Source: Westiellopsis prolifica IICB1
GTDB taxonomy: Bacteria > Cyanobacteriota > Cyanobacteriia > Cyanobacteriales > Nostocaceae
Assembly (NCBI RefSeq): GCF_004323185.1
Contig: NZ_NAPS01000001.1
Span: 2,988,645 to 3,042,570, forward strand
Length of the DNA stretch: 53,926 nt
Direction: 5' to 3'
This document shows positions 1-53,926 of the stretch, piece by piece. The translations under genes and the position numbers were made by a program. How positions within the stretch are numbered: position 1 is the first letter of the stretch; every line of letters begins with the position of its first letter. The notes under the pieces were generated by a model. The model ran no database searches and was not told the origin of the DNA. It worked only from the letters and a program-made list of their open reading frames with translations.

Positions 1-35
1 GGGGAAAGGGGAAAGGGGAAAGGGGAAAGGGGATT
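1..35. repeat. Short tandem heptamer repeat GGGGAAA
   Basis: Four full copies of GGGGAAA followed by a degenerate copy open the window. It is a cyanobacterial STRR of the same class as the repeat inside the 3' end of the next gene. No coding sequence is seen between it and position 137. Confidence 0.9.
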
Positions 36-137
36 AGTAATTTAGCTAGAACCGACACAAACCCCACGACTCACTCGTTCACAAAGTGTTCCCAAAGGTC
101 ATCGTAGGTACTTCACAAAACAATACAGTATCCTAAA

Positions 138-470
138 TTAACTTTCCCCGATCCCCGATCCCCGATCCCCGATCCCCGATCCCCTATCCCCTTTCCCCTT
201 TCCCCTACTTTCCCAGCGCCACAAAAAGACAGCTACCGTAATGACTCCGAGTTGTAGTGCAAAATTGGGTAAAGCTGTCTCAAGATTACGTCCAGCTAAG
301 ACTTGGAAAAAGAAGATAAATGCACCAATGAAACCCGAAGCACCACCAGCAATGTAAATAAATTTACGTATGTTGCGATAAGGGGCTGCGATTTCTGCTT
401 TCAGACGAGCGTATTGTTCTGGGTTAACTGAACTTTGGGATGAGCGGTTTTCCGGGTTTGGTTGTACCAT
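138..470 (-). CDS. DUF3493-family small membrane protein
   Basis: A 110-residue protein with two predicted membrane segments (about residues 36-58 and 66-84) separated by a short loop. The core (PEQYARLKAEIAAPYRNIRK followed by a glycine-rich first helix) matches what I recall of the DUF3493 family, which in plants includes a photosystem II accumulation factor. A role in thylakoid biogenesis is only inferred. The last 20 or so residues (Gly/Lys/Arg/Asp/Ser rich) are translated from tandem CCCCGAT heptamers at 146-207, so the native tail has been replaced or extended by a repeat. The gene is divergent from tRNA-Thr, with 34 bases between them. Confidence 0.75.
   Translation of the reverse strand: MVQPNPENRSSQSSVNPEQYARLKAEIAAPYRNIRKFIYIAGGASGFIGAFIFFFQVLAGRNLETALPNFALQLGVITVAVFLWRWESRGKGKGDRGSGIGDRGSGIGES
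146..207. repeat. CCCCGAT/CCCCTTT heptamer array inside the DUF3493 gene
   Basis: About five CCCCGAT units grade into CCCCTAT and CCCCTTT units. Because the period is 7, the array reads through all frames. Here it encodes the C-terminal tail of the gene at 138-470. Confidence 0.9.
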
Positions 471-504
471 AATATTAAATACGCTATAATTACTGACTGT
501 TTGT

Positions 505-576
505 GCCGATGTGGCTCAGTGGTAGAGCACTCGATTCGTAATCGAGCGGTCGCGGGTTCAAATCCCGCCATCGGCT
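505..576 (+). tRNA. trnT: tRNA-Thr (anticodon CGU)
   Basis: A 72-nt cloverleaf. The acceptor stem GCCGATG (505-511) pairs with CATCGGC (569-575), with U discriminator at 576. The anticodon stem CTCGA/TCGAG carries the loop TTCGTAA, so the anticodon is CGT and reads ACG (Thr). The T arm has the expected GGTTCAAATCC core. The 3' CCA is not encoded. No integrated element is seen at its 3' end. Confidence 0.97.
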
Positions 577-589
577 TTGTCGAAACAAT

Positions 590-632
590 AAGGTATGCAG
601 GCTATAACAAAGACTTTTGTTCTGCATACCTT
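590..632 (+). terminator. Stem-loop downstream of tRNA-Thr
   Basis: AAGGTATGCAG (590-600) and CTGCATACCTT (622-632) form a perfect 11-bp stem, with an inner AACAAA/TTTGTT stem in the loop. It is followed by an AT-rich stretch with only short U runs. The position 14 nt after the tRNA suggests a terminator, but a dispersed hairpin repeat is possible. Confidence 0.5.
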
Positions 633-722
633 AATTATTTAAATACACTCAAATACGCTTGAATATACTTCTACGTACATTTGATTTAGGTCAAATTTAG
701 GACATCTCATTTGATCCAAGCC

Positions 723-890
723 ATGATCGGGCAAACTCATCGCAAGCGCGATTTGAATGGTGGAAAATCTGGATTTTATTTATTCATCCCCCACACCGAA
801 GAAACTTTCTACTTTGGTGCAAGAGAAGAGCTACTTAACCAAATCCAGGAAGTAAAAAAACAAACCATCAATCACCAATGGTCCTTCTAA
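723..890 (+). CDS. Small hypothetical protein (55 aa), possible gene remnant
   Basis: The reading frame from ATG 723 gives a basic N-terminus and a segment reading SGFYLFIPHTEETFYFG followed by an amphipathic helix, a composition more protein-like than a random frame. The same frame is open upstream to position 690, with TTG 711 as an alternative start. No clear Shine-Dalgarno sequence is visible. It overlaps the 3' end of the convergent pentapeptide gene by 23 bases. I do not recognise the family. It may be the surviving C-terminal piece of a larger gene, or spurious. Confidence 0.3.
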   Translation: MIGQTHRKRDLNGGKSGFYLFIPHTEETFYFGAREELLNQIQEVKKQTINHQWSF

Positions 891-1722
891 CCAAAATAGC
901 CACCAGCAAACTCAACATCAAATAACCAAGGAAGGCTTCAGTCGCAGCAAAGATTCTGCCAATAGCAGATACAGTTTGAATTTCACTACCAGCAGAGGTG
1001 AACGTCATAATCGAAAAATAAAGTCCATTCCATAAACCCGGCTTGTTCAGAGAACCAACAAAGCCTGCATACAACAGCCCAAATACAACAACTATCACCA
1101 AACAACAAAGGAAAAATCGAGAAAATGAACGTCCATAATCACATGTAATTTCCAAAACCTTTGCCAACACAGGATGCTTAGTCTTAAGGTTTTCAATTCG
1201 CTGTTGGTTGGTTGCATAGTCTTGCAACATTGCAGCTAAATTGAAATCGATGACTTTAAGACTGACTCCAACAAAACTGGTTTTGTTATTAAACTCCGCC
1301 TTGTCAATCAGCACATCATTCATCCTGGCATAGTCAAAACAAGTGCCTTTGATGTTTGATTCAGAAAGCCAAGAATCTGTTAGATTGGTACTCTTGAGGT
1401 TGGCGTTTTCCAGGTTTGAACTAAAAAAGTCAATTTTGCTTAAGTCGGCTCTGTACAAATCTTCCCCAACCAGCGATATTCCACGAATATCTGTATGTCC
1501 GTAATATCTGCCAACCATTTCATCTAGTATTTGTCTTTTGTATCCATTTGCTCGCCACCTAGTCAAAATGTGCTGGCCTGTTGGGGTAAACCATCTGCTT
1601 TTGAGTTGCTCTTTTGTCAGATTTACAATTGTCAGCAATTCATCGTCCCCTGTATCCAGGTTAATGCCTGGATTTATAAAAAACTCTGGGGTAATTTTTA
1701 AATTTTGACCTTGGGACTGCAT
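868..1722 (-). CDS. Pentapeptide-repeat protein with two-TM ion-channel-like C-terminus
   Basis: 284 residues. The N-terminal 75 residues are soluble and carry a motif seen in cyanobacterial pentapeptide proteins (LTRWRANGYKRQ). Residues about 80-160 contain A(D/N)LxxxxF-type pentapeptide repeats (DLYRADLSKIDF, NLENANLKSTNL) that should form a right-handed beta-helix. Two membrane helices (about 203-222 and 258-278) flank a re-entrant pore-like segment, the Ion_trans_2 layout of K+ channels. The expected TVGYGD selectivity filter is replaced by FTSAGSEI (241-248), so K+ selectivity cannot be assumed. No RCK/TrkA domain is present. The protein may be a non-selective channel or a membrane-anchored scaffold. 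Confidence 0.8.
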   Translation of the reverse strand: MQSQGQNLKITPEFFINPGINLDTGDDELLTIVNLTKEQLKSRWFTPTGQHILTRWRANGYKRQILDEMVGRYYGHTDIRGISLVGEDLYRADLSKIDFFSSNLENANLKSTNLTDSWLSESNIKGTCFDYARMNDVLIDKAEFNNKTSFVGVSLKVIDFNLAAMLQDYATNQQRIENLKTKHPVLAKVLEITCDYGRSFSRFFLCCLVIVVVFGLLYAGFVGSLNKPGLWNGLYFSIMTFTSAGSEIQTVSAIGRIFAATEAFLGYLMLSLLVAILVRRTIGD

Positions 1723-2009
1723 AAGCCAACTCGACCATCGCGACCAACTTTACTTTCAATCGTGCCAGGATATCAAATTTCCTTGTCGTTTTTCACCACT
1801 CCGACAGTAAACTTAACCTGGCTCAATTCAAAGGATCTAATTACCGCATTCGGTAATTAGAAAAATAAAAACCGTCACTCGTGACGGCTCACTTGCTCAA
1901 ATCATTGCTCAATTCAATACGGTTGGTGTTAGTCGATAAGCGCAAAAGCTCAAAACTTTAAAACTGAACCGTATTGACTGATAACTGATAACTGATAACT
2001 GATAACTGT
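1723..2009. other. Spacer with two perfect hairpins and an ACTGATA repeat
   Basis: CTAATTACCG (1837-1846) and CGGTAATTAG (1851-1860) form a perfect 10-bp stem with a 4-nt loop. CCGTCAC (1872-1878) and GTGACGG (1881-1887) form a second hairpin. Four ACTGATA heptamers at 1977-2006 run up to the stop codon of csaB. No gene is seen. Confidence 0.8.
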
Positions 2010-3050
2010 TCACTGACTTAGGGCTTGGTGCAACACTTCGCGATGAATCAGCGCCCTATCTACTAAAAACTGGATTTTTTCTGATGATAATGGATCACCA
2101 TTGGCGTAATGCTCAATCCAAGTTTTACTAATAACATTGGGGTCATCTGGTAAATTTGCCAAATCCCACCCCGGCATATCTAAATCTTCCATCAAACGGT
2201 TAACTTTTGGGTCATAGCTTAAAGCAAAACAGCGACAACCTTCGCTAGCTGCCATGATTAAACTATGCAAACGCATTCCGATCGCCATTTCAATTCCGCG
2301 AAATACACCTTTTAACAGTTGTGGTTCTTCCAAGCAGAGAATTTGACTCACATCCTTGAGTGCTGGTTGAATTACTTGGGCGAGATTCAAATCTTGTGCC
2401 TTTTGGAACGGTAGCAGTACAATAAAAGTCTGCGTGGCTTTTTGAAAATCTACCAAAGCGCGAATCAGATGACTCAGGCGAGTTGGGGTAAGTTGGGGAT
2501 GCGATCGCAATGTGACAGCAACTCTTGGTGCTGATAAATTCCATAGTCCGGGGACTGGTTTGGATTGTAACGCCCACACCGGATCGGGTGCGAGGATGTG
2601 GGGAATTTGCCAATCAGATAGTAAACTAGCCGAAGCGCGATCGCGTACACTTACCTGCGTACAACCTGCAAAAGTTTGTCGCGCTAACCAACGTGTCACC
2701 CCACGATGTAAAGGGCCAATACCTTGCGCCCAAGCTACTGTTTTTAAACTCATTTTTTGAGCTACGCTCATCATCGTCCCATAGTAAAATGGGCTGATGG
2801 CACTGGTGGCATCTTGGATTAAACTACCGCCACCCCAAATTAAAGCATCACAAGAACGTAAACCTTTAATTAAACTGGGAAAAGCCATACGTTCATAAGC
2901 TTCTACGCCATAGCGATTTCGTGTTTCCTCTGGATTGCCAGAAAGAACCACTGGTGTGACATCAGATGGTAACATTTGTAGTAGCGTTGCCAACAAAGCC
3001 TCATCGCCACCATTTCCTTTCCCGTAATATCCAGACAATAACGCCCGCAT
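2010..3050 (-). CDS. csaB: Polysaccharide pyruvyl transferase CsaB
   Basis: 346 residues, full length for the CsaB family. The N-terminus MRALLSGYYGKGNGGDEALL is the family's glycine-rich nucleotide-sugar loop. Later landmarks are WGGGSLIQD (about 72-80) and the C-terminal MRLHSLIMAA segment (about 258-267) with the conserved RLH. CsaB enzymes transfer pyruvate from PEP to a cell-wall polysaccharide as a ketal, which in other bacteria anchors SLH-domain proteins. That fits an organism whose porin at 17915-19489 carries an SLH domain. The start ATG 3050 is unambiguous. Its 3' end abuts a heptamer repeat, and a 108-bp MITE-like element lies upstream. Confidence 0.92.
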   Translation of the reverse strand: MRALLSGYYGKGNGGDEALLATLLQMLPSDVTPVVLSGNPEETRNRYGVEAYERMAFPSLIKGLRSCDALIWGGGSLIQDATSAISPFYYGTMMSVAQKMSLKTVAWAQGIGPLHRGVTRWLARQTFAGCTQVSVRDRASASLLSDWQIPHILAPDPVWALQSKPVPGLWNLSAPRVAVTLRSHPQLTPTRLSHLIRALVDFQKATQTFIVLLPFQKAQDLNLAQVIQPALKDVSQILCLEEPQLLKGVFRGIEMAIGMRLHSLIMAASEGCRCFALSYDPKVNRLMEDLDMPGWDLANLPDDPNVISKTWIEHYANGDPLSSEKIQFLVDRALIHREVLHQALSQ

Positions 3051-3113
3051 CTTAGCCTTTTGAGATATATAGATATTCAGATTATTGTATTGGTTGGCGA
3101 TGAAGAATCAGCG

Positions 3114-3221
3114 AATACCATTTTACGTTAATAGCGATACATATGAATCTTGTACCAGACGTAGCATTGCTACGTCTGGTACACACCTGTATTTGTATCA
3201 AGATTTTTGTGAAATGGTATT
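3114..3221. mobile_element. MITE-like element (about 108 bp) with an internal palindrome
   Basis: AATACCATTTTAC (3114-3126) and GTGAAATGGTATT (3209-3221) are terminal inverted repeats with one mismatch. The centre holds a perfect palindrome, 16-bp arms TGTACCAGACGTAGCA and its complement at 3151-3183, of the dispersed family listed elsewhere. The right end supplies the stop codon region of the GMC gene. No coding capacity. Confidence 0.6.
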
Positions 3222-4761
3222 ACTGGCGATTCAAAAACCTATCCATGCTTCGTTCTGCCAAAGCTGCGATCGTCAGTGAAGGGTTAGCGCAAGCTGTCGA
3301 ACCTGGGATCAGGGAACCATCAACAACAAATAAATTAGCATAGCCGTGAACTCTACCGTAATCGTTACATACAGCACCAATAGTTGCACCGCCAAGGGGA
3401 TGACCTGTGCTGCTAAAGTCAGGTAATGCAGCTACTTTTGTACCATTGGCTTGATTAATTTGACGATAAGTATACTGATAAGCCAAGGCAATTTTTCGAT
3501 TGTTGTTTGACTGGCTAGGCCAGAATAAATCAGCAGACTGAGTAGAAGTATTGTAGGTGAGATAACCTTCCGGCTTGGCAATACCTAAACCAAGAGGAGT
3601 AATTACACCTTCTGGCACGATGGGGAAAGGAACTTGCTCGATAATGACTGGTGCAATCGGATTATCAAGATAGTCAATGACTGCTGCTGCTGGACCACCT
3701 TGTTTAGGGTTAGTGGGAGTATTGCAAATTATCGGACTGACTGCGTCGCAGTTAGTACCCCAAAATTTCCCTACCTGATTATTGAGGCGATTGAGGGTAC
3801 GATTGTTTTGAGCGCGTAATAAAAGTTCAGTAGTGCCAATTGAACCAGCTGCTAAAAACAAACAGTTACAAATAAAAGACTTTTGGTCAATTACAGCCCC
3901 TTGTTCAGTGATTTGATTGCAGACAATCCGGAAACGCCCATTTGTTTCTTCTATGGAAGTTACTACATGCAAAGGTCGAATTTCAACGTAACCAGTGGCT
4001 TCTGCCATGCTGAGGTAATTACGGTCTAAACTATTTTTTGCACCGCTATTGATACCGTAATAGACTTGACCTGTTATGGCAGAAGGAACCTTTTGACCTG
4101 CAATTTCCTGACGAATGATATTCCAATCAACCGCAATATCAAGCTTGCGACCTTTAAGATTAGCTTTGGCTGCTAGTTCTAGGAAAGTGCGAGTTGATAA
4201 ATAGTAGTTTGTTTGGAGAATATCGTCTGGTATGGGGGACGGTTGAAGGATAGAACGGACTCGTGGGTAATAGATGCGATCGAGTTCGTCATAATCAATA
4301 TTATTGGGAAAGACTTGGTAAAAAGTTTCTCGACTTGGCTGATAGGAAACAGCATTGTAGACAAGTGAACCACCCCCAACTCCTGCTCCTCGGTAGACAG
4401 TGATGCCATTGCCTACTTTAATATCAAGGACACCAGTATAAATATCAATCGGAACCTTGTTAAATATAACTGTAGTTGGACTGAGCCAACTAGAGCGACC
4501 ATCTGGTTTTTGGTATGTGCAGAAAGTATCATTCGTGTTAGTTATTGGCCATCGTCGTCCCCGCTCTAGTACTATGGTTTCAACGCCTGCTTCACCAAGA
4601 CGCAATGAGGCGACAGCGCCACCAAAACCACTTCCAATTACAATCGCCTCAACAGATTCTTCCCCACCAAAAGCAGAAGTACGGAAATTAGAAACACCAA
4701 TGCTTGCGGTTGCTGCTAATGTTGCTTGAAGAAAGCGACGACGATTCAGTACACAAGACAT
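3220..4761 (-). CDS. Tat-exported GMC-type FAD oxidoreductase (cholesterol oxidase-like)
   Basis: 513 residues. The N-terminus has a twin-arginine type signal (NRRRFLQ then a hydrophobic stretch to about residue 31), implying folded export with bound FAD. The dinucleotide-binding motif VIGSGFGGAVASLRLGEAG lies at about 41-59, followed by a GAGVGGGSLVYNAV segment (about 125-138) as in cholesterol oxidases. The C-terminal block contains HPLGGATIGAVCNDYGRVHG and VDGSLIPGSTACANPSLTI, with the His and Asn expected for the GMC active site. The substrate (sterol, hopanoid or other alcohol) cannot be inferred. The stop codon sits in the terminal repeat of a MITE-like element. Confidence 0.88.
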   Translation of the reverse strand: MSCVLNRRRFLQATLAATASIGVSNFRTSAFGGEESVEAIVIGSGFGGAVASLRLGEAGVETIVLERGRRWPITNTNDTFCTYQKPDGRSSWLSPTTVIFNKVPIDIYTGVLDIKVGNGITVYRGAGVGGGSLVYNAVSYQPSRETFYQVFPNNIDYDELDRIYYPRVRSILQPSPIPDDILQTNYYLSTRTFLELAAKANLKGRKLDIAVDWNIIRQEIAGQKVPSAITGQVYYGINSGAKNSLDRNYLSMAEATGYVEIRPLHVVTSIEETNGRFRIVCNQITEQGAVIDQKSFICNCLFLAAGSIGTTELLLRAQNNRTLNRLNNQVGKFWGTNCDAVSPIICNTPTNPKQGGPAAAVIDYLDNPIAPVIIEQVPFPIVPEGVITPLGLGIAKPEGYLTYNTSTQSADLFWPSQSNNNRKIALAYQYTYRQINQANGTKVAALPDFSSTGHPLGGATIGAVCNDYGRVHGYANLFVVDGSLIPGSTACANPSLTIAALAERSMDRFLNRQ

Positions 4762-5274
4762 ACTTCACTCCTGCACACTTGAGTTTACAGTGATTGATTT
4801 ATATAAGTTGAAAAACTAAAACCCCGACTTATTAGCCGGGGCGACTTTTACTACACCTCTTGCACAATCAAAAAAATATCAGTATTAAGAAGCTGAGACT
4901 TGCCAAATTGCCGAATTGACAATTGGAAAGTGGGGAAACAAGATCCTCGAAAAAGATCCCCGACTTGCGACGCACCCCCAAAACCTCACGCTTCACCCTT
5001 AAAACCTCAAACTTCACCTTCAAAACTGGGAACTTCAGGCTTTGAACAAGAAACTTCTAGTAGTCTGACAAGTCAACTTTGCTAGGTAAACCAATTTCTC
5101 ATCTTATCCTCTCCTCCTCTTCCTCTGCGTTCTCTGCGCCTCTGCGGTAGCCTACGGCAAGCCGCTGTCGCGTCTACGTTCTTTTACCCCTCAAAGTTAG
5201 GTTGTCAGAGTACTAGATTAAAACTAGGACTTACGCACTATACAAATTGGCTATTATGTGGACAATGGTTCGTT
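4762..5274. other. Repeat-rich spacer between the GMC gene and the 21-bp array
   Basis: No gene seen. Contents: a CCCCG/CGGGG hairpin at 4822-4841; an AAACTTC/AAACCTC-rich stretch at about 4980-5060 that resembles the stretch at about 10015-10100; a dispersed sequence rich in TCTGCG and CCTCTGCGGT at 5122-5150 that recurs at 49086-49112; and a lone AGGACTTACGCA at 5226-5237, matching one end of the MITE at 7450-7551. Confidence 0.7.
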
Positions 5275-5379
5275 CACAAACCAAGTGCGTTGGTTCACAA
5301 ACCAAGTGCGTTGGTCCACAAACCAAGTGCGTTAGTCCACAAACCAAGTGCGTTGGTCCATAAACCAAGTGCGTTGGTC
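5275..5379. repeat. Five tandem 21-bp repeats
   Basis: Five units of 21 bp, each of the form CAC/TAAACCAAGTGCGTTRGTY, with only single-base differences. The period is a multiple of three, so the array is open in phase with the RHH gene starting at 5383 and would encode VHKPSAL heptapeptides if translated from an upstream TTG. The array ends 3 bp before that gene's ATG. Confidence 0.95.
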
Positions 5380-5382
5380 CAT

Positions 5383-5511
5383 ATGAAAAACAAACAATTA
5401 AGATTGAGGATGCCTGAACGACGTTTTTATAAGCTACACTTATGTGCCGTCCAATCCGACAAAACAATGACTCAGATAATTGAAGAAGTGACATACTCCC
5501 ACACTGAATGA
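5383..5511 (+). CDS. Short ribbon-helix-helix-like protein, probably 3'-truncated
   Basis: 42 residues from ATG 5383. It aligns with the RHH protein at 6785-6964: basic strand LRLRMPERRFYKL versus LRIRMSKRRMDKL, then DKTMTQIIEE versus DTTMTHVIED. Similarity stops after IIEE, where the terminal hairpin sequence of the IS element begins (5498), and the last residues (SHTE) are read from the IS end. This suggests the gene was cut by the insertion, or that the IS boundary was captured as its 3' end. The strand-helix pattern suggests an Arc/CopG-type DNA-binding dimer. There is no obvious RBS. In-frame extension through the 21-bp repeats is possible but less likely. Confidence 0.5.
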   Translation: MKNKQLRLRMPERRFYKLHLCAVQSDKTMTQIIEEVTYSHTE

Positions 5512-5528
5512 GTACATTACAGTGTGGG
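5498..5528 (-). repeat. IS right-end (RE) hairpin, likely part of the tnpB guide RNA scaffold
   Basis: CCCACACTG (5498-5506) and CAGTGTGGG (5520-5528) form a 9-bp stem. It lies just past the tnpB stop, where the right-end omega RNA of IS605-type elements is normally encoded. The hairpin as an IS end is well supported by its copy at the other end; the RNA is inferred. Confidence 0.7.
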
Positions 5529-5532
5529 CTTC

Positions 5533-6723
5533 TCAGACAATCCGGCTATTGCTTAGGAGGCTCTGAGCTTTAAGAACGGAATGCCCTACCGCCCTTTTTC
5601 TTATATTGATCGCTGCATTGTGATCACGGTCTAGATAACAACCGCACTGGCAAGAGTGCCATCTTTCATGCAGTTTTTTAGGAACTTTCACCCCACAACT
5701 AGAACAGTCCTGAGAAGTACCGTCAGCGTTCACAGCTATTACCAACAACCCAGCATTTTCGGCTTTGGTGGTTAGAATTGACAGGAAACTTGACCATCCA
5801 GCATCATGCATAGATAAGGCAAGTCGCGTTCTTGAAAGTCCTTTAACGTTGAGGTTTTCATGAGCCACAACATCATATTTTGTCAGCAATTGTTTTGCTG
5901 TTTTGAAATGAAAATCTCTGCGTTGATCAGCAACTTTCTTGTGTTGCTTACCCAGTTGTTGAACAGATTTCTTCCTACGGTTACTACCTTTCTTACGACG
6001 AGAAACCCGTTTTTGGATAACCCGTAATCGTTTCTGTGCTTTGCGATAATGTTGAGGGATTGCAACAGCTTCACCTTCAGAAGTGGTGAGAAATTCCTTT
6101 AAACCCATATCAATACCTATTATTGATTCAGGATTGATGTCAGGTTTGACACTAGGGACTGTTGCATCTTCAAGGCTTAAGATTATATAGTAACCATCAG
6201 CTTTTTTGGTAACAGAAGCAGTTTTTATTTTGAAACCATCTGGCAAGGGGCGATGCAAAATAATTTTTACTTTACCAAACATTGGAAGATTAATTAAGTT
6301 CCCTTGCAAACATCCATCTTTCATTTGTGGATAAGTAAAAGTCCGATAACGGTTACGAGATTTAAATCTCGGTCTACCACTACGATTTCCTTTACTATCT
6401 CCGCTTAAAAAGCGGTCAAATGTTACCTTAGCTCTTTTAACAATATCCTGTAGAACCTGTGAATAAATTTCACCGTACCAAGGATGAGTTTTCTTGAGCA
6501 ATGGTAAAGTTTTCTTTTGGCTGTAATAATCTGGATTATTTCTTAACTCAGGCAGATGACAAACAAGCGGACAAGCATTAATTGAACAACGATTTTGTTC
6601 ATACCAATTAAATCTATCTGCCAGTAAATAATTATATTGAGCGCAAAGCATAGACAACCATCGGTCTATTTCAGTAGCTTGTTGCTTTGTTGGACGTAGT
6701 TTGTATTGGTACGCTGTTCTCAC
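5533..6723 (-). CDS. tnpB: TnpB RNA-guided nuclease of an IS200/IS605-type element
   Basis: 396 residues from the GTG at 6723, chosen because an AAGGAGG Shine-Dalgarno (6735-6741) lies 10 nt upstream and the product then begins (V/M)[14 protein letters not shown] like other TnpBs. An upstream ATG (6747) would add 8 residues. The N-terminal OrfB HTH domain is followed by a RuvC-like core with all three catalytic acids: Asp in GIDMG (residue 205), Glu in VVAHENL (289) and Asp in LDRDHNAA (367). The zinc ribbon CSSC...CQCGC is complete. TnpB is an omega-RNA-guided DNA nuclease that favours element retention. Length and motifs indicate an intact, possibly active protein. Confidence 0.95.
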
Positions 6724-6784
6724 TTGTTTATAACCTCCTTGATACATCTATGTTAGCATATGCGAGGAGACGTTGAGGATATTT

Positions 6785-6964
6785 ATGAAAGATGATTATT
6801 TAAGAATACGGATGAGTAAACGTCGGATGGATAAGCTACGTTTATACGCTCAAATGAAAGATACGACTATGACTCACGTTATAGAAGATTTGATTGATTC
6901 GTTAAAAATTCCAGATGTTGACAAAAACTCAACTACCCCTCAACCTGTTAAACCTGCGGTTTAA
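6785..6964 (+). CDS. Ribbon-helix-helix-like passenger protein of the TnpB element
   Basis: 59 residues from ATG 6785, preceded by GAGG (6775-6778) at good spacing; an upstream in-frame TTG (6773) would add four residues. The N-terminal strand LRIRMSKRRMDKLRLYA and helices DTTMTHVIEDLIDSL fit a CopG/Arc-type fold. The Pro/Lys-rich tail (KNSTTPQPVKPAV) is probably disordered. It is divergent from tnpB, with about 60 bp between the starts, and lies inside the IS left end. It is well placed to regulate tnpB or element activity, but this is inference. A homologous fragment lies at 5383-5511. Confidence 0.7.
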   Translation: MKDDYLRIRMSKRRMDKLRLYAQMKDTTMTHVIEDLIDSLKIPDVDKNSTTPQPVKPAV

Positions 6965-6992
6965 TTCAGTCAAGGGGCGTTTCGTTTTTGTC

Positions 6993-7045
6993 CGGGCATT
7001 CATCCCAACACTGAATCAAAGATTACAGTGTGGGGCTTCTGCCCG
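6993..7045 (+). repeat. IS left-end (LE) hairpin
   Basis: Inner arms CCCAACACTG (7004-7013) and CAGTGTGGGG (7026-7035), with one mismatch or bulge, are extended by an outer stem CGGGCA (6993-6998)/TGCCCG (7040-7045). The right arm plus CTTCT repeats the right-end sequence in the same orientation. Confidence 0.7.
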
Positions 7046-7055
7046 AATTAGCTAA

Positions 7056-7322
7056 TCTTATGCACCCATAGAATCTGAGGTAGTATTTGATCGCACACGC
7101 GATCGCTACCTATGGATGGATCTCGGTTGGGATGGCGATCGCCGAGTGCATGGCTGCTTGGCACATATTGATCTGATTGATGGCAAAATTTGGATTCAAA
7201 GAAATGGAACAGAAGAAGGAATTGCAGCAGATTTAGAACGAGCAGGAATTCCCAAAGAGCATATTGTACTTGGGTTCCGTCCACCAGAATTGCGACAATA
7301 TACAGATTATGCTGTAGCTTGA
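7056..7322 (+). pseudogene. xisI: xisI fragment (fdxN element excision controlling factor I family), 5' truncated
   Basis: The frame open from 7056 to the stop at 7320-7322 encodes about 88 residues matching the XisI family from its early middle to its C-terminus: IESEVVFDRTRDRYLWMDLG, DRRVHGCLAHIDLIDGKIWI, QRNGTEEGIAADL and the terminal GIPKEHIVLGF...YTDYAV. Family members are about 110 residues and start with a helical segment that is absent here. The break falls about 10 bp from the IS left end, so the element or an associated rearrangement removed the 5' end. No xisH and no missing 5' piece were seen on the other side of the IS. An internal ATG (7116) could still give a 68-aa product. Confidence 0.85.
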
Positions 7323-7731
7323 GGGACAGTTATCAGTTATCCCTATTTGAAAAAAGAATGCGACAAATACACCATTTGTAGAGACGCGATAAATCGCGTC
7401 TTTAGCCAAGAATGTGTTACAGCATGAGGCGATCACAAAGATAGCTCAACAGGACTTACGCAAGATGTGACCTAAAACCTTATTCTTGCATTCTTGCGTA
7501 GAGGTAATTCATGAATTACCTCTACTTTCATTATGTTTTGCGTAAGTCCTGCTAAAGTTGCCTATCCCATCTTCAGTTTCTCAACAAAGTGAGAAAACTG
7601 ATTAGAAATAGTGTATGATAATCTGTAGAGAAAGACACCCGATTTTTTGAAAAATTTTTTAAAGCGCTTCGCGCAGGAAGAAGAGAAAAGAATAAGAAGT
7701 GTAAAGGGTAAAAGTGCGAGAGGAAAAAGGG
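7323..7731. other. Spacer between the xisI remnant and the kinase gene
   Basis: No gene seen. It holds an AGACGCGAT-AA-ATCGCGTCT palindrome (7383-7402) and the 102-bp MITE-like element at 7450-7551. From 7606 to 7731 only AT-rich and purine-rich sequence is visible, with no recognisable DGR template repeat. Confidence 0.7.
7450..7551. mobile_element. MITE-like element, 102 bp
   Basis: Perfect 14-bp terminal inverted repeats CAGGACTTACGCAA (7450-7463) and TTGCGTAAGTCCTG (7538-7551). A perfect 28-bp palindrome at 7498-7525 lies inside. No coding capacity and no clear target-site duplication. A solitary copy of one end occurs at 5226-5237. Confidence 0.75.
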
Positions 7732-9594
7732 CTAAGAAGTCCTCCCAACGGCACAGACAACACGAAAACCAATATCGAAGTTGAAGCTGCCGCGCCCCGC
7801 CCTATTGTTGCTGCTGCGAGACGCAGAACGGCAGAGTCCAGGATTGTCGTTCCAGGAACAGCCCCGCAGCACCCTTATATAATCGCCACCATCAAGCCAC
7901 GCACTACCGTCTGTCGGCGCTCCCTTGTAACTATTATGATTTTCATCTAGACACCATTCCCATACATTACCACACATATCGTATAAACCGAAAGAGTTTG
8001 GAGGAAATATTCCTACATCTGTTGTTTGTTTACGATATTCACCTTTTGGTGCAGAAGCGTAGGTGAAGTTTCCATTGTAATTTGCTAAAGCAGTGGTAAT
8101 CGTTTCGCCAAAATAAAATGGTGTAATGGTTCCTGCACGAGCTGCATATTCCCATTCTGCTTCACTAGGTAATCTATAAGTGCGTCCTGTCTTGTTACTC
8201 AACTCTTCACAGAATTTTACAGCATCATTCCAAGATACTCGTTCTACAGGTCGTTTTTCCCCCTGAAATCTGGAAGGGTTATTACCCATAATTGCTTGAT
8301 ACTGTGCTTGGGTAACTTCATACTTACCCATGAAAAATCCAGGAACTGTTACTTGATGTTGCGGCCCTTCATTGTCAAATCTTCCTGCTTCCTTTGCTGG
8401 TGAACCCATGAGAAATTTACCATCTGGTATCCGCACCATTTCCAAGGTGAGGCCATTCCCCAAGTTTTCCACAAAGTATTCTGCTTGATGGTCGTCATGT
8501 TTGGTGATGTTTCCTGTTGCATCGACGGTGACGGTTTCAAATGGAAAGGTTTGTAGAGATAGTCCCTGTGAAGTGGCTAACTGTTTTGGGGTTGGCGAAG
8601 ACGTTGGCGAGAACCCTGGTGTATCTGAGACATTGGGATTAGGTTCTGATTTTTTGGAAAGTAACCGTCCTCCCACAACTGCTAAACCAAAACCAGCACC
8701 CACTAAACCCAAGGTTTGAATTATTCTTCGTCGCGGTACTTGTGGGGTTGGAGGTGGAGGAGGTGGTGGTGGAATTAGTATTTGCAGCGCGTCTTGTGCT
8801 GTTTGATAACGCTGACCATGATTAGAGCGTACCATATTGGTTAAAACCCCAGCCAGTCTATCACTGACATTTGTCCACTGCCGCCAGATAACTTCGCCTG
8901 TGGTAGAATCTTCTGGCAATTGATGAGGATTGATTCCTGTCAGTGCTTGGATACCCAACATTCCCACTGCATAAACATCACTACAAAGATTGGGTTTACC
9001 TTTGGCTTGTTCATTTGGCATATAGCCAGGAGTACCAATACAAACTGTAGAAGTTATTTGTCCTTGGCTGATTGTCATTCCTTGAATTTCTTTGACTGCG
9101 CCAAAGTCAATTAGCACTAACTTGCCATCTTGACGACGACGCATGATATTCTGCGGTTTAATATCCCGGTGAATAATTTTGTGTTGGTGAACAACTGCTA
9201 ATACTTCTAAAATTTCCTGTACCAGTTTCACCACTTCTGCTTCACTAAACTGCTTCCCTGGTGTCAGTTCTGTACTTAAGTCATACCCATCAACAAATTC
9301 TTGAACTAAATAAAATTCTCCGTTCTCCTCAAAGTGAGCAAATAACTTGGGAATTTGGTCACTGAGTTGTCCTAAACGGTAAAGAATTTCGGCTTCTCTG
9401 TCAAACAAATCTTTAGCAAATTGCAAAACTTGAGGATTGCGGTTTTGAGGAGAGAGTAGTTTAACAACACACTTCGGTTTGGGATTGGTGGGTATATCTA
9501 AATCTTCTGCCAAATAAGTCTCACCAAATCCACCCTTTCCCAAGAGTCTGATGATTTTGTAGCGATTACGGAGAATTGTGTCAGCCGGAAGCAT
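7732..9594 (-). CDS. Ser/Thr kinase fused to FGE/SUMF1-type (C-type lectin fold) domain; candidate DGR variable protein
   Basis: 620 residues. The kinase domain (about 10-272) has GKGGFGETY (19-27), Lys45, HRDIKPQN (142-149) and DFG (163-165), so it should be active. A run of eight prolines (275-282), a TM helix (about 293-311) and a Ser/Thr/Pro linker lead to an extracytoplasmic FGE-sulfatase type domain (about 375-620) with EMVRIPDGKFLMGS, RLPSEAEWEYAARAG and FGLYDMCGNVWEWC. The final segment (575-620) reads like a DGR variable region: between the fixed VLRGC...W and IGFRVVC blocks, 15 codons all end in C or T. A signalling kinase with a diversifiable extracellular binding domain is inferred. 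Catalytic FGE activity is unlikely for this class. Confidence 0.9.
   Translation of the reverse strand: MLPADTILRNRYKIIRLLGKGGFGETYLAEDLDIPTNPKPKCVVKLLSPQNRNPQVLQFAKDLFDREAEILYRLGQLSDQIPKLFAHFEENGEFYLVQEFVDGYDLSTELTPGKQFSEAEVVKLVQEILEVLAVVHQHKIIHRDIKPQNIMRRRQDGKLVLIDFGAVKEIQGMTISQGQITSTVCIGTPGYMPNEQAKGKPNLCSDVYAVGMLGIQALTGINPHQLPEDSTTGEVIWRQWTNVSDRLAGVLTNMVRSNHGQRYQTAQDALQILIPPPPPPPPTPQVPRRRIIQTLGLVGAGFGLAVVGGRLLSKKSEPNPNVSDTPGFSPTSSPTPKQLATSQGLSLQTFPFETVTVDATGNITKHDDHQAEYFVENLGNGLTLEMVRIPDGKFLMGSPAKEAGRFDNEGPQHQVTVPGFFMGKYEVTQAQYQAIMGNNPSRFQGEKRPVERVSWNDAVKFCEELSNKTGRTYRLPSEAEWEYAARAGTITPFYFGETITTALANYNGNFTYASAPKGEYRKQTTDVGIFPPNSFGLYDMCGNVWEWCLDENHNSYKGAPTDGSAWLDGGDYIRVLRGCSWNDNPGLCRSASRSSNNRAGRGSFNFDIGFRVVCAVGRTS
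7774..7848 (-). other. Candidate DGR variable region (VR) in the kinase-FGE gene
   Basis: Codons for residues 582-584, 587, 592, 594-597 and 602-607 are all NNY: aac, gac, aat, ctc, tct, agc, agc, aac, aat, ggc, agc, ttc, aac, ttc, gat. They are interspersed with fixed codons (tgg, cct, gga, tgc, cgt, gcg, agg, ggg). This is the signature expected when AAY codons in a template repeat are adenine-mutagenised. The invariant block after 7774 (IGFRVVC...) would correspond to the homing (IMH) side. Neither template repeat nor reverse transcriptase was found in the window. Confidence 0.75.
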
Positions 9595-9733
9595 AAATTA
9601 TGACCTGGCACAGAGGATTTGGCTTTGCTGTGCTTATTTTGCCAGATTGTTTTCTATTTGAGCAAGATCAAAACAAGATCCTTAAAAAGCTCCCCGATTT
9701 TTTGAAAAAGTCTGGGAGCTTTGTTCACGACAA

Positions 9734-10012
9734 TAGACCTCTTGCAAAAATATTTTTACCCCACCCTAACCCTAAGCGTAAACGGGGAGGGAACTAAATC
9801 TTCCCCCCGTGAACGCTACGGTGTACACACAAATCCTCTGATCCCCCTAAATCCCCCTTTTTAAGGGGGACTTTGATTCTGATTCCCCCCTTTTTAAGGG
9901 GGGTTAGGGGGGATCAAAACGCCACTAGGCAACTTTATAAGACTTGTGTGTACACCGCAGCCCGTGAACGGGGGGATTGAGGGGGGTTCATTCGACTTTT
10001 GCAAGAGGTCTA
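9734..10012. mobile_element. MITE-like element (279 bp) with nested insertions
   Basis: Perfect 16-bp terminal inverted repeats TAGACCTCTTGCAAAA (9734-9749) and TTTTGCAAGAGGTCTA (9997-10012). Inside lies a second inverted-repeat pair, CGGTGTACACACAA (9819-9832) and TTGTGTGTACACCG (9944-9957). Inside that is a long C-run/G-run palindrome (GATCCCCCTAAATCCCCC type, about 9840-9914). The nesting suggests sequential insertion. No ORF. Confidence 0.75.
9819..9957. mobile_element. Inner MITE-like element (139 bp)
   Basis: Bounded by perfect 14-bp inverted repeats CGGTGTACACACAA and its complement. Its centre is a CCCCC/GGGGG-arm foldback of a type common in cyanobacterial spacers. Confidence 0.65.
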
Positions 10013-10189
10013 AGACTCCCAAAACATTACACTTCATCTTCAGAACCTCAAACTTTGGGTTTGAACCGAGAAACTTCTTAGTTGAAACAAGAAATTTCGA
10101 GTAAATCTTAAGTAGGGCGCGTTAGGCGCTGTCATCATGTTTTTCGTGAAAAATTTAGATCAAAAAAATGCGCCTAATACCATTTCACG

Positions 10190-10366
10190 TTAACTGATAT
10201 CTTGCACCAACCCCGTATCCCGCCTCAGAATTAATTCTGAGGCTAATAACATAAGTCCGTTAAAACTGACTCAAACATCGTCCTAGTCAGGTTTATCTGA
10301 CTTTAGCTATTAGCCAATAAATTTATTTGTTGGCGGGATGAAAAGCTGATGCAAGATATGAGTTAA
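10190..10366. mobile_element. Inverted-repeat element, 177 bp
   Basis: TTAACTGATATCTTGCA (10190-10206) and TGCAAGATATGAGTTAA (10350-10366) are inverted repeats with one mismatch. A palindrome CCTCAGAATT/AATTCTGAGG lies at about 10214-10233. The sequence just left of it (AATACCATTTCACG) matches the end of the element at 3114-3221. Confidence 0.55.
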
Positions 10367-10383
10367 TCAAGATAGACATAAAT

Positions 10384-10419
10384 TTTGTACCAGACGCGAT
10401 ATATCGCGTCTGGTACAAA
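10384..10419. repeat. Perfect 36-bp palindrome of the GTACCAGACGCG family
   Basis: Two 18-bp arms (TTTGTACCAGACGCGATA and its exact complement) with no loop. It is the most perfect member of a family of related palindromes scattered through the spacers. Confidence 0.9.
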
Positions 10420-10452
10420 GCATTGTGCGCTTATCTGAACCGTATTGAGTTA

Positions 10453-11310
10453 TCAGTTAGAACCCAATAAGGTTAATGTTTTCTCTATTTTTTGTTTGTG
10501 TTGGTAATTAGTAATGATTAATTCTTTTCCTTTTGCTGCTCCACTCTGTTTATAGTTATTCATTCCATACTGTAATTCCCATTCACAGACATTCCTTGAT
10601 TGGAAATTATCTCGAATTTGAGGAGAATTATCATACGTTATCAGCCAGTTATGATGACATTTTTTTACTATCTCAGCAAATTGTTGATGGTCAAAATGAA
10701 TATGTAAATTACCTCCTCGACCATAGAGTTTTGATTTTGTCGCCATCAAATAAGGAGGATCTAAAAATAAAAATACGTCTTTTTCTTCTGTGGTTAAAAG
10801 TTGACTGTAATCTAAATTAGTTATTTTTATATCATCTGTGAGAATATTTTCTAATTTTTCTAAACGTTCTATAGAAGAATCAGTAAATCTTTTATGAAAA
10901 GCTTCTTGCGAAAATCCACCAGATTCCACAGTGCCAGAAAAAGTAATTCTATTGAGGACAAAAAAACGCACTGCCCTATCCAGTTCAGTTAAAGTCCTAG
11001 TATCTTCTATACTACTCAATTCTTGAAATAATAATCTACCGTCTGTATATTGATCTTTTATTTGACGGACTTCTTTAACTAGCTGAGGTAAATTTGATTG
11101 AGCAATTTTCCAAAAATAATATAATTCAGGGTTTAAATCGTTAATCCAAAATTTGCGGTCTGGAAACTTTTGTTTGAGATAGATAAATATAGAACCACCC
11201 CCAACAAAAGGTTCGCGAAATTCCGAAAAATTATCTGGGAAGTATTTAATAATTGTATTTAGTGCTTTGGATTTGCCACCAGGGTAACGCAGCGGGCTTT
11301 TGAACATCAT
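10453..11310 (-). CDS. D12-class DNA adenine-N6 methyltransferase (Dam-like)
   Basis: 285 residues from ATG 11310, which places the class motif KSPLRYPGGKSK at the N-terminus as usual; a GTG at 11361 would add 17 residues that run toward a dispersed repeat. Motif I (FREPFVGGGSIF, about 33-44) binds S-adenosylmethionine, and motif IV is LFLDPPYL (about 182-189). The layout is that of the alpha-group Dam/DpnM family, so GATC-type methylation is plausible but unproven. No restriction endonuclease gene is adjacent, so it is probably a solitary methylase. Base composition is more AT-rich than neighbouring housekeeping genes. Confidence 0.92.
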   Translation of the reverse strand: MMFKSPLRYPGGKSKALNTIIKYFPDNFSEFREPFVGGGSIFIYLKQKFPDRKFWINDLNPELYYFWKIAQSNLPQLVKEVRQIKDQYTDGRLLFQELSSIEDTRTLTELDRAVRFFVLNRITFSGTVESGGFSQEAFHKRFTDSSIERLEKLENILTDDIKITNLDYSQLLTTEEKDVFLFLDPPYLMATKSKLYGRGGNLHIHFDHQQFAEIVKKCHHNWLITYDNSPQIRDNFQSRNVCEWELQYGMNNYKQSGAAKGKELIITNYQHKQKIEKTLTLLGSN

Positions 11311-11360
11311 ATATGAATCTGGTTTATCCTCAAAAAATTTCCTTAATTTTGGGCTTTTCA

Positions 11361-11430
11361 CCTTCGTGTCTTGGTGTCTTAGTGGTTAACAAATTCATTT
11401 TTGAAACACTAAGACACTAAGATACCAAGA
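11361..11430. repeat. Dispersed hairpin repeat (CTTGGTGTCTTAGTG type)
   Basis: CTTGGTGTCTTAGTG (11370-11384) is complementary to CACTAAGACACTAAGATACCAAG (11407-11429) apart from a small internal expansion. It lies upstream of the methylase and touches its possible upstream GTG start. Confidence 0.7.
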
Positions 11431-11480
11431 AAAATACATTACACCTTGAAATGGCTAGTCCTAATGCTATAGCGATTTTT

Positions 11481-12656
11481 TCATACCATTTCTCTTCTAT
11501 CTTGTTTATTTTCAAAATGGCGAAATAAAAATATCCAAATTGGGAGGAAACTATTAATAGCAATTAGTCGTATCACATGACCTGCTGTCACAATTTCGAC
11601 ATTATGATCTAGTGTTAAAGCAACTAAAATAATTTCCGCAGATCCTCCTGGTGCTGTTACCAAAAAACAAGTTAACCAGTCCCAAGAGGTTAATTGCATC
11701 GCCAGCAGAGTTGCAGCTACCCCAGCAGCAAGAGTCATTGCAACTGAGATAAAGGCGTATCCTATAGTTCGTTTTTGGAAAGTTGGTTTTTCACCCCAAT
11801 ACTCACCAATAGTAATTCCCAACAGCGTTTGACCCAGTAATTTGGTCAACAGTGGTGGAGTAAAGTAGATATCACCTTCTAAAGGTAACCAATGGAGAAT
11901 TGGATTAAATGTCATTCCGACTAATAATGACGCGAAAAAAGGAGCCGCAGGAATTTTCAATAATTTAGCTATGTAAACTGCTAATGTGCTGATTAACAAT
12001 ACTAACAAAAGTAACTCTAGAGAATATGGCTCGTGAGTAGAGGATATTTGCGGTTGAATAGAGGTATGATTTGTAACTCTGGCTATTAAGGGAATGAGAA
12101 AAACTACGCTTGTGACTCGCAGCGCTTGTACTAAGGCTACCAAAGTTACATTTTTGTTGTAATCTGCTGCAATAGCTGACATTACCCCTACACCACCAGG
12201 AACTGTAGCGAGCATTGATGTCAAAAGATTAGTTTTACTCAAACGAGAATAAATGTAGCCAATACAACCTCCACAGAGCATGAGAAACAGGGTGAGGAAA
12301 ACAAAAACTGGAACACCAGCAATAATATTGGCTAAATTAGCATGGGTATTAGAAGCACCGATAGTCATACCTACCAACATCATTCCCACCTGTCTAGCAG
12401 CGCGGTTAGGTTTAGGCAAATAATTATAAAAAACCCGACATGTCTGGAAGACTAGCGCACCAGAAATGATTCCGCCAAAAATCCAAGCAATAGCGCCAAA
12501 ATTGAAATGAGATAGAACTAAACCAAAGGGTATAGCTAAAATTAACTCTACACTCAGGATGATGAGTTGCTTGATAGATAGCTGTTGTTGCTGAACAACA
12601 GGATTTTCTGTGCTGCTATGCTCTTGATTAGGAACAACAGTTAAACTTTGATTCAT
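11481..12656 (-). CDS. AbrB-family membrane permease (PF05145-type)
   Basis: 391 residues with about ten hydrophobic helices after a soluble N-terminus of about 28 residues. The two homologous halves each contain a conserved glycine-rich re-entrant motif, LATVPGGVGVMSAIAADY (about 147-164) and VTAPGGSAEIILVALTLDH (about 330-348). This is the duplicated signature of the AbrB/ammonia-monooxygenase-like family, unrelated to the AbrB transcription factor. The family's substrates are poorly known. It is separated from the methylase by a 170-bp spacer containing repeats. Confidence 0.88.
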   Translation of the reverse strand: MNQSLTVVPNQEHSSTENPVVQQQQLSIKQLIILSVELILAIPFGLVLSHFNFGAIAWIFGGIISGALVFQTCRVFYNYLPKPNRAARQVGMMLVGMTIGASNTHANLANIIAGVPVFVFLTLFLMLCGGCIGYIYSRLSKTNLLTSMLATVPGGVGVMSAIAADYNKNVTLVALVQALRVTSVVFLIPLIARVTNHTSIQPQISSTHEPYSLELLLLVLLISTLAVYIAKLLKIPAAPFFASLLVGMTFNPILHWLPLEGDIYFTPPLLTKLLGQTLLGITIGEYWGEKPTFQKRTIGYAFISVAMTLAAGVAATLLAMQLTSWDWLTCFLVTAPGGSAEIILVALTLDHNVEIVTAGHVIRLIAINSFLPIWIFLFRHFENKQDRREMV

Positions 12657-13269
12657 TAAAAATTATTCATTTTAAGCGGTTAGTAACCAAACTACCGCGA
12701 TCGCACCACATATGCATCTGTGAATATTGTTATTTGTTGGTTGTTGCTTGGTGGTGATTGGTTGTTAGTGGTTAATTTGTACCCCAATTCAGGTAGGTTG
12801 TTGTGTAAAGGTAGTTTTCTATGATGCACTGAATACGTTCATTAATTTTCCAGTATCCAGTAGTAGTAGAGAGAGCTATTTTCGGCTTTTAACTATCAGT
12901 TTTATGAGAAATTTATCATGAAAAAATAATGAAAGTTACATGAGAATTTTTTCATATTTTTAGTATTAAATGTTAGATAATTTGTAATAAAAAATACATT
13001 TATATAAATGTGTTAAAAATCACATGTTGATCAAAGTAAGCCACAAAAATCTTCAAAAAAAAGGAAATTTTGCAACTATTGCGAATGAAAATCACAATTT
13101 TGTACTTATAAATGTAGTTATATTTATCATAAGTACGCACTTTCTTTCAAGTTAAAAGGAATTTAACATCTGCTTAAATAAGGTATAAAGTTAAGTAAGC
13201 AAAAAATTAAATTATTAACCATACAGTTCAAGTTTGCTAAATCTATTGATTTGCGTCCAATGATCAAAA
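12657..13269. other. 613-bp divergent promoter region
   Basis: Strongly AT-rich spacer between the AbrB-type gene (minus) and the DASS permease (plus). A TTGGTTGTT-rich stretch at about 12731-12775 and one HIP1-like site near 12697 are visible. I see no gene, no tRNA and no clear NtcA-type site. It presumably carries promoters for both flanking genes. Confidence 0.6.
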
Positions 13270-14784
13270 ATGACAAAAGCAACCTCTGGCAAAATAGGCG
13301 GTAGCACAGCTAAATCATCAAGCGTGTGGAGCAACTTTGAAATAAATACAAGTATTAAAGGTACTTCCACCAAAGTTGCGAAGACTCGCAAAAAAGGATT
13401 TAGTTGGGTTGTCAATGCCATACTGCCACTAACGCTGACAACAGTCACTAGCGTGGCTGTCTTACTGCCAGAATCATTGTCCACCAATGCAAGGTTGTCA
13501 TTATTTGCGTTTGCGCTCGCGGTAATTTTGTGGTCAACCACATCTATCAACGCTGCTTTTATTGCTTTAGTGGCAGTAATTTTGCTGGTGTTAACAGGTG
13601 GTGTCCCCCAAGAAAAACTTTATGAATCCTTAGCTTCCGATGTGGTGTGGCTGATGATAGGTGCGTTTATCTTGGGTAGTGCGGTGCAGCAAACTGGTTT
13701 AGCCGCTAGATTTGCTCAACTTGTCGTTTCCCGTGCGCGAACTGTTAGTAGTGTCCTCTGGTTATTGACAACGATGATTATTCCACTGTCTTTCTTTATT
13801 CCCTCAACTTCTGGAAGAGCAGCAGTGGTAATTCCCATCTTTCACAGTATCGCTAATGCTGCCAATGACAAGCGGATTACCAAAGCAATAGCCATACTCA
13901 TGCCAACGGTGATTCTAGTATCCACCATCGGTACAATCATTGCCGCAGGTTCGCACCTTATCGCGAATGACTTGCTTTATCAAATTTCTAAACAACGAAT
14001 TTCTTTTACGGAGTGGGTGGTTTACGGTACACCCTTTGGCATTATCGCCAGCTATATTTCCTGCTGGGTGATTATGCGAATGTTTTTAGACAAAAAGCGC
14101 TTGCAACGTCCCATTACACTACCCCTTTCCAAAAATAAACCCCTTTCCAAAGCAGAATGGGCTACTTTGATAATTGTGGCAATGATGGTAGTACTGTGGC
14201 TAACAGAAAGCTGGCACAAGTTAGAGATAGCCACTGTCACAGTAGTAGGTGCGCTGTTGCTAACTGCACCCAAAATCGGGGTTTTGAAATGGAAAGATGC
14301 ACTGAAAGCCGTTTCCTGGAATTTAATTATCTTTGTTGGTGCGGCATTAGTGTTAGGAAAAGCATTAATCGAGACTGGTGCGGCACAGTGGATTATCGAT
14401 AACCTATTCAGCATCAGCGGTATTGTCAACGCTGAATCTCGCTTGCTGATTTTATTGCTACTGACGCTCATTTGCCTCACTTCCCACATATATATGACAT
14501 CCCATACTGCCCGTGCAGCAGCGTTAGTACCAGCAATTTTGTACCTAGCAACCAGCTTAAAGCTAAATCCGACGGCGGTTTTATTCATTAGCACCGTAGG
14601 GATGGACTACTGTCTCACCTTTCCAGTGAGTTCCAAAGCTTTGTTGATGTTCCAAGAAATCGACGGCGAAACCTACAAAGGAGCAGACTTGCTGCGTCTG
14701 AGTTCAGTTATGCTACTAGTTCACTTAGGGCTAATTTTAATCTTCTACTACGGTTACTGGCGCTGGCTGGGCTTGGCGTTGTAA
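13270..14784 (+). CDS. DASS/SLC13-family anion permease
   Basis: 504 residues. A basic N-terminal tail of about 45 residues is followed by about twelve TM helices. Family landmarks include IGAFILGSAVQQTGLAARFA (about 132-151), the SNT-like segment STSGRAAVVIPI (about 179-190) and the second-half counterpart TSHTARAAALVPAILYLATS (about 413-432). These match the Na+-coupled dicarboxylate/sulfate symporters. The gene is co-directional with a sensor kinase (63 nt downstream) and a glycerate kinase, which suggests the substrate is glycerate or another small organic acid rather than sulfate. This is inference from context. Confidence 0.9.
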   Translation: MTKATSGKIGGSTAKSSSVWSNFEINTSIKGTSTKVAKTRKKGFSWVVNAILPLTLTTVTSVAVLLPESLSTNARLSLFAFALAVILWSTTSINAAFIALVAVILLVLTGGVPQEKLYESLASDVVWLMIGAFILGSAVQQTGLAARFAQLVVSRARTVSSVLWLLTTMIIPLSFFIPSTSGRAAVVIPIFHSIANAANDKRITKAIAILMPTVILVSTIGTIIAAGSHLIANDLLYQISKQRISFTEWVVYGTPFGIIASYISCWVIMRMFLDKKRLQRPITLPLSKNKPLSKAEWATLIIVAMMVVLWLTESWHKLEIATVTVVGALLLTAPKIGVLKWKDALKAVSWNLIIFVGAALVLGKALIETGAAQWIIDNLFSISGIVNAESRLLILLLLTLICLTSHIYMTSHTARAAALVPAILYLATSLKLNPTAVLFISTVGMDYCLTFPVSSKALLMFQEIDGETYKGADLLRLSSVMLLVHLGLILIFYYGYWRWLGLAL

Positions 14785-14847
14785 ATAGTACAAACGCTTC
14801 AAATAGTGCGTTTCTAGAACTTCTAACTCCTATCTTGCGGAGGAAAG

Positions 14848-16329
14848 ATGAACCTGCGACAAAAACTCCTCACAACCTTTGGTGGCTTGGCGTTACTAAC
14901 CTTAGTAACAGCTGGAATGACAACGTGGACACTCCACAAGTGGAGAAATAGTGAAAAGCGACTTGATGAACACTACCAGCGCAGCCTACTGGTTAAGGAA
15001 GTGCAAGCAGCGACGTTTCGTGCTTTTAAAGAACTACCAGATTCGGTTACAGGCGGTGATCAAGATGCACGAGAAGAGTTTGAGGAATTGATTGCAGTAA
15101 CTACACCAGACTTCCAACAGTGGACAGCGTTAGCCCACAACGACCAAGAACGTCAACAAGTGCAGCAAGTCCGCAATAGCTATGAAACCTTACTAAAAGA
15201 GGCTTATAGAGTTTTCGACTTAGTTGATACTGGACGTTACAAGGAGGCTTTAATTCTACTGGACGACTACGTAGAAGAAGGAGTTCTTGAGGAATTTGAA
15301 AAGGTAACTGAAGCAGCAATAGAATCTGACCGACAAAACCGCAGAGTGATTAGAACGCAAGTTCAAAATGCTAGGCGAACAGCTCAATTAGCCCTTTCAA
15401 TTGTTGCTTTCGGAACGATTTCCTTGGTATTGCTGCTGGCAGGTTATCTCGCTTCTGACTTGTTCACACCCTTGCGCGAGGTTAAACTGGCACTGGACGA
15501 TGCAAAGCGGGGTAACTGGCAACGTCGCTTAGATGAAGAACGAACTGATGAGTTTGGTGCGATCGCTCAAGCTTATAACCAGATGTTAGAGGAGATGGCA
15601 TCCCGTCAGCAAGTGGTAGAATTTGCCGCTATTCCGATGAGTGATCTCAAAAAAGATTCACACTGGCAAAAAATGTCGTCGCGAGCAATGCTGCATCAGA
15701 TGGTGTCACAGTTGCGATCGCGTGTCGCTAATTTAAGTCATGACAACACCATTGAAGATAAAAAAGCATTAATCGCCCAACTGGATTTACTTTTACAAGC
15801 TGTTTCGCGCATCGCTGAATTTGGCTTTCCTTTGGATTTAAATTTAGCTCGCACTGATATCCGTATTCTTGTCTACGAAGTTCTCCAGCGTTTTCAACCG
15901 GAATTAATCGAGCGAGCAGTCAGTATTGAAATTGACATTGATCCAGCAGTCAATTATGCCGTGGTGGATCGTTTGAAATTGCGTTCTGCGTTGGATGAAC
16001 TGATACGCAACGCCTTAAATGCATTACCAGAAGAGGGTGGACGTCTGGGAATGCGAACTACCATCAGTCAAGATGGTACGGAATTGAAACTCGAAGTTGG
16101 TGATAACGGTAAAGGTATCAAGCAACGATTGATTGAGCAAGCTTTTACACCACTAACCAGCGAAAACGGTAAGACAGCAGGTGTGGGGTTGGCATTAACC
16201 AAAGCCATCATTCAACAACACGGTGGTGAAATAACTCTTAAAAGCGAGCCGGAACAAGGTACTTACGTGCAAATAGTATTACCAATCAACTTTGGTAATG
16301 ACCGTAATTTAACTGAAGCGCGTGTGTGA
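14848..16329 (+). CDS. HAMP-domain sensor protein with histidine-kinase ATPase domain, no canonical H-box
   Basis: 493 residues, RBS GGAGGA at 14838-14843. TM1 (about 8-28), a periplasmic helical sensor (29-180), TM2 (182-202) and a HAMP domain (about 203-252) are followed by a non-standard helical segment (253-340) and a HATPase_c domain. The ATPase has the N-box DELIRNALNAL (Asn388), G1 box DNGKGI (419-424) and G2 box GVGLAL (445-450). The usual HELRTP phosphoacceptor motif is absent; candidate histidines are in MLHQMVSQLR (His283) and NLSHDN (His298). No response regulator is adjacent. Probably senses the solute moved by the upstream permease. Confidence 0.88.
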   Translation: MNLRQKLLTTFGGLALLTLVTAGMTTWTLHKWRNSEKRLDEHYQRSLLVKEVQAATFRAFKELPDSVTGGDQDAREEFEELIAVTTPDFQQWTALAHNDQERQQVQQVRNSYETLLKEAYRVFDLVDTGRYKEALILLDDYVEEGVLEEFEKVTEAAIESDRQNRRVIRTQVQNARRTAQLALSIVAFGTISLVLLLAGYLASDLFTPLREVKLALDDAKRGNWQRRLDEERTDEFGAIAQAYNQMLEEMASRQQVVEFAAIPMSDLKKDSHWQKMSSRAMLHQMVSQLRSRVANLSHDNTIEDKKALIAQLDLLLQAVSRIAEFGFPLDLNLARTDIRILVYEVLQRFQPELIERAVSIEIDIDPAVNYAVVDRLKLRSALDELIRNALNALPEEGGRLGMRTTISQDGTELKLEVGDNGKGIKQRLIEQAFTPLTSENGKTAGVGLALTKAIIQQHGGEITLKSEPEQGTYVQIVLPINFGNDRNLTEARV

Positions 16330-16450
16330 ATGACTGAGTTTCTCTAATGCGTCGCAAACAGAAGCGATAGATAAAAAGTCTATCTGGTAAAGATTTGCGA
16401 AACGAAATTTCTTGTCAAGCTCACACTTTTTTTAAATAAACAAAACAGCC

Positions 16451-17626
16451 ATGACATTAAGAATTCTCATTGCGCCATCTGGATTTAAAGAAAGTCTTGA
16501 TGCAGAACAGGTAGCTGATTGTATTGCTACAGGTATCTTGAGAGTTTTACCGGATGTTATTATTCGCAAAGCTCCTTTAGTTGACGGAGGTGAAGGCTTT
16601 ACTAAAACTCTAGTGGCTGCCACCAACGGTACTCTACATTACCTGGATGTTACTGGACCGATTGGACAAAAAGTGCAATCTTACTTTGGCTTTCTTGGGG
16701 GAACAACTCAGAAAACTGCTGTCTTGGAAATGGCTGCGGCGGCGGGGTTGCGTCTTGTACCCTTAAATATGCGGAACCCGATGATCACAACGACCTATGG
16801 TGTTGGTGAGTTAATTAAAGCGGCGTTGGATGCTGGCGCACAGCGCATCTTAGTTGGTTGTGGTGATTCTGGCACTAATGACGGAGGTGCTGGTATGGCG
16901 CAAGCTTTGGGTGTGAAGTTACTAGATGATGCCCGAAAGCAGTTAAAGTTGGGTTGTGGTGAGTTAATCAAACTCAAACAGATTGACTTTTCTGAAAAAG
17001 ATCCACGTCTGGAACAGGTACAGATTGATGTGGCTTGCAATTGGCATAATGTTTTGTGTGGTGAGCAAGGTGTTGCTAGGGTGTTTGGCCCTCAAAAAGG
17101 TGCATCGCCCCAAATCGTGGCACAGATGGCTTTAGCTCTGGAACACTACGCCGCAGTCATTGAAACCGATTTAGGTATTGATGTCAGAGAAATGCCTGGT
17201 AGTGGTGCATCTGGTGGTTTAGGCACGGGTTTGCACGCGTTAATAGGTGCAGAACTACACCCAAGATACGATATTGTTATGCAGTACCTGGAATTAGATA
17301 ATTTGATTCCGGAAGTAGACTTGGTGATTACTGCTGAGGGATGCATTGACTACCAAACCCCACGGGGTAAGATTCCCGCCGAAGTTGCAAAGCGAGCAAA
17401 ACGCTATAGATTGCCTGTTATTGCCCTTGTAGGAACTATTGGTAAAGATGCGGAGATCAATTTACGTCAAGGCATAGATTATTACAACAGTATTTTAACT
17501 CACCCCTGTCAACTCAGTGAGGCGATCGCCCAAACTAAAATCCTGTTAACAAATGCAGCCGAACAAGTAGCGCGTTTACTTTTAGTTGGGCGGCAAATCA
17601 GACATTGTACTCCTATAGGATGGTGA
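16451..17626 (+). CDS. Glycerate kinase (GarK/GlxK type)
   Basis: 391 residues, the expected length for the bacterial glycerate kinase I family. Conserved blocks are IAPSGFKESLDAEQVA (5-20), PLVDGGEGFTKTL (about 41-53), GCGDSGTNDGGAGMAQALG (about 138-156), the MPGSGASGGLG loop (about 250-260) and DLVITAEGCIDYQT (about 289-302). It phosphorylates D-glycerate, linking photorespiratory or imported glycerate to the Calvin cycle. It is third in the run permease, sensor, kinase, with 121 nt separating it from the sensor, so it may also have its own promoter. Confidence 0.95.
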   Translation: MTLRILIAPSGFKESLDAEQVADCIATGILRVLPDVIIRKAPLVDGGEGFTKTLVAATNGTLHYLDVTGPIGQKVQSYFGFLGGTTQKTAVLEMAAAAGLRLVPLNMRNPMITTTYGVGELIKAALDAGAQRILVGCGDSGTNDGGAGMAQALGVKLLDDARKQLKLGCGELIKLKQIDFSEKDPRLEQVQIDVACNWHNVLCGEQGVARVFGPQKGASPQIVAQMALALEHYAAVIETDLGIDVREMPGSGASGGLGTGLHALIGAELHPRYDIVMQYLELDNLIPEVDLVITAEGCIDYQTPRGKIPAEVAKRAKRYRLPVIALVGTIGKDAEINLRQGIDYYNSILTHPCQLSEAIAQTKILLTNAAEQVARLLLVGRQIRHCTPIGW

Positions 17627-17692
17627 ACTACCTACACGCTCCCTGACGGTACTGAATGGCTGTGTCAGGTAAATAAGTAAGTCGGAACAAAT

Positions 17693-17846
17693 GTAGAGAC
17701 GTGCCATGGCTCGTCTCTACTCGTTGGGGTCGTCATTTGTGAGCCAGCGCGGTCTTGGGGGTCTCCCCCATGTAGACGCCTAAGCGGCTTCCCGCAGGGT
17801 GCGACTGGCGAACCCGTAAGGGTCATTGGTCATTGGTCATTAGTAA
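17693..17846. repeat. Palindrome and GTCATTG heptamers
   Basis: GTAGAGACG...CGTCTCTAC (17693-17720) belongs to the dispersed palindrome family. Tandem GGTCATT units lie at about 17820-17846. No gene is seen between the glycerate kinase and the porin stop. Confidence 0.8.
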
Positions 17847-17914
17847 GAATTTTAGGCTTGTTTACTTTCCGTAACATGGTTAGGTTTATTCCCGCCGACT
17901 TACTTAACTATCAA

Positions 17915-19489
17915 TTAAAACTCAAATCTAGTGCGAATAGTGCCAACAAAAATGCTGTCATTATTATCATTATGTTCGGGGTTGGTAATCACAAACATAC
18001 CTGGAGTGATCGAAATATTATCTGTGACTTGAAGGCGATAAAAAGCTTCTAAATGTAAAGAAGTATCTTTATCGGCTATTTGGCTACTTTCTGTAACTTT
18101 TGGTGGCATCCCAAAAACAAAACCTGCTAAATTACCTTTACCTCCCAAATCTGGAAAAGCTAAAGTTACAGCATAATTCAAAATATCTGCTTCATCATCG
18201 CTGACTCTAGACTCTGCTTTTATATAACCAACCCAACCAGAAACAATAAATTTGGGATTAACTCGCCAGCTAGTTTCTAAACCAAATGAATTCGCAGTAG
18301 TAGAAACATTGCCAAATGGCCTGCGGGCAATTAAACTACCTGTACTACCTGTCAAATTCACTCCACTTTCGCCACCTCCTGCATAGTAGGAATGAAGGTA
18401 AGTTAAAGCAATACCGAAATTATCAACTGGTTGAAAAGTCAAATGTCCTAGTGCTGAGTAATTTCCATTAAATAGCCCGTTTTTCTCCGTTGGCACTGAG
18501 GCGTCATTTGTCATGTAGGCTAAACCAAGATTTGTATTTTTACTCAATTGATAGTTGATGCCTAACCCTGTTCCGTCAACACTCCGTAAAATAGGGTTAT
18601 ACCTGCCAAATCGAGAAATACCACCGCTACCGCTACTTGCTAAAGGATTAAGAGGTTCAGCAATGTCATTTAATTCCATTTCCGTTGCAGCGACTGTTAC
18701 TTTTACCTTGTCGCCAATAGGGAAAAAATAATAGACTTCATCCAAGACCACATCATTATCTGTATCTTCATCAAATCCCAAACGGGTCATTTGCGTTCCT
18801 GTAATGCTGTCATCTAACTCAGTCATATTTCCCGATTCTAAGCGCACATTTAAACCATCTTTGCCTGTAAAACTAGTTACAAAATTTAAACGTACGCGCT
18901 GGGCAAATATGACGTTTTCATCTAATTCTGGATTATTATTTCGATTGTCATCACTATCGGCAGCATTCTCACCAAAAACACCAGCGATTGCAAAAATTAC
19001 TTCTCCTGCTAGTTTAGTAGTGGTTGAAAATTGATTGGCTTCTAATTCAGCGTTTTTACTTTCTAACACATCTACTCGACGGCGTAGTATTCCCAATTCT
19101 GTGGAGAACTCTGCTTGTAGTTTTTGCAGTAAGGCTAAATCTTCTTTAATTACTAAATTATCTTTAGCAGTAGCAATCAATTCTTGCATTCTTTGTAGAC
19201 AAGTATTTAAGCTGGCTGCAAATTCATATCGTGTCATTGCTTGATTACCACGATAGGTAGCGCTTGGATAACCAGCAATACAACCGTAGCGTTCTATTAG
19301 TGATTGTAAAACTTGAAATGCCCAGTCTGTAGATTTAACGTCAGATAGTTGAGAAACTGATGTTATTTGTGATATTTCTTGTAGAGAAAACTGCGGCTTA
19401 TTTTCCACAGCTAAAACCTGGGTTGAAATAGATAATTTAGCGATGGTAAAGCTGGAAACAAAGATTAAAGAGTTAAACCAATTGTTCAT
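17915..19489 (-). CDS. SLH-domain iron-uptake porin (OprB/Som type), outer membrane
   Basis: 524 residues from ATG 19489; a further-upstream TTG (19537) would overlap the preceding kinase gene and disrupt the signal peptide. The N-terminus is a Sec signal (hydrophobic to about TQVLA). An SLH domain follows (VKSTDWAFQVLQSLIERYGC...GYPSATYRGNQAMTRYEFA), then a coiled coil (about 120-150) with LRRRVDVLESKNAELEA, then a beta-barrel ending in aromatic RFEF, as in outer-membrane porins. Cyanobacterial members mediate passage of inorganic ions including iron. The gene is probably co-transcribed with the kinase 40 nt upstream. Confidence 0.93.
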   Translation of the reverse strand: MNNWFNSLIFVSSFTIAKLSISTQVLAVENKPQFSLQEISQITSVSQLSDVKSTDWAFQVLQSLIERYGCIAGYPSATYRGNQAMTRYEFAASLNTCLQRMQELIATAKDNLVIKEDLALLQKLQAEFSTELGILRRRVDVLESKNAELEANQFSTTTKLAGEVIFAIAGVFGENAADSDDNRNNNPELDENVIFAQRVRLNFVTSFTGKDGLNVRLESGNMTELDDSITGTQMTRLGFDEDTDNDVVLDEVYYFFPIGDKVKVTVAATEMELNDIAEPLNPLASSGSGGISRFGRYNPILRSVDGTGLGINYQLSKNTNLGLAYMTNDASVPTEKNGLFNGNYSALGHLTFQPVDNFGIALTYLHSYYAGGGESGVNLTGSTGSLIARRPFGNVSTTANSFGLETSWRVNPKFIVSGWVGYIKAESRVSDDEADILNYAVTLAFPDLGGKGNLAGFVFGMPPKVTESSQIADKDTSLHLEAFYRLQVTDNISITPGMFVITNPEHNDNNDSIFVGTIRTRFEF

Positions 19490-19529
19490 TTTTGTAGTCA
19501 AGGTTTGGATTTTCTTTTTTCTTTTTCCC

Positions 19530-20927
19530 CTAAGCAAAACCTATTGGGACAGCTGCTAACTGGACTGTAAAAGTGGAACCTTCGGAAGGTTTGCTTTTGA
19601 CGGAAATAGAGCCACCACATCCGTGTAGTAGTTGCTGTACAATTGTGAGACCCAAGCCTGCACCACCAGGATCTTCTATTGGTAGTGGACGCACGCGATA
19701 AAAACGGTCAAAAATTTTGGTAATTTCGCTTTCGCCAATACCGATACCGCTATCACGAAATTCTAATTGAACATAATTACCTTGGAGACGTCCCCGCACC
19801 CAAACTTGACCTCCTTTGGGAGTATATTTAATGCCATTGGAAAGCAGATGAATCACAATTTGCCTAACTCCTCCACTTACACACCAAACACCAGGGAGGT
19901 CTGTTGGTACGGTGTAGGCTAACATAACTCCTTTTTCTTGTGCTAGGGGCTGATAGGTACTAACTACTCCAGGTACAATGTCTGCAAGGTGTACTGTTTC
20001 TAAGTGCATTGCTTCCAAGTTATGCTCAACCTGCACCAGTTCCAAGACACCATGAATTAGCGAATTTTGACGATCGCATTGAGTACTAAGCATTTGCGAA
20101 TAGCGCTGGCGTTGGGGGTTTTTCAGACTAGGCGAATTTAATAAACTTAAAGCAGTCTTCATGTGTGTCAGAGGTGTACGCAGCTCATGACAAACATTGC
20201 TTAAGAATTCGTCTTTGATCTGCAAACTATGGTGTAGTGTTTGTTTGTGTTGTTCTATCTTAGCTATGCGTCGAGAAATAATTTGACGGTTAATTTCATC
20301 CTGTCGTTGTAGTTGTTTTGTCAACAATTGACTCATCAATGCTGGTTCAGGCGTACTAGTACAAATCAAATCATCTAGTGCGATCGCATATTTTTCTGGC
20401 ACGATTGCTTGTTTTATACCATCTAATACTTGCTGGATTATTTGTGATTCAATAGTAGTAATAGTCAACAAATTTCTCTGATTTTTAATTGCTTTTTCAG
20501 CTACTGTTAAGCTGCAAAATTTGGCTGATAATACTATTAAGAAATACTCTCGATGTATTTTGTAAATAGGCTGTAGAGGTGTTTGGGACTGTTTCCCGTA
20601 GGTTTGAGACGGTGAAATTATAGAGAGAGTGTTTCTCTGAGTTTCCTCATCAACCAAAGTATTCCCCACACTCTCAACTTGGCAATTATAAACAACTCCA
20701 GAATTATCCAATTGCTGTTGATAGCGCTGAATTTCTGAATGCCAAATTTTTCCTGGAGGTAGTTTTACCCATAAAGTTGCTGGTATCTGCTGTTCTATTA
20801 ATAAGTCAATTTGTGACTTCAACAGAGATAGCAGACTAGCAGGAGTCACCGACGAAACAAAAGGAGGCGTTTGTCCAGCCAAAGCCAGTTGGAATATTGA
20901 TAGTTCCTGAACCAGAGAAACATTCAT
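19530..20927 (-). CDS. Sensor histidine kinase with unrecognised N-terminal sensory region
   Basis: 465 residues, soluble. Residues 1-200 form an N-terminal domain I do not firmly recognise; its layout resembles DICT-type sensory regions of cyanobacterial kinases, but this is not proven. A coiled coil (about 200-238) leads to HisKA with NVCHELRTPLTHMKTALSLL (His247) and HATPase_c with HLLSNGIKYTPKGG, DSGIGIGES and GAGLGLTIVQQL. Its start ATG lies directly against a TTATTTG/TCATTTG heptamer array, so its ribosome-binding region is repeat DNA. It lies 40 nt upstream of the iron-uptake porin on the same strand. No cognate regulator is adjacent. Confidence 0.9.
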   Translation of the reverse strand: MNVSLVQELSIFQLALAGQTPPFVSSVTPASLLSLLKSQIDLLIEQQIPATLWVKLPPGKIWHSEIQRYQQQLDNSGVVYNCQVESVGNTLVDEETQRNTLSIISPSQTYGKQSQTPLQPIYKIHREYFLIVLSAKFCSLTVAEKAIKNQRNLLTITTIESQIIQQVLDGIKQAIVPEKYAIALDDLICTSTPEPALMSQLLTKQLQRQDEINRQIISRRIAKIEQHKQTLHHSLQIKDEFLSNVCHELRTPLTHMKTALSLLNSPSLKNPQRQRYSQMLSTQCDRQNSLIHGVLELVQVEHNLEAMHLETVHLADIVPGVVSTYQPLAQEKGVMLAYTVPTDLPGVWCVSGGVRQIVIHLLSNGIKYTPKGGQVWVRGRLQGNYVQLEFRDSGIGIGESEITKIFDRFYRVRPLPIEDPGGAGLGLTIVQQLLHGCGGSISVKSKPSEGSTFTVQLAAVPIGFA

Positions 20928-20998
20928 TTGTTATTTGTCATTTGTTATTTGTCATTTGTTATTTGTCATTTGTTATTTGTCATTTGTCATTTGTTATT
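20928..20998. repeat. TTATTTG/TCATTTG heptamer array
   Basis: About ten alternating heptamers abut the start codon of the kinase gene. On that strand the array reads as ACAAATA/ACAAATG units, leaving no purine-rich Shine-Dalgarno. Confidence 0.9.
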
Positions 20999-21181
20999 GG
21001 TAGGGGGATGGGAAATAATTTTATACTACTCACTTCTAGTTCCAAGAACGCCGATTCAGTATTTATAAATTGTCTTTAATGATTAAGACAAGGAGAGGAA
21101 GAAACAAAGAAGAAAAATTCTCCCTTGTCCCCCTTGTCTCCCTTGTCTCCCTTCTTCTCCCCCAATCCCCGACCCCAATCT

Positions 21182-22681
21182 CTAAGGTTTAGCCCTTAGC
21201 TTTTCTTCTAGGGCTTCGCGTGCGTGTTCTCTGTCGTCAAAGTGTATTTTTTCGGTTCCCAGAATTTGGTAATCTTCGTGACCTTTACCAGCTAGCAGGA
21301 CACCATCTCCTGGTTGTGCTTCCAAAATTGCACTCCGAATGGCGGTAGCGCGATCGCAGATCACTATTGGCTGAATCGTTTCCGGTATTCCTGTTAAAAT
21401 ATCCTGCAATATCTGCTCTGGATCTTCAGTACGGGGATTATCGGATGTCACTACTGCTACATCAGCTAGTTCGGCTGCTATTTTACCCATTTTTGGGCGC
21501 TTAGTTCTATCCCTATCTCCTCCGCAACCAAACACACAGATCATCTTACCAGGAATAAACGGACGTGCAGCTTTGAGCAAGTTCTCTAAACTATCAGGAG
21601 TGTGAGCATAGTCTACAATCACACTGATGTCCTGTTGTGGGTTCACCTGTACTCTTTCCATGCGTCCGGGAACACCCGGAAATTCTGGTATTACAGATAC
21701 CACCAATTCTAAATCTAAACCTAAGTGTAAAATTGCTCCGACTGCTGCCAAAAGATTTTCCAGATTATATTGACCAACTAGGGGTGAACGAAAAGCGACA
21801 TCACCTTTTGGTGTGTGCAGTTTACCACTAACACCATTTGGTTCGTAACTTAAATCACTCATCCATAAATCAGCAGTGGAATTGCTGACACTATAACTCC
21901 AAACTTTATTTGCATCTAAAGATGTAATTAATCGCTGTCCGTAGGCATCATCGGCGTTAATTATTGCCCGCCCTTTGAGATAATCAGAATTAAATAGCAA
22001 AGCTTTGGCCGCGAAGTAATCTTCCATATCGCGGTGAAAGTCGAGATGGTCTTGAGTCAGGTTACTAAACACCCCAACTTCAAATTGACAGCCCATTACC
22101 CGTCCTTGTGCCAAAGCGTGGGAACTAACTTCCATCACACCATACTCGTTACCAGCAGCGATGGCTGCTGCTAGCTGGTGTTGCAGTTCAACTGCAAACG
22201 GTGTGGTATGAATGGCAGTTTGGGTGAACCCTGGCCAACGAGTATACAAAGTACCCATTAAAGCCGTAAGTTTATTGGCTTTGTGAAGGAAATATTCAAT
22301 CAAATGGGTGGTTGTAGTTTTACCGTTCGTACCTGTAACACCCACAAGCTTGAGTTTTTGTCCTGGATAGTCATAAAAAACTTTAGCTAATTGGGCGCAG
22401 GCTTTTGTCATGTCTGTGGCGATAATGACACAAGCGTCTGGGTTGGGGGGGTGTTTTTGTGCGGCGCTAGGAGATATGATTGCTGCTACAGCACCAGCTG
22501 CTGTAGCACTTTGCCAAAAATCCCCGCCATCAACTCGTGTTCCAGGCATACCAATAAATAAATCTCCTGGACTGGTAGCATGGGAATTTGTTGTTAATCC
22601 TGTCACCTCACTATCCATTGCTGGATGTTCAGGTAAATGCACAATCCCTTCTACACTGGCTATTAACTCCCGCAGTTTCAT
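21182..22681 (-). CDS. murE: UDP-N-acetylmuramoyl-L-alanyl-D-glutamate--2,6-diaminopimelate ligase
   Basis: 499 residues, full length. The Mur-ligase ATP loop GVTGTNGKTTTTHLIEYFL (about 113-131), the HTTPFAVELQHQL and MEVSSHALAQGRV segments, and VDYAHTPDSLENLLKAARPF (about 348-367) are present. The DNPRTEDP motif (about 410-417) is the signature for meso-diaminopimelate as the added amino acid. The enzyme acts in the cytoplasm in peptidoglycan precursor synthesis. The start is ATG 22681. No other mur or dcw-cluster gene is adjacent, as is usual in cyanobacteria. Confidence 0.97.
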   Translation of the reverse strand: MKLRELIASVEGIVHLPEHPAMDSEVTGLTTNSHATSPGDLFIGMPGTRVDGGDFWQSATAAGAVAAIISPSAAQKHPPNPDACVIIATDMTKACAQLAKVFYDYPGQKLKLVGVTGTNGKTTTTHLIEYFLHKANKLTALMGTLYTRWPGFTQTAIHTTPFAVELQHQLAAAIAAGNEYGVMEVSSHALAQGRVMGCQFEVGVFSNLTQDHLDFHRDMEDYFAAKALLFNSDYLKGRAIINADDAYGQRLITSLDANKVWSYSVSNSTADLWMSDLSYEPNGVSGKLHTPKGDVAFRSPLVGQYNLENLLAAVGAILHLGLDLELVVSVIPEFPGVPGRMERVQVNPQQDISVIVDYAHTPDSLENLLKAARPFIPGKMICVFGCGGDRDRTKRPKMGKIAAELADVAVVTSDNPRTEDPEQILQDILTGIPETIQPIVICDRATAIRSAILEAQPGDGVLLAGKGHEDYQILGTEKIHFDDREHAREALEEKLRAKP

Positions 22682-22743
22682 GTTGTGAACCTCTTCAAAA
22701 AAGGAACTATAGGCTAGTGTTCTATCGCATTAGTTTTGATAGA

Positions 22744-22800
22744 TTCGTAGTAAGCACCAAGGGTGCTTAAATATTTGAGGATTAAAGTCCTCACTACGAA
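22744..22800. repeat. Dispersed foldback TTCGTAGT...ACTACGAA
   Basis: Inverted repeats TTCGTAGT (22744-22751) and ACTACGAA (22793-22800) enclose AAGTCCTC-type sequence. Related copies with GAGGACTTTAGTCCT cores occur near 35810-35875 and 38853-38878. Confidence 0.7.
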
Positions 22801-22898
22801 CCCAGCAAAGTTGGTGTGGTGGACTACTAGGGTTAGGGACTAACCCTAACCGATAGCTTGCGCTTTATTCTGCACTATTTTCCTTTTTCTACAAATAC

Positions 22899-23204
22899 TT
22901 ATAGATACTTCCGGAGTAAATTTTCCAACTGTTGTACTGTTGCACGGGGAGAAGGACGGGGTATAAGTTGTATTTTCTGTTCTCTGTTTGCGGGATGGAC
23001 ATCCTGAGCGCAGTTTGCTTGATTGGCTACAAACAAGACAGGAACCTCATATTGGTAAGCTTTAAACCAATCGTCATCAGTGGTAATGTCCCGAACTTCT
23101 AGCTGTAGGGATGGAAAATTTTCCATCTCTACAATTTTTTCTAACTTTTCCTGCAAACCCTCACATAAATGACATCCCGGCTTACTGTATAAGATCAATT
23201 GCAT
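22899..23204 (-). CDS. Glutaredoxin-like thiol-redox protein (DUF836 type)
   Basis: 101 residues with a thioredoxin fold: strand MQLILYSKPGCHLC with a CxxC motif (Cys11 and Cys14), then helix GLQEKLEKI, a second strand EVRDITTDDDW and the cis-Pro region YEVPVLFV (about 53-60). The family is small, soluble and of unknown partner. The C-terminal half contains one more Cys (NCAQ). It lies between murE and the carbonic anhydrase on the same strand, 42 nt after the latter, so co-transcription with it is possible. Confidence 0.85.
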   Translation of the reverse strand: MQLILYSKPGCHLCEGLQEKLEKIVEMENFPSLQLEVRDITTDDDWFKAYQYEVPVLFVANQANCAQDVHPANREQKIQLIPRPSPRATVQQLENLLRKYL

Positions 23205-23246
23205 TTGTTGATACCAATTCTCACATTGCCAACCAACAGACTTTTA

Positions 23247-23993
23247 TTAGGTTACGATAGATACTTTACTAGTATCCACATCGTAACGAGCGCCAACAAT
23301 TTTAAGTTTATTTTGACGAACAAGTCTAGATAAAATTGTTGAATCTTCTATTAACTTATTTGCTTGATATTTAATGTTGGCTACAACTGCATGATCTTGT
23401 AAATTTTCTGGAGACGATTTGATTGTTTCAACAGCAGGTTTGATACCTTCAATTATCAAACCCATTCTGCCAGAAACGGGTTCATCTTCAAGTGCTTTTG
23501 CGACTGCACCACATTTTTTGTGACCTAAAACTACAATGAGTTGAGAACCTAATACTGCTGTGGCGTATTCTACGCTACCAATGGTTGCGTCACAGGCAAC
23601 ATTACCAGCGATTCTGACTACAAATAAATCCCCTAATCCTTGATCAAAGATGATTTCTGCTGGGACGCGAGAATCTGCACAGCCTAATATCGTAGCAAAA
23701 GGATATTGGGCTTTAGCAATCAGTTGTCTACGTTCCCTAGATTGATTAGGATATTGAGGTTTTTGCTGTGCAAAGCGCTGGTTTCCATCCAGTAGACGTT
23801 TTAAAGCTTTTTCAGGACTAACTGGAATACGATTGGCTGTTACAGCATCAGCGAGAGTTGTTTGGGGTGCGATCGCTTGCTGTACATTGGCTGATATTTC
23901 ACAACCAGTAACACTGGCTACTATACCAATACTTCCTGCACCTGCTAGCTTCAAGAAATGGCGACGTCCAACAAATCCATTAATTCGACTCAT
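23247..23993 (-). CDS. Exported beta-carbonic anhydrase (EcaB-like)
   Basis: 248 residues from ATG 23993. The N-terminus has a twin-arginine type signal (GRRHFLKLAGAG) running into a lipobox-like SVTGC, so it is either Tat-exported or a lipoprotein. The beta-CA zinc ligands are visible as GCADSRVP (Cys, Asp, Arg) and GHKKCGAV (His, Cys), with the VVRIAGNV block between. It interconverts CO2 and bicarbonate outside the cytoplasm, in periplasm or thylakoid lumen. Assignment to EcaB is based on export plus the beta class and is not certain. Confidence 0.92.
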   Translation of the reverse strand: MSRINGFVGRRHFLKLAGAGSIGIVASVTGCEISANVQQAIAPQTTLADAVTANRIPVSPEKALKRLLDGNQRFAQQKPQYPNQSRERRQLIAKAQYPFATILGCADSRVPAEIIFDQGLGDLFVVRIAGNVACDATIGSVEYATAVLGSQLIVVLGHKKCGAVAKALEDEPVSGRMGLIIEGIKPAVETIKSSPENLQDHAVVANIKYQANKLIEDSTILSRLVRQNKLKIVGARYDVDTSKVSIVT

Positions 23994-24402
23994 CAATTTA
24001 GCTCAATAATGGAATCCAGTTATTCAAAGCTTTATTCGCTCAGGAAAATAACAATTTTTCCAGCTTCCAAGAGTAGGAATTGAGACGATTTAATAGTTAT
24101 TTAATTTTTATTAAAAAAGATGTAAAGGTATAAATGTATAAGGATGTGAAAAAAATAGTAAATTTAATTAAGTGCAAATACTGGAATAAAATTAGGTGTT
24201 TATTTAACTTCTTGAATATTTCATTTTTTATTTGGAATTACTTCACATTTATAGGATTGTAATTAACTGTAATTAACGCCAAAATCGGGATAGGCAAACA
24301 TTTGGAAAGTTCTTGAATACTGAAAATTATACGAGTATCTCAAGCAACAAAAATCCAGGGTGCATGTCTCATCAATCAAGTAAACTACTTAAGTAATCGT
24401 TC
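23994..24402. other. AT-rich divergent spacer
   Basis: About 410 bp between the carbonic anhydrase (minus) and the CAP protein (plus). AT-rich without visible repeats, RNA genes or small ORFs that I would support. Presumably holds both promoters. Confidence 0.5.
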
Positions 24403-24945
24403 ATGATTCGACAATCTGCTTTTGGCACTGCTTTAAGTATGCTTGTCCTTGCTGGTGGGTTAACAACCACTTCACTAGGTCACACTTCAACGAAAAATTT
24501 GTTCGCCAATCAGACGTTACTGAATCCATCACCTCAGATTGCGTCTGTTGCTACTTTCAAAACAACTGATTTGGAAAAATTAGTTTTTGAGCGAATTAAT
24601 CGATATCGAGCTTCTCTGGGTCTAAAAAAACTCACTCTAAATGCAAATATCTCTAAACAAGCAAGAATTCATAGCCAAAATATGGCTAGAGGTAAAGTCC
24701 CCTTTAGCCATCAAGGATTTGAACAGCGAGTTAATGCTATTCCTATTCGCTACATAAGCGCCGCCGAAAATGTTGCTTATAATTTAGGATATAGTGACCC
24801 AGCAGCAGAAGCTATCACTGGCTGGATCAAAAGTCCTGAGCATCTAGTCAACATTAAAGGCAATTACAATCTAACTGGAATTGGTGTGGCTACCAACAAT
24901 AAAGGTGAAGTTTATTTGACACAAATTTTCATCGGTAATCGGTAA
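24403..24945 (+). CDS. Secreted CAP/SCP-domain protein
   Basis: 180 residues. The N-terminal signal peptide has a hydrophobic core (ALSMLVLAGGLTTTSLG) and a likely cleavage near residue 26. The CAP domain (about 55-180) is recognisable from VFERINRYRASLGLKKLTLN, the helix with ISKQARIHSQNMARG, the FSHQGFEQRV histidine segment, AAENVAYN, and the terminal YLTQIFIG strand. Bacterial CAP proteins are extracellular with unknown activity. It is a single gene; the downstream exonuclease begins about 100 nt later. Confidence 0.9.
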   Translation: MIRQSAFGTALSMLVLAGGLTTTSLGHTSTKNLFANQTLLNPSPQIASVATFKTTDLEKLVFERINRYRASLGLKKLTLNANISKQARIHSQNMARGKVPFSHQGFEQRVNAIPIRYISAAENVAYNLGYSDPAAEAITGWIKSPEHLVNIKGNYNLTGIGVATNNKGEVYLTQIFIGNR

Positions 24946-25043
24946 TTATTATTAGTCACTAACCACTAACCAACAACTACAATAATGTAGTGTCTGATGG
25001 GATTATTTTCTAGTAGACACTGCTTTATTTTTGTGATGATTAC

Positions 25044-25700
25044 ATGGAATTACAAGATTTTCAAGTTTGCGATCGCGACCTGAGCGACACTACTCTATCC
25101 CAATATTTACAAGCTGATGCGATGGTGCAAAGCACCCGCCTTACGGCGATCGCAGTTGATACAGAGACAATGGGATTAATACCGCAGCGCGATCGCTTGT
25201 GCTTAGTACAATTATGTAATAGCCAAGGCCAAGTAACAGCCATCCGTGTTGCTAAAGGACAAACTGAAGCTCCTAACTTAAAAAAATTACTGGAAGCAGC
25301 GAATATTGTTAAAGTGTTTCACTTTGCCCGTTTCGATGTTGCTACCTTACGTTACCATCTAGGGATTCACGTCAATCCAGTCTTCTGTACCAAAATAGCT
25401 AGTAAATTAGCTCGTACCTATACACCACGTCATGGCTTAAAAGATGTCGTGCAAGAACTAGAACAAGTAGAACTAGATAAAAGTTCCCAAAGTTCCGATT
25501 GGGGAAACGCTGATCGACTCACAGAAGCTCAACTTAGTTACGCTGCTAACGATGTCCGCTACTTGCTCAAAGTTCAGCAGAAACTGATCGCAATGCTTGA
25601 ACGAGAAGAACGTTTGCAGATCGCTCAAGAATGCTTTCAGTTTTTACCGACTATCGTTTCCCTAGATTTGTTGCAATTTAAGGATATATTTGAACATTGA
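25044..25700 (+). CDS. RNase D-like 3'-5' exonuclease (DEDDy)
   Basis: 218 residues, the exonuclease domain only, with no HRDC domain, as in short cyanobacterial RNase D-like proteins. The DEDDy residues are visible: AVDTETMG (Asp and Glu), FHFARFDVATL (Asp), and YAANDVRYLL with the catalytic Tyr and Asp. It likely trims the 3' ends of structured RNAs such as tRNA precursors. The start is ATG 25044. Tandem heptamers follow immediately after the stop. Confidence 0.93.
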   Translation: MELQDFQVCDRDLSDTTLSQYLQADAMVQSTRLTAIAVDTETMGLIPQRDRLCLVQLCNSQGQVTAIRVAKGQTEAPNLKKLLEAANIVKVFHFARFDVATLRYHLGIHVNPVFCTKIASKLARTYTPRHGLKDVVQELEQVELDKSSQSSDWGNADRLTEAQLSYAANDVRYLLKVQQKLIAMLEREERLQIAQECFQFLPTIVSLDLLQFKDIFEH

Positions 25701-25712
25701 CTTTTGTGTCAA

Positions 25713-25849
25713 TGGTCAATTGTCAATGGTCAATGGTCAATGGTCAATTGTCAATGGTTATTGTTCTTACAAAAAGAGGTAAGAGTATGAACCAAGAACT
25801 ATAAGTCCATTCAACGAATGACAAATGACCAATGACAATTGACTAAAAT
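25713..25849. repeat. GTCAATG/GACAAATG heptamer arrays
   Basis: About seven units of TCAATGG/TCAATTG at 25710-25760 and a shorter complementary-type array at 25815-25848 that touches the 3' end of the rhodanese gene. Confidence 0.85.
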
Positions 25850-26305
25850 TTATACTTCTTTTTCTGCTTGTTCTGTGTGTTCTTTCAAACGATCCACAAC
25901 ATTGTATGCACCAGAACTGGGAGGAACTTGTGCTTCTACAACACCTTCAGTTGCACCACCAATTGCTTTCCATGCAGCCAAACCACCTTTGAGTTCGGAT
26001 ACATGTTCAAAACCAGCACTTCTCAACGACTGTGCAGCTTGGGCTGTTTCTTCCTCAGTTGCACCGTAAACATAGATATCCCGACTTTTGGCGATGGTTG
26101 CTGTTGCACGATCTACCAATTCATTTAATGGCATTGGCATCGCACCTGTGATATGTCCTTGGTTGTGAGTTTGGCGATCGCGCACATCTAAAATTGTTAA
26201 TGCAGGTTCTCCCCACTCTAAACGAGATTTCAATACATGCACATCAGACTGTGCATCAATTGGGGGCTGTGAAGGAATTATATTTTCTACAAGTTTGTTA
26301 TCCAT
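25850..26305 (-). CDS. Rhodanese-homology protein lacking the catalytic cysteine
   Basis: 151 residues, one rhodanese domain (about 22-130). The fold markers LTILDVRDRQTHNQGHITGA and ELKGGLAAWKAIGG are present. The active-site loop, normally starting with Cys after the fifth strand, reads VYGATEEETAQ, so there is no sulfur-accepting Cys and sulfurtransferase activity is not expected. It may act as a binding or regulatory module. Its stop codon lies in heptamer repeat sequence. Confidence 0.88.
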   Translation of the reverse strand: MDNKLVENIIPSQPPIDAQSDVHVLKSRLEWGEPALTILDVRDRQTHNQGHITGAMPMPLNELVDRATATIAKSRDIYVYGATEEETAQAAQSLRSAGFEHVSELKGGLAAWKAIGGATEGVVEAQVPPSSGAYNVVDRLKEHTEQAEKEV

Positions 26306-26645
26306 AATTTTTCCTCATTTATTTTGATTAAGCACACTCACAAAGCCTGAGAACGCCAAGACATGAACACACACAGCGTCCTCCGGATTTGAATCTCCCT
26401 AAAGATGAGTGCAGAATTTGAGTGACTGACCAAAATGTACCCAAAAAAGCGACTAAAACTTCTCTTTCTTGAGAATGAAGCTGATGAATTTCTCTCTATC
26501 TATCTAGAGGTATATTGCTTTTTCAAAATTTGTTTTGTCAGTTTGGAAATTATTTTTGACGTTTAACCAAGACTTAATCTTTGTTAAATATAATACATTA
26601 AATTATTATGATATTAATTGCTTTACTAGATAAAACTTTACATGT
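26306..26645. other. AT-rich divergent spacer
   Basis: 340 bp between the rhodanese-like gene and the TAXI gene. A 43-codon frame (26435-26566, plus) starts at ATG and contains a run of aromatic and hydrophobic residues, but nothing supports it as a gene. No repeats or RNA genes seen. Confidence 0.45.
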
Positions 26646-28274
26646 ATGGCTATATCTAAAAATCCTCGGAATTTGGGTTTTATCAGTTTTTTTGAAAACC
26701 TTGATTCTCAATCAAAATTAGTATTTATTAGCCTTGGTTTTGCCAGCGTCGGTTTAGTCTTATTTATTATCTCGAATATAATTGTCCGCCTCACTTCACC
26801 ACAACTTACTCTTGCTGCGGGAGATCCAGAAGGAGAAAGCTATATTATTAGCGAGGCTATTCAAAAGGTCGTACAAAAAAAATCCAACATTAACATTAAA
26901 GTAGTTGCAACCGGCGGTACAACAGAAAATTTAGAAATGTTACAGACAGGAAAAGCTGAGTTAGTGACGGCTCAAGCAGATGTGATTGGGCAAGAAATGG
27001 ATATGATTGAAAGTCGTCAATCTCACTCAGCAACTTCTCAGATTCAAGCTTCTCCACGGGCTGTAGTAGTGTTGTATCAAGATTTGTTCCAGTTAGTCGT
27101 CAGAGATCCAAATATTAAGAGCTTTGAACAATTGCGGGGTAAAACAATTGCTTTACCTGCTAAAGGTGGACAATATAAATCTTTTTTGAAAATTGCAGAA
27201 CATTATGGTTTGGTGAAACAAGATAAACCAGATGTAATAATTTCAGGTTTACAAAGTAAATATTACGATGATCGGCAAGCAGAGGAAGACTTTAAATCAA
27301 AAAGAGCAGATGCGTTGTTTCGTGTCCGCGCTTTAGGTAATCTTGGTATTGCCAAGCTCGTCCAAGATCAAGATGGGCGCTTGTTAGCAATTGCTCAAGC
27401 ACAAGCAATGAAAATCAAGTATCCTGCTTTTGAAAATGCGAAAATTCCCCAAGGAGCATACAGGGGTAATCCACCTATGCCATTGACTGAATTAGATACA
27501 GTCGCTATAGATCGGCTAATGGTGGCTAGCGAAAAAATCGATGACAATGTAATTCGAGAAATAACACGCATTATATTTGAAAATCGTCAAGAAATAGCAG
27601 ATGCGATCGCGGAAAGTCATGCCGAAGTCAAACCTTTAGTTGCTAGTATTACACGTCCCAGAGATAATGATGGTACAGGTATACCAATTCATCCAGGTGC
27701 GATCGCTTTTTACGAACGAGACAAACCATCTTTTGTCCAAGAAAATGCAGATTTTTTAGCCTTAATTTTAACAACTTTCTTACTAGTAGCTTCTTGGTTA
27801 CGACAACTGAAATTATGGGTTGAACGTAGGAAAAAAGATAAAGCGGATGACTATATTAATACGGCTATCAAATTAATGGATAAAGGTATAGGTAAGCTAG
27901 AAGATAGACAAAAACAACTAGATCATACTTTTAAAAATGCTGCTGAGGCTTTAATCGCCGAAAGAATTTCTCAAGAATCATTTCGTACTTTTAATGAAGC
28001 TTATAAAACTACAAGAGAAGCAATAGAAAGGGAAAAAGAAATTTCCTATCAAGAAATAGAGCAAAAACAAAGAGAAATTTCTGCGGAGTATATTAAGGCA
28101 GTCGTAGTATTATTACAAGATAAAACCGTCAGCAAAGATTTACTACACAAAGAATTAGACCAAATTCTCGAACAAGTAGCCAGTGATTTGATTGCTGAAC
28201 AGATTTCTCAAGAATCCTATCGAACTTTTGTGGAAGCATATAAAATTACCAAAGATGCGATTGAACAGAAATAA
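26646..28274 (+). CDS. Membrane-tethered TAXI-type solute-binding protein with cytoplasmic coiled coil
   Basis: 542 residues. TM1 (about 25-49) precedes a TAXI/NMT1-type periplasmic binding domain (about 52-350), marked by LTLAAGDPEGESYIISEAIQ, VVATGGTTENLEMLQTGKAE and LRGKTIALPAKGGQYKSFL. TM2 (about 368-388) is followed by a basic linker and a charged coiled coil (395-542) with an internal duplication: LIAERISQESFRTFNEAYK (437-455) and LIAEQISQESYRTFVEAYK (515-533). No TRAP permease subunits are adjacent. Two membrane spans around a ligand-binding domain with a cytoplasmic tail look like a receptor rather than a transport subunit. The function is unknown. Confidence 0.85.
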   Translation: MAISKNPRNLGFISFFENLDSQSKLVFISLGFASVGLVLFIISNIIVRLTSPQLTLAAGDPEGESYIISEAIQKVVQKKSNINIKVVATGGTTENLEMLQTGKAELVTAQADVIGQEMDMIESRQSHSATSQIQASPRAVVVLYQDLFQLVVRDPNIKSFEQLRGKTIALPAKGGQYKSFLKIAEHYGLVKQDKPDVIISGLQSKYYDDRQAEEDFKSKRADALFRVRALGNLGIAKLVQDQDGRLLAIAQAQAMKIKYPAFENAKIPQGAYRGNPPMPLTELDTVAIDRLMVASEKIDDNVIREITRIIFENRQEIADAIAESHAEVKPLVASITRPRDNDGTGIPIHPGAIAFYERDKPSFVQENADFLALILTTFLLVASWLRQLKLWVERRKKDKADDYINTAIKLMDKGIGKLEDRQKQLDHTFKNAAEALIAERISQESFRTFNEAYKTTREAIEREKEISYQEIEQKQREISAEYIKAVVVLLQDKTVSKDLLHKELDQILEQVASDLIAEQISQESYRTFVEAYKITKDAIEQK

Positions 28275-28299
28275 TGAGATCGGCATAAATAAATTAATA

Positions 28300-28326
28300 A
28301 AAAAGGTGGCTTTTCAACCACCTTGA
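28300..28326 (-). terminator. Rho-independent terminator for the gene at 28349-28864
   Basis: On the minus strand CAAGGTGG and CCACCTT form a stem with loop TTGAAAAG, followed by a T-rich tract (TTTTTATT). It lies 23 nt after the stop of the minus-strand gene. On the plus strand it could also weakly terminate the TAXI gene. Confidence 0.75.
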
Positions 28327-28348
28327 CAAAAAATCAATTCAAAAACTT

Positions 28349-28864
28349 TTAAGTCAATACAAAATCAACATCACTTGTTCCACTAGTTTCAGATTTTCCA
28401 GAACGCAATTGTTGATTATTCACTTCCACAGCAAAAGGTGTGCTGTCTAAATTCAGATTGTAGTCAGTTTTATCATTGGTATACCCAACACTGGCGATCA
28501 TCTTCCGACCTTGATCAGTGTAGAGAAAAGCCAACATTTGATTTTTTTGTTGCTTATTGTCGTATGCCCAAATGACCATATATTGATTGTTTTCATAATC
28601 AAATATTTTAGGTGGTCGATTTGGGACGTAACGTCCTGCTTCACCAAAACTTTTGTCTAGAAAATCTTGTACAGAGTTAGTTTCTACAGTTGCATAAGCA
28701 ACTTCTTGGGGAGACGTAGCTACAGCATCACCTTGACTCTCATCAACAACTTCCTCCTTCCCACGATTGCGGAAATAGTCTACCGCGGCTTTAGTTCCAA
28801 TAGCACCAACAGCAGCAATTCCAGTACCGATGAGTATGTTGCGAAGTTTATTATTATTCATCAT
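28349..28864 (-). CDS. Hypothetical protein with N-terminal membrane segment
   Basis: 171 residues of unrecognised family. A hydrophobic, glycine/alanine-rich N-terminal segment (about 9-27, ILIGTGIAAVGAIGTKAAV) is a single membrane anchor or signal. A linker rich in Glu/Asp/Ser follows, then a globular domain (about 65-170) with alternating strands (NQYMVIWAYD, MLAFLYTD, KMIASVGYT). There are two consecutive ATG starts. It is convergent with the TAXI gene and probably monocistronic, given the terminator at its 3' end. No function can be assigned. Confidence 0.7.
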   Translation of the reverse strand: MMNNNKLRNILIGTGIAAVGAIGTKAAVDYFRNRGKEEVVDESQGDAVATSPQEVAYATVETNSVQDFLDKSFGEAGRYVPNRPPKIFDYENNQYMVIWAYDNKQQKNQMLAFLYTDQGRKMIASVGYTNDKTDYNLNLDSTPFAVEVNNQQLRSGKSETSGTSDVDFVLT

Positions 28865-28948
28865 TGATTGTGAATGTTAAAAACACCACAGATAATAGTC
28901 AAGGGTCAAGGGTCAATAGTCAAGATTTGATTGTTGATTTGTGGTTAA

Positions 28949-30052
28949 TTATTTAATTTTGAATTTTGAATTGTTTTGTCTCCTCACCCTTGCTAATTCA
29001 CCTGCTAAGTTGATCGCTGCTTTCATGCTGGTTGCATCAGCAATTCCCTTACCTGCAATATCAAACGCTGTACCATGATCTGGCGATGTACGAATAAAAG
29101 GTAGACCGATAGATGTATTAACAGCCCGGTCAAATGCCATTAACTTGACCGGAATTAGACCTTGGTCGTGATAAAGTGCCAGGTAAGCGTCTGCGGCTTT
29201 GGTTGAGTCAACGCCACCGTACCAAGCTTTACCTGGCTCAACCCACATTGTATCGGGCGGAATTGGGCCATTTAGTTGCCATTGGGGACGTTTTTGCCGT
29301 TCTTGTTCTAGCCAGGGAATAATTTTATCTAATTCTTCATGTCCGAGTTGTCCCTGTTCACCGCTGTGGGGATTTAAACCCGCGATCGCAATTCTGCCAC
29401 TATCAAGACCAAAATCTTTTTCTAAACATTCCACCAGTAAATCGAGTTTTTTTGTCAGCAACTCTGGTGTTAATGCTTCAGGTACTTGACATAAAGGTAT
29501 ATGTGTAGTAACAAGTAAACACCGTAGTGTCCAACTTGTGTGGGGCGATCGCGCTACGAACAACATGCCAAATTTATCTGTACCTGACTTTTCGGCTAAA
29601 AGTTCTGTTTGGCCTGGATAATCATATCCTGCTGCTTTCCAAGCAGATTTGGCAATCGGAGCAGTCACGATCGCATCAAATTCACCTTTTTGAGTACAGG
29701 CGATCGCACGTTCCATGTAGGCGAAACTAGCTGCACCACTGGCTGCATTACCTGTCCCCATCACAATTTCGCGTTTCATTTCTTCTTCTAACGGTACATC
29801 CAGAATTGATAAATTTTCTGGATTCGCTAGAGGTACTAAATTCCCACTGACAAGAACCCTAGTATAGTTTTCCAAAAGTAAATCTTGGCTACCCACAATC
29901 GTCACATCAAAATTTTTGCTCAGTTCTGGATCTGCCAAAGCTTTTAGTATCACTTCTGGTCCGATTCCGCTTGGATCTCCCAAGGTTAGCGCTAGGCGTG
30001 GGCGATGTTGTAATGGTGATCTGAGGTTTTTTTGCTCGGACTGAGACATCAT
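28949..30052 (-). CDS. pdxA: 4-hydroxythreonine-4-phosphate dehydrogenase
   Basis: 367 residues from ATG 30052; an upstream in-frame GTG (30082) would add ten poorly matching residues. Family blocks: [20 protein letters not shown] (N-terminal), [33 protein letters not shown] and the C-terminal [18 protein letters not shown] with the metal-binding His and Asp. PdxA oxidises 4-phosphohydroxy-L-threonine with NAD in pyridoxal 5'-phosphate synthesis in the cytoplasm. Single gene; no pdxJ nearby. Confidence 0.96.
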
Positions 30053-30359
30053 ATAAATGATTTTCTTAACACAGCTTGTCACTTTCCTTCATTAAAACCG
30101 CCTCAATGCGATAATGTTAAGTGTCACCCAACAAAGGAAAATGGAGTATAACAAATAGCAGCACTTGCTTTGTGGCTGTCTACACAAATAATCACCAAAG
30201 CAAGCAAGACATACTATGTTATTCTGCTTTATTTTTATAGGTTAATCTGAGAACCTGTGTCACAATACTTCATATTAGTTTAATTCTAACAGCAGTTCTA
30301 AAAGGCTCTGGTAGACTTAACTTAATTCAACAATTTGTAAAAAAGGAGAACTACAACAA
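30053..30359. other. Divergent spacer upstream of petM
   Basis: About 307 bp between pdxA (minus) and petM (plus). A foldback (CTTGCTTTG near 30168 and CAAAGCAAG near 30197) is visible, and an AAAAGGAG Shine-Dalgarno lies 11 nt before the petM ATG. No other gene seen. Confidence 0.55.
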
Positions 30360-30467
30360 ATGGGCGGCGAAATGTTCAATGCAGCTCTACTATCCTTTGG
30401 CTTAATTTTTGTAGGCTGGGCTTTAGGTGCGTTGTTGCTAAAAGTCCAGGGTGCAGAAGAAGAATAA
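30360..30467 (+). CDS. petM: Cytochrome b6f complex subunit PetM (subunit VII)
   Basis: A 35-residue protein from ATG 30360, preceded by AAGGAG. The sequence [20 protein letters not shown] continues to an acidic GAEEE C-terminus. This single transmembrane helix (about 7-27) is characteristic of cyanobacterial PetM. It is a small structural subunit of the thylakoid cytochrome b6f complex. It lies 147 nt upstream of ycf39 on the same strand. Its length makes it easy to miss in automatic calls. Confidence 0.95.
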
Positions 30468-30614
30468 TTCTTTGAGTTGAAATTTTTACCAGACCGAGAG
30501 GCTTTGCTGTAGTCTCTCGCTCCAGTCATAATGAAAAAAATGTAAACTTTTGTTTGCTCATCTAATTCTGTTAAGATTTTATTCATAAAACTTTAAGTTT
30601 CGCAAAAAACCCTC

Positions 30615-31598
30615 ATGACATTATTAATTGTCGGTGCCACTGGCACCTTGGGAAGACAAGTGGCTCGTCGTGCCATCGATGAGGGGTATAAAGTACGTTG
30701 TCTTGTCCGGAGTGCTAAGAAAGCCGCATTTCTCAAAGAGTGGGGTGCGGAACTTGTACCGGGAGACCTGTGCTACCCCCAGACATTAAAAGCTGCATTA
30801 GAAGGTGTTACTGCCGTAATTGATGCGGCTACATCTCGTCCTACCGATTCATTAAGTATTAAAAAAGTGGACTGGGAGGGCAAGGTATCCTTAATTCAAG
30901 CATGTTTAGCAGCAGGTATAGAGCGTTTTATATTCTTCTCCATACTGGATGCCGACAAATACCCAGAAGTCCCACTGATGGAAATTAAGCGGTGTACAGA
31001 AATTTATTTGGCAGAATCGGGCTTAAACTATACCACCTTACAATTAGCCGGCTTTATGCAGGGCTTAATTGGTCAATATGGAATCCCCATTTTAGAAAAT
31101 CAGCCAGTTTGGGTAACAGGTGAATCTTCACCCATAGCCTACATGGACACTCAGGATATAGCTAAATTTGCAGTTCGAGCATTAAGTGTACCAGAAACTG
31201 AAAAGCGGACTTTCCCAGTTGTGGGTACTCGTGCTTGGAGTGCAGAAGAAATAATTAGCTTGTGCGAACGCTTATCAGGCAGAGAAGCTAGAGTAACACG
31301 GATGCCAATTAATTTACTGCGTACTGTCCGTAAAATGCTCCGCTTCTTCCAGTGGGGATGGAATGTAGCAGACAGGCTAGCATTTACAGAAGTACTCGCA
31401 AGTGGTAAACCTCTCAACGCTTCGATGAATGAAGCATACCAGGTTTTTGGCTTTGATTCCAAAGACACCACAACCCTAGAAAGCTACTTGCAAGAGTACT
31501 TCAATCGCATTATGAAGAAACTGAAAGAGCTAGATTACGAGAAAAATAAAAAGAAAAAAGACAAAAAAACTCCTTTTAAAAAAGTCAATAGTCAATAG
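30615..31598 (+). CDS. ycf39: Ycf39-type atypical short-chain dehydrogenase, photosystem II assembly factor
   Basis: 327 residues. The N-terminal Rossmann motif LLIVGATGTLGRQVARRAI (3-21) is followed by NmrA-like blocks (RPTDSLSIKKVDWEGKVSLI, FFSILDADKYPEVPLMEIK, AESGLNYTTLQLAGFMQGLI). Ycf39 homologues act with high-light-inducible proteins in chlorophyll delivery to nascent D1. The catalytic YxxxK of true reductases is not evident, fitting an assembly role. The C-terminus is a Lys-rich tail, and its last residues (VNSQ and stop) are encoded by GTCAATA heptamers. Downstream of petM on the same strand. Confidence 0.93.
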   Translation: MTLLIVGATGTLGRQVARRAIDEGYKVRCLVRSAKKAAFLKEWGAELVPGDLCYPQTLKAALEGVTAVIDAATSRPTDSLSIKKVDWEGKVSLIQACLAAGIERFIFFSILDADKYPEVPLMEIKRCTEIYLAESGLNYTTLQLAGFMQGLIGQYGIPILENQPVWVTGESSPIAYMDTQDIAKFAVRALSVPETEKRTFPVVGTRAWSAEEIISLCERLSGREARVTRMPINLLRTVRKMLRFFQWGWNVADRLAFTEVLASGKPLNASMNEAYQVFGFDSKDTTTLESYLQEYFNRIMKKLKELDYEKNKKKKDKKTPFKKVNSQ

Positions 31599-31696
31599 TC
31601 AATAGTCAATGGTCAATGGTCAATGGTCAAAAGCTATTAACAAAAGTCTAATTACCAATGACAATTGTACAGACGCCAGGAACACCGCGTCTGTAC
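31585..31696. repeat. GTCAATA/GTCAATG heptamers and GTACAGACGC palindrome
   Basis: About seven heptamers at 31585-31630 overlap the ycf39 stop codon. GTACAGACGC (31667-31676) and GCGTCTGTAC (31687-31696) form a palindrome of the dispersed family. Confidence 0.85.
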
Positions 31697-31770
31697 TAAT
31701 GACTAAATTGACCAAAGTATGTCACGATTAACATAATAAAGAGCAGTGCCTAAAGATTGGATATTTGAGT

Positions 31771-32688
31771 GTGCCGAAAGTAGGCATTATCTACAACGAC
31801 GTTAAACCGATAGCCGGTCGCGTCGCTATTGAACTTAAAGAAAAGTTCACCGCCCACGGTTGGGATGTCTGCATCACAACTGGTATCGGTGGCATGTTGG
31901 GCTACTCTACCCCAGAAAGTCCTATATGTCACACACCTATTGAGGGTTTGACACCTCCTGGTTTCGACCCAGAAACAAAATTTGCTGTCGTGCTAGGGGG
32001 AGATGGCACAGTCTTGGCAGCATCCCGTTTAGTTGCTTGTAGTGGTATCCCCATGCTCACTGTAAATACAGGTCACATGGGATTTTTGACGGAAACTTAC
32101 CTCAATCAGCTACCTCAAGCAATAGATCAACTAATCGCGGATAAGTATGAAATCGAAGAACGAGCAATGCTCACTGTCAGAGTGTTTCGGGGAGATTCAA
32201 TCCTGTGGGAAGCCCTCTGTTTGAATGAAATGGTGTTACATCGAGAACCATTGACCTCGATGTGTCATTTTGAAATTGCAGTGGGTCGTCACGCACCAGT
32301 TGATATTGCTGCTGATGGTGTGATTATTTCTACACCAACAGGTTCTACTGCTTATTCATTGAGTGCTGGGGGTCCGGTTGTAATTCCGGGTGTACCTGCA
32401 TTACAGCTAGTGCCTATTTGTCCCCATTCTTTGGCATCAAGGGCATTAGTATTTCCTGATACAGAACCAGTCAACATTTACCCAGTCAATACTCCTCGAT
32501 TGGTAATGGTAGTTGATGGTAATGGCGGGTGTTATGTTTTGCCAGACGATCGCGTAAACGTAGAGCGATCGCAATACTGTGCTAAATTTATTCGCCTGCA
32601 ATCGCCAGAATTTTTCCGAGTTCTCAGGGAAAAACTAGGTTGGGGTCTGCCACATATTGCTAAACCAACCTCAGTGGAGTTGCCGTAA
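31771..32688 (+). CDS. nadK: NAD(+) kinase
   Basis: 305 residues from GTG 31771 (product begins [10 protein letters not shown] as in other cyanobacterial NadKs); a TTG six bases upstream is the alternative. Motifs: [11 protein letters not shown] (about 76-86) for ATP/polyphosphate binding, [10 protein letters not shown] (about 99-108), [24 protein letters not shown] (split over about 186-209), and a conserved C-terminal basic region. It phosphorylates NAD to NADP in the cytoplasm. Cyanobacteria usually have two such enzymes; which of the two this is cannot be decided here. Confidence 0.95.
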
Positions 32689-33251
32689 TCGGGGATCGGG
32701 GAAAGGGGATTGGGGATTGGGGAAGGTAGGGGTCCCCTTTGGGGATAATGGGAAGGTGGGGTCCCCTTTGGGGAACTCGGGGCCCCCACTCCCCCAAGGG
32801 AGTGGGGATTAGGGGCGAAGGGGTAACGGGGATCGGGGAAATGGGGAGATAATTATTGACCAATCATTCCTTGATGGTACAAGAAAGCAGACCCTTCCGT
32901 GGAATAAATCGAAAATCCAACATCCAAAATCCTCAACAAGAAAGCAGACCCGTCCGTGGGGTCAATCCAAAATCCAAAATCCTGTTAGAGGATGACCATT
33001 ACCCATTACCCATTACCCCAAATATTAAACTAGAGATTAAATTTTCTGCATATAGAGTTTTTTATTGCTAAAGCTATAGTTTGACGTGCTACAAAATTTG
33101 GAATAGCGTGTCAGTTCAGGATAATCTTAATCACTCTCAACGTATTAATTACGCTACTATCCTGATCTACAAACGTTCATTAGAACATTTGTATAAATCC
33201 AAAATCTAAAATCCAAAATCTAAAATCTAAAATCTAAAATCCAAAATCCAT
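32689..33251. repeat. 563-bp repeat-dominated spacer
   Basis: No gene supported. Left: GGGGATCGGGGAAA/GGGGATT STRRs and two copies of GGGTCCCCTTTGGGGA (32725-32780). Middle: a roughly 57-bp tandem duplication (32881-32937 and 32938-32990) containing AGACCC-KTCCGTGG, part of which recurs inverted at 40398-40424. Right: AAAATCT/AAAATCC heptamers (33196-33249), which end 2 bp before the start codon of the response regulator. Confidence 0.85.
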
Positions 33252-33938
33252 ATGACGCTTGCTCACAACCCCTGTGTTTTGGTGATTGAAAGCGACGAGA
33301 GTTTGGCTCATCAGATCGCTTTTGATTTAAAAGAATCTGGCTATGATTCTGTTGTGGCTCATGATGGGGTGAACGGTTTGCAACAAAGCCGTGATCGCCA
33401 ACCAGCTTTAGTTGTGATTGACCGGATGCTGGCAGGAGAATCTGGACTGTCTTTGTGTAAAAATCTGAGAACCACAGGAGTGCGATCGCCTGTGCTGGTC
33501 TTAATGGCACGGGATACAGTTGATGACCGGATAGCTTGCCTAGAAGCAGGAGCTGATGACTATTTTCTTAAACCTTACCGTTCGGAAGATTTTTTAAACT
33601 TAATTCGCCTCTACTTAAAACCTGATGTAGACACCACAGAACAGTTACGTTTTGCCGATTTGGTTTTAGACCTCGCTACCCGTCGCGCTATTTATAATGG
33701 ACGGGCGATCGACTTAACAATGAAAGAATTTGAATTACTAAAATATCTGATGGAACATCCGCGCGAAGTCCTAACCCGCGAACAAATTTTGGAAAATGTT
33801 TGGGGTTATGACTTCATGGGTGAATCAAATGTGATAGAAGTATATATTCGTTACCTACGTTTAAAAATAGAAGACGAAGGACAAAAGCGCCTAATTCAAA
33901 CAGTGCGCGGTGTCGGTTATGTCTTGAGAGAATCTTAG
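33252..33938 (+). CDS. OmpR-family response regulator (NblR-like)
   Basis: 228 residues. The receiver domain (about 8-122) has the phospho-acceptor Asp57 in LVVIDRMLAGESGL and the conserved Lys in YFLKPY (about 107). The acidic pocket reads IESDE rather than the usual DD pair, a variation also seen in NblR-type regulators. The C-terminal winged helix (about 132-226) contains LTMKEFELLKYLMEHPREVL and TVRGVGYVLRES. NblR regulates phycobilisome degradation and stress survival; assignment here rests on general resemblance. No sensor kinase is adjacent. A heptamer array abuts the start. Confidence 0.88.
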   Translation: MTLAHNPCVLVIESDESLAHQIAFDLKESGYDSVVAHDGVNGLQQSRDRQPALVVIDRMLAGESGLSLCKNLRTTGVRSPVLVLMARDTVDDRIACLEAGADDYFLKPYRSEDFLNLIRLYLKPDVDTTEQLRFADLVLDLATRRAIYNGRAIDLTMKEFELLKYLMEHPREVLTREQILENVWGYDFMGESNVIEVYIRYLRLKIEDEGQKRLIQTVRGVGYVLRES

Positions 33939-34009
33939 TTACCAGTTACCAGTTATCAGTTATCAAATTCAATAACTTACTGTTAAAAGTTCCCTATCTA
34001 CTGACCAAG

Positions 34010-34095
34010 ACCAATAACCAATGACCAATGACTATTGTACAGACGCGATGAATCGCGTCTACCAATGACCAATGACCAATGACCAATGACCAAAA
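34010..34095. repeat. GACCAAT heptamers around an AGACGCGAT palindrome
   Basis: Heptamers flank AGACGCGAT-GA-ATCGCGTCT (34041-34060). The array runs into the next gene: its ATG (34086) is part of a GACCAATG-type unit. Confidence 0.85.
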
Positions 34096-34634
34096 CTATC
34101 CTTCTTATCCTCACAAGTGTCCTGTTAATAAGCTGTTCATCTCTTCCAGCAGCAAAATCTTCCACTGATACACTTAGTTCTCAAATTCAACCAGTGAAAA
34201 CTGAGCAATTATCACTTGATACTAGTAAGGGTCAGCAGTTACCTATTTCCGCTCAGGCTGTTGTTCCCAATGGCACCAAAATTGATTTGGAAGTGGCACA
34301 AACACCAGAACAACAAGCAATGGGGTTAATGTATCGACCCGCTTTAAGCCCAAATCGAGGAATGTTGTTTCAATTTCCTACACCGATGGCGGTCAATTTT
34401 TGGATGAAAAATGTACCTGTACCTCTAGATATGGTTTTTCTACGCAAAGGAGTTGTGCAGGCGATCGCACCCGCTGTTCCACCTTGTACTGCTGAACGTT
34501 GCCCTACCTATGGTCCCAAAACCCTAGTAGATCAAGTCATTGAACTGCGTTCTGGACGAACTAGCGAACTAGGATTAAAAAAAGGAGATTTTGTTAAAAT
34601 TGCTTATTTGGACTCAGTTAAATTACGCAGATAA
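34086..34634 (+). CDS. DUF192 lipoprotein
   Basis: 182 residues. The N-terminus is a lipoprotein signal with lipobox LLISCS (Cys17). A Ser/Thr/Gln-rich linker precedes the DUF192 domain (about 60-182): EVAQTPEQQAMGLMYRP, MLFQFPTPMAVNFWMKNVPVPLDMVF and VIELRSGRTSELGLKKGD. The domain is a small beta-barrel of unknown activity common in periplasmic proteins. The start codon itself lies in STRR sequence (GACCAATGACC), so translation initiation uses repeat DNA. No close neighbours in an operon. Confidence 0.9.
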   Translation: MTKTILLILTSVLLISCSSLPAAKSSTDTLSSQIQPVKTEQLSLDTSKGQQLPISAQAVVPNGTKIDLEVAQTPEQQAMGLMYRPALSPNRGMLFQFPTPMAVNFWMKNVPVPLDMVFLRKGVVQAIAPAVPPCTAERCPTYGPKTLVDQVIELRSGRTSELGLKKGDFVKIAYLDSVKLRR

Positions 34635-35149
34635 AATATTCAACTATGATGCTAAAACGCTTATATGACAAGATATAAGAAAATTTTGATAAAAAAATAA
34701 TTAACTACCTAGTAAAAAAGTTAATAGTCAAGTTAATATTTAAAACAGTGTCAAACAGATAAGCCCTGACGTATTCAAGCTGGGGCCTATACTTTCGCTT
34801 TCTGTAACTAAAATCTATCTTTTGGCGTACGTGTAAAGATTCGCCAATGAGCGATTATTTAGCTAAGGAATCCTTCTCACTACAGGTGTGTTTAGCTAAA
34901 CAACTGAGGTAAAAAGGATAAACCCAACTTAGCTAGGTTAGCTACTCGATATTTACAAAGTAAAAGTAGCGCTACAATTAATAACTTCAACAGTGTTTTT
35001 ATTCAAAAACACAAGATGCACAAGCATCGTTTATCGATTGATTGTGTTAGCTCAGTGAATAATAAAAGGCTTGCTGTAAGCCCTGTGAACTAATACCTAA
35101 CAGTAGTCTCAGGGAAAAGCATAAACAAAATAAGGGGGTGAACTACAAA
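34635..35149. other. 515-bp spacer, possible structured leader of the DUF2949 gene
   Basis: No gene seen. AT-rich, free of STRRs (unlike most spacers here) and with several short foldbacks: TTAGCTAA pairs near 34858 and 34890, GGCTT/AAGCC at 35069-35083, and CCCTG/CAGGG at about 35084-35117 just before the AGGGGG Shine-Dalgarno. It could be a long 5' UTR or carry an unrecognised small RNA. Confidence 0.4.
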
Positions 35150-35344
35150 ATGCTACCATCTAACTACACACAACTAATTCGTTTTTTACAAGAGGATTTG
35201 GCAATTTCGGCGGCTTCTATCAATGTTGCACTCCGCCACAGCAAGCAAGATCCTGGCCCTTTGCCAATGATTCTTTGGCAGTACGGGTTGATAACTCTCG
35301 AACAGTTAGAACAAATCTACGACTGGATGGAAACTGCGGCATAG
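35150..35344 (+). CDS. DUF2949-family small protein
   Basis: 64 residues from ATG 35150, 11 nt after AGGGGG; a GTG at 35138 overlaps that Shine-Dalgarno sequence and is less likely. The protein is all-helical by pattern, with LIRFLQEDLAISAASINVAL and the conserved LPMILWQYGLITLEQLEQIYDWME. Family members occur in cyanobacteria and have no known function. It is a single gene with a long upstream spacer. Confidence 0.8.
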   Translation: MLPSNYTQLIRFLQEDLAISAASINVALRHSKQDPGPLPMILWQYGLITLEQLEQIYDWMETAA

Positions 35345-35987
35345 ATTAGGGATAGCTCGTTGAAGGAAACAAAAAATGTGTAATCAAGTGTGCTTCCTAC
35401 GAAGTCTCGCAAGAAGGATAGTGAGCTTAAGCAATTTATACTGTTTCACTTATAACAAGTTACAAGAGCGGGTTGATAATTCAGCCCGCTCTTTAAATTT
35501 GTTAACAATTTGTCATTGGTCATTGGTCATTGGTAGACGCGATGAATCGCGTCTGTACAATAGTCATTGGTCATTGGTCATTTGTACTTTGTAATAAAGC
35601 AATGGCTAGTAATTAAAATGTTTTAAATAAATAATTTTTATAGTAGTATTATTTCGGTTGTCTATTTGTAACAAAGGTTCTATTTTTATAATTAAAATAC
35701 TTAATATAGTTATTTCATCCGTAAAAATAATATAAATACGCGTATTTCTGTATTGTTTTTATATTCTTATCTAAGTAGAACAGCCTCAATAATTAAAGGT
35801 TTATAATCAGGACTTTAGTCCTCACATAAGGACTGTACGCCTAGCGTTTCCATAGGGTAGTCCTTACTACGAACTAGATTTTAGTAATTTGACATTACTT
35901 CACATAGTTTGTTTTTTTCAAATCGTTCTACTTATATATTAAGAATGTATGAACAAAAGTATAATCATAAACCCCTATTAATGACGC
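35345..35987. other. 643-bp spacer with repeats
   Basis: No gene supported. It contains GTCATTG heptamers (35508-35530 and 35565-35585) flanking AGACGCGAT-GA-ATCGCGTCT (35535-35554), an AT-rich stretch, and a GGACTTTAGTCC-type foldback (about 35812-35875) of the family also seen at 22744-22800. Confidence 0.7.
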
Positions 35988-38837
35988 GTGTCTACACGTT
36001 TTGTTATTCCTGTGTCTTTATCAATTCCCTCTTCTTCCCTACTCCAGCAAATACCAGTCGGCTTAATGGTATTGGGTACAAATGCAGAAATTCTCTTTTG
36101 CAATGTGTTAGGTTCTCAATTGCTACATCGTACAGAACAAGAACTTTTGGGAACTACTGCTTTTGATGGTAGTTGGCAAGTTTTGCAAGCAGATGGAACA
36201 GCATTTGTTAATCCAAGACTGCTGCTTTCAAAACAAGAAAATTTGGTATTGGGTATTACTCATCCCCAAAATAGTAGTTACATTTGGTTGCTGGTAAATA
36301 CTCAACTGCAAGATCATACAAAGCAAACAATTTGTACTTTCAGTCAGATTACTGAACGACAAAGTAGTGAAGTTAGCCTGCATCACACTCAAACTCGCTT
36401 GGAACAACAAAATCAAGTTTTGTTGACACTGGCTAAGAGTAAAACTATGGCATTAGGTGATTTAAATAATGCTTTAGATGAAATTACAGAAGCTGCTGCT
36501 AGGACATTGAGAGTAGAACGTGTTAGCGTTTGGCTTTACAATCGCGATCGCTCCAAAATTCACTGTCTCAATCTCTACGAGCAAACGCTAAACCGTCACA
36601 GTAGTGGTACAGAATTAGCAGCAATAAACTATCCAGAATACTTTCAAGCATTAGAAACAGAGCGTACTATTGCTGCTAATGATGCTTATACCGATCCTCG
36701 TACCTGGGAATTTGGGACAGCCTATTTACCTGCGGTTGGCGTCACATCTATGTTAGATGCACCTATTTGGTTAGAAGGGAAAATGATTGGGGTAGTCTGT
36801 CACGAATTTACTGGGGGTGTGCGCCATTGGACTATTGAAGAACAAAATTTTGGGGGTTGTATTGCTGACTTAGTTACTTTAGCAATGGAGGCAAACCAGC
36901 GTCAAAAAGCCCAAGAGGCCCTACGACAAAGTGAAGCCAAGTTTCATAAACTTACAACCCACATGCCAGGGGTAATATATCAGTTTGTCCTACATCCTGA
37001 TGGTTCGATGGATTTTCCCTATCTCAGTTCCTATTGTCGGGAAATGTTTGAATTAGAGCCAGAACAGGTACAACAAAATGGGGAACTGGTACTATCACAA
37101 GTTCATCCTGATGATCGCCCCAGTTTAGATGAGTCTATTGCTATCTCAGCTACAACCTTACAACCTTGGGTCTGGGAAGGACGTTTTATTAATCCTAGTG
37201 GAAGGTTGAAGTGGCTTTCTGGTGCTTCTCGTCCAGAGAAACTGGCAAATGGTGATATTCTCTGGGATGGCTTGTTAATGGACATTACAGAACGCAAACA
37301 CACTGAAGCTGCTTTAGCGAAGCGAGAACGTTATTTAGCAACACTAGTAGAAGTACAACGGCGATTGCTAGCTGATGATACTGATGGCAATTGTTACACA
37401 CATATTTTAGAACCTTTAGGGCAAGCTTCTGGTGCTAGTCGTGTTTACCTGTTCGAGAACTTGCGAAATCATACAGAAAAATTGTTTCCTCGCCAGCGTG
37501 GCGTCTGGTGCGCTAAAGAAATTAACAACCTAAACTTACAAAATTTACCCTTGCTAGAGATTTTTCCCCGTTGGATTGAATTGTTAGCAAGGGGTGATAT
37601 TGTTGCAGGTATAGCTACAGAATTTCCCCAGCCAGAACAAGGCATACTTAATACTCATAAAATTTTCTCGATTCTGGTTCTGCCCCTAATAGTAAACAAT
37701 AAATTCTGGGGCTTTATTGGTTTTGATAATTGCCAAGAAGCACGTTCTTGGGATTCCTTGGAAGTAGATTTATTAGCAGCAGCCGCCGCAGCAATTGCTC
37801 TCCACCAAGAAAGAGCATTAGCAGAAAAATCATTATCTCAGGCTAAGGAGGAATTAGAAATTCAGATAGACAAGCGAACCAAGGCTTTAAAAGATGCTAA
37901 TTACCAATTATTATTAGAAATTTCCGAACGTTCTGCCGCGCAACGTGCCTTACAAGTATCTTTAGAAAATTTGAAAAAAGCCCAAACTCAACTTGTTCAA
38001 AGTGAAAAAATGTCTTCTTTAGGACAAATTGTTGCTGGTATTGCCCATGAAATTAATAATCCGATCAGTTTTATTGCTGGCAATTTACTATATGCCAATC
38101 AATACACATCTGATCTACTTGATATGTTGCGCTTGTATCAAAAATACTGTCCTCAACCAGGAGCAGAAATTTTCAAGCGATCGCAAGAAATAGATTTCGA
38201 TTTTTTGGTAATAGATTTGCCTAAACTTTTGGAATCTATGGAAGTGGGTGCTAAACGTATTAGTGATATAGTCCTCTCTTTAAGAAACTTCTCACGCCTT
38301 GATGAAGCTGAGATGAAATCTGTGAATTTGCACGAAGGCATAGAAAGTACTCTATTAATTTTACAACACCGACTTAATTCTCAAAATCGTAATTCTGCAA
38401 TTCAAATTATTAAAGATTATGGCAAATTACCCAACATTGAATGCTATCCAGATAAACTCAATCAAGTCTTTTTTAATATTCTGAATAATGCCATCGATGC
38501 TTTAGAAGAGTCAACCGTTCATCGTCAACAGTCGATAGTTATAAATTCTGGACTTTTGACTAAATCAGAAATTCGCATTTCCACAGAACTTGCTGTTAAT
38601 AATATCCGCGTACGAATTGCTGATAATGGTCCTGGGATGAGTGAACAAGTCAAAGCACAAGTATTTGATCCCTTCTTTACTACCAAACCTGCTGGTCGTG
38701 GTTCTGGTTTAGGATTATCTATTAGCTATCAAATTGTCGTTGAAAGTCATAAAGGCGTGTTGTGTTGCACTTCTAAACAAGGAGAAGGAACAGAATTTTG
38801 TATTGAAATTCCAGTTTGGCAGAATGTAACTTCCTAA
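35988..38837 (+). CDS. Multi-sensor histidine kinase (PAS-GAF-PAS-GAF-HisKA-HATPase)
   Basis: 949 residues from GTG 35988, soluble. Domains by pattern: N-terminal PAS (about 15-120), GAF (about 155-305, with VERVSVWLYNRDRSKIHCLNLYE), PAS with PAC-like end (about 320-440, ending MDITERKHTEAAL), second GAF (about 455-605), coiled coil (about 610-680), HisKA with IVAGIAHEINNPISFIAGNL (His687) and HATPase_c with DNGPGM and GSGLGLSISYQIV. The first GAF domain is clearly homologous to that of the kinase at 43933-46284. No Cys in a phytochrome-like position is evident. No adjacent regulator. Signal unknown. Confidence 0.9.
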   Translation: MSTRFVIPVSLSIPSSSLLQQIPVGLMVLGTNAEILFCNVLGSQLLHRTEQELLGTTAFDGSWQVLQADGTAFVNPRLLLSKQENLVLGITHPQNSSYIWLLVNTQLQDHTKQTICTFSQITERQSSEVSLHHTQTRLEQQNQVLLTLAKSKTMALGDLNNALDEITEAAARTLRVERVSVWLYNRDRSKIHCLNLYEQTLNRHSSGTELAAINYPEYFQALETERTIAANDAYTDPRTWEFGTAYLPAVGVTSMLDAPIWLEGKMIGVVCHEFTGGVRHWTIEEQNFGGCIADLVTLAMEANQRQKAQEALRQSEAKFHKLTTHMPGVIYQFVLHPDGSMDFPYLSSYCREMFELEPEQVQQNGELVLSQVHPDDRPSLDESIAISATTLQPWVWEGRFINPSGRLKWLSGASRPEKLANGDILWDGLLMDITERKHTEAALAKRERYLATLVEVQRRLLADDTDGNCYTHILEPLGQASGASRVYLFENLRNHTEKLFPRQRGVWCAKEINNLNLQNLPLLEIFPRWIELLARGDIVAGIATEFPQPEQGILNTHKIFSILVLPLIVNNKFWGFIGFDNCQEARSWDSLEVDLLAAAAAAIALHQERALAEKSLSQAKEELEIQIDKRTKALKDANYQLLLEISERSAAQRALQVSLENLKKAQTQLVQSEKMSSLGQIVAGIAHEINNPISFIAGNLLYANQYTSDLLDMLRLYQKYCPQPGAEIFKRSQEIDFDFLVIDLPKLLESMEVGAKRISDIVLSLRNFSRLDEAEMKSVNLHEGIESTLLILQHRLNSQNRNSAIQIIKDYGKLPNIECYPDKLNQVFFNILNNAIDALEESTVHRQQSIVINSGLLTKSEIRISTELAVNNIRVRIADNGPGMSEQVKAQVFDPFFTTKPAGRGSGLGLSISYQIVVESHKGVLCCTSKQGEGTEFCIEIPVWQNVTS

Positions 38838-38974
38838 AAACACAGAACTTACATTCGTAGTGAGGACTTTAGTCCTGATTTTTCACCACCGACTTATCCT
38901 TAGAGAAAGAGGTCAAGGCGATCGCACCTCCGCTAAAACCTAAATAGAAAGAATATTATTGAAGGTGCCAAGCA

Positions 38975-40177
38975 ATGGCAGATAAATCTCAAAAAGATAA
39001 AAAAACAGATAATACACCTGCTACCGATATCAAAGAAGATAAGCATACTTTATTAGAATCCTTTGCCGAAACATTAGGCTGTGCAGCAGGAACTGCTGTG
39101 GGAGTAGGAACAGTAGCTGGTAGCACTGCGATCGAAGCTGGAAAAGCAGTTGCAGAAACAGCAGCTGAAGTAGGGGAAGCAGCAGCCAAGCAAGCACGAC
39201 ACCTAATTGAGCAAGCAACTCATACAGCAGGACATGTAACAGAACGTCTCGGTGAGAATTGGCTTATCCGTAGAGTTGCTGGGGTGTTAAACCTTAATTG
39301 GTTGGTTGGTGCGAGTGACAATGTTGATTTAGAAAAATCCGCAGCTACGGTGAAAAAGCTTCAGCAAGAACATCCTGATGAATCACCTAGCCAAATTGCT
39401 CACCGGATTATGGTAGAGAAAGCAGCGAAAGCAGGTGGAATAGGGTTTGCAAGTAGTATATTACCAGGATTTGCCGCGGCCCTATTGGCGATAGATTTAG
39501 CAGCTACAACCCAGTTGCAGTCAGAAATGATTTATCAGATTGCTGCCTCCTATGGGTTAGATTTAAAAGATCAGAGCCGTAAAGGTGAAGTGTTGGCAAT
39601 TTTTGGTTTAGCTTTCGGTGGTGGTCGTCTGTTGAGAACAGCAGGTTTAGGTTTGTTGCGAAATGTACCTTTTGCTGGGGCGGTGATTGGTGCTAGCTCA
39701 AACGCAACGATGATTTATTCTTTAGGATATGCGGCTTGTCGATTTTATGAAGCCAAGCTAGATGAATCCAAATCTTTAACTTCTGAAGAAACTTTAGCAG
39801 AACTCAAGCAAGAAAGCGAAAATTATTTAGAAACTGCGATCGCTCAACAAACAGTGATGGATCAAATTTTAGTTCACATGATCCTCGCCAGACATCCAGA
39901 CAAGACTTGGGAAGAAATTTTACCAGAGTTACAAGCCTTAAATCTCAGTCCAGCTTCTTTAGAAGTAATAGGCAAAGATATTAAATCACCCCAGCCATTG
40001 CAAGAACTGCTGAATCAACTTAACCGAGATTTTGCCATACCACTGTTAGTTCAGGGTTACAAAATTGCCAAAATAGATGGTGAAATTAAGCCAGCAGAAC
40101 AAAAAGTAATTGATGCGATCGCCACTAAATTTAGTATTGATTTGAACAAAATTCAGTCAATAGTCAATAGTCAATAG
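38975..40177 (+). CDS. Hypothetical protein with glycine-rich hydrophobic core and TerB-like C-terminus
   Basis: 400 residues. The N-terminus is Lys/Asp-rich and disordered (1-30), then an Ala/Gly-rich amphipathic region (35-90) and a hydrophobic central part (about 150-245) with possible membrane helices (GFASSILPGFAAALLAIDLA, NVPFAGAVIGASSNATMIYS), recalling EcsC/DUF697-type proteins. The C-terminal 60 residues resemble a TerB-like helical module (LLVQGYKIAKIDGEIKPAEQ, with the acidic KIDGEI turn). The last residues IVNSQ and the stop are encoded by GTCAATA heptamers. Function unknown. Confidence 0.65.
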   Translation: MADKSQKDKKTDNTPATDIKEDKHTLLESFAETLGCAAGTAVGVGTVAGSTAIEAGKAVAETAAEVGEAAAKQARHLIEQATHTAGHVTERLGENWLIRRVAGVLNLNWLVGASDNVDLEKSAATVKKLQQEHPDESPSQIAHRIMVEKAAKAGGIGFASSILPGFAAALLAIDLAATTQLQSEMIYQIAASYGLDLKDQSRKGEVLAIFGLAFGGGRLLRTAGLGLLRNVPFAGAVIGASSNATMIYSLGYAACRFYEAKLDESKSLTSEETLAELKQESENYLETAIAQQTVMDQILVHMILARHPDKTWEEILPELQALNLSPASLEVIGKDIKSPQPLQELLNQLNRDFAIPLLVQGYKIAKIDGEIKPAEQKVIDAIATKFSIDLNKIQSIVNSQ

Positions 40178-40186
40178 TCCAAAATA

Positions 40187-40345
40187 GGCGTTGCTAAATT
40201 TGGTCATGAATGATGTTTGTGTACATATTTGTCGTTCGATAGGAAATCCTTGTAGAGACGCGTTCGCTTTTAGCGTTTCCGCAGGGTAATTTCGCGTCTC
40301 TACATAAGCGTGAATGATAAATTCATATCTTGATTCAGCAACGCC
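40187..40345. mobile_element. MITE-like element, 159 bp
   Basis: GGCGTTGCTAAAT (40187-40199) and ATTCAGCAACGCC (40333-40345) are inverted repeats with one mismatch. Inside lies the TGTAGAGACGCG...CGCGTCTCTACA palindrome (40251-40304). A solitary right-end sequence (AATTCATATTTTGATTCAGC) recurs at about 46582-46601, just upstream of the GNAT gene. Confidence 0.65.
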
Positions 40346-40602
40346 CAAAAATATATGTAGCTCCCCGACAACTCATGGGGATACAACTGGCGAATAGGGG
40401 GTCATCCTCTAACAGGATTTTGGATTACCCTGCGGGAAGTCGCTTACGCGTCTATGGATTTTGGATTTTGGATTTTGGAATTGATCCCACAAATCAATCT
40501 GGGGGTTTGTTGGAGTTTACAAATTCAGGATTTGATTGTATTGTTTTGAGCAAATTTCGCACAAGATTATGCTTCCGCAATCCCCGATTCCTGATCCCCA
40601 AT
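40346..40602. repeat. Repeat-derived spacer before the LpxB-related gene
   Basis: Contains the inverted copy of the 32980-region sequence (GGGGGTCATCCTCTAACAGG, 40398-40417) and GGATTTT heptamers (40451-40480). An in-frame extension of the next gene to 40330 runs through this repeat DNA and is not credible as protein. Confidence 0.75.
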
Positions 40603-41802
40603 ATGTCTTCCAAGCGAATCTTATTTATCAGTAACGGCCATGGAGAGGACAACCACACCTCTCATGTGATTCAAACCCTGCGTCAATTATGTCCTTCTGT
40701 TGAAATGGCAGCAATGCCAATTGTGGGGGAAGGAAAAGCTTACCGCAACTTGAACATCCCGATTATTGGGCCGACGCAAAGAATGCCCTCTGGGGGATTC
40801 TTCTATATGAGGCGTTTGTATTTGCTCAAAGATTTTCAATCGGGATTAATTGGATTAACGTGGCGACAGTTACAAGCGGTGTTACATTATGCTCCTGACT
40901 GCGATTTGATTATGGCTACTGGGGATTTTATCTCCCAGACATTTGCTTATTTAACAAAGCGTCCCTTTGTCTCTTTTATTTCTTGTCTTTCTGCGCTTTA
41001 TGAAGGAAAATTGCGTCTAAATCCGCTTTTGTGGCACGATTTGAATTCTTCTCAATGCTTGACAGTGTTCACCAGAGATGCATATACCGCTGGTGATCTG
41101 CAACGGCAAGGTATAACTAAAGCTAAGTTTGGTGGTATCCCTGCTTTAGACTGGCTCGTTCCCACTGGCAAAAACTTGGATCTCAAACCAAATGTTCCCG
41201 CGATCGCTCTGTTACCAGGATCTCGAATGCCAGAAGCGGCGCGAAATTTCCGTTTGCAGTTGCAATTGGTGTTAGAAATTGCCAAAGTGGCGTCTGGGCA
41301 AGAATTACAGTTTTATGCAGCCTTAGTCCCAGATTTAATGCAGGAACTAGATGACATTGCCAAAAGTCAAAGTTGGCAGCACGAGCAAGGCTTACTCACC
41401 TATGCTTCTGCTGGAGGTTCTCCCGTGGAAGTGAGATGTTATTCAGATGCCTTCAGTGACATTGTATGTTACTCTACCCTCGTGATTGGGATGGCAGGAT
41501 TAGCAGTGGATTTAGCAGTTGCGATCGGCAAACCTGTGATCCAAATTCCCGGAGAAGGACCGCAGTTTACCTATCAATTTGCAGAAGCACAAACACGACT
41601 GTTGGGTATAAATGCCCAAACTATTGGTACCAAACCCGCAACCCCTGAGATTCTCAAGCAAGCGGCTCAACGATCAATCGAAACTTTGCAAGATGCGGAA
41701 TACCTCGCCAAGTGCAAAGAAAATGGCCCTAAGCGATTTGGTCCACCTGGTGCATCTGATAGAATTGCCCGCTTTTTGCTAACTCATTTGGGGGAAAATT
41801 AG
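40603..41802 (+). CDS. Lipid-A-disaccharide synthase-related (LpxB-like) glycosyltransferase
   Basis: 399 residues from ATG 40603, where the product starts MSSKRILFISNGHGEDNHT like its relatives; 91 in-frame upstream codons come from repeats and are excluded. It has a GT-B fold with SNGHGEDNHTSHVIQTL (N-terminal), IMATGDFISQTFAYL, ALLPGSRMPEAARNFRLQL (start of the second domain, about 204-222) and VIGMAGLAVDLAVAIGKPVI near the C-terminus. This cyanobacterial family resembles LpxB but its acceptor is not established. It is followed by the ABC exporter on the same strand (180 nt), which might export its product. Confidence 0.88.
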   Translation: MSSKRILFISNGHGEDNHTSHVIQTLRQLCPSVEMAAMPIVGEGKAYRNLNIPIIGPTQRMPSGGFFYMRRLYLLKDFQSGLIGLTWRQLQAVLHYAPDCDLIMATGDFISQTFAYLTKRPFVSFISCLSALYEGKLRLNPLLWHDLNSSQCLTVFTRDAYTAGDLQRQGITKAKFGGIPALDWLVPTGKNLDLKPNVPAIALLPGSRMPEAARNFRLQLQLVLEIAKVASGQELQFYAALVPDLMQELDDIAKSQSWQHEQGLLTYASAGGSPVEVRCYSDAFSDIVCYSTLVIGMAGLAVDLAVAIGKPVIQIPGEGPQFTYQFAEAQTRLLGINAQTIGTKPATPEILKQAAQRSIETLQDAEYLAKCKENGPKRFGPPGASDRIARFLLTHLGEN

Positions 41803-41846
41803 TATTTGCTGCTAAAGCTGGCGATTCTCAATAAACATAGGAATTG

Positions 41847-41928
41847 GTAGGGTGCGTTATGGACGAACGTCCTAACGCACCGAAAACCACCGGATGGTGC
41901 GTTGCGCTATGCGACAACACACCCTACA
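41847..41928. repeat. GGTGCGTTA palindromic repeat
   Basis: GGTGCGTTATGGAC and its near-complement ending TAACGCACC (41851-41881) are enclosed by TAGGGTG/CACCCTA (about 41848-41926). A common cyanobacterial spacer repeat type. Confidence 0.75.
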
Positions 41929-41982
41929 AAACTTATCCCCAATCCCCAATCCCCAAATGAATTTCATTTTGTGCAACTACTT

Positions 41983-43719
41983 ATGAAAGTCCGTTCTAGC
42001 TACTCGCAATTGTTACCTTATCTGTGGCCCGAATGGCCTTTGTTAGTTCGGGGATTAGTTTGTATTTTAGGATTTGTGTTATTTACCTTAGCATTGCCCT
42101 ACCTAGCAGGTCAGGTCGCTTTTTTTGTTGGTCAGGGAAAAGTTAACCAGATTGCGTACTGGCTCGGACTAGCTACTCTAGTATTTTTAGTGCGGGGGCT
42201 TTGCCAATACGGGCAGAATATCTTTATGATCGCTGCTGCTCTCAACATGGTTTTAAACTTGCGTAAGCGAGTCTATGCTCATCTGCACAAACTGGGATTA
42301 GATTTCTTTGAAACCACACAGACGGGCGACCTTACTTATCGTCTCACTGAAGATATTGACCGAGTCGGCGAGATTGTTGACAAGCTATCTCATCAGTTTC
42401 TTTCCAATTTCTTGCAATTAATTGCTATTCCCGCTTACATGCTCTACCTGAATTGGAGACTGACTCTCGCAGGTTTGATTTTGGCTCCTTTCGTGGCTTG
42501 GTTAATCGGACTATTTGGTCAGCGATTACTTGTTTTATCTCGTCAGAGTCAAAATCATGTTTCTAATCTGTCTGCACTCCTAACTGAAGTATTTAGCGGT
42601 ATTCGCATTGTTCAGGCTTTTGCAGCCCAAGGGTATGAAATCAACCGGTTTAACCAAGAAGCAGAATACAATCGTCAGGCTAGGTATCGCGCTCAACAAC
42701 TCAAATCGGTTCAGTTTCCGGTGGTAGGTTTTTTGGAAGCAGTTAGTATTATGCTGCTGTTTTTATTGGGAGGATGGCAAATTTCTCAAGGAAACCTAAC
42801 TTCTCAAGGCTTTATCAGCTTCTTGACTGCTGTGGCTCTATTAATCCAGCCCATCGACCTGATGATTAGTAATTACAACGAGTACAAACAGACCGAAGCT
42901 TCCGTAGAACGCATCTTTGAACTAATGGCGAGAAAGCCTAGTATCAGCGAAAAACCAGATGCAAAGGAACTGCCACGAGTTGTTGGTAAGGTAGAGTATC
43001 GTCATGTTAATTTTGCCTACCATCCTGGTCAGCCAGTTCTCAAGGATTTGTGTTTACGTGCTTCTCCTGGAGATGTCATCGCCTTGGTTGGTTCTTCTGG
43101 AGCAGGAAAATCGACGTTAATTAATCTGTTACTTCGCTTTTACGATCCTCAGTCAGGTCAAATTTTGATTGATGGTATTGATCTGCGTGATGTGAGATTG
43201 AATAGCCTCCGGCGTCAGATTGGCATTGTACCTCAAGAAATTACCTTATTTTCAGGAACGATCGCCCAAAATATTGGTTATGGTCAACAGGAATTAGATT
43301 TAAAAGCGATTCAGGAAGCTGCAAAGATTGCTAACGCTCACTCTTTTATCACCCAATTTCCTCAAGGCTATCATACCTGGGTAGGCGAGCGCGGCGTGAA
43401 CCTATCAGGAGGACAGCGCCAGCGACTAGCAATAGCAAGAGCAATAGTTAACAACCCGCGAATTCTCATCCTTGATGAGGCGACCTCCGCTCTAGATTCG
43501 GAATCAGAAGCACTAGTTCAAGAAGCACTTGAGCGAGTCATGCAAAACCGTACTGTATTTATTATTGCCCATCGCCTCAGCAGTGTTCGTCGCGCAGACT
43601 CAATTCTCGTCCTAGAACAGGGACAAGTAGTTGAAGAAGGTACTCACACCTCTCTGTTGTCTAAGGAAGGCAGGTATGCTCGTTTTTACGCCCAACAATT
43701 TTACTCTACGCAGGAGTGA
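41983..43719 (+). CDS. ABC exporter, fused permease and ATPase (MsbA/ABCB type)
   Basis: 578 residues from ATG 41983; 27 upstream in-frame codons include CCCCAAT repeats and are excluded. Six TM helices (about 20-310) are followed by a nucleotide-binding domain with Walker A GSSGAGKST (about 368-376), signature LSGGQRQRLAIARA (about 474-487), Walker B ILILDEATSALD (about 494-505) and the H-loop IIAHRLSSVRRAD. Homodimeric exporters of this class move lipids, lipopolysaccharide precursors or peptides. Linkage to the LpxB-related gene upstream suggests a glycolipid substrate, but that is inference. Tandem repeats follow the stop. Confidence 0.93.
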   Translation: MKVRSSYSQLLPYLWPEWPLLVRGLVCILGFVLFTLALPYLAGQVAFFVGQGKVNQIAYWLGLATLVFLVRGLCQYGQNIFMIAAALNMVLNLRKRVYAHLHKLGLDFFETTQTGDLTYRLTEDIDRVGEIVDKLSHQFLSNFLQLIAIPAYMLYLNWRLTLAGLILAPFVAWLIGLFGQRLLVLSRQSQNHVSNLSALLTEVFSGIRIVQAFAAQGYEINRFNQEAEYNRQARYRAQQLKSVQFPVVGFLEAVSIMLLFLLGGWQISQGNLTSQGFISFLTAVALLIQPIDLMISNYNEYKQTEASVERIFELMARKPSISEKPDAKELPRVVGKVEYRHVNFAYHPGQPVLKDLCLRASPGDVIALVGSSGAGKSTLINLLLRFYDPQSGQILIDGIDLRDVRLNSLRRQIGIVPQEITLFSGTIAQNIGYGQQELDLKAIQEAAKIANAHSFITQFPQGYHTWVGERGVNLSGGQRQRLAIARAIVNNPRILILDEATSALDSESEALVQEALERVMQNRTVFIIAHRLSSVRRADSILVLEQGQVVEEGTHTSLLSKEGRYARFYAQQFYSTQE

Positions 43720-43932
43720 AGGGGATCGGGGATCGGGAATCGGGAATCGGGGACAAGAGAAATATGGGAAGGGAGCAGCGAGAGAAAGGAGAATAACAAA
43801 TAACAAATGACAAATAACAAATAACAAATGACAAATAACAAATAACAAATGACAAATGACCAATAACAAATGACCAATGACAAATGACCAATGACAAATG
43901 ACCAATGACAAATGACCAATGACAAATGACAC
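43720..43932. repeat. GGGGATC and ACAAATGACCAATG heptamer arrays
   Basis: GGGATCGGG-type units at 43720-43755, then about 19 heptamers of ACAAATA/ACAAATG/CCAATGA type at 43797-43930. The array runs to the stop of the minus-strand hybrid kinase. Confidence 0.95.
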
Positions 43933-46284
43933 TTACCCAAAGTATTGCATCAGTATTGATTCAATTTGAACAATATCAATTGGCTTGAACAGACATGCAT
44001 TTGCACCTGCTTGGAGGGCGCGATCGCGTAATTTATCTGGTGTACTTTTAGTAGAATGACAATCTACGTTTGGGTTATCGTTGTTTGTGGCGATCGCATT
44101 TGATGTGAGAGTAATCACTATTAAATCTTGCAAATTAGGGTTTTGTCGTACTGTACTCAACAAATCCCAGGCGCTGATGTCTCTTGCTAATTCTAAATCC
44201 AACAAAACTAAATCAGGCTTTTGGTTTTGCACTCGCTGCCAAAAATCACTGCTATTGCTGATGTACTCTATATGATAACCAATTGCTTGCAGATAATCTC
44301 GCAGCAACATAGCAGTTTGTTCTTCATTTTGCACCAACAAAATATTTTTTGTGACATAGGTAGCAGGATAACGAGGAGTTGCATTATCCTCCTTGTACTG
44401 AAGTTGGTATAAGTTTTCATCAGATGGCGAATAATTAACGGCATTTTCTACTTTTTTGGTAGCATATTTATGTGTTTTTACTGTTTTACTTTGTTCAAAA
44501 AATTGCTTGTTTTTAATACTGAATATCTGCTCAGAAAGCTGTTTTTCTTCTTGTAAAGGGGCTTGATCTGGTATAAACAATGTAAATTGACTGCCTTTTC
44601 CTAGCACAGATTCTACTGTGACGTCACCACCATGTAAACGTGCTAGCTTGCGTGTTAAGGCCAAACCCAAACCTGTGCCTTCATACTGACGATTGAGGCG
44701 ACTATCAAGTTGTTTGAAGGGTTCAAATAAAAATTTAAACTGACTCGAATCAATTCCAATACCTGTGTCAGATACGATAAATCTTAGACCTTGGGGTACT
44801 TTTTTTACTTCTAAGCACACCTTACCGGCTGCGGTGAATTTAATCGCATTGGTCAACAGATTGAGTAACATTTGCTTGACTCGCCGCTCATCACCAATAC
44901 AAAATTCTGCTTGTTGATCAATTTTGGTAATCAATTGTAAATATTTTTCTTCGGCGCGATCGCGGACTGTAGATATTACATAGTCACACAAATCTTCTAT
45001 TAGCAATTGAGATAAAAATAGTTCTTCTTTACCTGCTTCTACTTTTGACAAATCGAGAATATCGTTGATTAGTGCCAGTAGATGTTCGCCACTACTATAA
45101 ATACAATTGACATACTCTTTTTGCTTATCGTTGAGAGACCCCACCATTTCTTGTTGTAGCAACTGAGACAACCCCATAATTGCATTTAGAGGCGTTCGTA
45201 ATTCATGACTCATAGTTGCTAAAAATTCACTTTTGGCACGGCTTCCAGCTTCTGCTGCTTCTTTACTTTCACAGAGTTCTAATTCCGTATGCTTGCGTTC
45301 GCTAATATCCTCGGTCATAGCGAGAAAGTACTCAGGTTCACCATTTTGACTCGAAATCAAAGAAATACTTAGCAATGTCCAAACAAATTGACCATTCTCA
45401 TGTACAAAGCGTCTTTCCATCTCTAAGCGATCGCAATTTCCCGAAGTCAGTTCTTGATAGAGTTCTAAATCTCCCTCAGACTTGAAAATATAATCTGTAA
45501 AATGCTTACCAAATAAATCTTCTCGACTGTAGCCCAGTATCTGACACAATGACGGATTTATATCCACAATCCGCCCTTTCATATCTACTAGTGCAATTCC
45601 AACGGAGGATCGCTCAAAAATTGCCCGAAACCCTGCTTCACTCTGCTGTAGTGCTTCCTGTGCAGCTTTACGTTCGCTAGCTTCGATCGCCAAAGTGACA
45701 AAATCAGCGATGGAACCTGCAAAGTTTTCTTCTTCTAATGTCCACTGACGAATCCAGCCAATGTGTTCGTGACATACCACTCCCACCAAACGACCCCCTA
45801 GCCAAATCGGTGCATGTAACACAGATACAATACCAAATGCAGACAAATATGGCTCTGATAATTCTTGGGTTCTACGATCATTGCAAGCGTCATGTGCTGC
45901 TATGCTGCGTTGTTCTTCCAAAGCCTGAAAGTATGCAGGAAAATTTGCTTTTAAAAGCGACATTCCACTACTATGAACCTTGGTAATTGTATGATATAAA
46001 TCGACACATTCAATTTTTGAATGGTCAATATTATATAACCAAATACTGACTCGCTCTACTTCTATTGTTTGGGCAGCTGCTTCTGTGATTTCCCTTAATG
46101 CTGCCTTGAAATTTCCTTGTTGTAAACTCTTGCTTTTAGCTAGTTGAACTAATGTTTTACTTTGTTTTCGCAGACAATGTTCTGTTTTGTGAAGTACTTC
46201 TTCGGCCTGTCTATGTTCTGTAATCTCTCCGATTGAAACTAACCGCATTTTTTGTCCCTGATTAGGAATGAGATTGTCTTGCAT
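43933..46284 (-). CDS. Hybrid histidine kinase (GAF-PAS-HisKA-HATPase-REC)
   Basis: 783 residues, soluble. GAF domain (about 45-205) with VERVSIWLYNIDHSKIECVDLY and APIWLGGRLVGVVCHEH, PAS/PAC (about 215-335), HisKA with FLATMSHELRTPLNAIMGLS (His360), HATPase_c with NLLTNAIKFTAAG, SDTGIGI and GTGLGLALTRKLA, then a C-terminal receiver (about 640-783) with DLVLLDLEL and LFKPID. The acidic pocket of the receiver is partly changed (LLVQNEEQ). The GAF domain is paralogous to GAF1 of the kinase at 35988-38837, and that kinase has no receiver. Domain order suggests a phosphorelay whose partner is elsewhere. Confidence 0.92.
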   Translation of the reverse strand: MQDNLIPNQGQKMRLVSIGEITEHRQAEEVLHKTEHCLRKQSKTLVQLAKSKSLQQGNFKAALREITEAAAQTIEVERVSIWLYNIDHSKIECVDLYHTITKVHSSGMSLLKANFPAYFQALEEQRSIAAHDACNDRRTQELSEPYLSAFGIVSVLHAPIWLGGRLVGVVCHEHIGWIRQWTLEEENFAGSIADFVTLAIEASERKAAQEALQQSEAGFRAIFERSSVGIALVDMKGRIVDINPSLCQILGYSREDLFGKHFTDYIFKSEGDLELYQELTSGNCDRLEMERRFVHENGQFVWTLLSISLISSQNGEPEYFLAMTEDISERKHTELELCESKEAAEAGSRAKSEFLATMSHELRTPLNAIMGLSQLLQQEMVGSLNDKQKEYVNCIYSSGEHLLALINDILDLSKVEAGKEELFLSQLLIEDLCDYVISTVRDRAEEKYLQLITKIDQQAEFCIGDERRVKQMLLNLLTNAIKFTAAGKVCLEVKKVPQGLRFIVSDTGIGIDSSQFKFLFEPFKQLDSRLNRQYEGTGLGLALTRKLARLHGGDVTVESVLGKGSQFTLFIPDQAPLQEEKQLSEQIFSIKNKQFFEQSKTVKTHKYATKKVENAVNYSPSDENLYQLQYKEDNATPRYPATYVTKNILLVQNEEQTAMLLRDYLQAIGYHIEYISNSSDFWQRVQNQKPDLVLLDLELARDISAWDLLSTVRQNPNLQDLIVITLTSNAIATNNDNPNVDCHSTKSTPDKLRDRALQAGANACLFKPIDIVQIESILMQYFG

Positions 46285-46604
46285 TTTGGCTGCTGATCTC
46301 CCTAATTTCCTGATCCCATCGCACGGAAACGATCAGTCGAAAACAGATAATCTACAGTTATAGCATTTATGAAATGCAGTCAAATTTCCGTCAAGAAGTC
46401 GCATATGTGGCGACTGAGGACAGCAAATCCCGTTATATGATTCCTATTCTTGGAGAAGATCCAGCATAGGGTACTAGTCAAAATGTTTTCCCGGATATTT
46501 CTCGGCTTGTATTTGAGGGTATGAGAGATGGTAAATGCTAGAAACATAGCAGTGCTACGTCTCTACACTCTGTGAATCGTAAATTCATATTTTGATTCAG
46601 CAAC
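46285..46604. other. 320-bp spacer with a decayed frame and a solo repeat end
   Basis: A frame at 46374-46540 reads VAYVATEDSKSRYMIPILGE, then an in-frame TAG, then NVFPDISRLVFEGMRDGK. It looks like the remains of a protein, but I cannot name it. A GCAGTGC-centred palindrome (about 46534-46575) and a solo end of the 159-bp MITE (46582-46601) follow. Confidence 0.4.
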
Positions 46605-47180
46605 ATGGAGAAATTTATGGATAAAACTATTTATCAGATTGAGCAAGCAACTGTGCAAACCCAAAGGCTGATTTTACGACCATTTCGCCTTGCAGATGCA
46701 AATGATGTCCAACTTTTGGCTGGTGCGTGGGAAATTGCTGCAATGACTCTTAATGTTCCCCATCCTTATGAAGATGGTATGGCTCAAGAGTGGATTCAAA
46801 CTCATCCAGCAGCATTCAGTGAAGGGAAAGATGCGAACTTTGCGATCGCCTTACGTGATACAAATGCATTGTGTGGTGCGATCAGTTTGGGAATTAACCA
46901 AAAACATAACCATGCTGAGTTGGGTTACTGGATTGGTAAACCTTTCTGGGGAAATGGTTATTGTACGGAAGCAGCTAAAGAAGTGTTGCGATATGGCTTT
47001 GAAACATTAGGATTGCACCGCATTTGCGCCTATCATTTTGCCCATAATCCCACATCAGGGCGAGTCATGCAAAAAATTGGCATGACCTTTGAAGGATGTC
47101 GGCGTCAGCATACTCTCAAATGGGGTGAATATATAGATGTTATGGAGTATGGAATCCTCAAAAGTGAGTTTATAGCCTGA
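46605..47180 (+). CDS. GNAT N-acetyltransferase, RimJ/RimL type
   Basis: 191 residues from ATG 46605, with a second ATG at 46617 that may be the true start. The GNAT fold is shown by TQRLILRPFRLADANDVQLL (N-terminal strand and helix), ALCGAISLGI, ELGYWIGKPFWGNGYCTEAA (acetyl-CoA loop, with GNGY in place of the classical RGxGxG) and FAHNPTSGRVMQKIGMTFEG. Such enzymes acetylate ribosomal protein N-termini or small amines; the substrate is unknown. The start abuts a solo MITE end. Confidence 0.9.
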   Translation: MEKFMDKTIYQIEQATVQTQRLILRPFRLADANDVQLLAGAWEIAAMTLNVPHPYEDGMAQEWIQTHPAAFSEGKDANFAIALRDTNALCGAISLGINQKHNHAELGYWIGKPFWGNGYCTEAAKEVLRYGFETLGLHRICAYHFAHNPTSGRVMQKIGMTFEGCRRQHTLKWGEYIDVMEYGILKSEFIA

Positions 47181-47308
47181 AGAAGGTTTTAGACCTTAAT
47201 TTTGTGTAATTAATTTTGTTTAACGACTTTATTTGTGTCGGCTTACCAATCCATAAAACACAAATTTTACGCAATACTGGTACAAGAACTTTTACACAAA
47301 ATAAACAA

Positions 47309-48790
47309 ATGGAAATTATACCTAGTAGTACCTCGCTTACAGACTGGACTGGAGATGGTCTAGCAGTAGGATTGTTTGAAGATGCAACAGATTTAACTGG
47401 TGAACTGGCGACTTTAGATGAGAAATTTGCTGGGTATATAAAAGAACTAATTGCTGAAGAAGAATTTAAGGGGAAAGTCGGTAGCATTGCTGTCACAAGA
47501 TTAGCTAGTGGTAGCCCTGTTCGTAAAGTGATCTTGGTAGGTTTAGGAAAACCAGATGCAGTTAAATTGGATACTCTGCGCCGTGCTGCTGCTGCGATCG
47601 CTCGCCAAGCCAAAAAGCAAAAAATTAAAACTCTAGGGATAAGTTTACCTGTTTGGAATAACGATCCTGACCAAACAGCTCAAGCCCTAGCTGAAGGTGT
47701 GCAGTTGGCACTATATCAAGATAATCGCTTTAAATCAGAACCAGAGGATAAAACGCCACAATTAGAGACAGTAGAATTACTGAGATTAAATGGACAAGAA
47801 GCTGCGATCGCTCGTGCTAATAAAATTAGTTCTGGAGTAATTTTAGCTAGGCAACTGGTAGCGGCTCCTGCTAACGAAGTCACACCAATCACAATGGCAG
47901 AAACCGCAACAGCGATCGCTTCTGAAACCGGAATGCACATAGAAATTTTGGAACAGGAAGACTGTGAAAAGTTGGGTATGGGTGCATTTTTAGGAGTAGC
48001 AAAAGCTTCTGATTTACCACCAAAATTTATTCACCTGACTTACAAGCCAGATGGTACACCTACACGCAAATTAGCAATTATCGGTAAAGGCTTAACCTTT
48101 GATTCTGGCGGACTCAATATCAAAGGTGCAGGTAGCGGTATCGAAACCATGAAAATTGATATGGGCGGTGCAGCAGCAACTTTTGGTGCAGCTAAAGCAA
48201 TTGGTCAACTCAAGCCAGATGTAGAGGTTCACTTTATCTCCGCCGTTACTGAGAACATGATTAGCGGCCGTGCCATGCACCCTGGTGATATTCTCAAAGC
48301 ATCTAACGGTAAAACAATTGAAGTTAATAACACTGATGCTGAAGGACGTTTAACTCTAGCCGATGCTTTAGTATTTGCTGAAAAACTCGGAGTCGATGCG
48401 ATCGTTGATTTAGCCACCCTCACTGGTGCTTGTGTAATTGCCCTTGGTGATGATATTGCTGGTTTGTTTACGCCTAATGATACTTTAGCGCAAGAGTTGG
48501 AAACAGCAGCCCAAGGTGCAGGGGAGAAAATTTGGCGACTTCCAATGGAAGAGAAGTATTTTGAAGGATTAAAATCTGGGATCGCGGACATGAAAAACAC
48601 AGGACCTCGTCCTGGTGGTTCCATTACTGCTGCTTTATTTTTAAAACAATTCGTCAAAGATACTGTAGCTTGGGCGCATCTGGATGTAGCTGGTCCTGTT
48701 TGGACTGACAAAGAAAACGGTTATAACGGGCCTGGTGCAACTGGCTTTGGTGTTCGCACTCTTGTAAATTGGGTGTTGAGTAATTCGTAA
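47309..48790 (+). CDS. pepA: Leucyl aminopeptidase (M17)
   Basis: 493 residues from ATG 47309; an in-frame frame opening at 47216 gives a poorly matching extension and is excluded. The N-terminal regulatory domain is followed by the catalytic domain with [14 protein letters not shown] (Lys and Asp ligands), [14 protein letters not shown], and the M17 signature [14 protein letters not shown] (about 346-359). It is a hexameric, two-metal cytoplasmic peptidase. Full length with all metal ligands visible. It lies 128 nt after the GNAT gene on the same strand. Confidence 0.96.
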
Positions 48791-49211
48791 ATTCAACGAT
48801 CCTTTTTAGAAGTAAGCCAATTAATCTTTTATTTGCAGGGGGTAGGCTAACTAAGCTTTGTCGGAGCGGGTGTAAGCTTACAAAGGTAAGGATTTTGTAT
48901 TTAGTAACTTTTTGACTATTTCAGCCGATTTAAAAATCCTGAAACGACCAAACCACCTTAAAGACTCGAGAATTGTCTCAACTATTTTCGAGATTCTAAA
49001 AAACCTACCCTTGAAAGCATCCTTACACCCCTGTTAAACCTACTGACGTGGTAAGACTGAAATAGTGCATAAATCTCTTCTTCTTTCTCTGCGTTCTCTG
49101 CGCCTCTGCGGTTTATTAATGCAACATCTTAGCCTTGCCACGCCACTACTCTAATATTTTGGATAGTTTTGAGAATTGTACACAACTAAGATCAATTTGG
49201 AGATGGAGTAA
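48791..49211. other. 421-bp spacer with extended pairing potential
   Basis: No gene seen. Complementary segments: GGGTAGG (48840-48846) with CCTACCC (49004-49010); GGGTGTAAG (48868-48876) with CTTACACCC (49022-49030); GGATTTT (48890-48896) with AAAATCC (48933-48939); ACTATTTCAG (48915-48924) with CTGAAATAGT (49057-49066). A dispersed TCTGCG-rich repeat (49086-49112), shared with 5122-5150, follows. Confidence 0.55.
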
Positions 49212-49694
49212 GTGAAAGGAGGAAGTAAATATCAGCCACTTTTAGAATATCTCCAAGGAAGTGATTGCCCTGAAATCACCCTTTCTTTTACAGAAATTGA
49301 AAAATTAATTAATAACACCCTACCCAACTCAGCCAAAAAAGAGCGTCGATGGTGGGGAAATCGCAGTACAGGTTCACCCCAAGCATCAGCTTGGATGAAA
49401 GCAGGATACGTAGTTGAACCGAATATAGAAGCAGAAACCGTCACTTTTCGCAAGCCGACCAGTGATTACAAAGTCTTAACTACAACCGATACTATCCACT
49501 GGAACAGCGAAACCATCAAAGCACTACGCCTTCAAATGGGACTTTCCCAAAAAGAATTTGCCCAAGAGTTAGGTGTTCGCCAGCAAACGGTGAGTGAGTG
49601 GGAAACAAGTGTCTATGAACCAACTCGCGCCACGTCAAAACTTTTAACCATGGTCGCTGAAAAAGCTGGATTAAAACACAAAACTGAAGAGTAA
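49212..49694 (+). CDS. XRE-family transcriptional regulator with N-terminal accessory domain
   Basis: 160 residues from GTG 49212, with TTGGAG about 9 nt upstream. Residues 1-75 form a small domain (YQPLLEYL, LSFTEIEKLINNTLPNSAKK, RRWWGNRSTGSPQASAW, AGYVV) that I associate with DUF7662-like modules near restriction or mobile genes. The C-terminal HTH (about 100-155) is a classic XRE/HTH_3: IKALRLQMGLSQKEFAQELG and VRQQTVSEWETSVYEPT. Probably a DNA-binding repressor. No partner gene is adjacent, so it may be solitary. Confidence 0.85.
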   Translation: MKGGSKYQPLLEYLQGSDCPEITLSFTEIEKLINNTLPNSAKKERRWWGNRSTGSPQASAWMKAGYVVEPNIEAETVTFRKPTSDYKVLTTTDTIHWNSETIKALRLQMGLSQKEFAQELGVRQQTVSEWETSVYEPTRATSKLLTMVAEKAGLKHKTEE

Positions 49695-49733
49695 ACTACA
49701 AATCGTCAAGGATTTGCCGTGATCATTTAGGCA

Positions 49734-49764
49734 TGTAGAGACGTTGCAGTGCAACTTCTCTACA
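49734..49764. repeat. Dispersed palindrome TGTAGAGACGTTGCA
   Basis: TGTAGAGACGTTGCA pairs with TGCAACTTCTCTACA, imperfect in two positions. Same family as the other GAGACG palindromes. Confidence 0.75.
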
Positions 49765-49852
49765 AAAAATTTTAGATAGCATATTGACACTTAACACGCT
49801 ACCGTTTAGTATTTAAATAGACTTTTTGGAAAAGTTGTTTTTGCACAATTTC

Positions 49853-49879
49853 AGATTAAGGGGATTTTCCCCTTAATCT
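49853..49879 (+). terminator. Stem-loop terminator, possibly bidirectional
   Basis: AGATTAAGGGGA (49853-49864) and TCCCCTTAATCT (49868-49879) form a perfect 12-bp stem with a 3-nt loop, followed by TTTCTCAT on the plus strand. It lies between the convergent XRE and LOG-family genes. Confidence 0.65.
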
Positions 49880-49919
49880 TTTCTCATAATAACTGCTGCG
49901 AAGTCTCATCGGTAAAAAG

Positions 49920-50990
49920 TTACTTCAATTCTGGGTGCGCTCTATTTTCTAATGAAGGCGTACCCATGGTATTAATGACAGCAATCATTTGATAAAGACG
50001 TCCTAAATCTCTTTGATTGAAGTAAAGAACTAAGCGGGGAAGTTCTAGAGTTTCATCTTGTCCTTCTTGAGGTAAAGCTTGGCTTTTTTCAATTCGTCCT
50101 GTCACCAGAATGTCGCTAAAATGAGCATTTAATTGCTCGACCTCTGCATCAGATAAATCTGTTCTGAGGCGAATTACTAAGCGATCGCCTACATAGCGAC
50201 TAGAATGATAAACCTGGTAAAAGCGGGTAATAGCATTACAAGCTACCACCAAATCATCTGTGACTGTATATAAACTTGGATCTTCGGGACTTACTAAGCC
50301 ATTCTGCACCAATTGTTTATCAATATATTCGCTCCAAGATCGCCAGTAATCTCCACCAGGACGGTCAATTAAGACTACGGGTACTGGGCCAAATTTGCCT
50401 GTTTGACTCAGAGTCATACACTCAAAAGCTTCATCCTGAGTACCAAATCCACCAGGAAATAAAGCAACAGCATCACTTTCTTTTAAAAGAAATAATTTGC
50501 GAGTAAAGAAATATTTAAAATGAATCAGCTTTGGATCACCCTCAATAATTGGGTTTGCTTGCTGTTCAAAAGGTAGTTGAATATTTAGACCAAAAGAATT
50601 TTCTCGTCCAGCACCTTCGTGACCGGCTTGCATAATTCCGCCACCACCACCAGTCATAACCATGAATCCCAGTTGAGTAACATAGCGGGCGAAGTCAACA
50701 GCCATGTGATATTCTGGGCTTTCTGGTGATAGGCGAGCCGAACCAAATATGGTCACTTTTCGGACATGTCGGTAATTATGAAAGAGCTCGAAACCACGCT
50801 CCATGTCTATTAAAGCAGCTGACATAATTTTCCAATCGAGGCGATCTACTTCACTCTCAGCCAGACGCACTATGGTAGCTAGCGCCTGCTGGATGTATCG
50901 TCGATTCTTCAACGTTGGTAAGCGCTCAAATAATTTAGCAATATCGGTTTGGAGAGACTCTAATATGTCAAACGACGCAGATGAGGTCAT
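49920..50990 (-). CDS. LOG-family Rossmann-fold protein (TIGR00730-like)
   Basis: 356 residues from ATG 50990; a TTG at 51005 would add five. The central Rossmann domain (about 75-250) has VTIFGSARLSPESPEYHMAV, VMTGGGGGIMQAGHEGAG and the family signature PGGFGTQDEAFECMTL (about 179-194). Short LOG proteins are cytokinin-nucleotide phosphoribohydrolases. This longer form, with helical N-terminal and distinct C-terminal regions, is common in cyanobacteria, and its substrate is unknown. Lysine decarboxylase labels for this family are obsolete. Monocistronic by layout. Confidence 0.9.
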   Translation of the reverse strand: MTSSASFDILESLQTDIAKLFERLPTLKNRRYIQQALATIVRLAESEVDRLDWKIMSAALIDMERGFELFHNYRHVRKVTIFGSARLSPESPEYHMAVDFARYVTQLGFMVMTGGGGGIMQAGHEGAGRENSFGLNIQLPFEQQANPIIEGDPKLIHFKYFFTRKLFLLKESDAVALFPGGFGTQDEAFECMTLSQTGKFGPVPVVLIDRPGGDYWRSWSEYIDKQLVQNGLVSPEDPSLYTVTDDLVVACNAITRFYQVYHSSRYVGDRLVIRLRTDLSDAEVEQLNAHFSDILVTGRIEKSQALPQEGQDETLELPRLVLYFNQRDLGRLYQMIAVINTMGTPSLENRAHPELK

Positions 50991-51472
50991 GAGAACTGTA
51001 GCCAATGCGGCACTATATTTTACCTAAATTTGCTCTAATATGGCATTTCTCTGAAAACCCTTTTTTTGAAATAAAAAAGCACCTCCAGTTATCAAAACTA
51101 AGGCGCTACTACTTCCTTGCCAACCAAAAATTATTTAATCTAGTGCAGCGTACCAAAAATAGTTACAGAAGTAAAAACAATCTCAAAGATTGCCATAAAA
51201 GCTTTACAACTTAGTGTCTTTACCTTTTGTACTAGTTTTTCCCACTGCTGAAATGACAAACAAAGGGTGAAAAAAGAATCACAGATGACTTTTTTTGGGT
51301 AGGCTTTATTGCTATTGTGTGTTTAGTAGTCAAACACAGTGCAAACTACAATAGCCGGAAAAATATTAGACTTAGGAAACCAAGGTCAGTATTCCTTTAT
51401 TTTTACTGGCAAATATTTCAGGTGTTTTTGGAGTTGAAAAACACTCCAAAAATATTTGCAGCAACTGAAACT
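50991..51472. other. 482-bp spacer
   Basis: No gene supported. A two-part stem-loop CTATTGT/ACAATAG enclosing TGTGTTT/AAACACA (51312-51354) and a TTTTTGGAGT/ACTCCAAAAA hairpin (about 51424-51453) lie downstream of trxA and may contribute to its termination. Confidence 0.5.
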
Positions 51473-51796
51473 TTAAAGATATTTTTCCAAAGTATTAGCT
51501 AATGTAGTTTTTGGTACAGCACCTACTACCATATCAACTTTTTGTCCATCCTTAAAAATCATCAATGTGGGAATGCTACGGATACCATACTGACTAGCAA
51601 CATTAGGATTCTCATCGGTATTGACCTTAACTACCTTGATTTGGCCTTTGTATTGATCTGCTATTTCATCTACAACTGGGGCTACCATCCGGCAAGGACC
51701 GCACCAGGGTGCCCAAAAGTCGACCAAAACAGGAACTTCACTGTCTAATACTTCCTGCTTGAAAGTGGAGTCGGTAACTTGTGCGGCTGCTGACAT
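51473..51796 (-). CDS. trxA: Thioredoxin (m-type)
   Basis: 107 residues, canonical length. The active site WCGPCR (31-36) follows [10 protein letters not shown], and the cis-Pro loop [10 protein letters not shown] (about 72-81) is present. Matches cyanobacterial/chloroplast m-type thioredoxin, which receives electrons from ferredoxin- or NADPH-thioredoxin reductase and regulates carbon metabolism. It lies downstream of the Yfr1 RNA and guaB3 on the same strand, a gene order conserved in cyanobacteria. Confidence 0.98.
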
Positions 51797-52044
51797 GGCT
51801 ACAAACCTTTGTCTCTATATTTTTGATCGTGCTGAAATTCTACCATAGCAAAAAGCACTGCTTGGAGTAATACAGACACATTTGTATATGAAATCTTTTG
51901 TAAAAGTTATTCTTTCAATAATTTCCTGAAGCGAAAAGGTTAATTAAAGGGTTTTATTTTCCTTTATCCATCACCTCAGACAAACAGGAACTCTCAGAAG
52001 TGATTAGAGCAAGATCCCACAGGCTTTTACCTTTTTTCATCTAC

Positions 52045-52115
52045 AAAAGGAACCGCCCGAACAGTAGTCCGGGCGGAGTGTGGTGTGAGGAGTGAACGGA
52101 AACATGCGTCTCCGC
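52045..52115 (-). ncRNA. yfr1: Yfr1 small regulatory RNA
   Basis: The minus strand carries the hallmark unpaired motif ACTCCTCACAC (complement at 52083-52093) between two hairpins. The 5' hairpin is CGGAGAC-GCAT-GTTTCCG (52097-52114, one G-U pair). The 3' hairpin is CCGCCCG...CGGGCGG (52053-52076) followed by TTCCTTTTG, an intrinsic terminator. A TACAAT -10 box lies 7 nt before the predicted 5' G at 52115. The location between guaB-type and trxA genes is where Yfr1 occurs across cyanobacteria. It represses porin and other mRNAs by pairing through the core motif. Confidence 0.95.
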
Positions 52116-52256
52116 TATTTATATTGTAGGCGACATATGTGATTTTTCCAGGAAATGTTTTGGAGTCTGGAAAAAATTTTTTATAGTCGTTGACTGTTGG
52201 TTGTTGGTGAGCAGAGGTGAAGCATTTGTACTCTCCCTACTAATAACTAACCTGTC

Positions 52257-53420
52257 TTATTTGCCCATACCTAGTTGTTGAGCTTTTTGGTATACTTTAC
52301 CCTCAGTTAACAAGGAAGGAGCAATTACAACTTCGACTTGCTGCATTTCTTTAATGTTTTTGGCTCCTAATGTTCCCATACTAGTTTTTAAAGCTCCCAA
52401 AAGATTATGAGTACCATCATCTAGTTGGGCTGGACCGACAAGAATTTGTTCTAAAGTACCAGTCGTACCTACACGAATGCGCGTCCCACGAGGTAATACC
52501 GGGCTAGGAGTTGCCATACCCCAATGATAGCGTCGTCCTGGTGCTTCAGCAGCCCTGGCAAAAGGAGAACCAATCATGACTCCATCAGCACCACAAGCAA
52601 TGCACTTACAAATATCACCTCCAGTGATTAAACCACCATCAGCAATTACTGGAATATATTTACCCGTTTGTTGATAAAATGCATCACGGGCGGCTGCACA
52701 GTCTGCGATCGCAGTTGCTTGTGGTACACCCACTCCCAAAACCCCACGGGAAGTACAAGCAGCACCAGGACCAATACCGACAAGAACCGCAGCAGCTCCT
52801 GCTTTCATTAAGTCCAGTGTGACTTCATAAGTCACGCAATTACCCAAAATCACGGGTATGGGCATTTCTTGGCAAAATTGAGCCAAGTCAAGAGGTACTA
52901 TAGATTGTGGGGACAAATGTGATGTGGAAACAACTGTTGCTTGCACAAAAAATAAATCCGCCCCTGCTTTTGCAACTACTGCACCATATTTACTTGCTCC
53001 TGCGGGAGTTGCACTAACTGCGGCTATACCGCCTTGTTGTTTAATTTCTCTAATTCTTTGTTCAATTAATTCTGGTTTAATAGATTCAGCATAAAGTTGT
53101 TGCATCAAGGGAACAAATTCTTCTTTGCCCACCGAAGCTATTTTGTCTAAAATCGGTTCTGGGTCAGCATAACGAGTTTGAATTCCTTCTAAATTCAATA
53201 CACCCAATGCTCCTAAATTTGACAGAAGCACGGCCATGCGAACGTCTACCACACTATCCATGGCGCTGGCAATTATTGGGATTTCTCGCTCAATATTACC
53301 AATACGCCATTTGGTGCTTGCTAAACTCGGATCTAGCGTCCTGTTGCCAGGTGCTAAAGCAATTTCATCTATTCCGTAAGCCCTACGAGCTGTTTTCCCC
53401 CGCCCAATTTGAGTTTCCAC
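52257..53420 (-). CDS. guaB3: GuaB3-family IMP dehydrogenase-related protein
   Basis: 387 residues from GTG 53420; the product begins [20 protein letters not shown] as in other GuaB3 proteins. A single (beta/alpha)8 barrel with no CBS domains distinguishes it from GuaB. Blocks: [40 protein letters not shown] (catalytic Cys region), [20 protein letters not shown] and [15 protein letters not shown]. GuaB3 proteins are IMP dehydrogenase relatives in purine metabolism. It is the first gene of the guaB3-yfr1-trxA block; Yfr1 has its own promoter and terminator, so trxA transcription is probably separate. Confidence 0.93.
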
Positions 53421-53926
53421 GCTGTTAATGTTCCCAAATCTGTTTAAGCTAGGGTATCAAATTGTGAGAATATTTGCAGCGATTTTTTTGAAACAAACCA
53501 CCCAACTTACAAAAAACGTCAACAAAAATCAAGCTAAACAACAAGGCTAAATGAATCTGTTTTGCATCTTTTGTTACTGAAAGTTAGTGTTAGCTAGTGT
53601 ACCAATTTTTGGAGATTGAGGTGTCGATTATTACTTAGCTCTTTTCATCTATGGATAGCTAATTTGGCATCCTTAAAAATAGTCCAAAAATTTTACCCTA
53701 CAACCACAAAATTCTCCTAGACCCATATTTTTGAACTAATACGGAAATTTCACCCTTTGAGAGTAACCCGTGGAGTGATTTGTATTGCTACGATAAATTT
53801 CAGATTATTCAAATCAAATATTAAATCTAAAGATTTAGCTAAAAATTTAGACAGCCACATCATAAATCACACAAATAAGCCATGAAAGCCTATTCCCCAA
53901 TCCCCGACACTTAATCCCCAATCCCC
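53421..53926. other. Spacer upstream of guaB3
   Basis: About 500 bp, AT-rich, no gene supported on either strand. The last 35 bases are degenerate CCCCAAT/CCCCGAC heptamers. Presumably holds the guaB3 promoter near 53430-53500. Confidence 0.5.

Follow-up and report, generated by a model that had tools for sequence, protein, structure and literature searches.

Which template wrote the variable region (VR) at the 3′ end of a kinase gene of Westiellopsis prolifica IICB1, and is that template still present in the cell? The gene lies in the window, i.e., the whole 53,926-nt stretch of DNA that was analyzed (Table 1). Its protein combines a kinase domain, assigned to the kinase fold by Pfam and carrying HRD and DFG motifs visible by eye, with an FGE domain. 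The FGE domain can be aligned to 2y3c, a DGR variable protein of solved structure, and the alignment (5.3e-25) includes the VR at the C-terminus; like the Pfam match, this is a match to a fold family and is read at the fold level only. By both comparisons, the window VR is the 3′ end of the gene for a C-type-lectin-like domain. A preliminary description of this DNA had given the open reading frame, its coordinates, and its codons correctly and had taken the C-terminus of the Ser/Thr kinase-FGE fusion to be a DGR VR. Pfam and the template match described below bear this out, and the gene is, as judged from sequence, a remote DGR target at its 3′ end.

The protein also contains a hydrophobic stretch starting with RRRIIQ, which we take to be a twin-arginine-like motif. 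Similar stretches (RRRIIQ, RRRVIQ, and RKQFLK) were seen by eye ahead of several FGE domains, in the window and at L230:7790-9007 and L234:13417-16356, and may act as internal export anchors. Adjoining the kinase-FGE gene is a TnpB-like gene (IS200/IS605 type).

Table 1. Features of the window and of contig C13 of the same genome.
Feature	Coordinates	Strand	Details
Window: kinase-FGE gene (predicted remote DGR target)	7732..9594	-	620 aa
Window: protein kinase domain, residues 12-270	8785..9561	-	Pfam PF00069, 7.5e-35
Window: FGE-sulfatase domain (C-type-lectin-like fold), residues 385-613	7756..8442	-	Pfam PF03781, 5.3e-56
Window: hydrophobic stretch, starts RRRIIQ, twin-arginine-like	8660..8737, approximate	-	by eye in translation
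Window: VR core, 116 nt, A+ type	7754..7869	-	15/33 A and 2/83 non-A differ from G200 template
Window: 6-nt block, within AGG GCG GGG CGC, absent from C13 template	7797..7802, exact placing ambiguous	-	
Window: constant 3′ anchor of VR (initiation-of-homing-like end)	7736..7770	-	25 nt and adjoining bases equal to C13 template
Window: weak downstream hairpin GCGC-GAA-GCGC, 4-bp stem	7664..7674	-	-4.1 kcal/mol, z -0.84
Window: TnpB-like gene, IS200/IS605 type	5533..6747	-	Pfam OrfB_IS605, 6.3e-22
C13: end of FGE target gene, cis VR	104-234		
C13: avd	348-692		NF033474, 6.7e-43
C13: RT	689-1747		RVT_1, 1.8e-23
C13: A-rich repeat (TR)	1769-1899		

All 15 codons proposed as variable in the preliminary description are NNY, i.e., their third base is C or T. 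In codons 1–575 of the gene, the third base is a pyrimidine at a rate of 0.489, and 15 out of 15 would have a probability of about 2e-5 under blind codon choice, although the named codons were not blindly chosen. Over codons 575–607, 24 of 33 end in a pyrimidine, a count that none of the 542 upstream segments of equal size reaches.

When window positions 7700–7900 were used as a DNA query against the own genome (G000), six places were found. Two of them are on C13, a 4,785-base contig cut inside its target gene, where they flank an RT. C13 holds RT, Avd, TR, and cis VR in one locus. Within the 116-nt core, the cis VR differs from the TR at 12 of 31 A and 0 of 85 non-A positions; over 131 bases, the counts are 12/34 A and 2/97 non-A, both of the latter at the 3′ end. 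The best NCBIfam match of the C13 RT is a group II intron model, below the cut-off. There are three RVT_1 matches in the genome, and at 1e-20 only C13 matches the C13 RT. C13 is the only intact DGR found in the own assembly, which has 29 contigs and is rated 99.98% complete. The expectation that a DGR RT and an A-rich template would occur somewhere in the genome is therefore confirmed, as both are on C13. Beyond the DGR, plasmid matches of C13 are only partial, covering no more than about 10% of the query among the plasmid records listed.

The resident template is, however, not the matching one. The preliminary description had anticipated a repeat about 90% identical to the VR and differing only at A, and had regarded the lack of any A-rich template in the genome as refuting its reading. 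An A-rich template does exist, but the best A-rich repeat, C13:1769-1899, is only 79% identical to the window VR, with a 6-nt gap and changes at 14/34 A and 11/97 non-A positions over 131 bases. In the core, 14 A and 4 non-A positions differ and the VR has 6 extra bases. Since the C13 template lacks this 6-nt block and shows 4 core non-A differences, the window VR as it now stands was not written from it, and it was rejected as the writer. Two other VRs of the genome, both on contig C1, also depart from the C13 TR: the VR at 622 kb by 16 A and 3 non-A differences and a 6-nt gap, and the VR at 1197 kb by 17 A and 3 non-A differences without a gap. A DNA search of the own genome with the template of G200 (see below) at 1e-18 returned no second template, the four places found being the C13 TR and three VRs.

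One could still suppose that the window VR is served in trans by the C13 DGR, the mismatches having arisen through drift of VR or template after the last write. This DGR appears intact, and its template is identical to the 3′ anchor of the window VR over 25 nt; with this anchor, the resident DGR could in principle still home at the window VR. Yet both the 6-nt block and the 4 core non-A sites that differ agree with another template type, termed A+. A block of the same 6-nt length is present in six VRs spread over all four genomes of the genus, i.e., G000 and three others (G001–G003), and is thus not private drift. Drift from the C13 template is therefore improbable.

The A+ template was predicted from the VRs and then located in relatives. 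A 30-nt template stretch was inferred from window-type VRs and searched for in 217 genomes of the family, allowing up to 3 mismatches, with the reversed pattern as a control. It was found in five of the 217 genomes, belonging to three genera: exactly in G107 and G171, with one mismatch in G105 and G200, and with two mismatches in G106. It occurred in none of the four genus genomes, and the reversed control gave 0 in every row. In G105, G106, G107, and G200, the stretch lies beside an RT 83–89% identical to the C13 RT. In G171, the fetched stretch around the match contains no RT, and one is found on another contig. Thus, the own genome, with two A+ VRs, holds an RT and a sister template on C13 and no A+ template that could be found.

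The window VR aligns with the G200 template core without a gap, and the excess of changes at A (Table 1) has a p value of 4e-8. The two non-A changes are GGT to TGT (LRGG to LRGC) and CGT to CGC; since they remain against the best template, the exact template of the window VR has not been seen. Over 134 bases, the differences amount to 15/34 A and 8/100 non-A positions, with the additional non-A ones at the 3′ end. The G200 template has A at codon position 1 or 2 in 14 of the 15 named codons; codon 592 is TCT in G200 and TAT in the C13 and Fischerella NIES-4106 templates. Variable codons beyond the 15 are 586 (AAA to GGA) and 600 (GAG to GGG), both purine-ending, as well as 598. The statement that the VR differs at template adenines thus holds by counts against G200, but not strictly as "only", and the template concerned is in another genome.

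Variation at A between homologues of different species, in line with the preliminary description, is evident from the VR at 1851 kb of G003, which differs from the window VR at 21 core positions, 20 of them on template A columns (p 7e-13). Against the six other A+ VRs, 20–26 A columns differ, and the variable codons are common to no compared VR. Across seven A+ VRs (the six genus VRs that carry the block, plus one of G023), variation touches 32 of the 33 A columns and 18 of the 83 non-A columns, so that non-A change among A+ VRs is also real. Collectively, the window VR agrees with the A-rich A+ template family at constant positions and is changed at template adenines. FGE relatives abound in the genomes examined, which might suggest that the VR is no DGR product and simply a fast-evolving FGE surface under selection. 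This can practically be dismissed, because the changes sit at template adenines, the exact predicted template stands elsewhere, and DGR machinery is in the genome; the template match already contradicts it.

DGRs of this kind are also borne on plasmids. The G200 template with its flanks matches 14 of 72,556 plasmid records. Among them is plasmid3 of Fischerella sp. NIES-4106 (AP018301), which has avd, RT, target genes, and a template that includes the 6-nt block; the two VRs of this plasmid show 0 and 1 non-A core differences from this template. C13:235-1770, the avd-RT stretch, is 93.3% identical to the plasmid3 DGR. Given this identity, and with the block missing from the C13 template and present in that of plasmid3, the two DGRs are closely related sisters that carry distinct template alleles. 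Contig C3 of G003 (85 kb), which bears a DGR with another template type, is 94% identical to plasmid3 over about a quarter of the 18 kb tested. The common sequence is in part a 23S rRNA gene, and the rest includes an antirestriction gene and hypothetical genes. We infer that G003 C3 is a plasmid. A 23S rRNA gene is found near the DGR on both molecules, at L234:3487-5732 (G003 C3) and L237:4155-6173 (plasmid3, cut at the record end).

The window VR is very probably the imprint of a template not found in its own genome. An A+ DGR, formerly in the lineage, would have written the VR, either itself or by way of recombination with a further A+ VR gene; this DGR may since have been lost or replaced, or may lie on unassembled DNA. 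The VR would now be a frozen or slow-changing imprint, and the diversified FGE face would presumably bind a ligand and control the attached kinase. With 29 contigs and a C13 that is short and cut in its target gene, another DGR or plasmid may be missing from the assembly. The window gene could then be an ordinary active remote target, still diversified by an A+ template in the same cell, e.g., on an unassembled plasmid. In favor of this, C13 is a short, cut contig, the A+ and sister DGRs are plasmid-borne in relatives, and the own genome has two A+ VRs. Continued activity at the window VR is also favored by the open reading frame and by the 3′ anchor, which is common to the resident template. 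Nevertheless, an A+ template in the same cell is rather unlikely, given that no A+ template is found in an assembly of such rated completeness, that the three other genus genomes likewise hold A+ VRs without an A+ template, and that the downstream hairpin is weak. In phage BPP-1, the downstream hairpin is described as needed for efficient homing in the relevant part of PMC3240598, and a section of PMC12875486 calls it important, not strictly required. At C13 and at the 622 kb and 1197 kb VRs, hairpins have 6-bp stems with −7.2 to −8.9 kcal/mol and z values of −3.1 to −3.9. The target on contig C143 of G001, which shares the window's scaffold, folds no better than shuffled sequences (z −1.16).

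VR typing in the genus covered 15 VRs of G000–G003, which were compared with 31 distinct A-rich sequences from 119 placed matches. These 31 are candidate templates, picked from the matches by A content (at least 26 A in the first 110 bases), and one of them, of G105, is 5′-truncated. The typing left out the VR-like ends of L014 (TIR-FGE), L081 (the G003 orthologue), and L084, the second VR in L057, and the second FGE gene in L230; the draft assemblies of G001 and G002 comprise 170 and 520 contigs, respectively. Four of the 15 VRs, all cis targets, show 0 non-A differences from a template of their own genome. For 10 of the 11 non-cis VRs, no exact own-genome template was found in these four related, partly draft genomes. 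Two of the 11 match templates of other genomes with 0 non-A differences, one of them on a plasmid: the VR of G001 C126 against the NIES-4106 plasmid template (17/32 A, 0/81 non-A) and the VR of G002 C157 against the G003 C3 template (17/32 A, 0/75 non-A). The latter template stretch is absent from G002 within 3 mismatches. At 1e-20, relatives of the C13 RT are not found in G002, and in G001 only as a 141-residue piece. At best, non-A differences number 2 in the window VR, 1 each in the 622 kb and G003 1851 kb VRs, 2 in G002 C193, 3 each in the 1197 kb and G001 C23 VRs, and 7 each in G002 C184 and G003 2387 kb. Among the A+ VRs, the latter two show the most, with 8 and 7 relative to their best or second-best template. 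What is new here is that the resident template mismatches remote VRs and that matches run across genomes.

The VR of G001 C143 shows 14 non-A differences and 2 gap positions at best among the typing set, while an A-rich copy 317 bases away in its own genome differs at 6 A only. Here (L051:2540-2971), VR and template-like copy have no RT between them, and the 5′ half of the copy equals the VR, including the variable codons, with the 6 A differences confined to the 3′ half; it is as if VR sequence had flowed back into the template. An A-rich, template-like relic in G002 C207 (L054, about 2503-2609) resembles the template at 4515 kb of G003. The first 29–33 codons of avd persist just 3′ of remote VRs at L012:3039-3125, L060:2419-2505, and L087:2907-3005; given these leftovers, some remote targets may be remnants of former DGR cassettes. 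In a TIR-FGE gene of the own genome (L014:874-2433, C1, about 199 kb), a VR-like end with repeated GTTGGTTTTCG reads past the usual stop.

VR types cut across the scaffolds defined by flanking sequence. Scaffolds were grouped by 450 nt upstream and 160 nt downstream of the VRs, and loci were equated by collinear flanks; longer flank stretches give lower values in some cases (0.83–0.93). The locus at 622 kb, G001 C23, and G003 2387 kb has types A+, A, and A+ with identities of 0.91–0.93 upstream and 0.92–0.95 downstream. G001 C126 and G002 C193 are A+ and A (flanks 0.91 and 0.91), and the 1197 kb VR and G002 C184 are A and A+ (0.88 and 0.94), G002 C184 being on a 5.6-kb contig that starts there. 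The differences in these three groups comprise the 6-nt block, A sites, and some type-specific sites, as expected for homing from different templates. At a fourth locus, the TIR locus, type-B-like ends occur in G000, G001, and G003 and type C in G002 C157, with identities of 0.87 and 0.92 between G001 C143 and G002 C157. The N-terminal part of this locus also differs, being TIR in G000 and caspase-like, by eye, in G002. The VR type thus differs within all four locus groups compared.

The window gene itself is a composite. Its kinase is like that of a G003 gene (92%), its FGE body resembles the TIR-locus scaffold (0.86–0.88), its 3′ flank is 0.90–0.91 identical to those of G001 C143 and G002 C157, and its VR is of A+ type. 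The G003 orthologue (857 kb) ends in another VR-like sequence (GFRLVVFIV) and the G002 frame (C65) has no FGE domain, so that the orthologues failed as a direct test of variation in the window VR. In the window gene and G002 C157, donor-like sequence including the stop codon seems to pass the end of template homology, e.g., TAGCACTTGACACTTT versus TAGCCCTTGACACTTT, an alignment in low-complexity pyrimidine sequence. Recombination with another VR gene is simpler for these two genes, and direct retrohoming was not accepted as the sole cause of the type change in the window gene, since the stop codon and the bases past the homology look donor-derived. On this evidence, the A+ VR might have been copied into the window gene from a second A+ VR gene by ordinary gene conversion, retrohoming playing no part at this locus. 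The chance of this is considerable, though somewhat short of even: the 3′ junction is ambiguous by alignment, and the variable codons match no VR seen, implying that they were rewritten afterwards or that the donor is unseen.

The reading of the window VR as the imprint of an absent A+ DGR suggests that DGRs are gained and lost over time, while the receptor genes that stay behind retain their mark. More tentatively, and with nearly even prospects, VRs could be interchangeable modules: mobile, often plasmid-borne DGRs would enter a cell, impose their own template type on the variable ends of chromosomally encoded FGE receptors (kinase, TIR, and caspase-like), and then be lost, each receptor keeping the imprint of the last writer. 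If so, the VRs of a chromosome would record which DGRs had once resided in the cell, and horizontal transfer could renew an immune-type repertoire. Two points become testable: the way in which a DGR acquires and abandons its targets, and the possible retuning of putative bacterial immune sensors by elements that travel on plasmids. No description of VR-type exchange was found in the portions of the literature covered, with subscription papers and preprints outside the scope.

Among known systems, Treponema denticola TvpA (PDB 2y3c) has an FGE-like fold that aligns with the window FGE domain including the VR end; unlike the window protein, it has no kinase in the aligned chain and comes from an unrelated host. 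For the Nostoc punctiforme DGR, adenine-specific variation was reported by culture resequencing (mBio 2025, PMC12691664); the sections of that report at hand place two targets at the DGR locus and describe no remote kinase target. In multicellular bacteria, the corresponding text of Dore et al. (2024, PMC10907252) presents CLec/FGE sensors fused to kinase, TIR, and peptidase parts as putative antigen sensors and judges trans targets by a perfect non-adenine match. At its DGR 7 locus, VRs match no template elsewhere in the genome; unlike for the window VR, structural variants of that locus supplied the template. Matches to other species or to plasmids, as in the present analysis, are not described in those parts of the article.

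The closest precedents are the remote cyanobacterial targets in the relevant pages of Vallota-Eastman et al. (2020, PMC7517822), in which a C-terminal CLec module with the VR is grafted to a Ser/Thr kinase far from the RT. There, IS200/IS605 genes lie near remote targets, the Fischerella NIES-4106 plasmid DGR is named, a Nostoc PCC 7120 paralogue shows remnant TR-VR homology with no RT nearby, and the authors suggest that, after a favorable variant has arisen, the parts that drive diversification may be eliminated. The window gene, as a kinase with a C-terminal VR module and a TnpB-like neighbor of the IS200/IS605 type, is like these targets. Remote kinase targets in cyanobacteria are therefore already known, and the new part is VR exchange. 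As far as those pages go, a remote target was linked to a DGR of its own genome when identity exceeded 50%; in contrast, non-A typing identifies the resident template here as the wrong one and shows that one and the same locus carries different VR types in different species.
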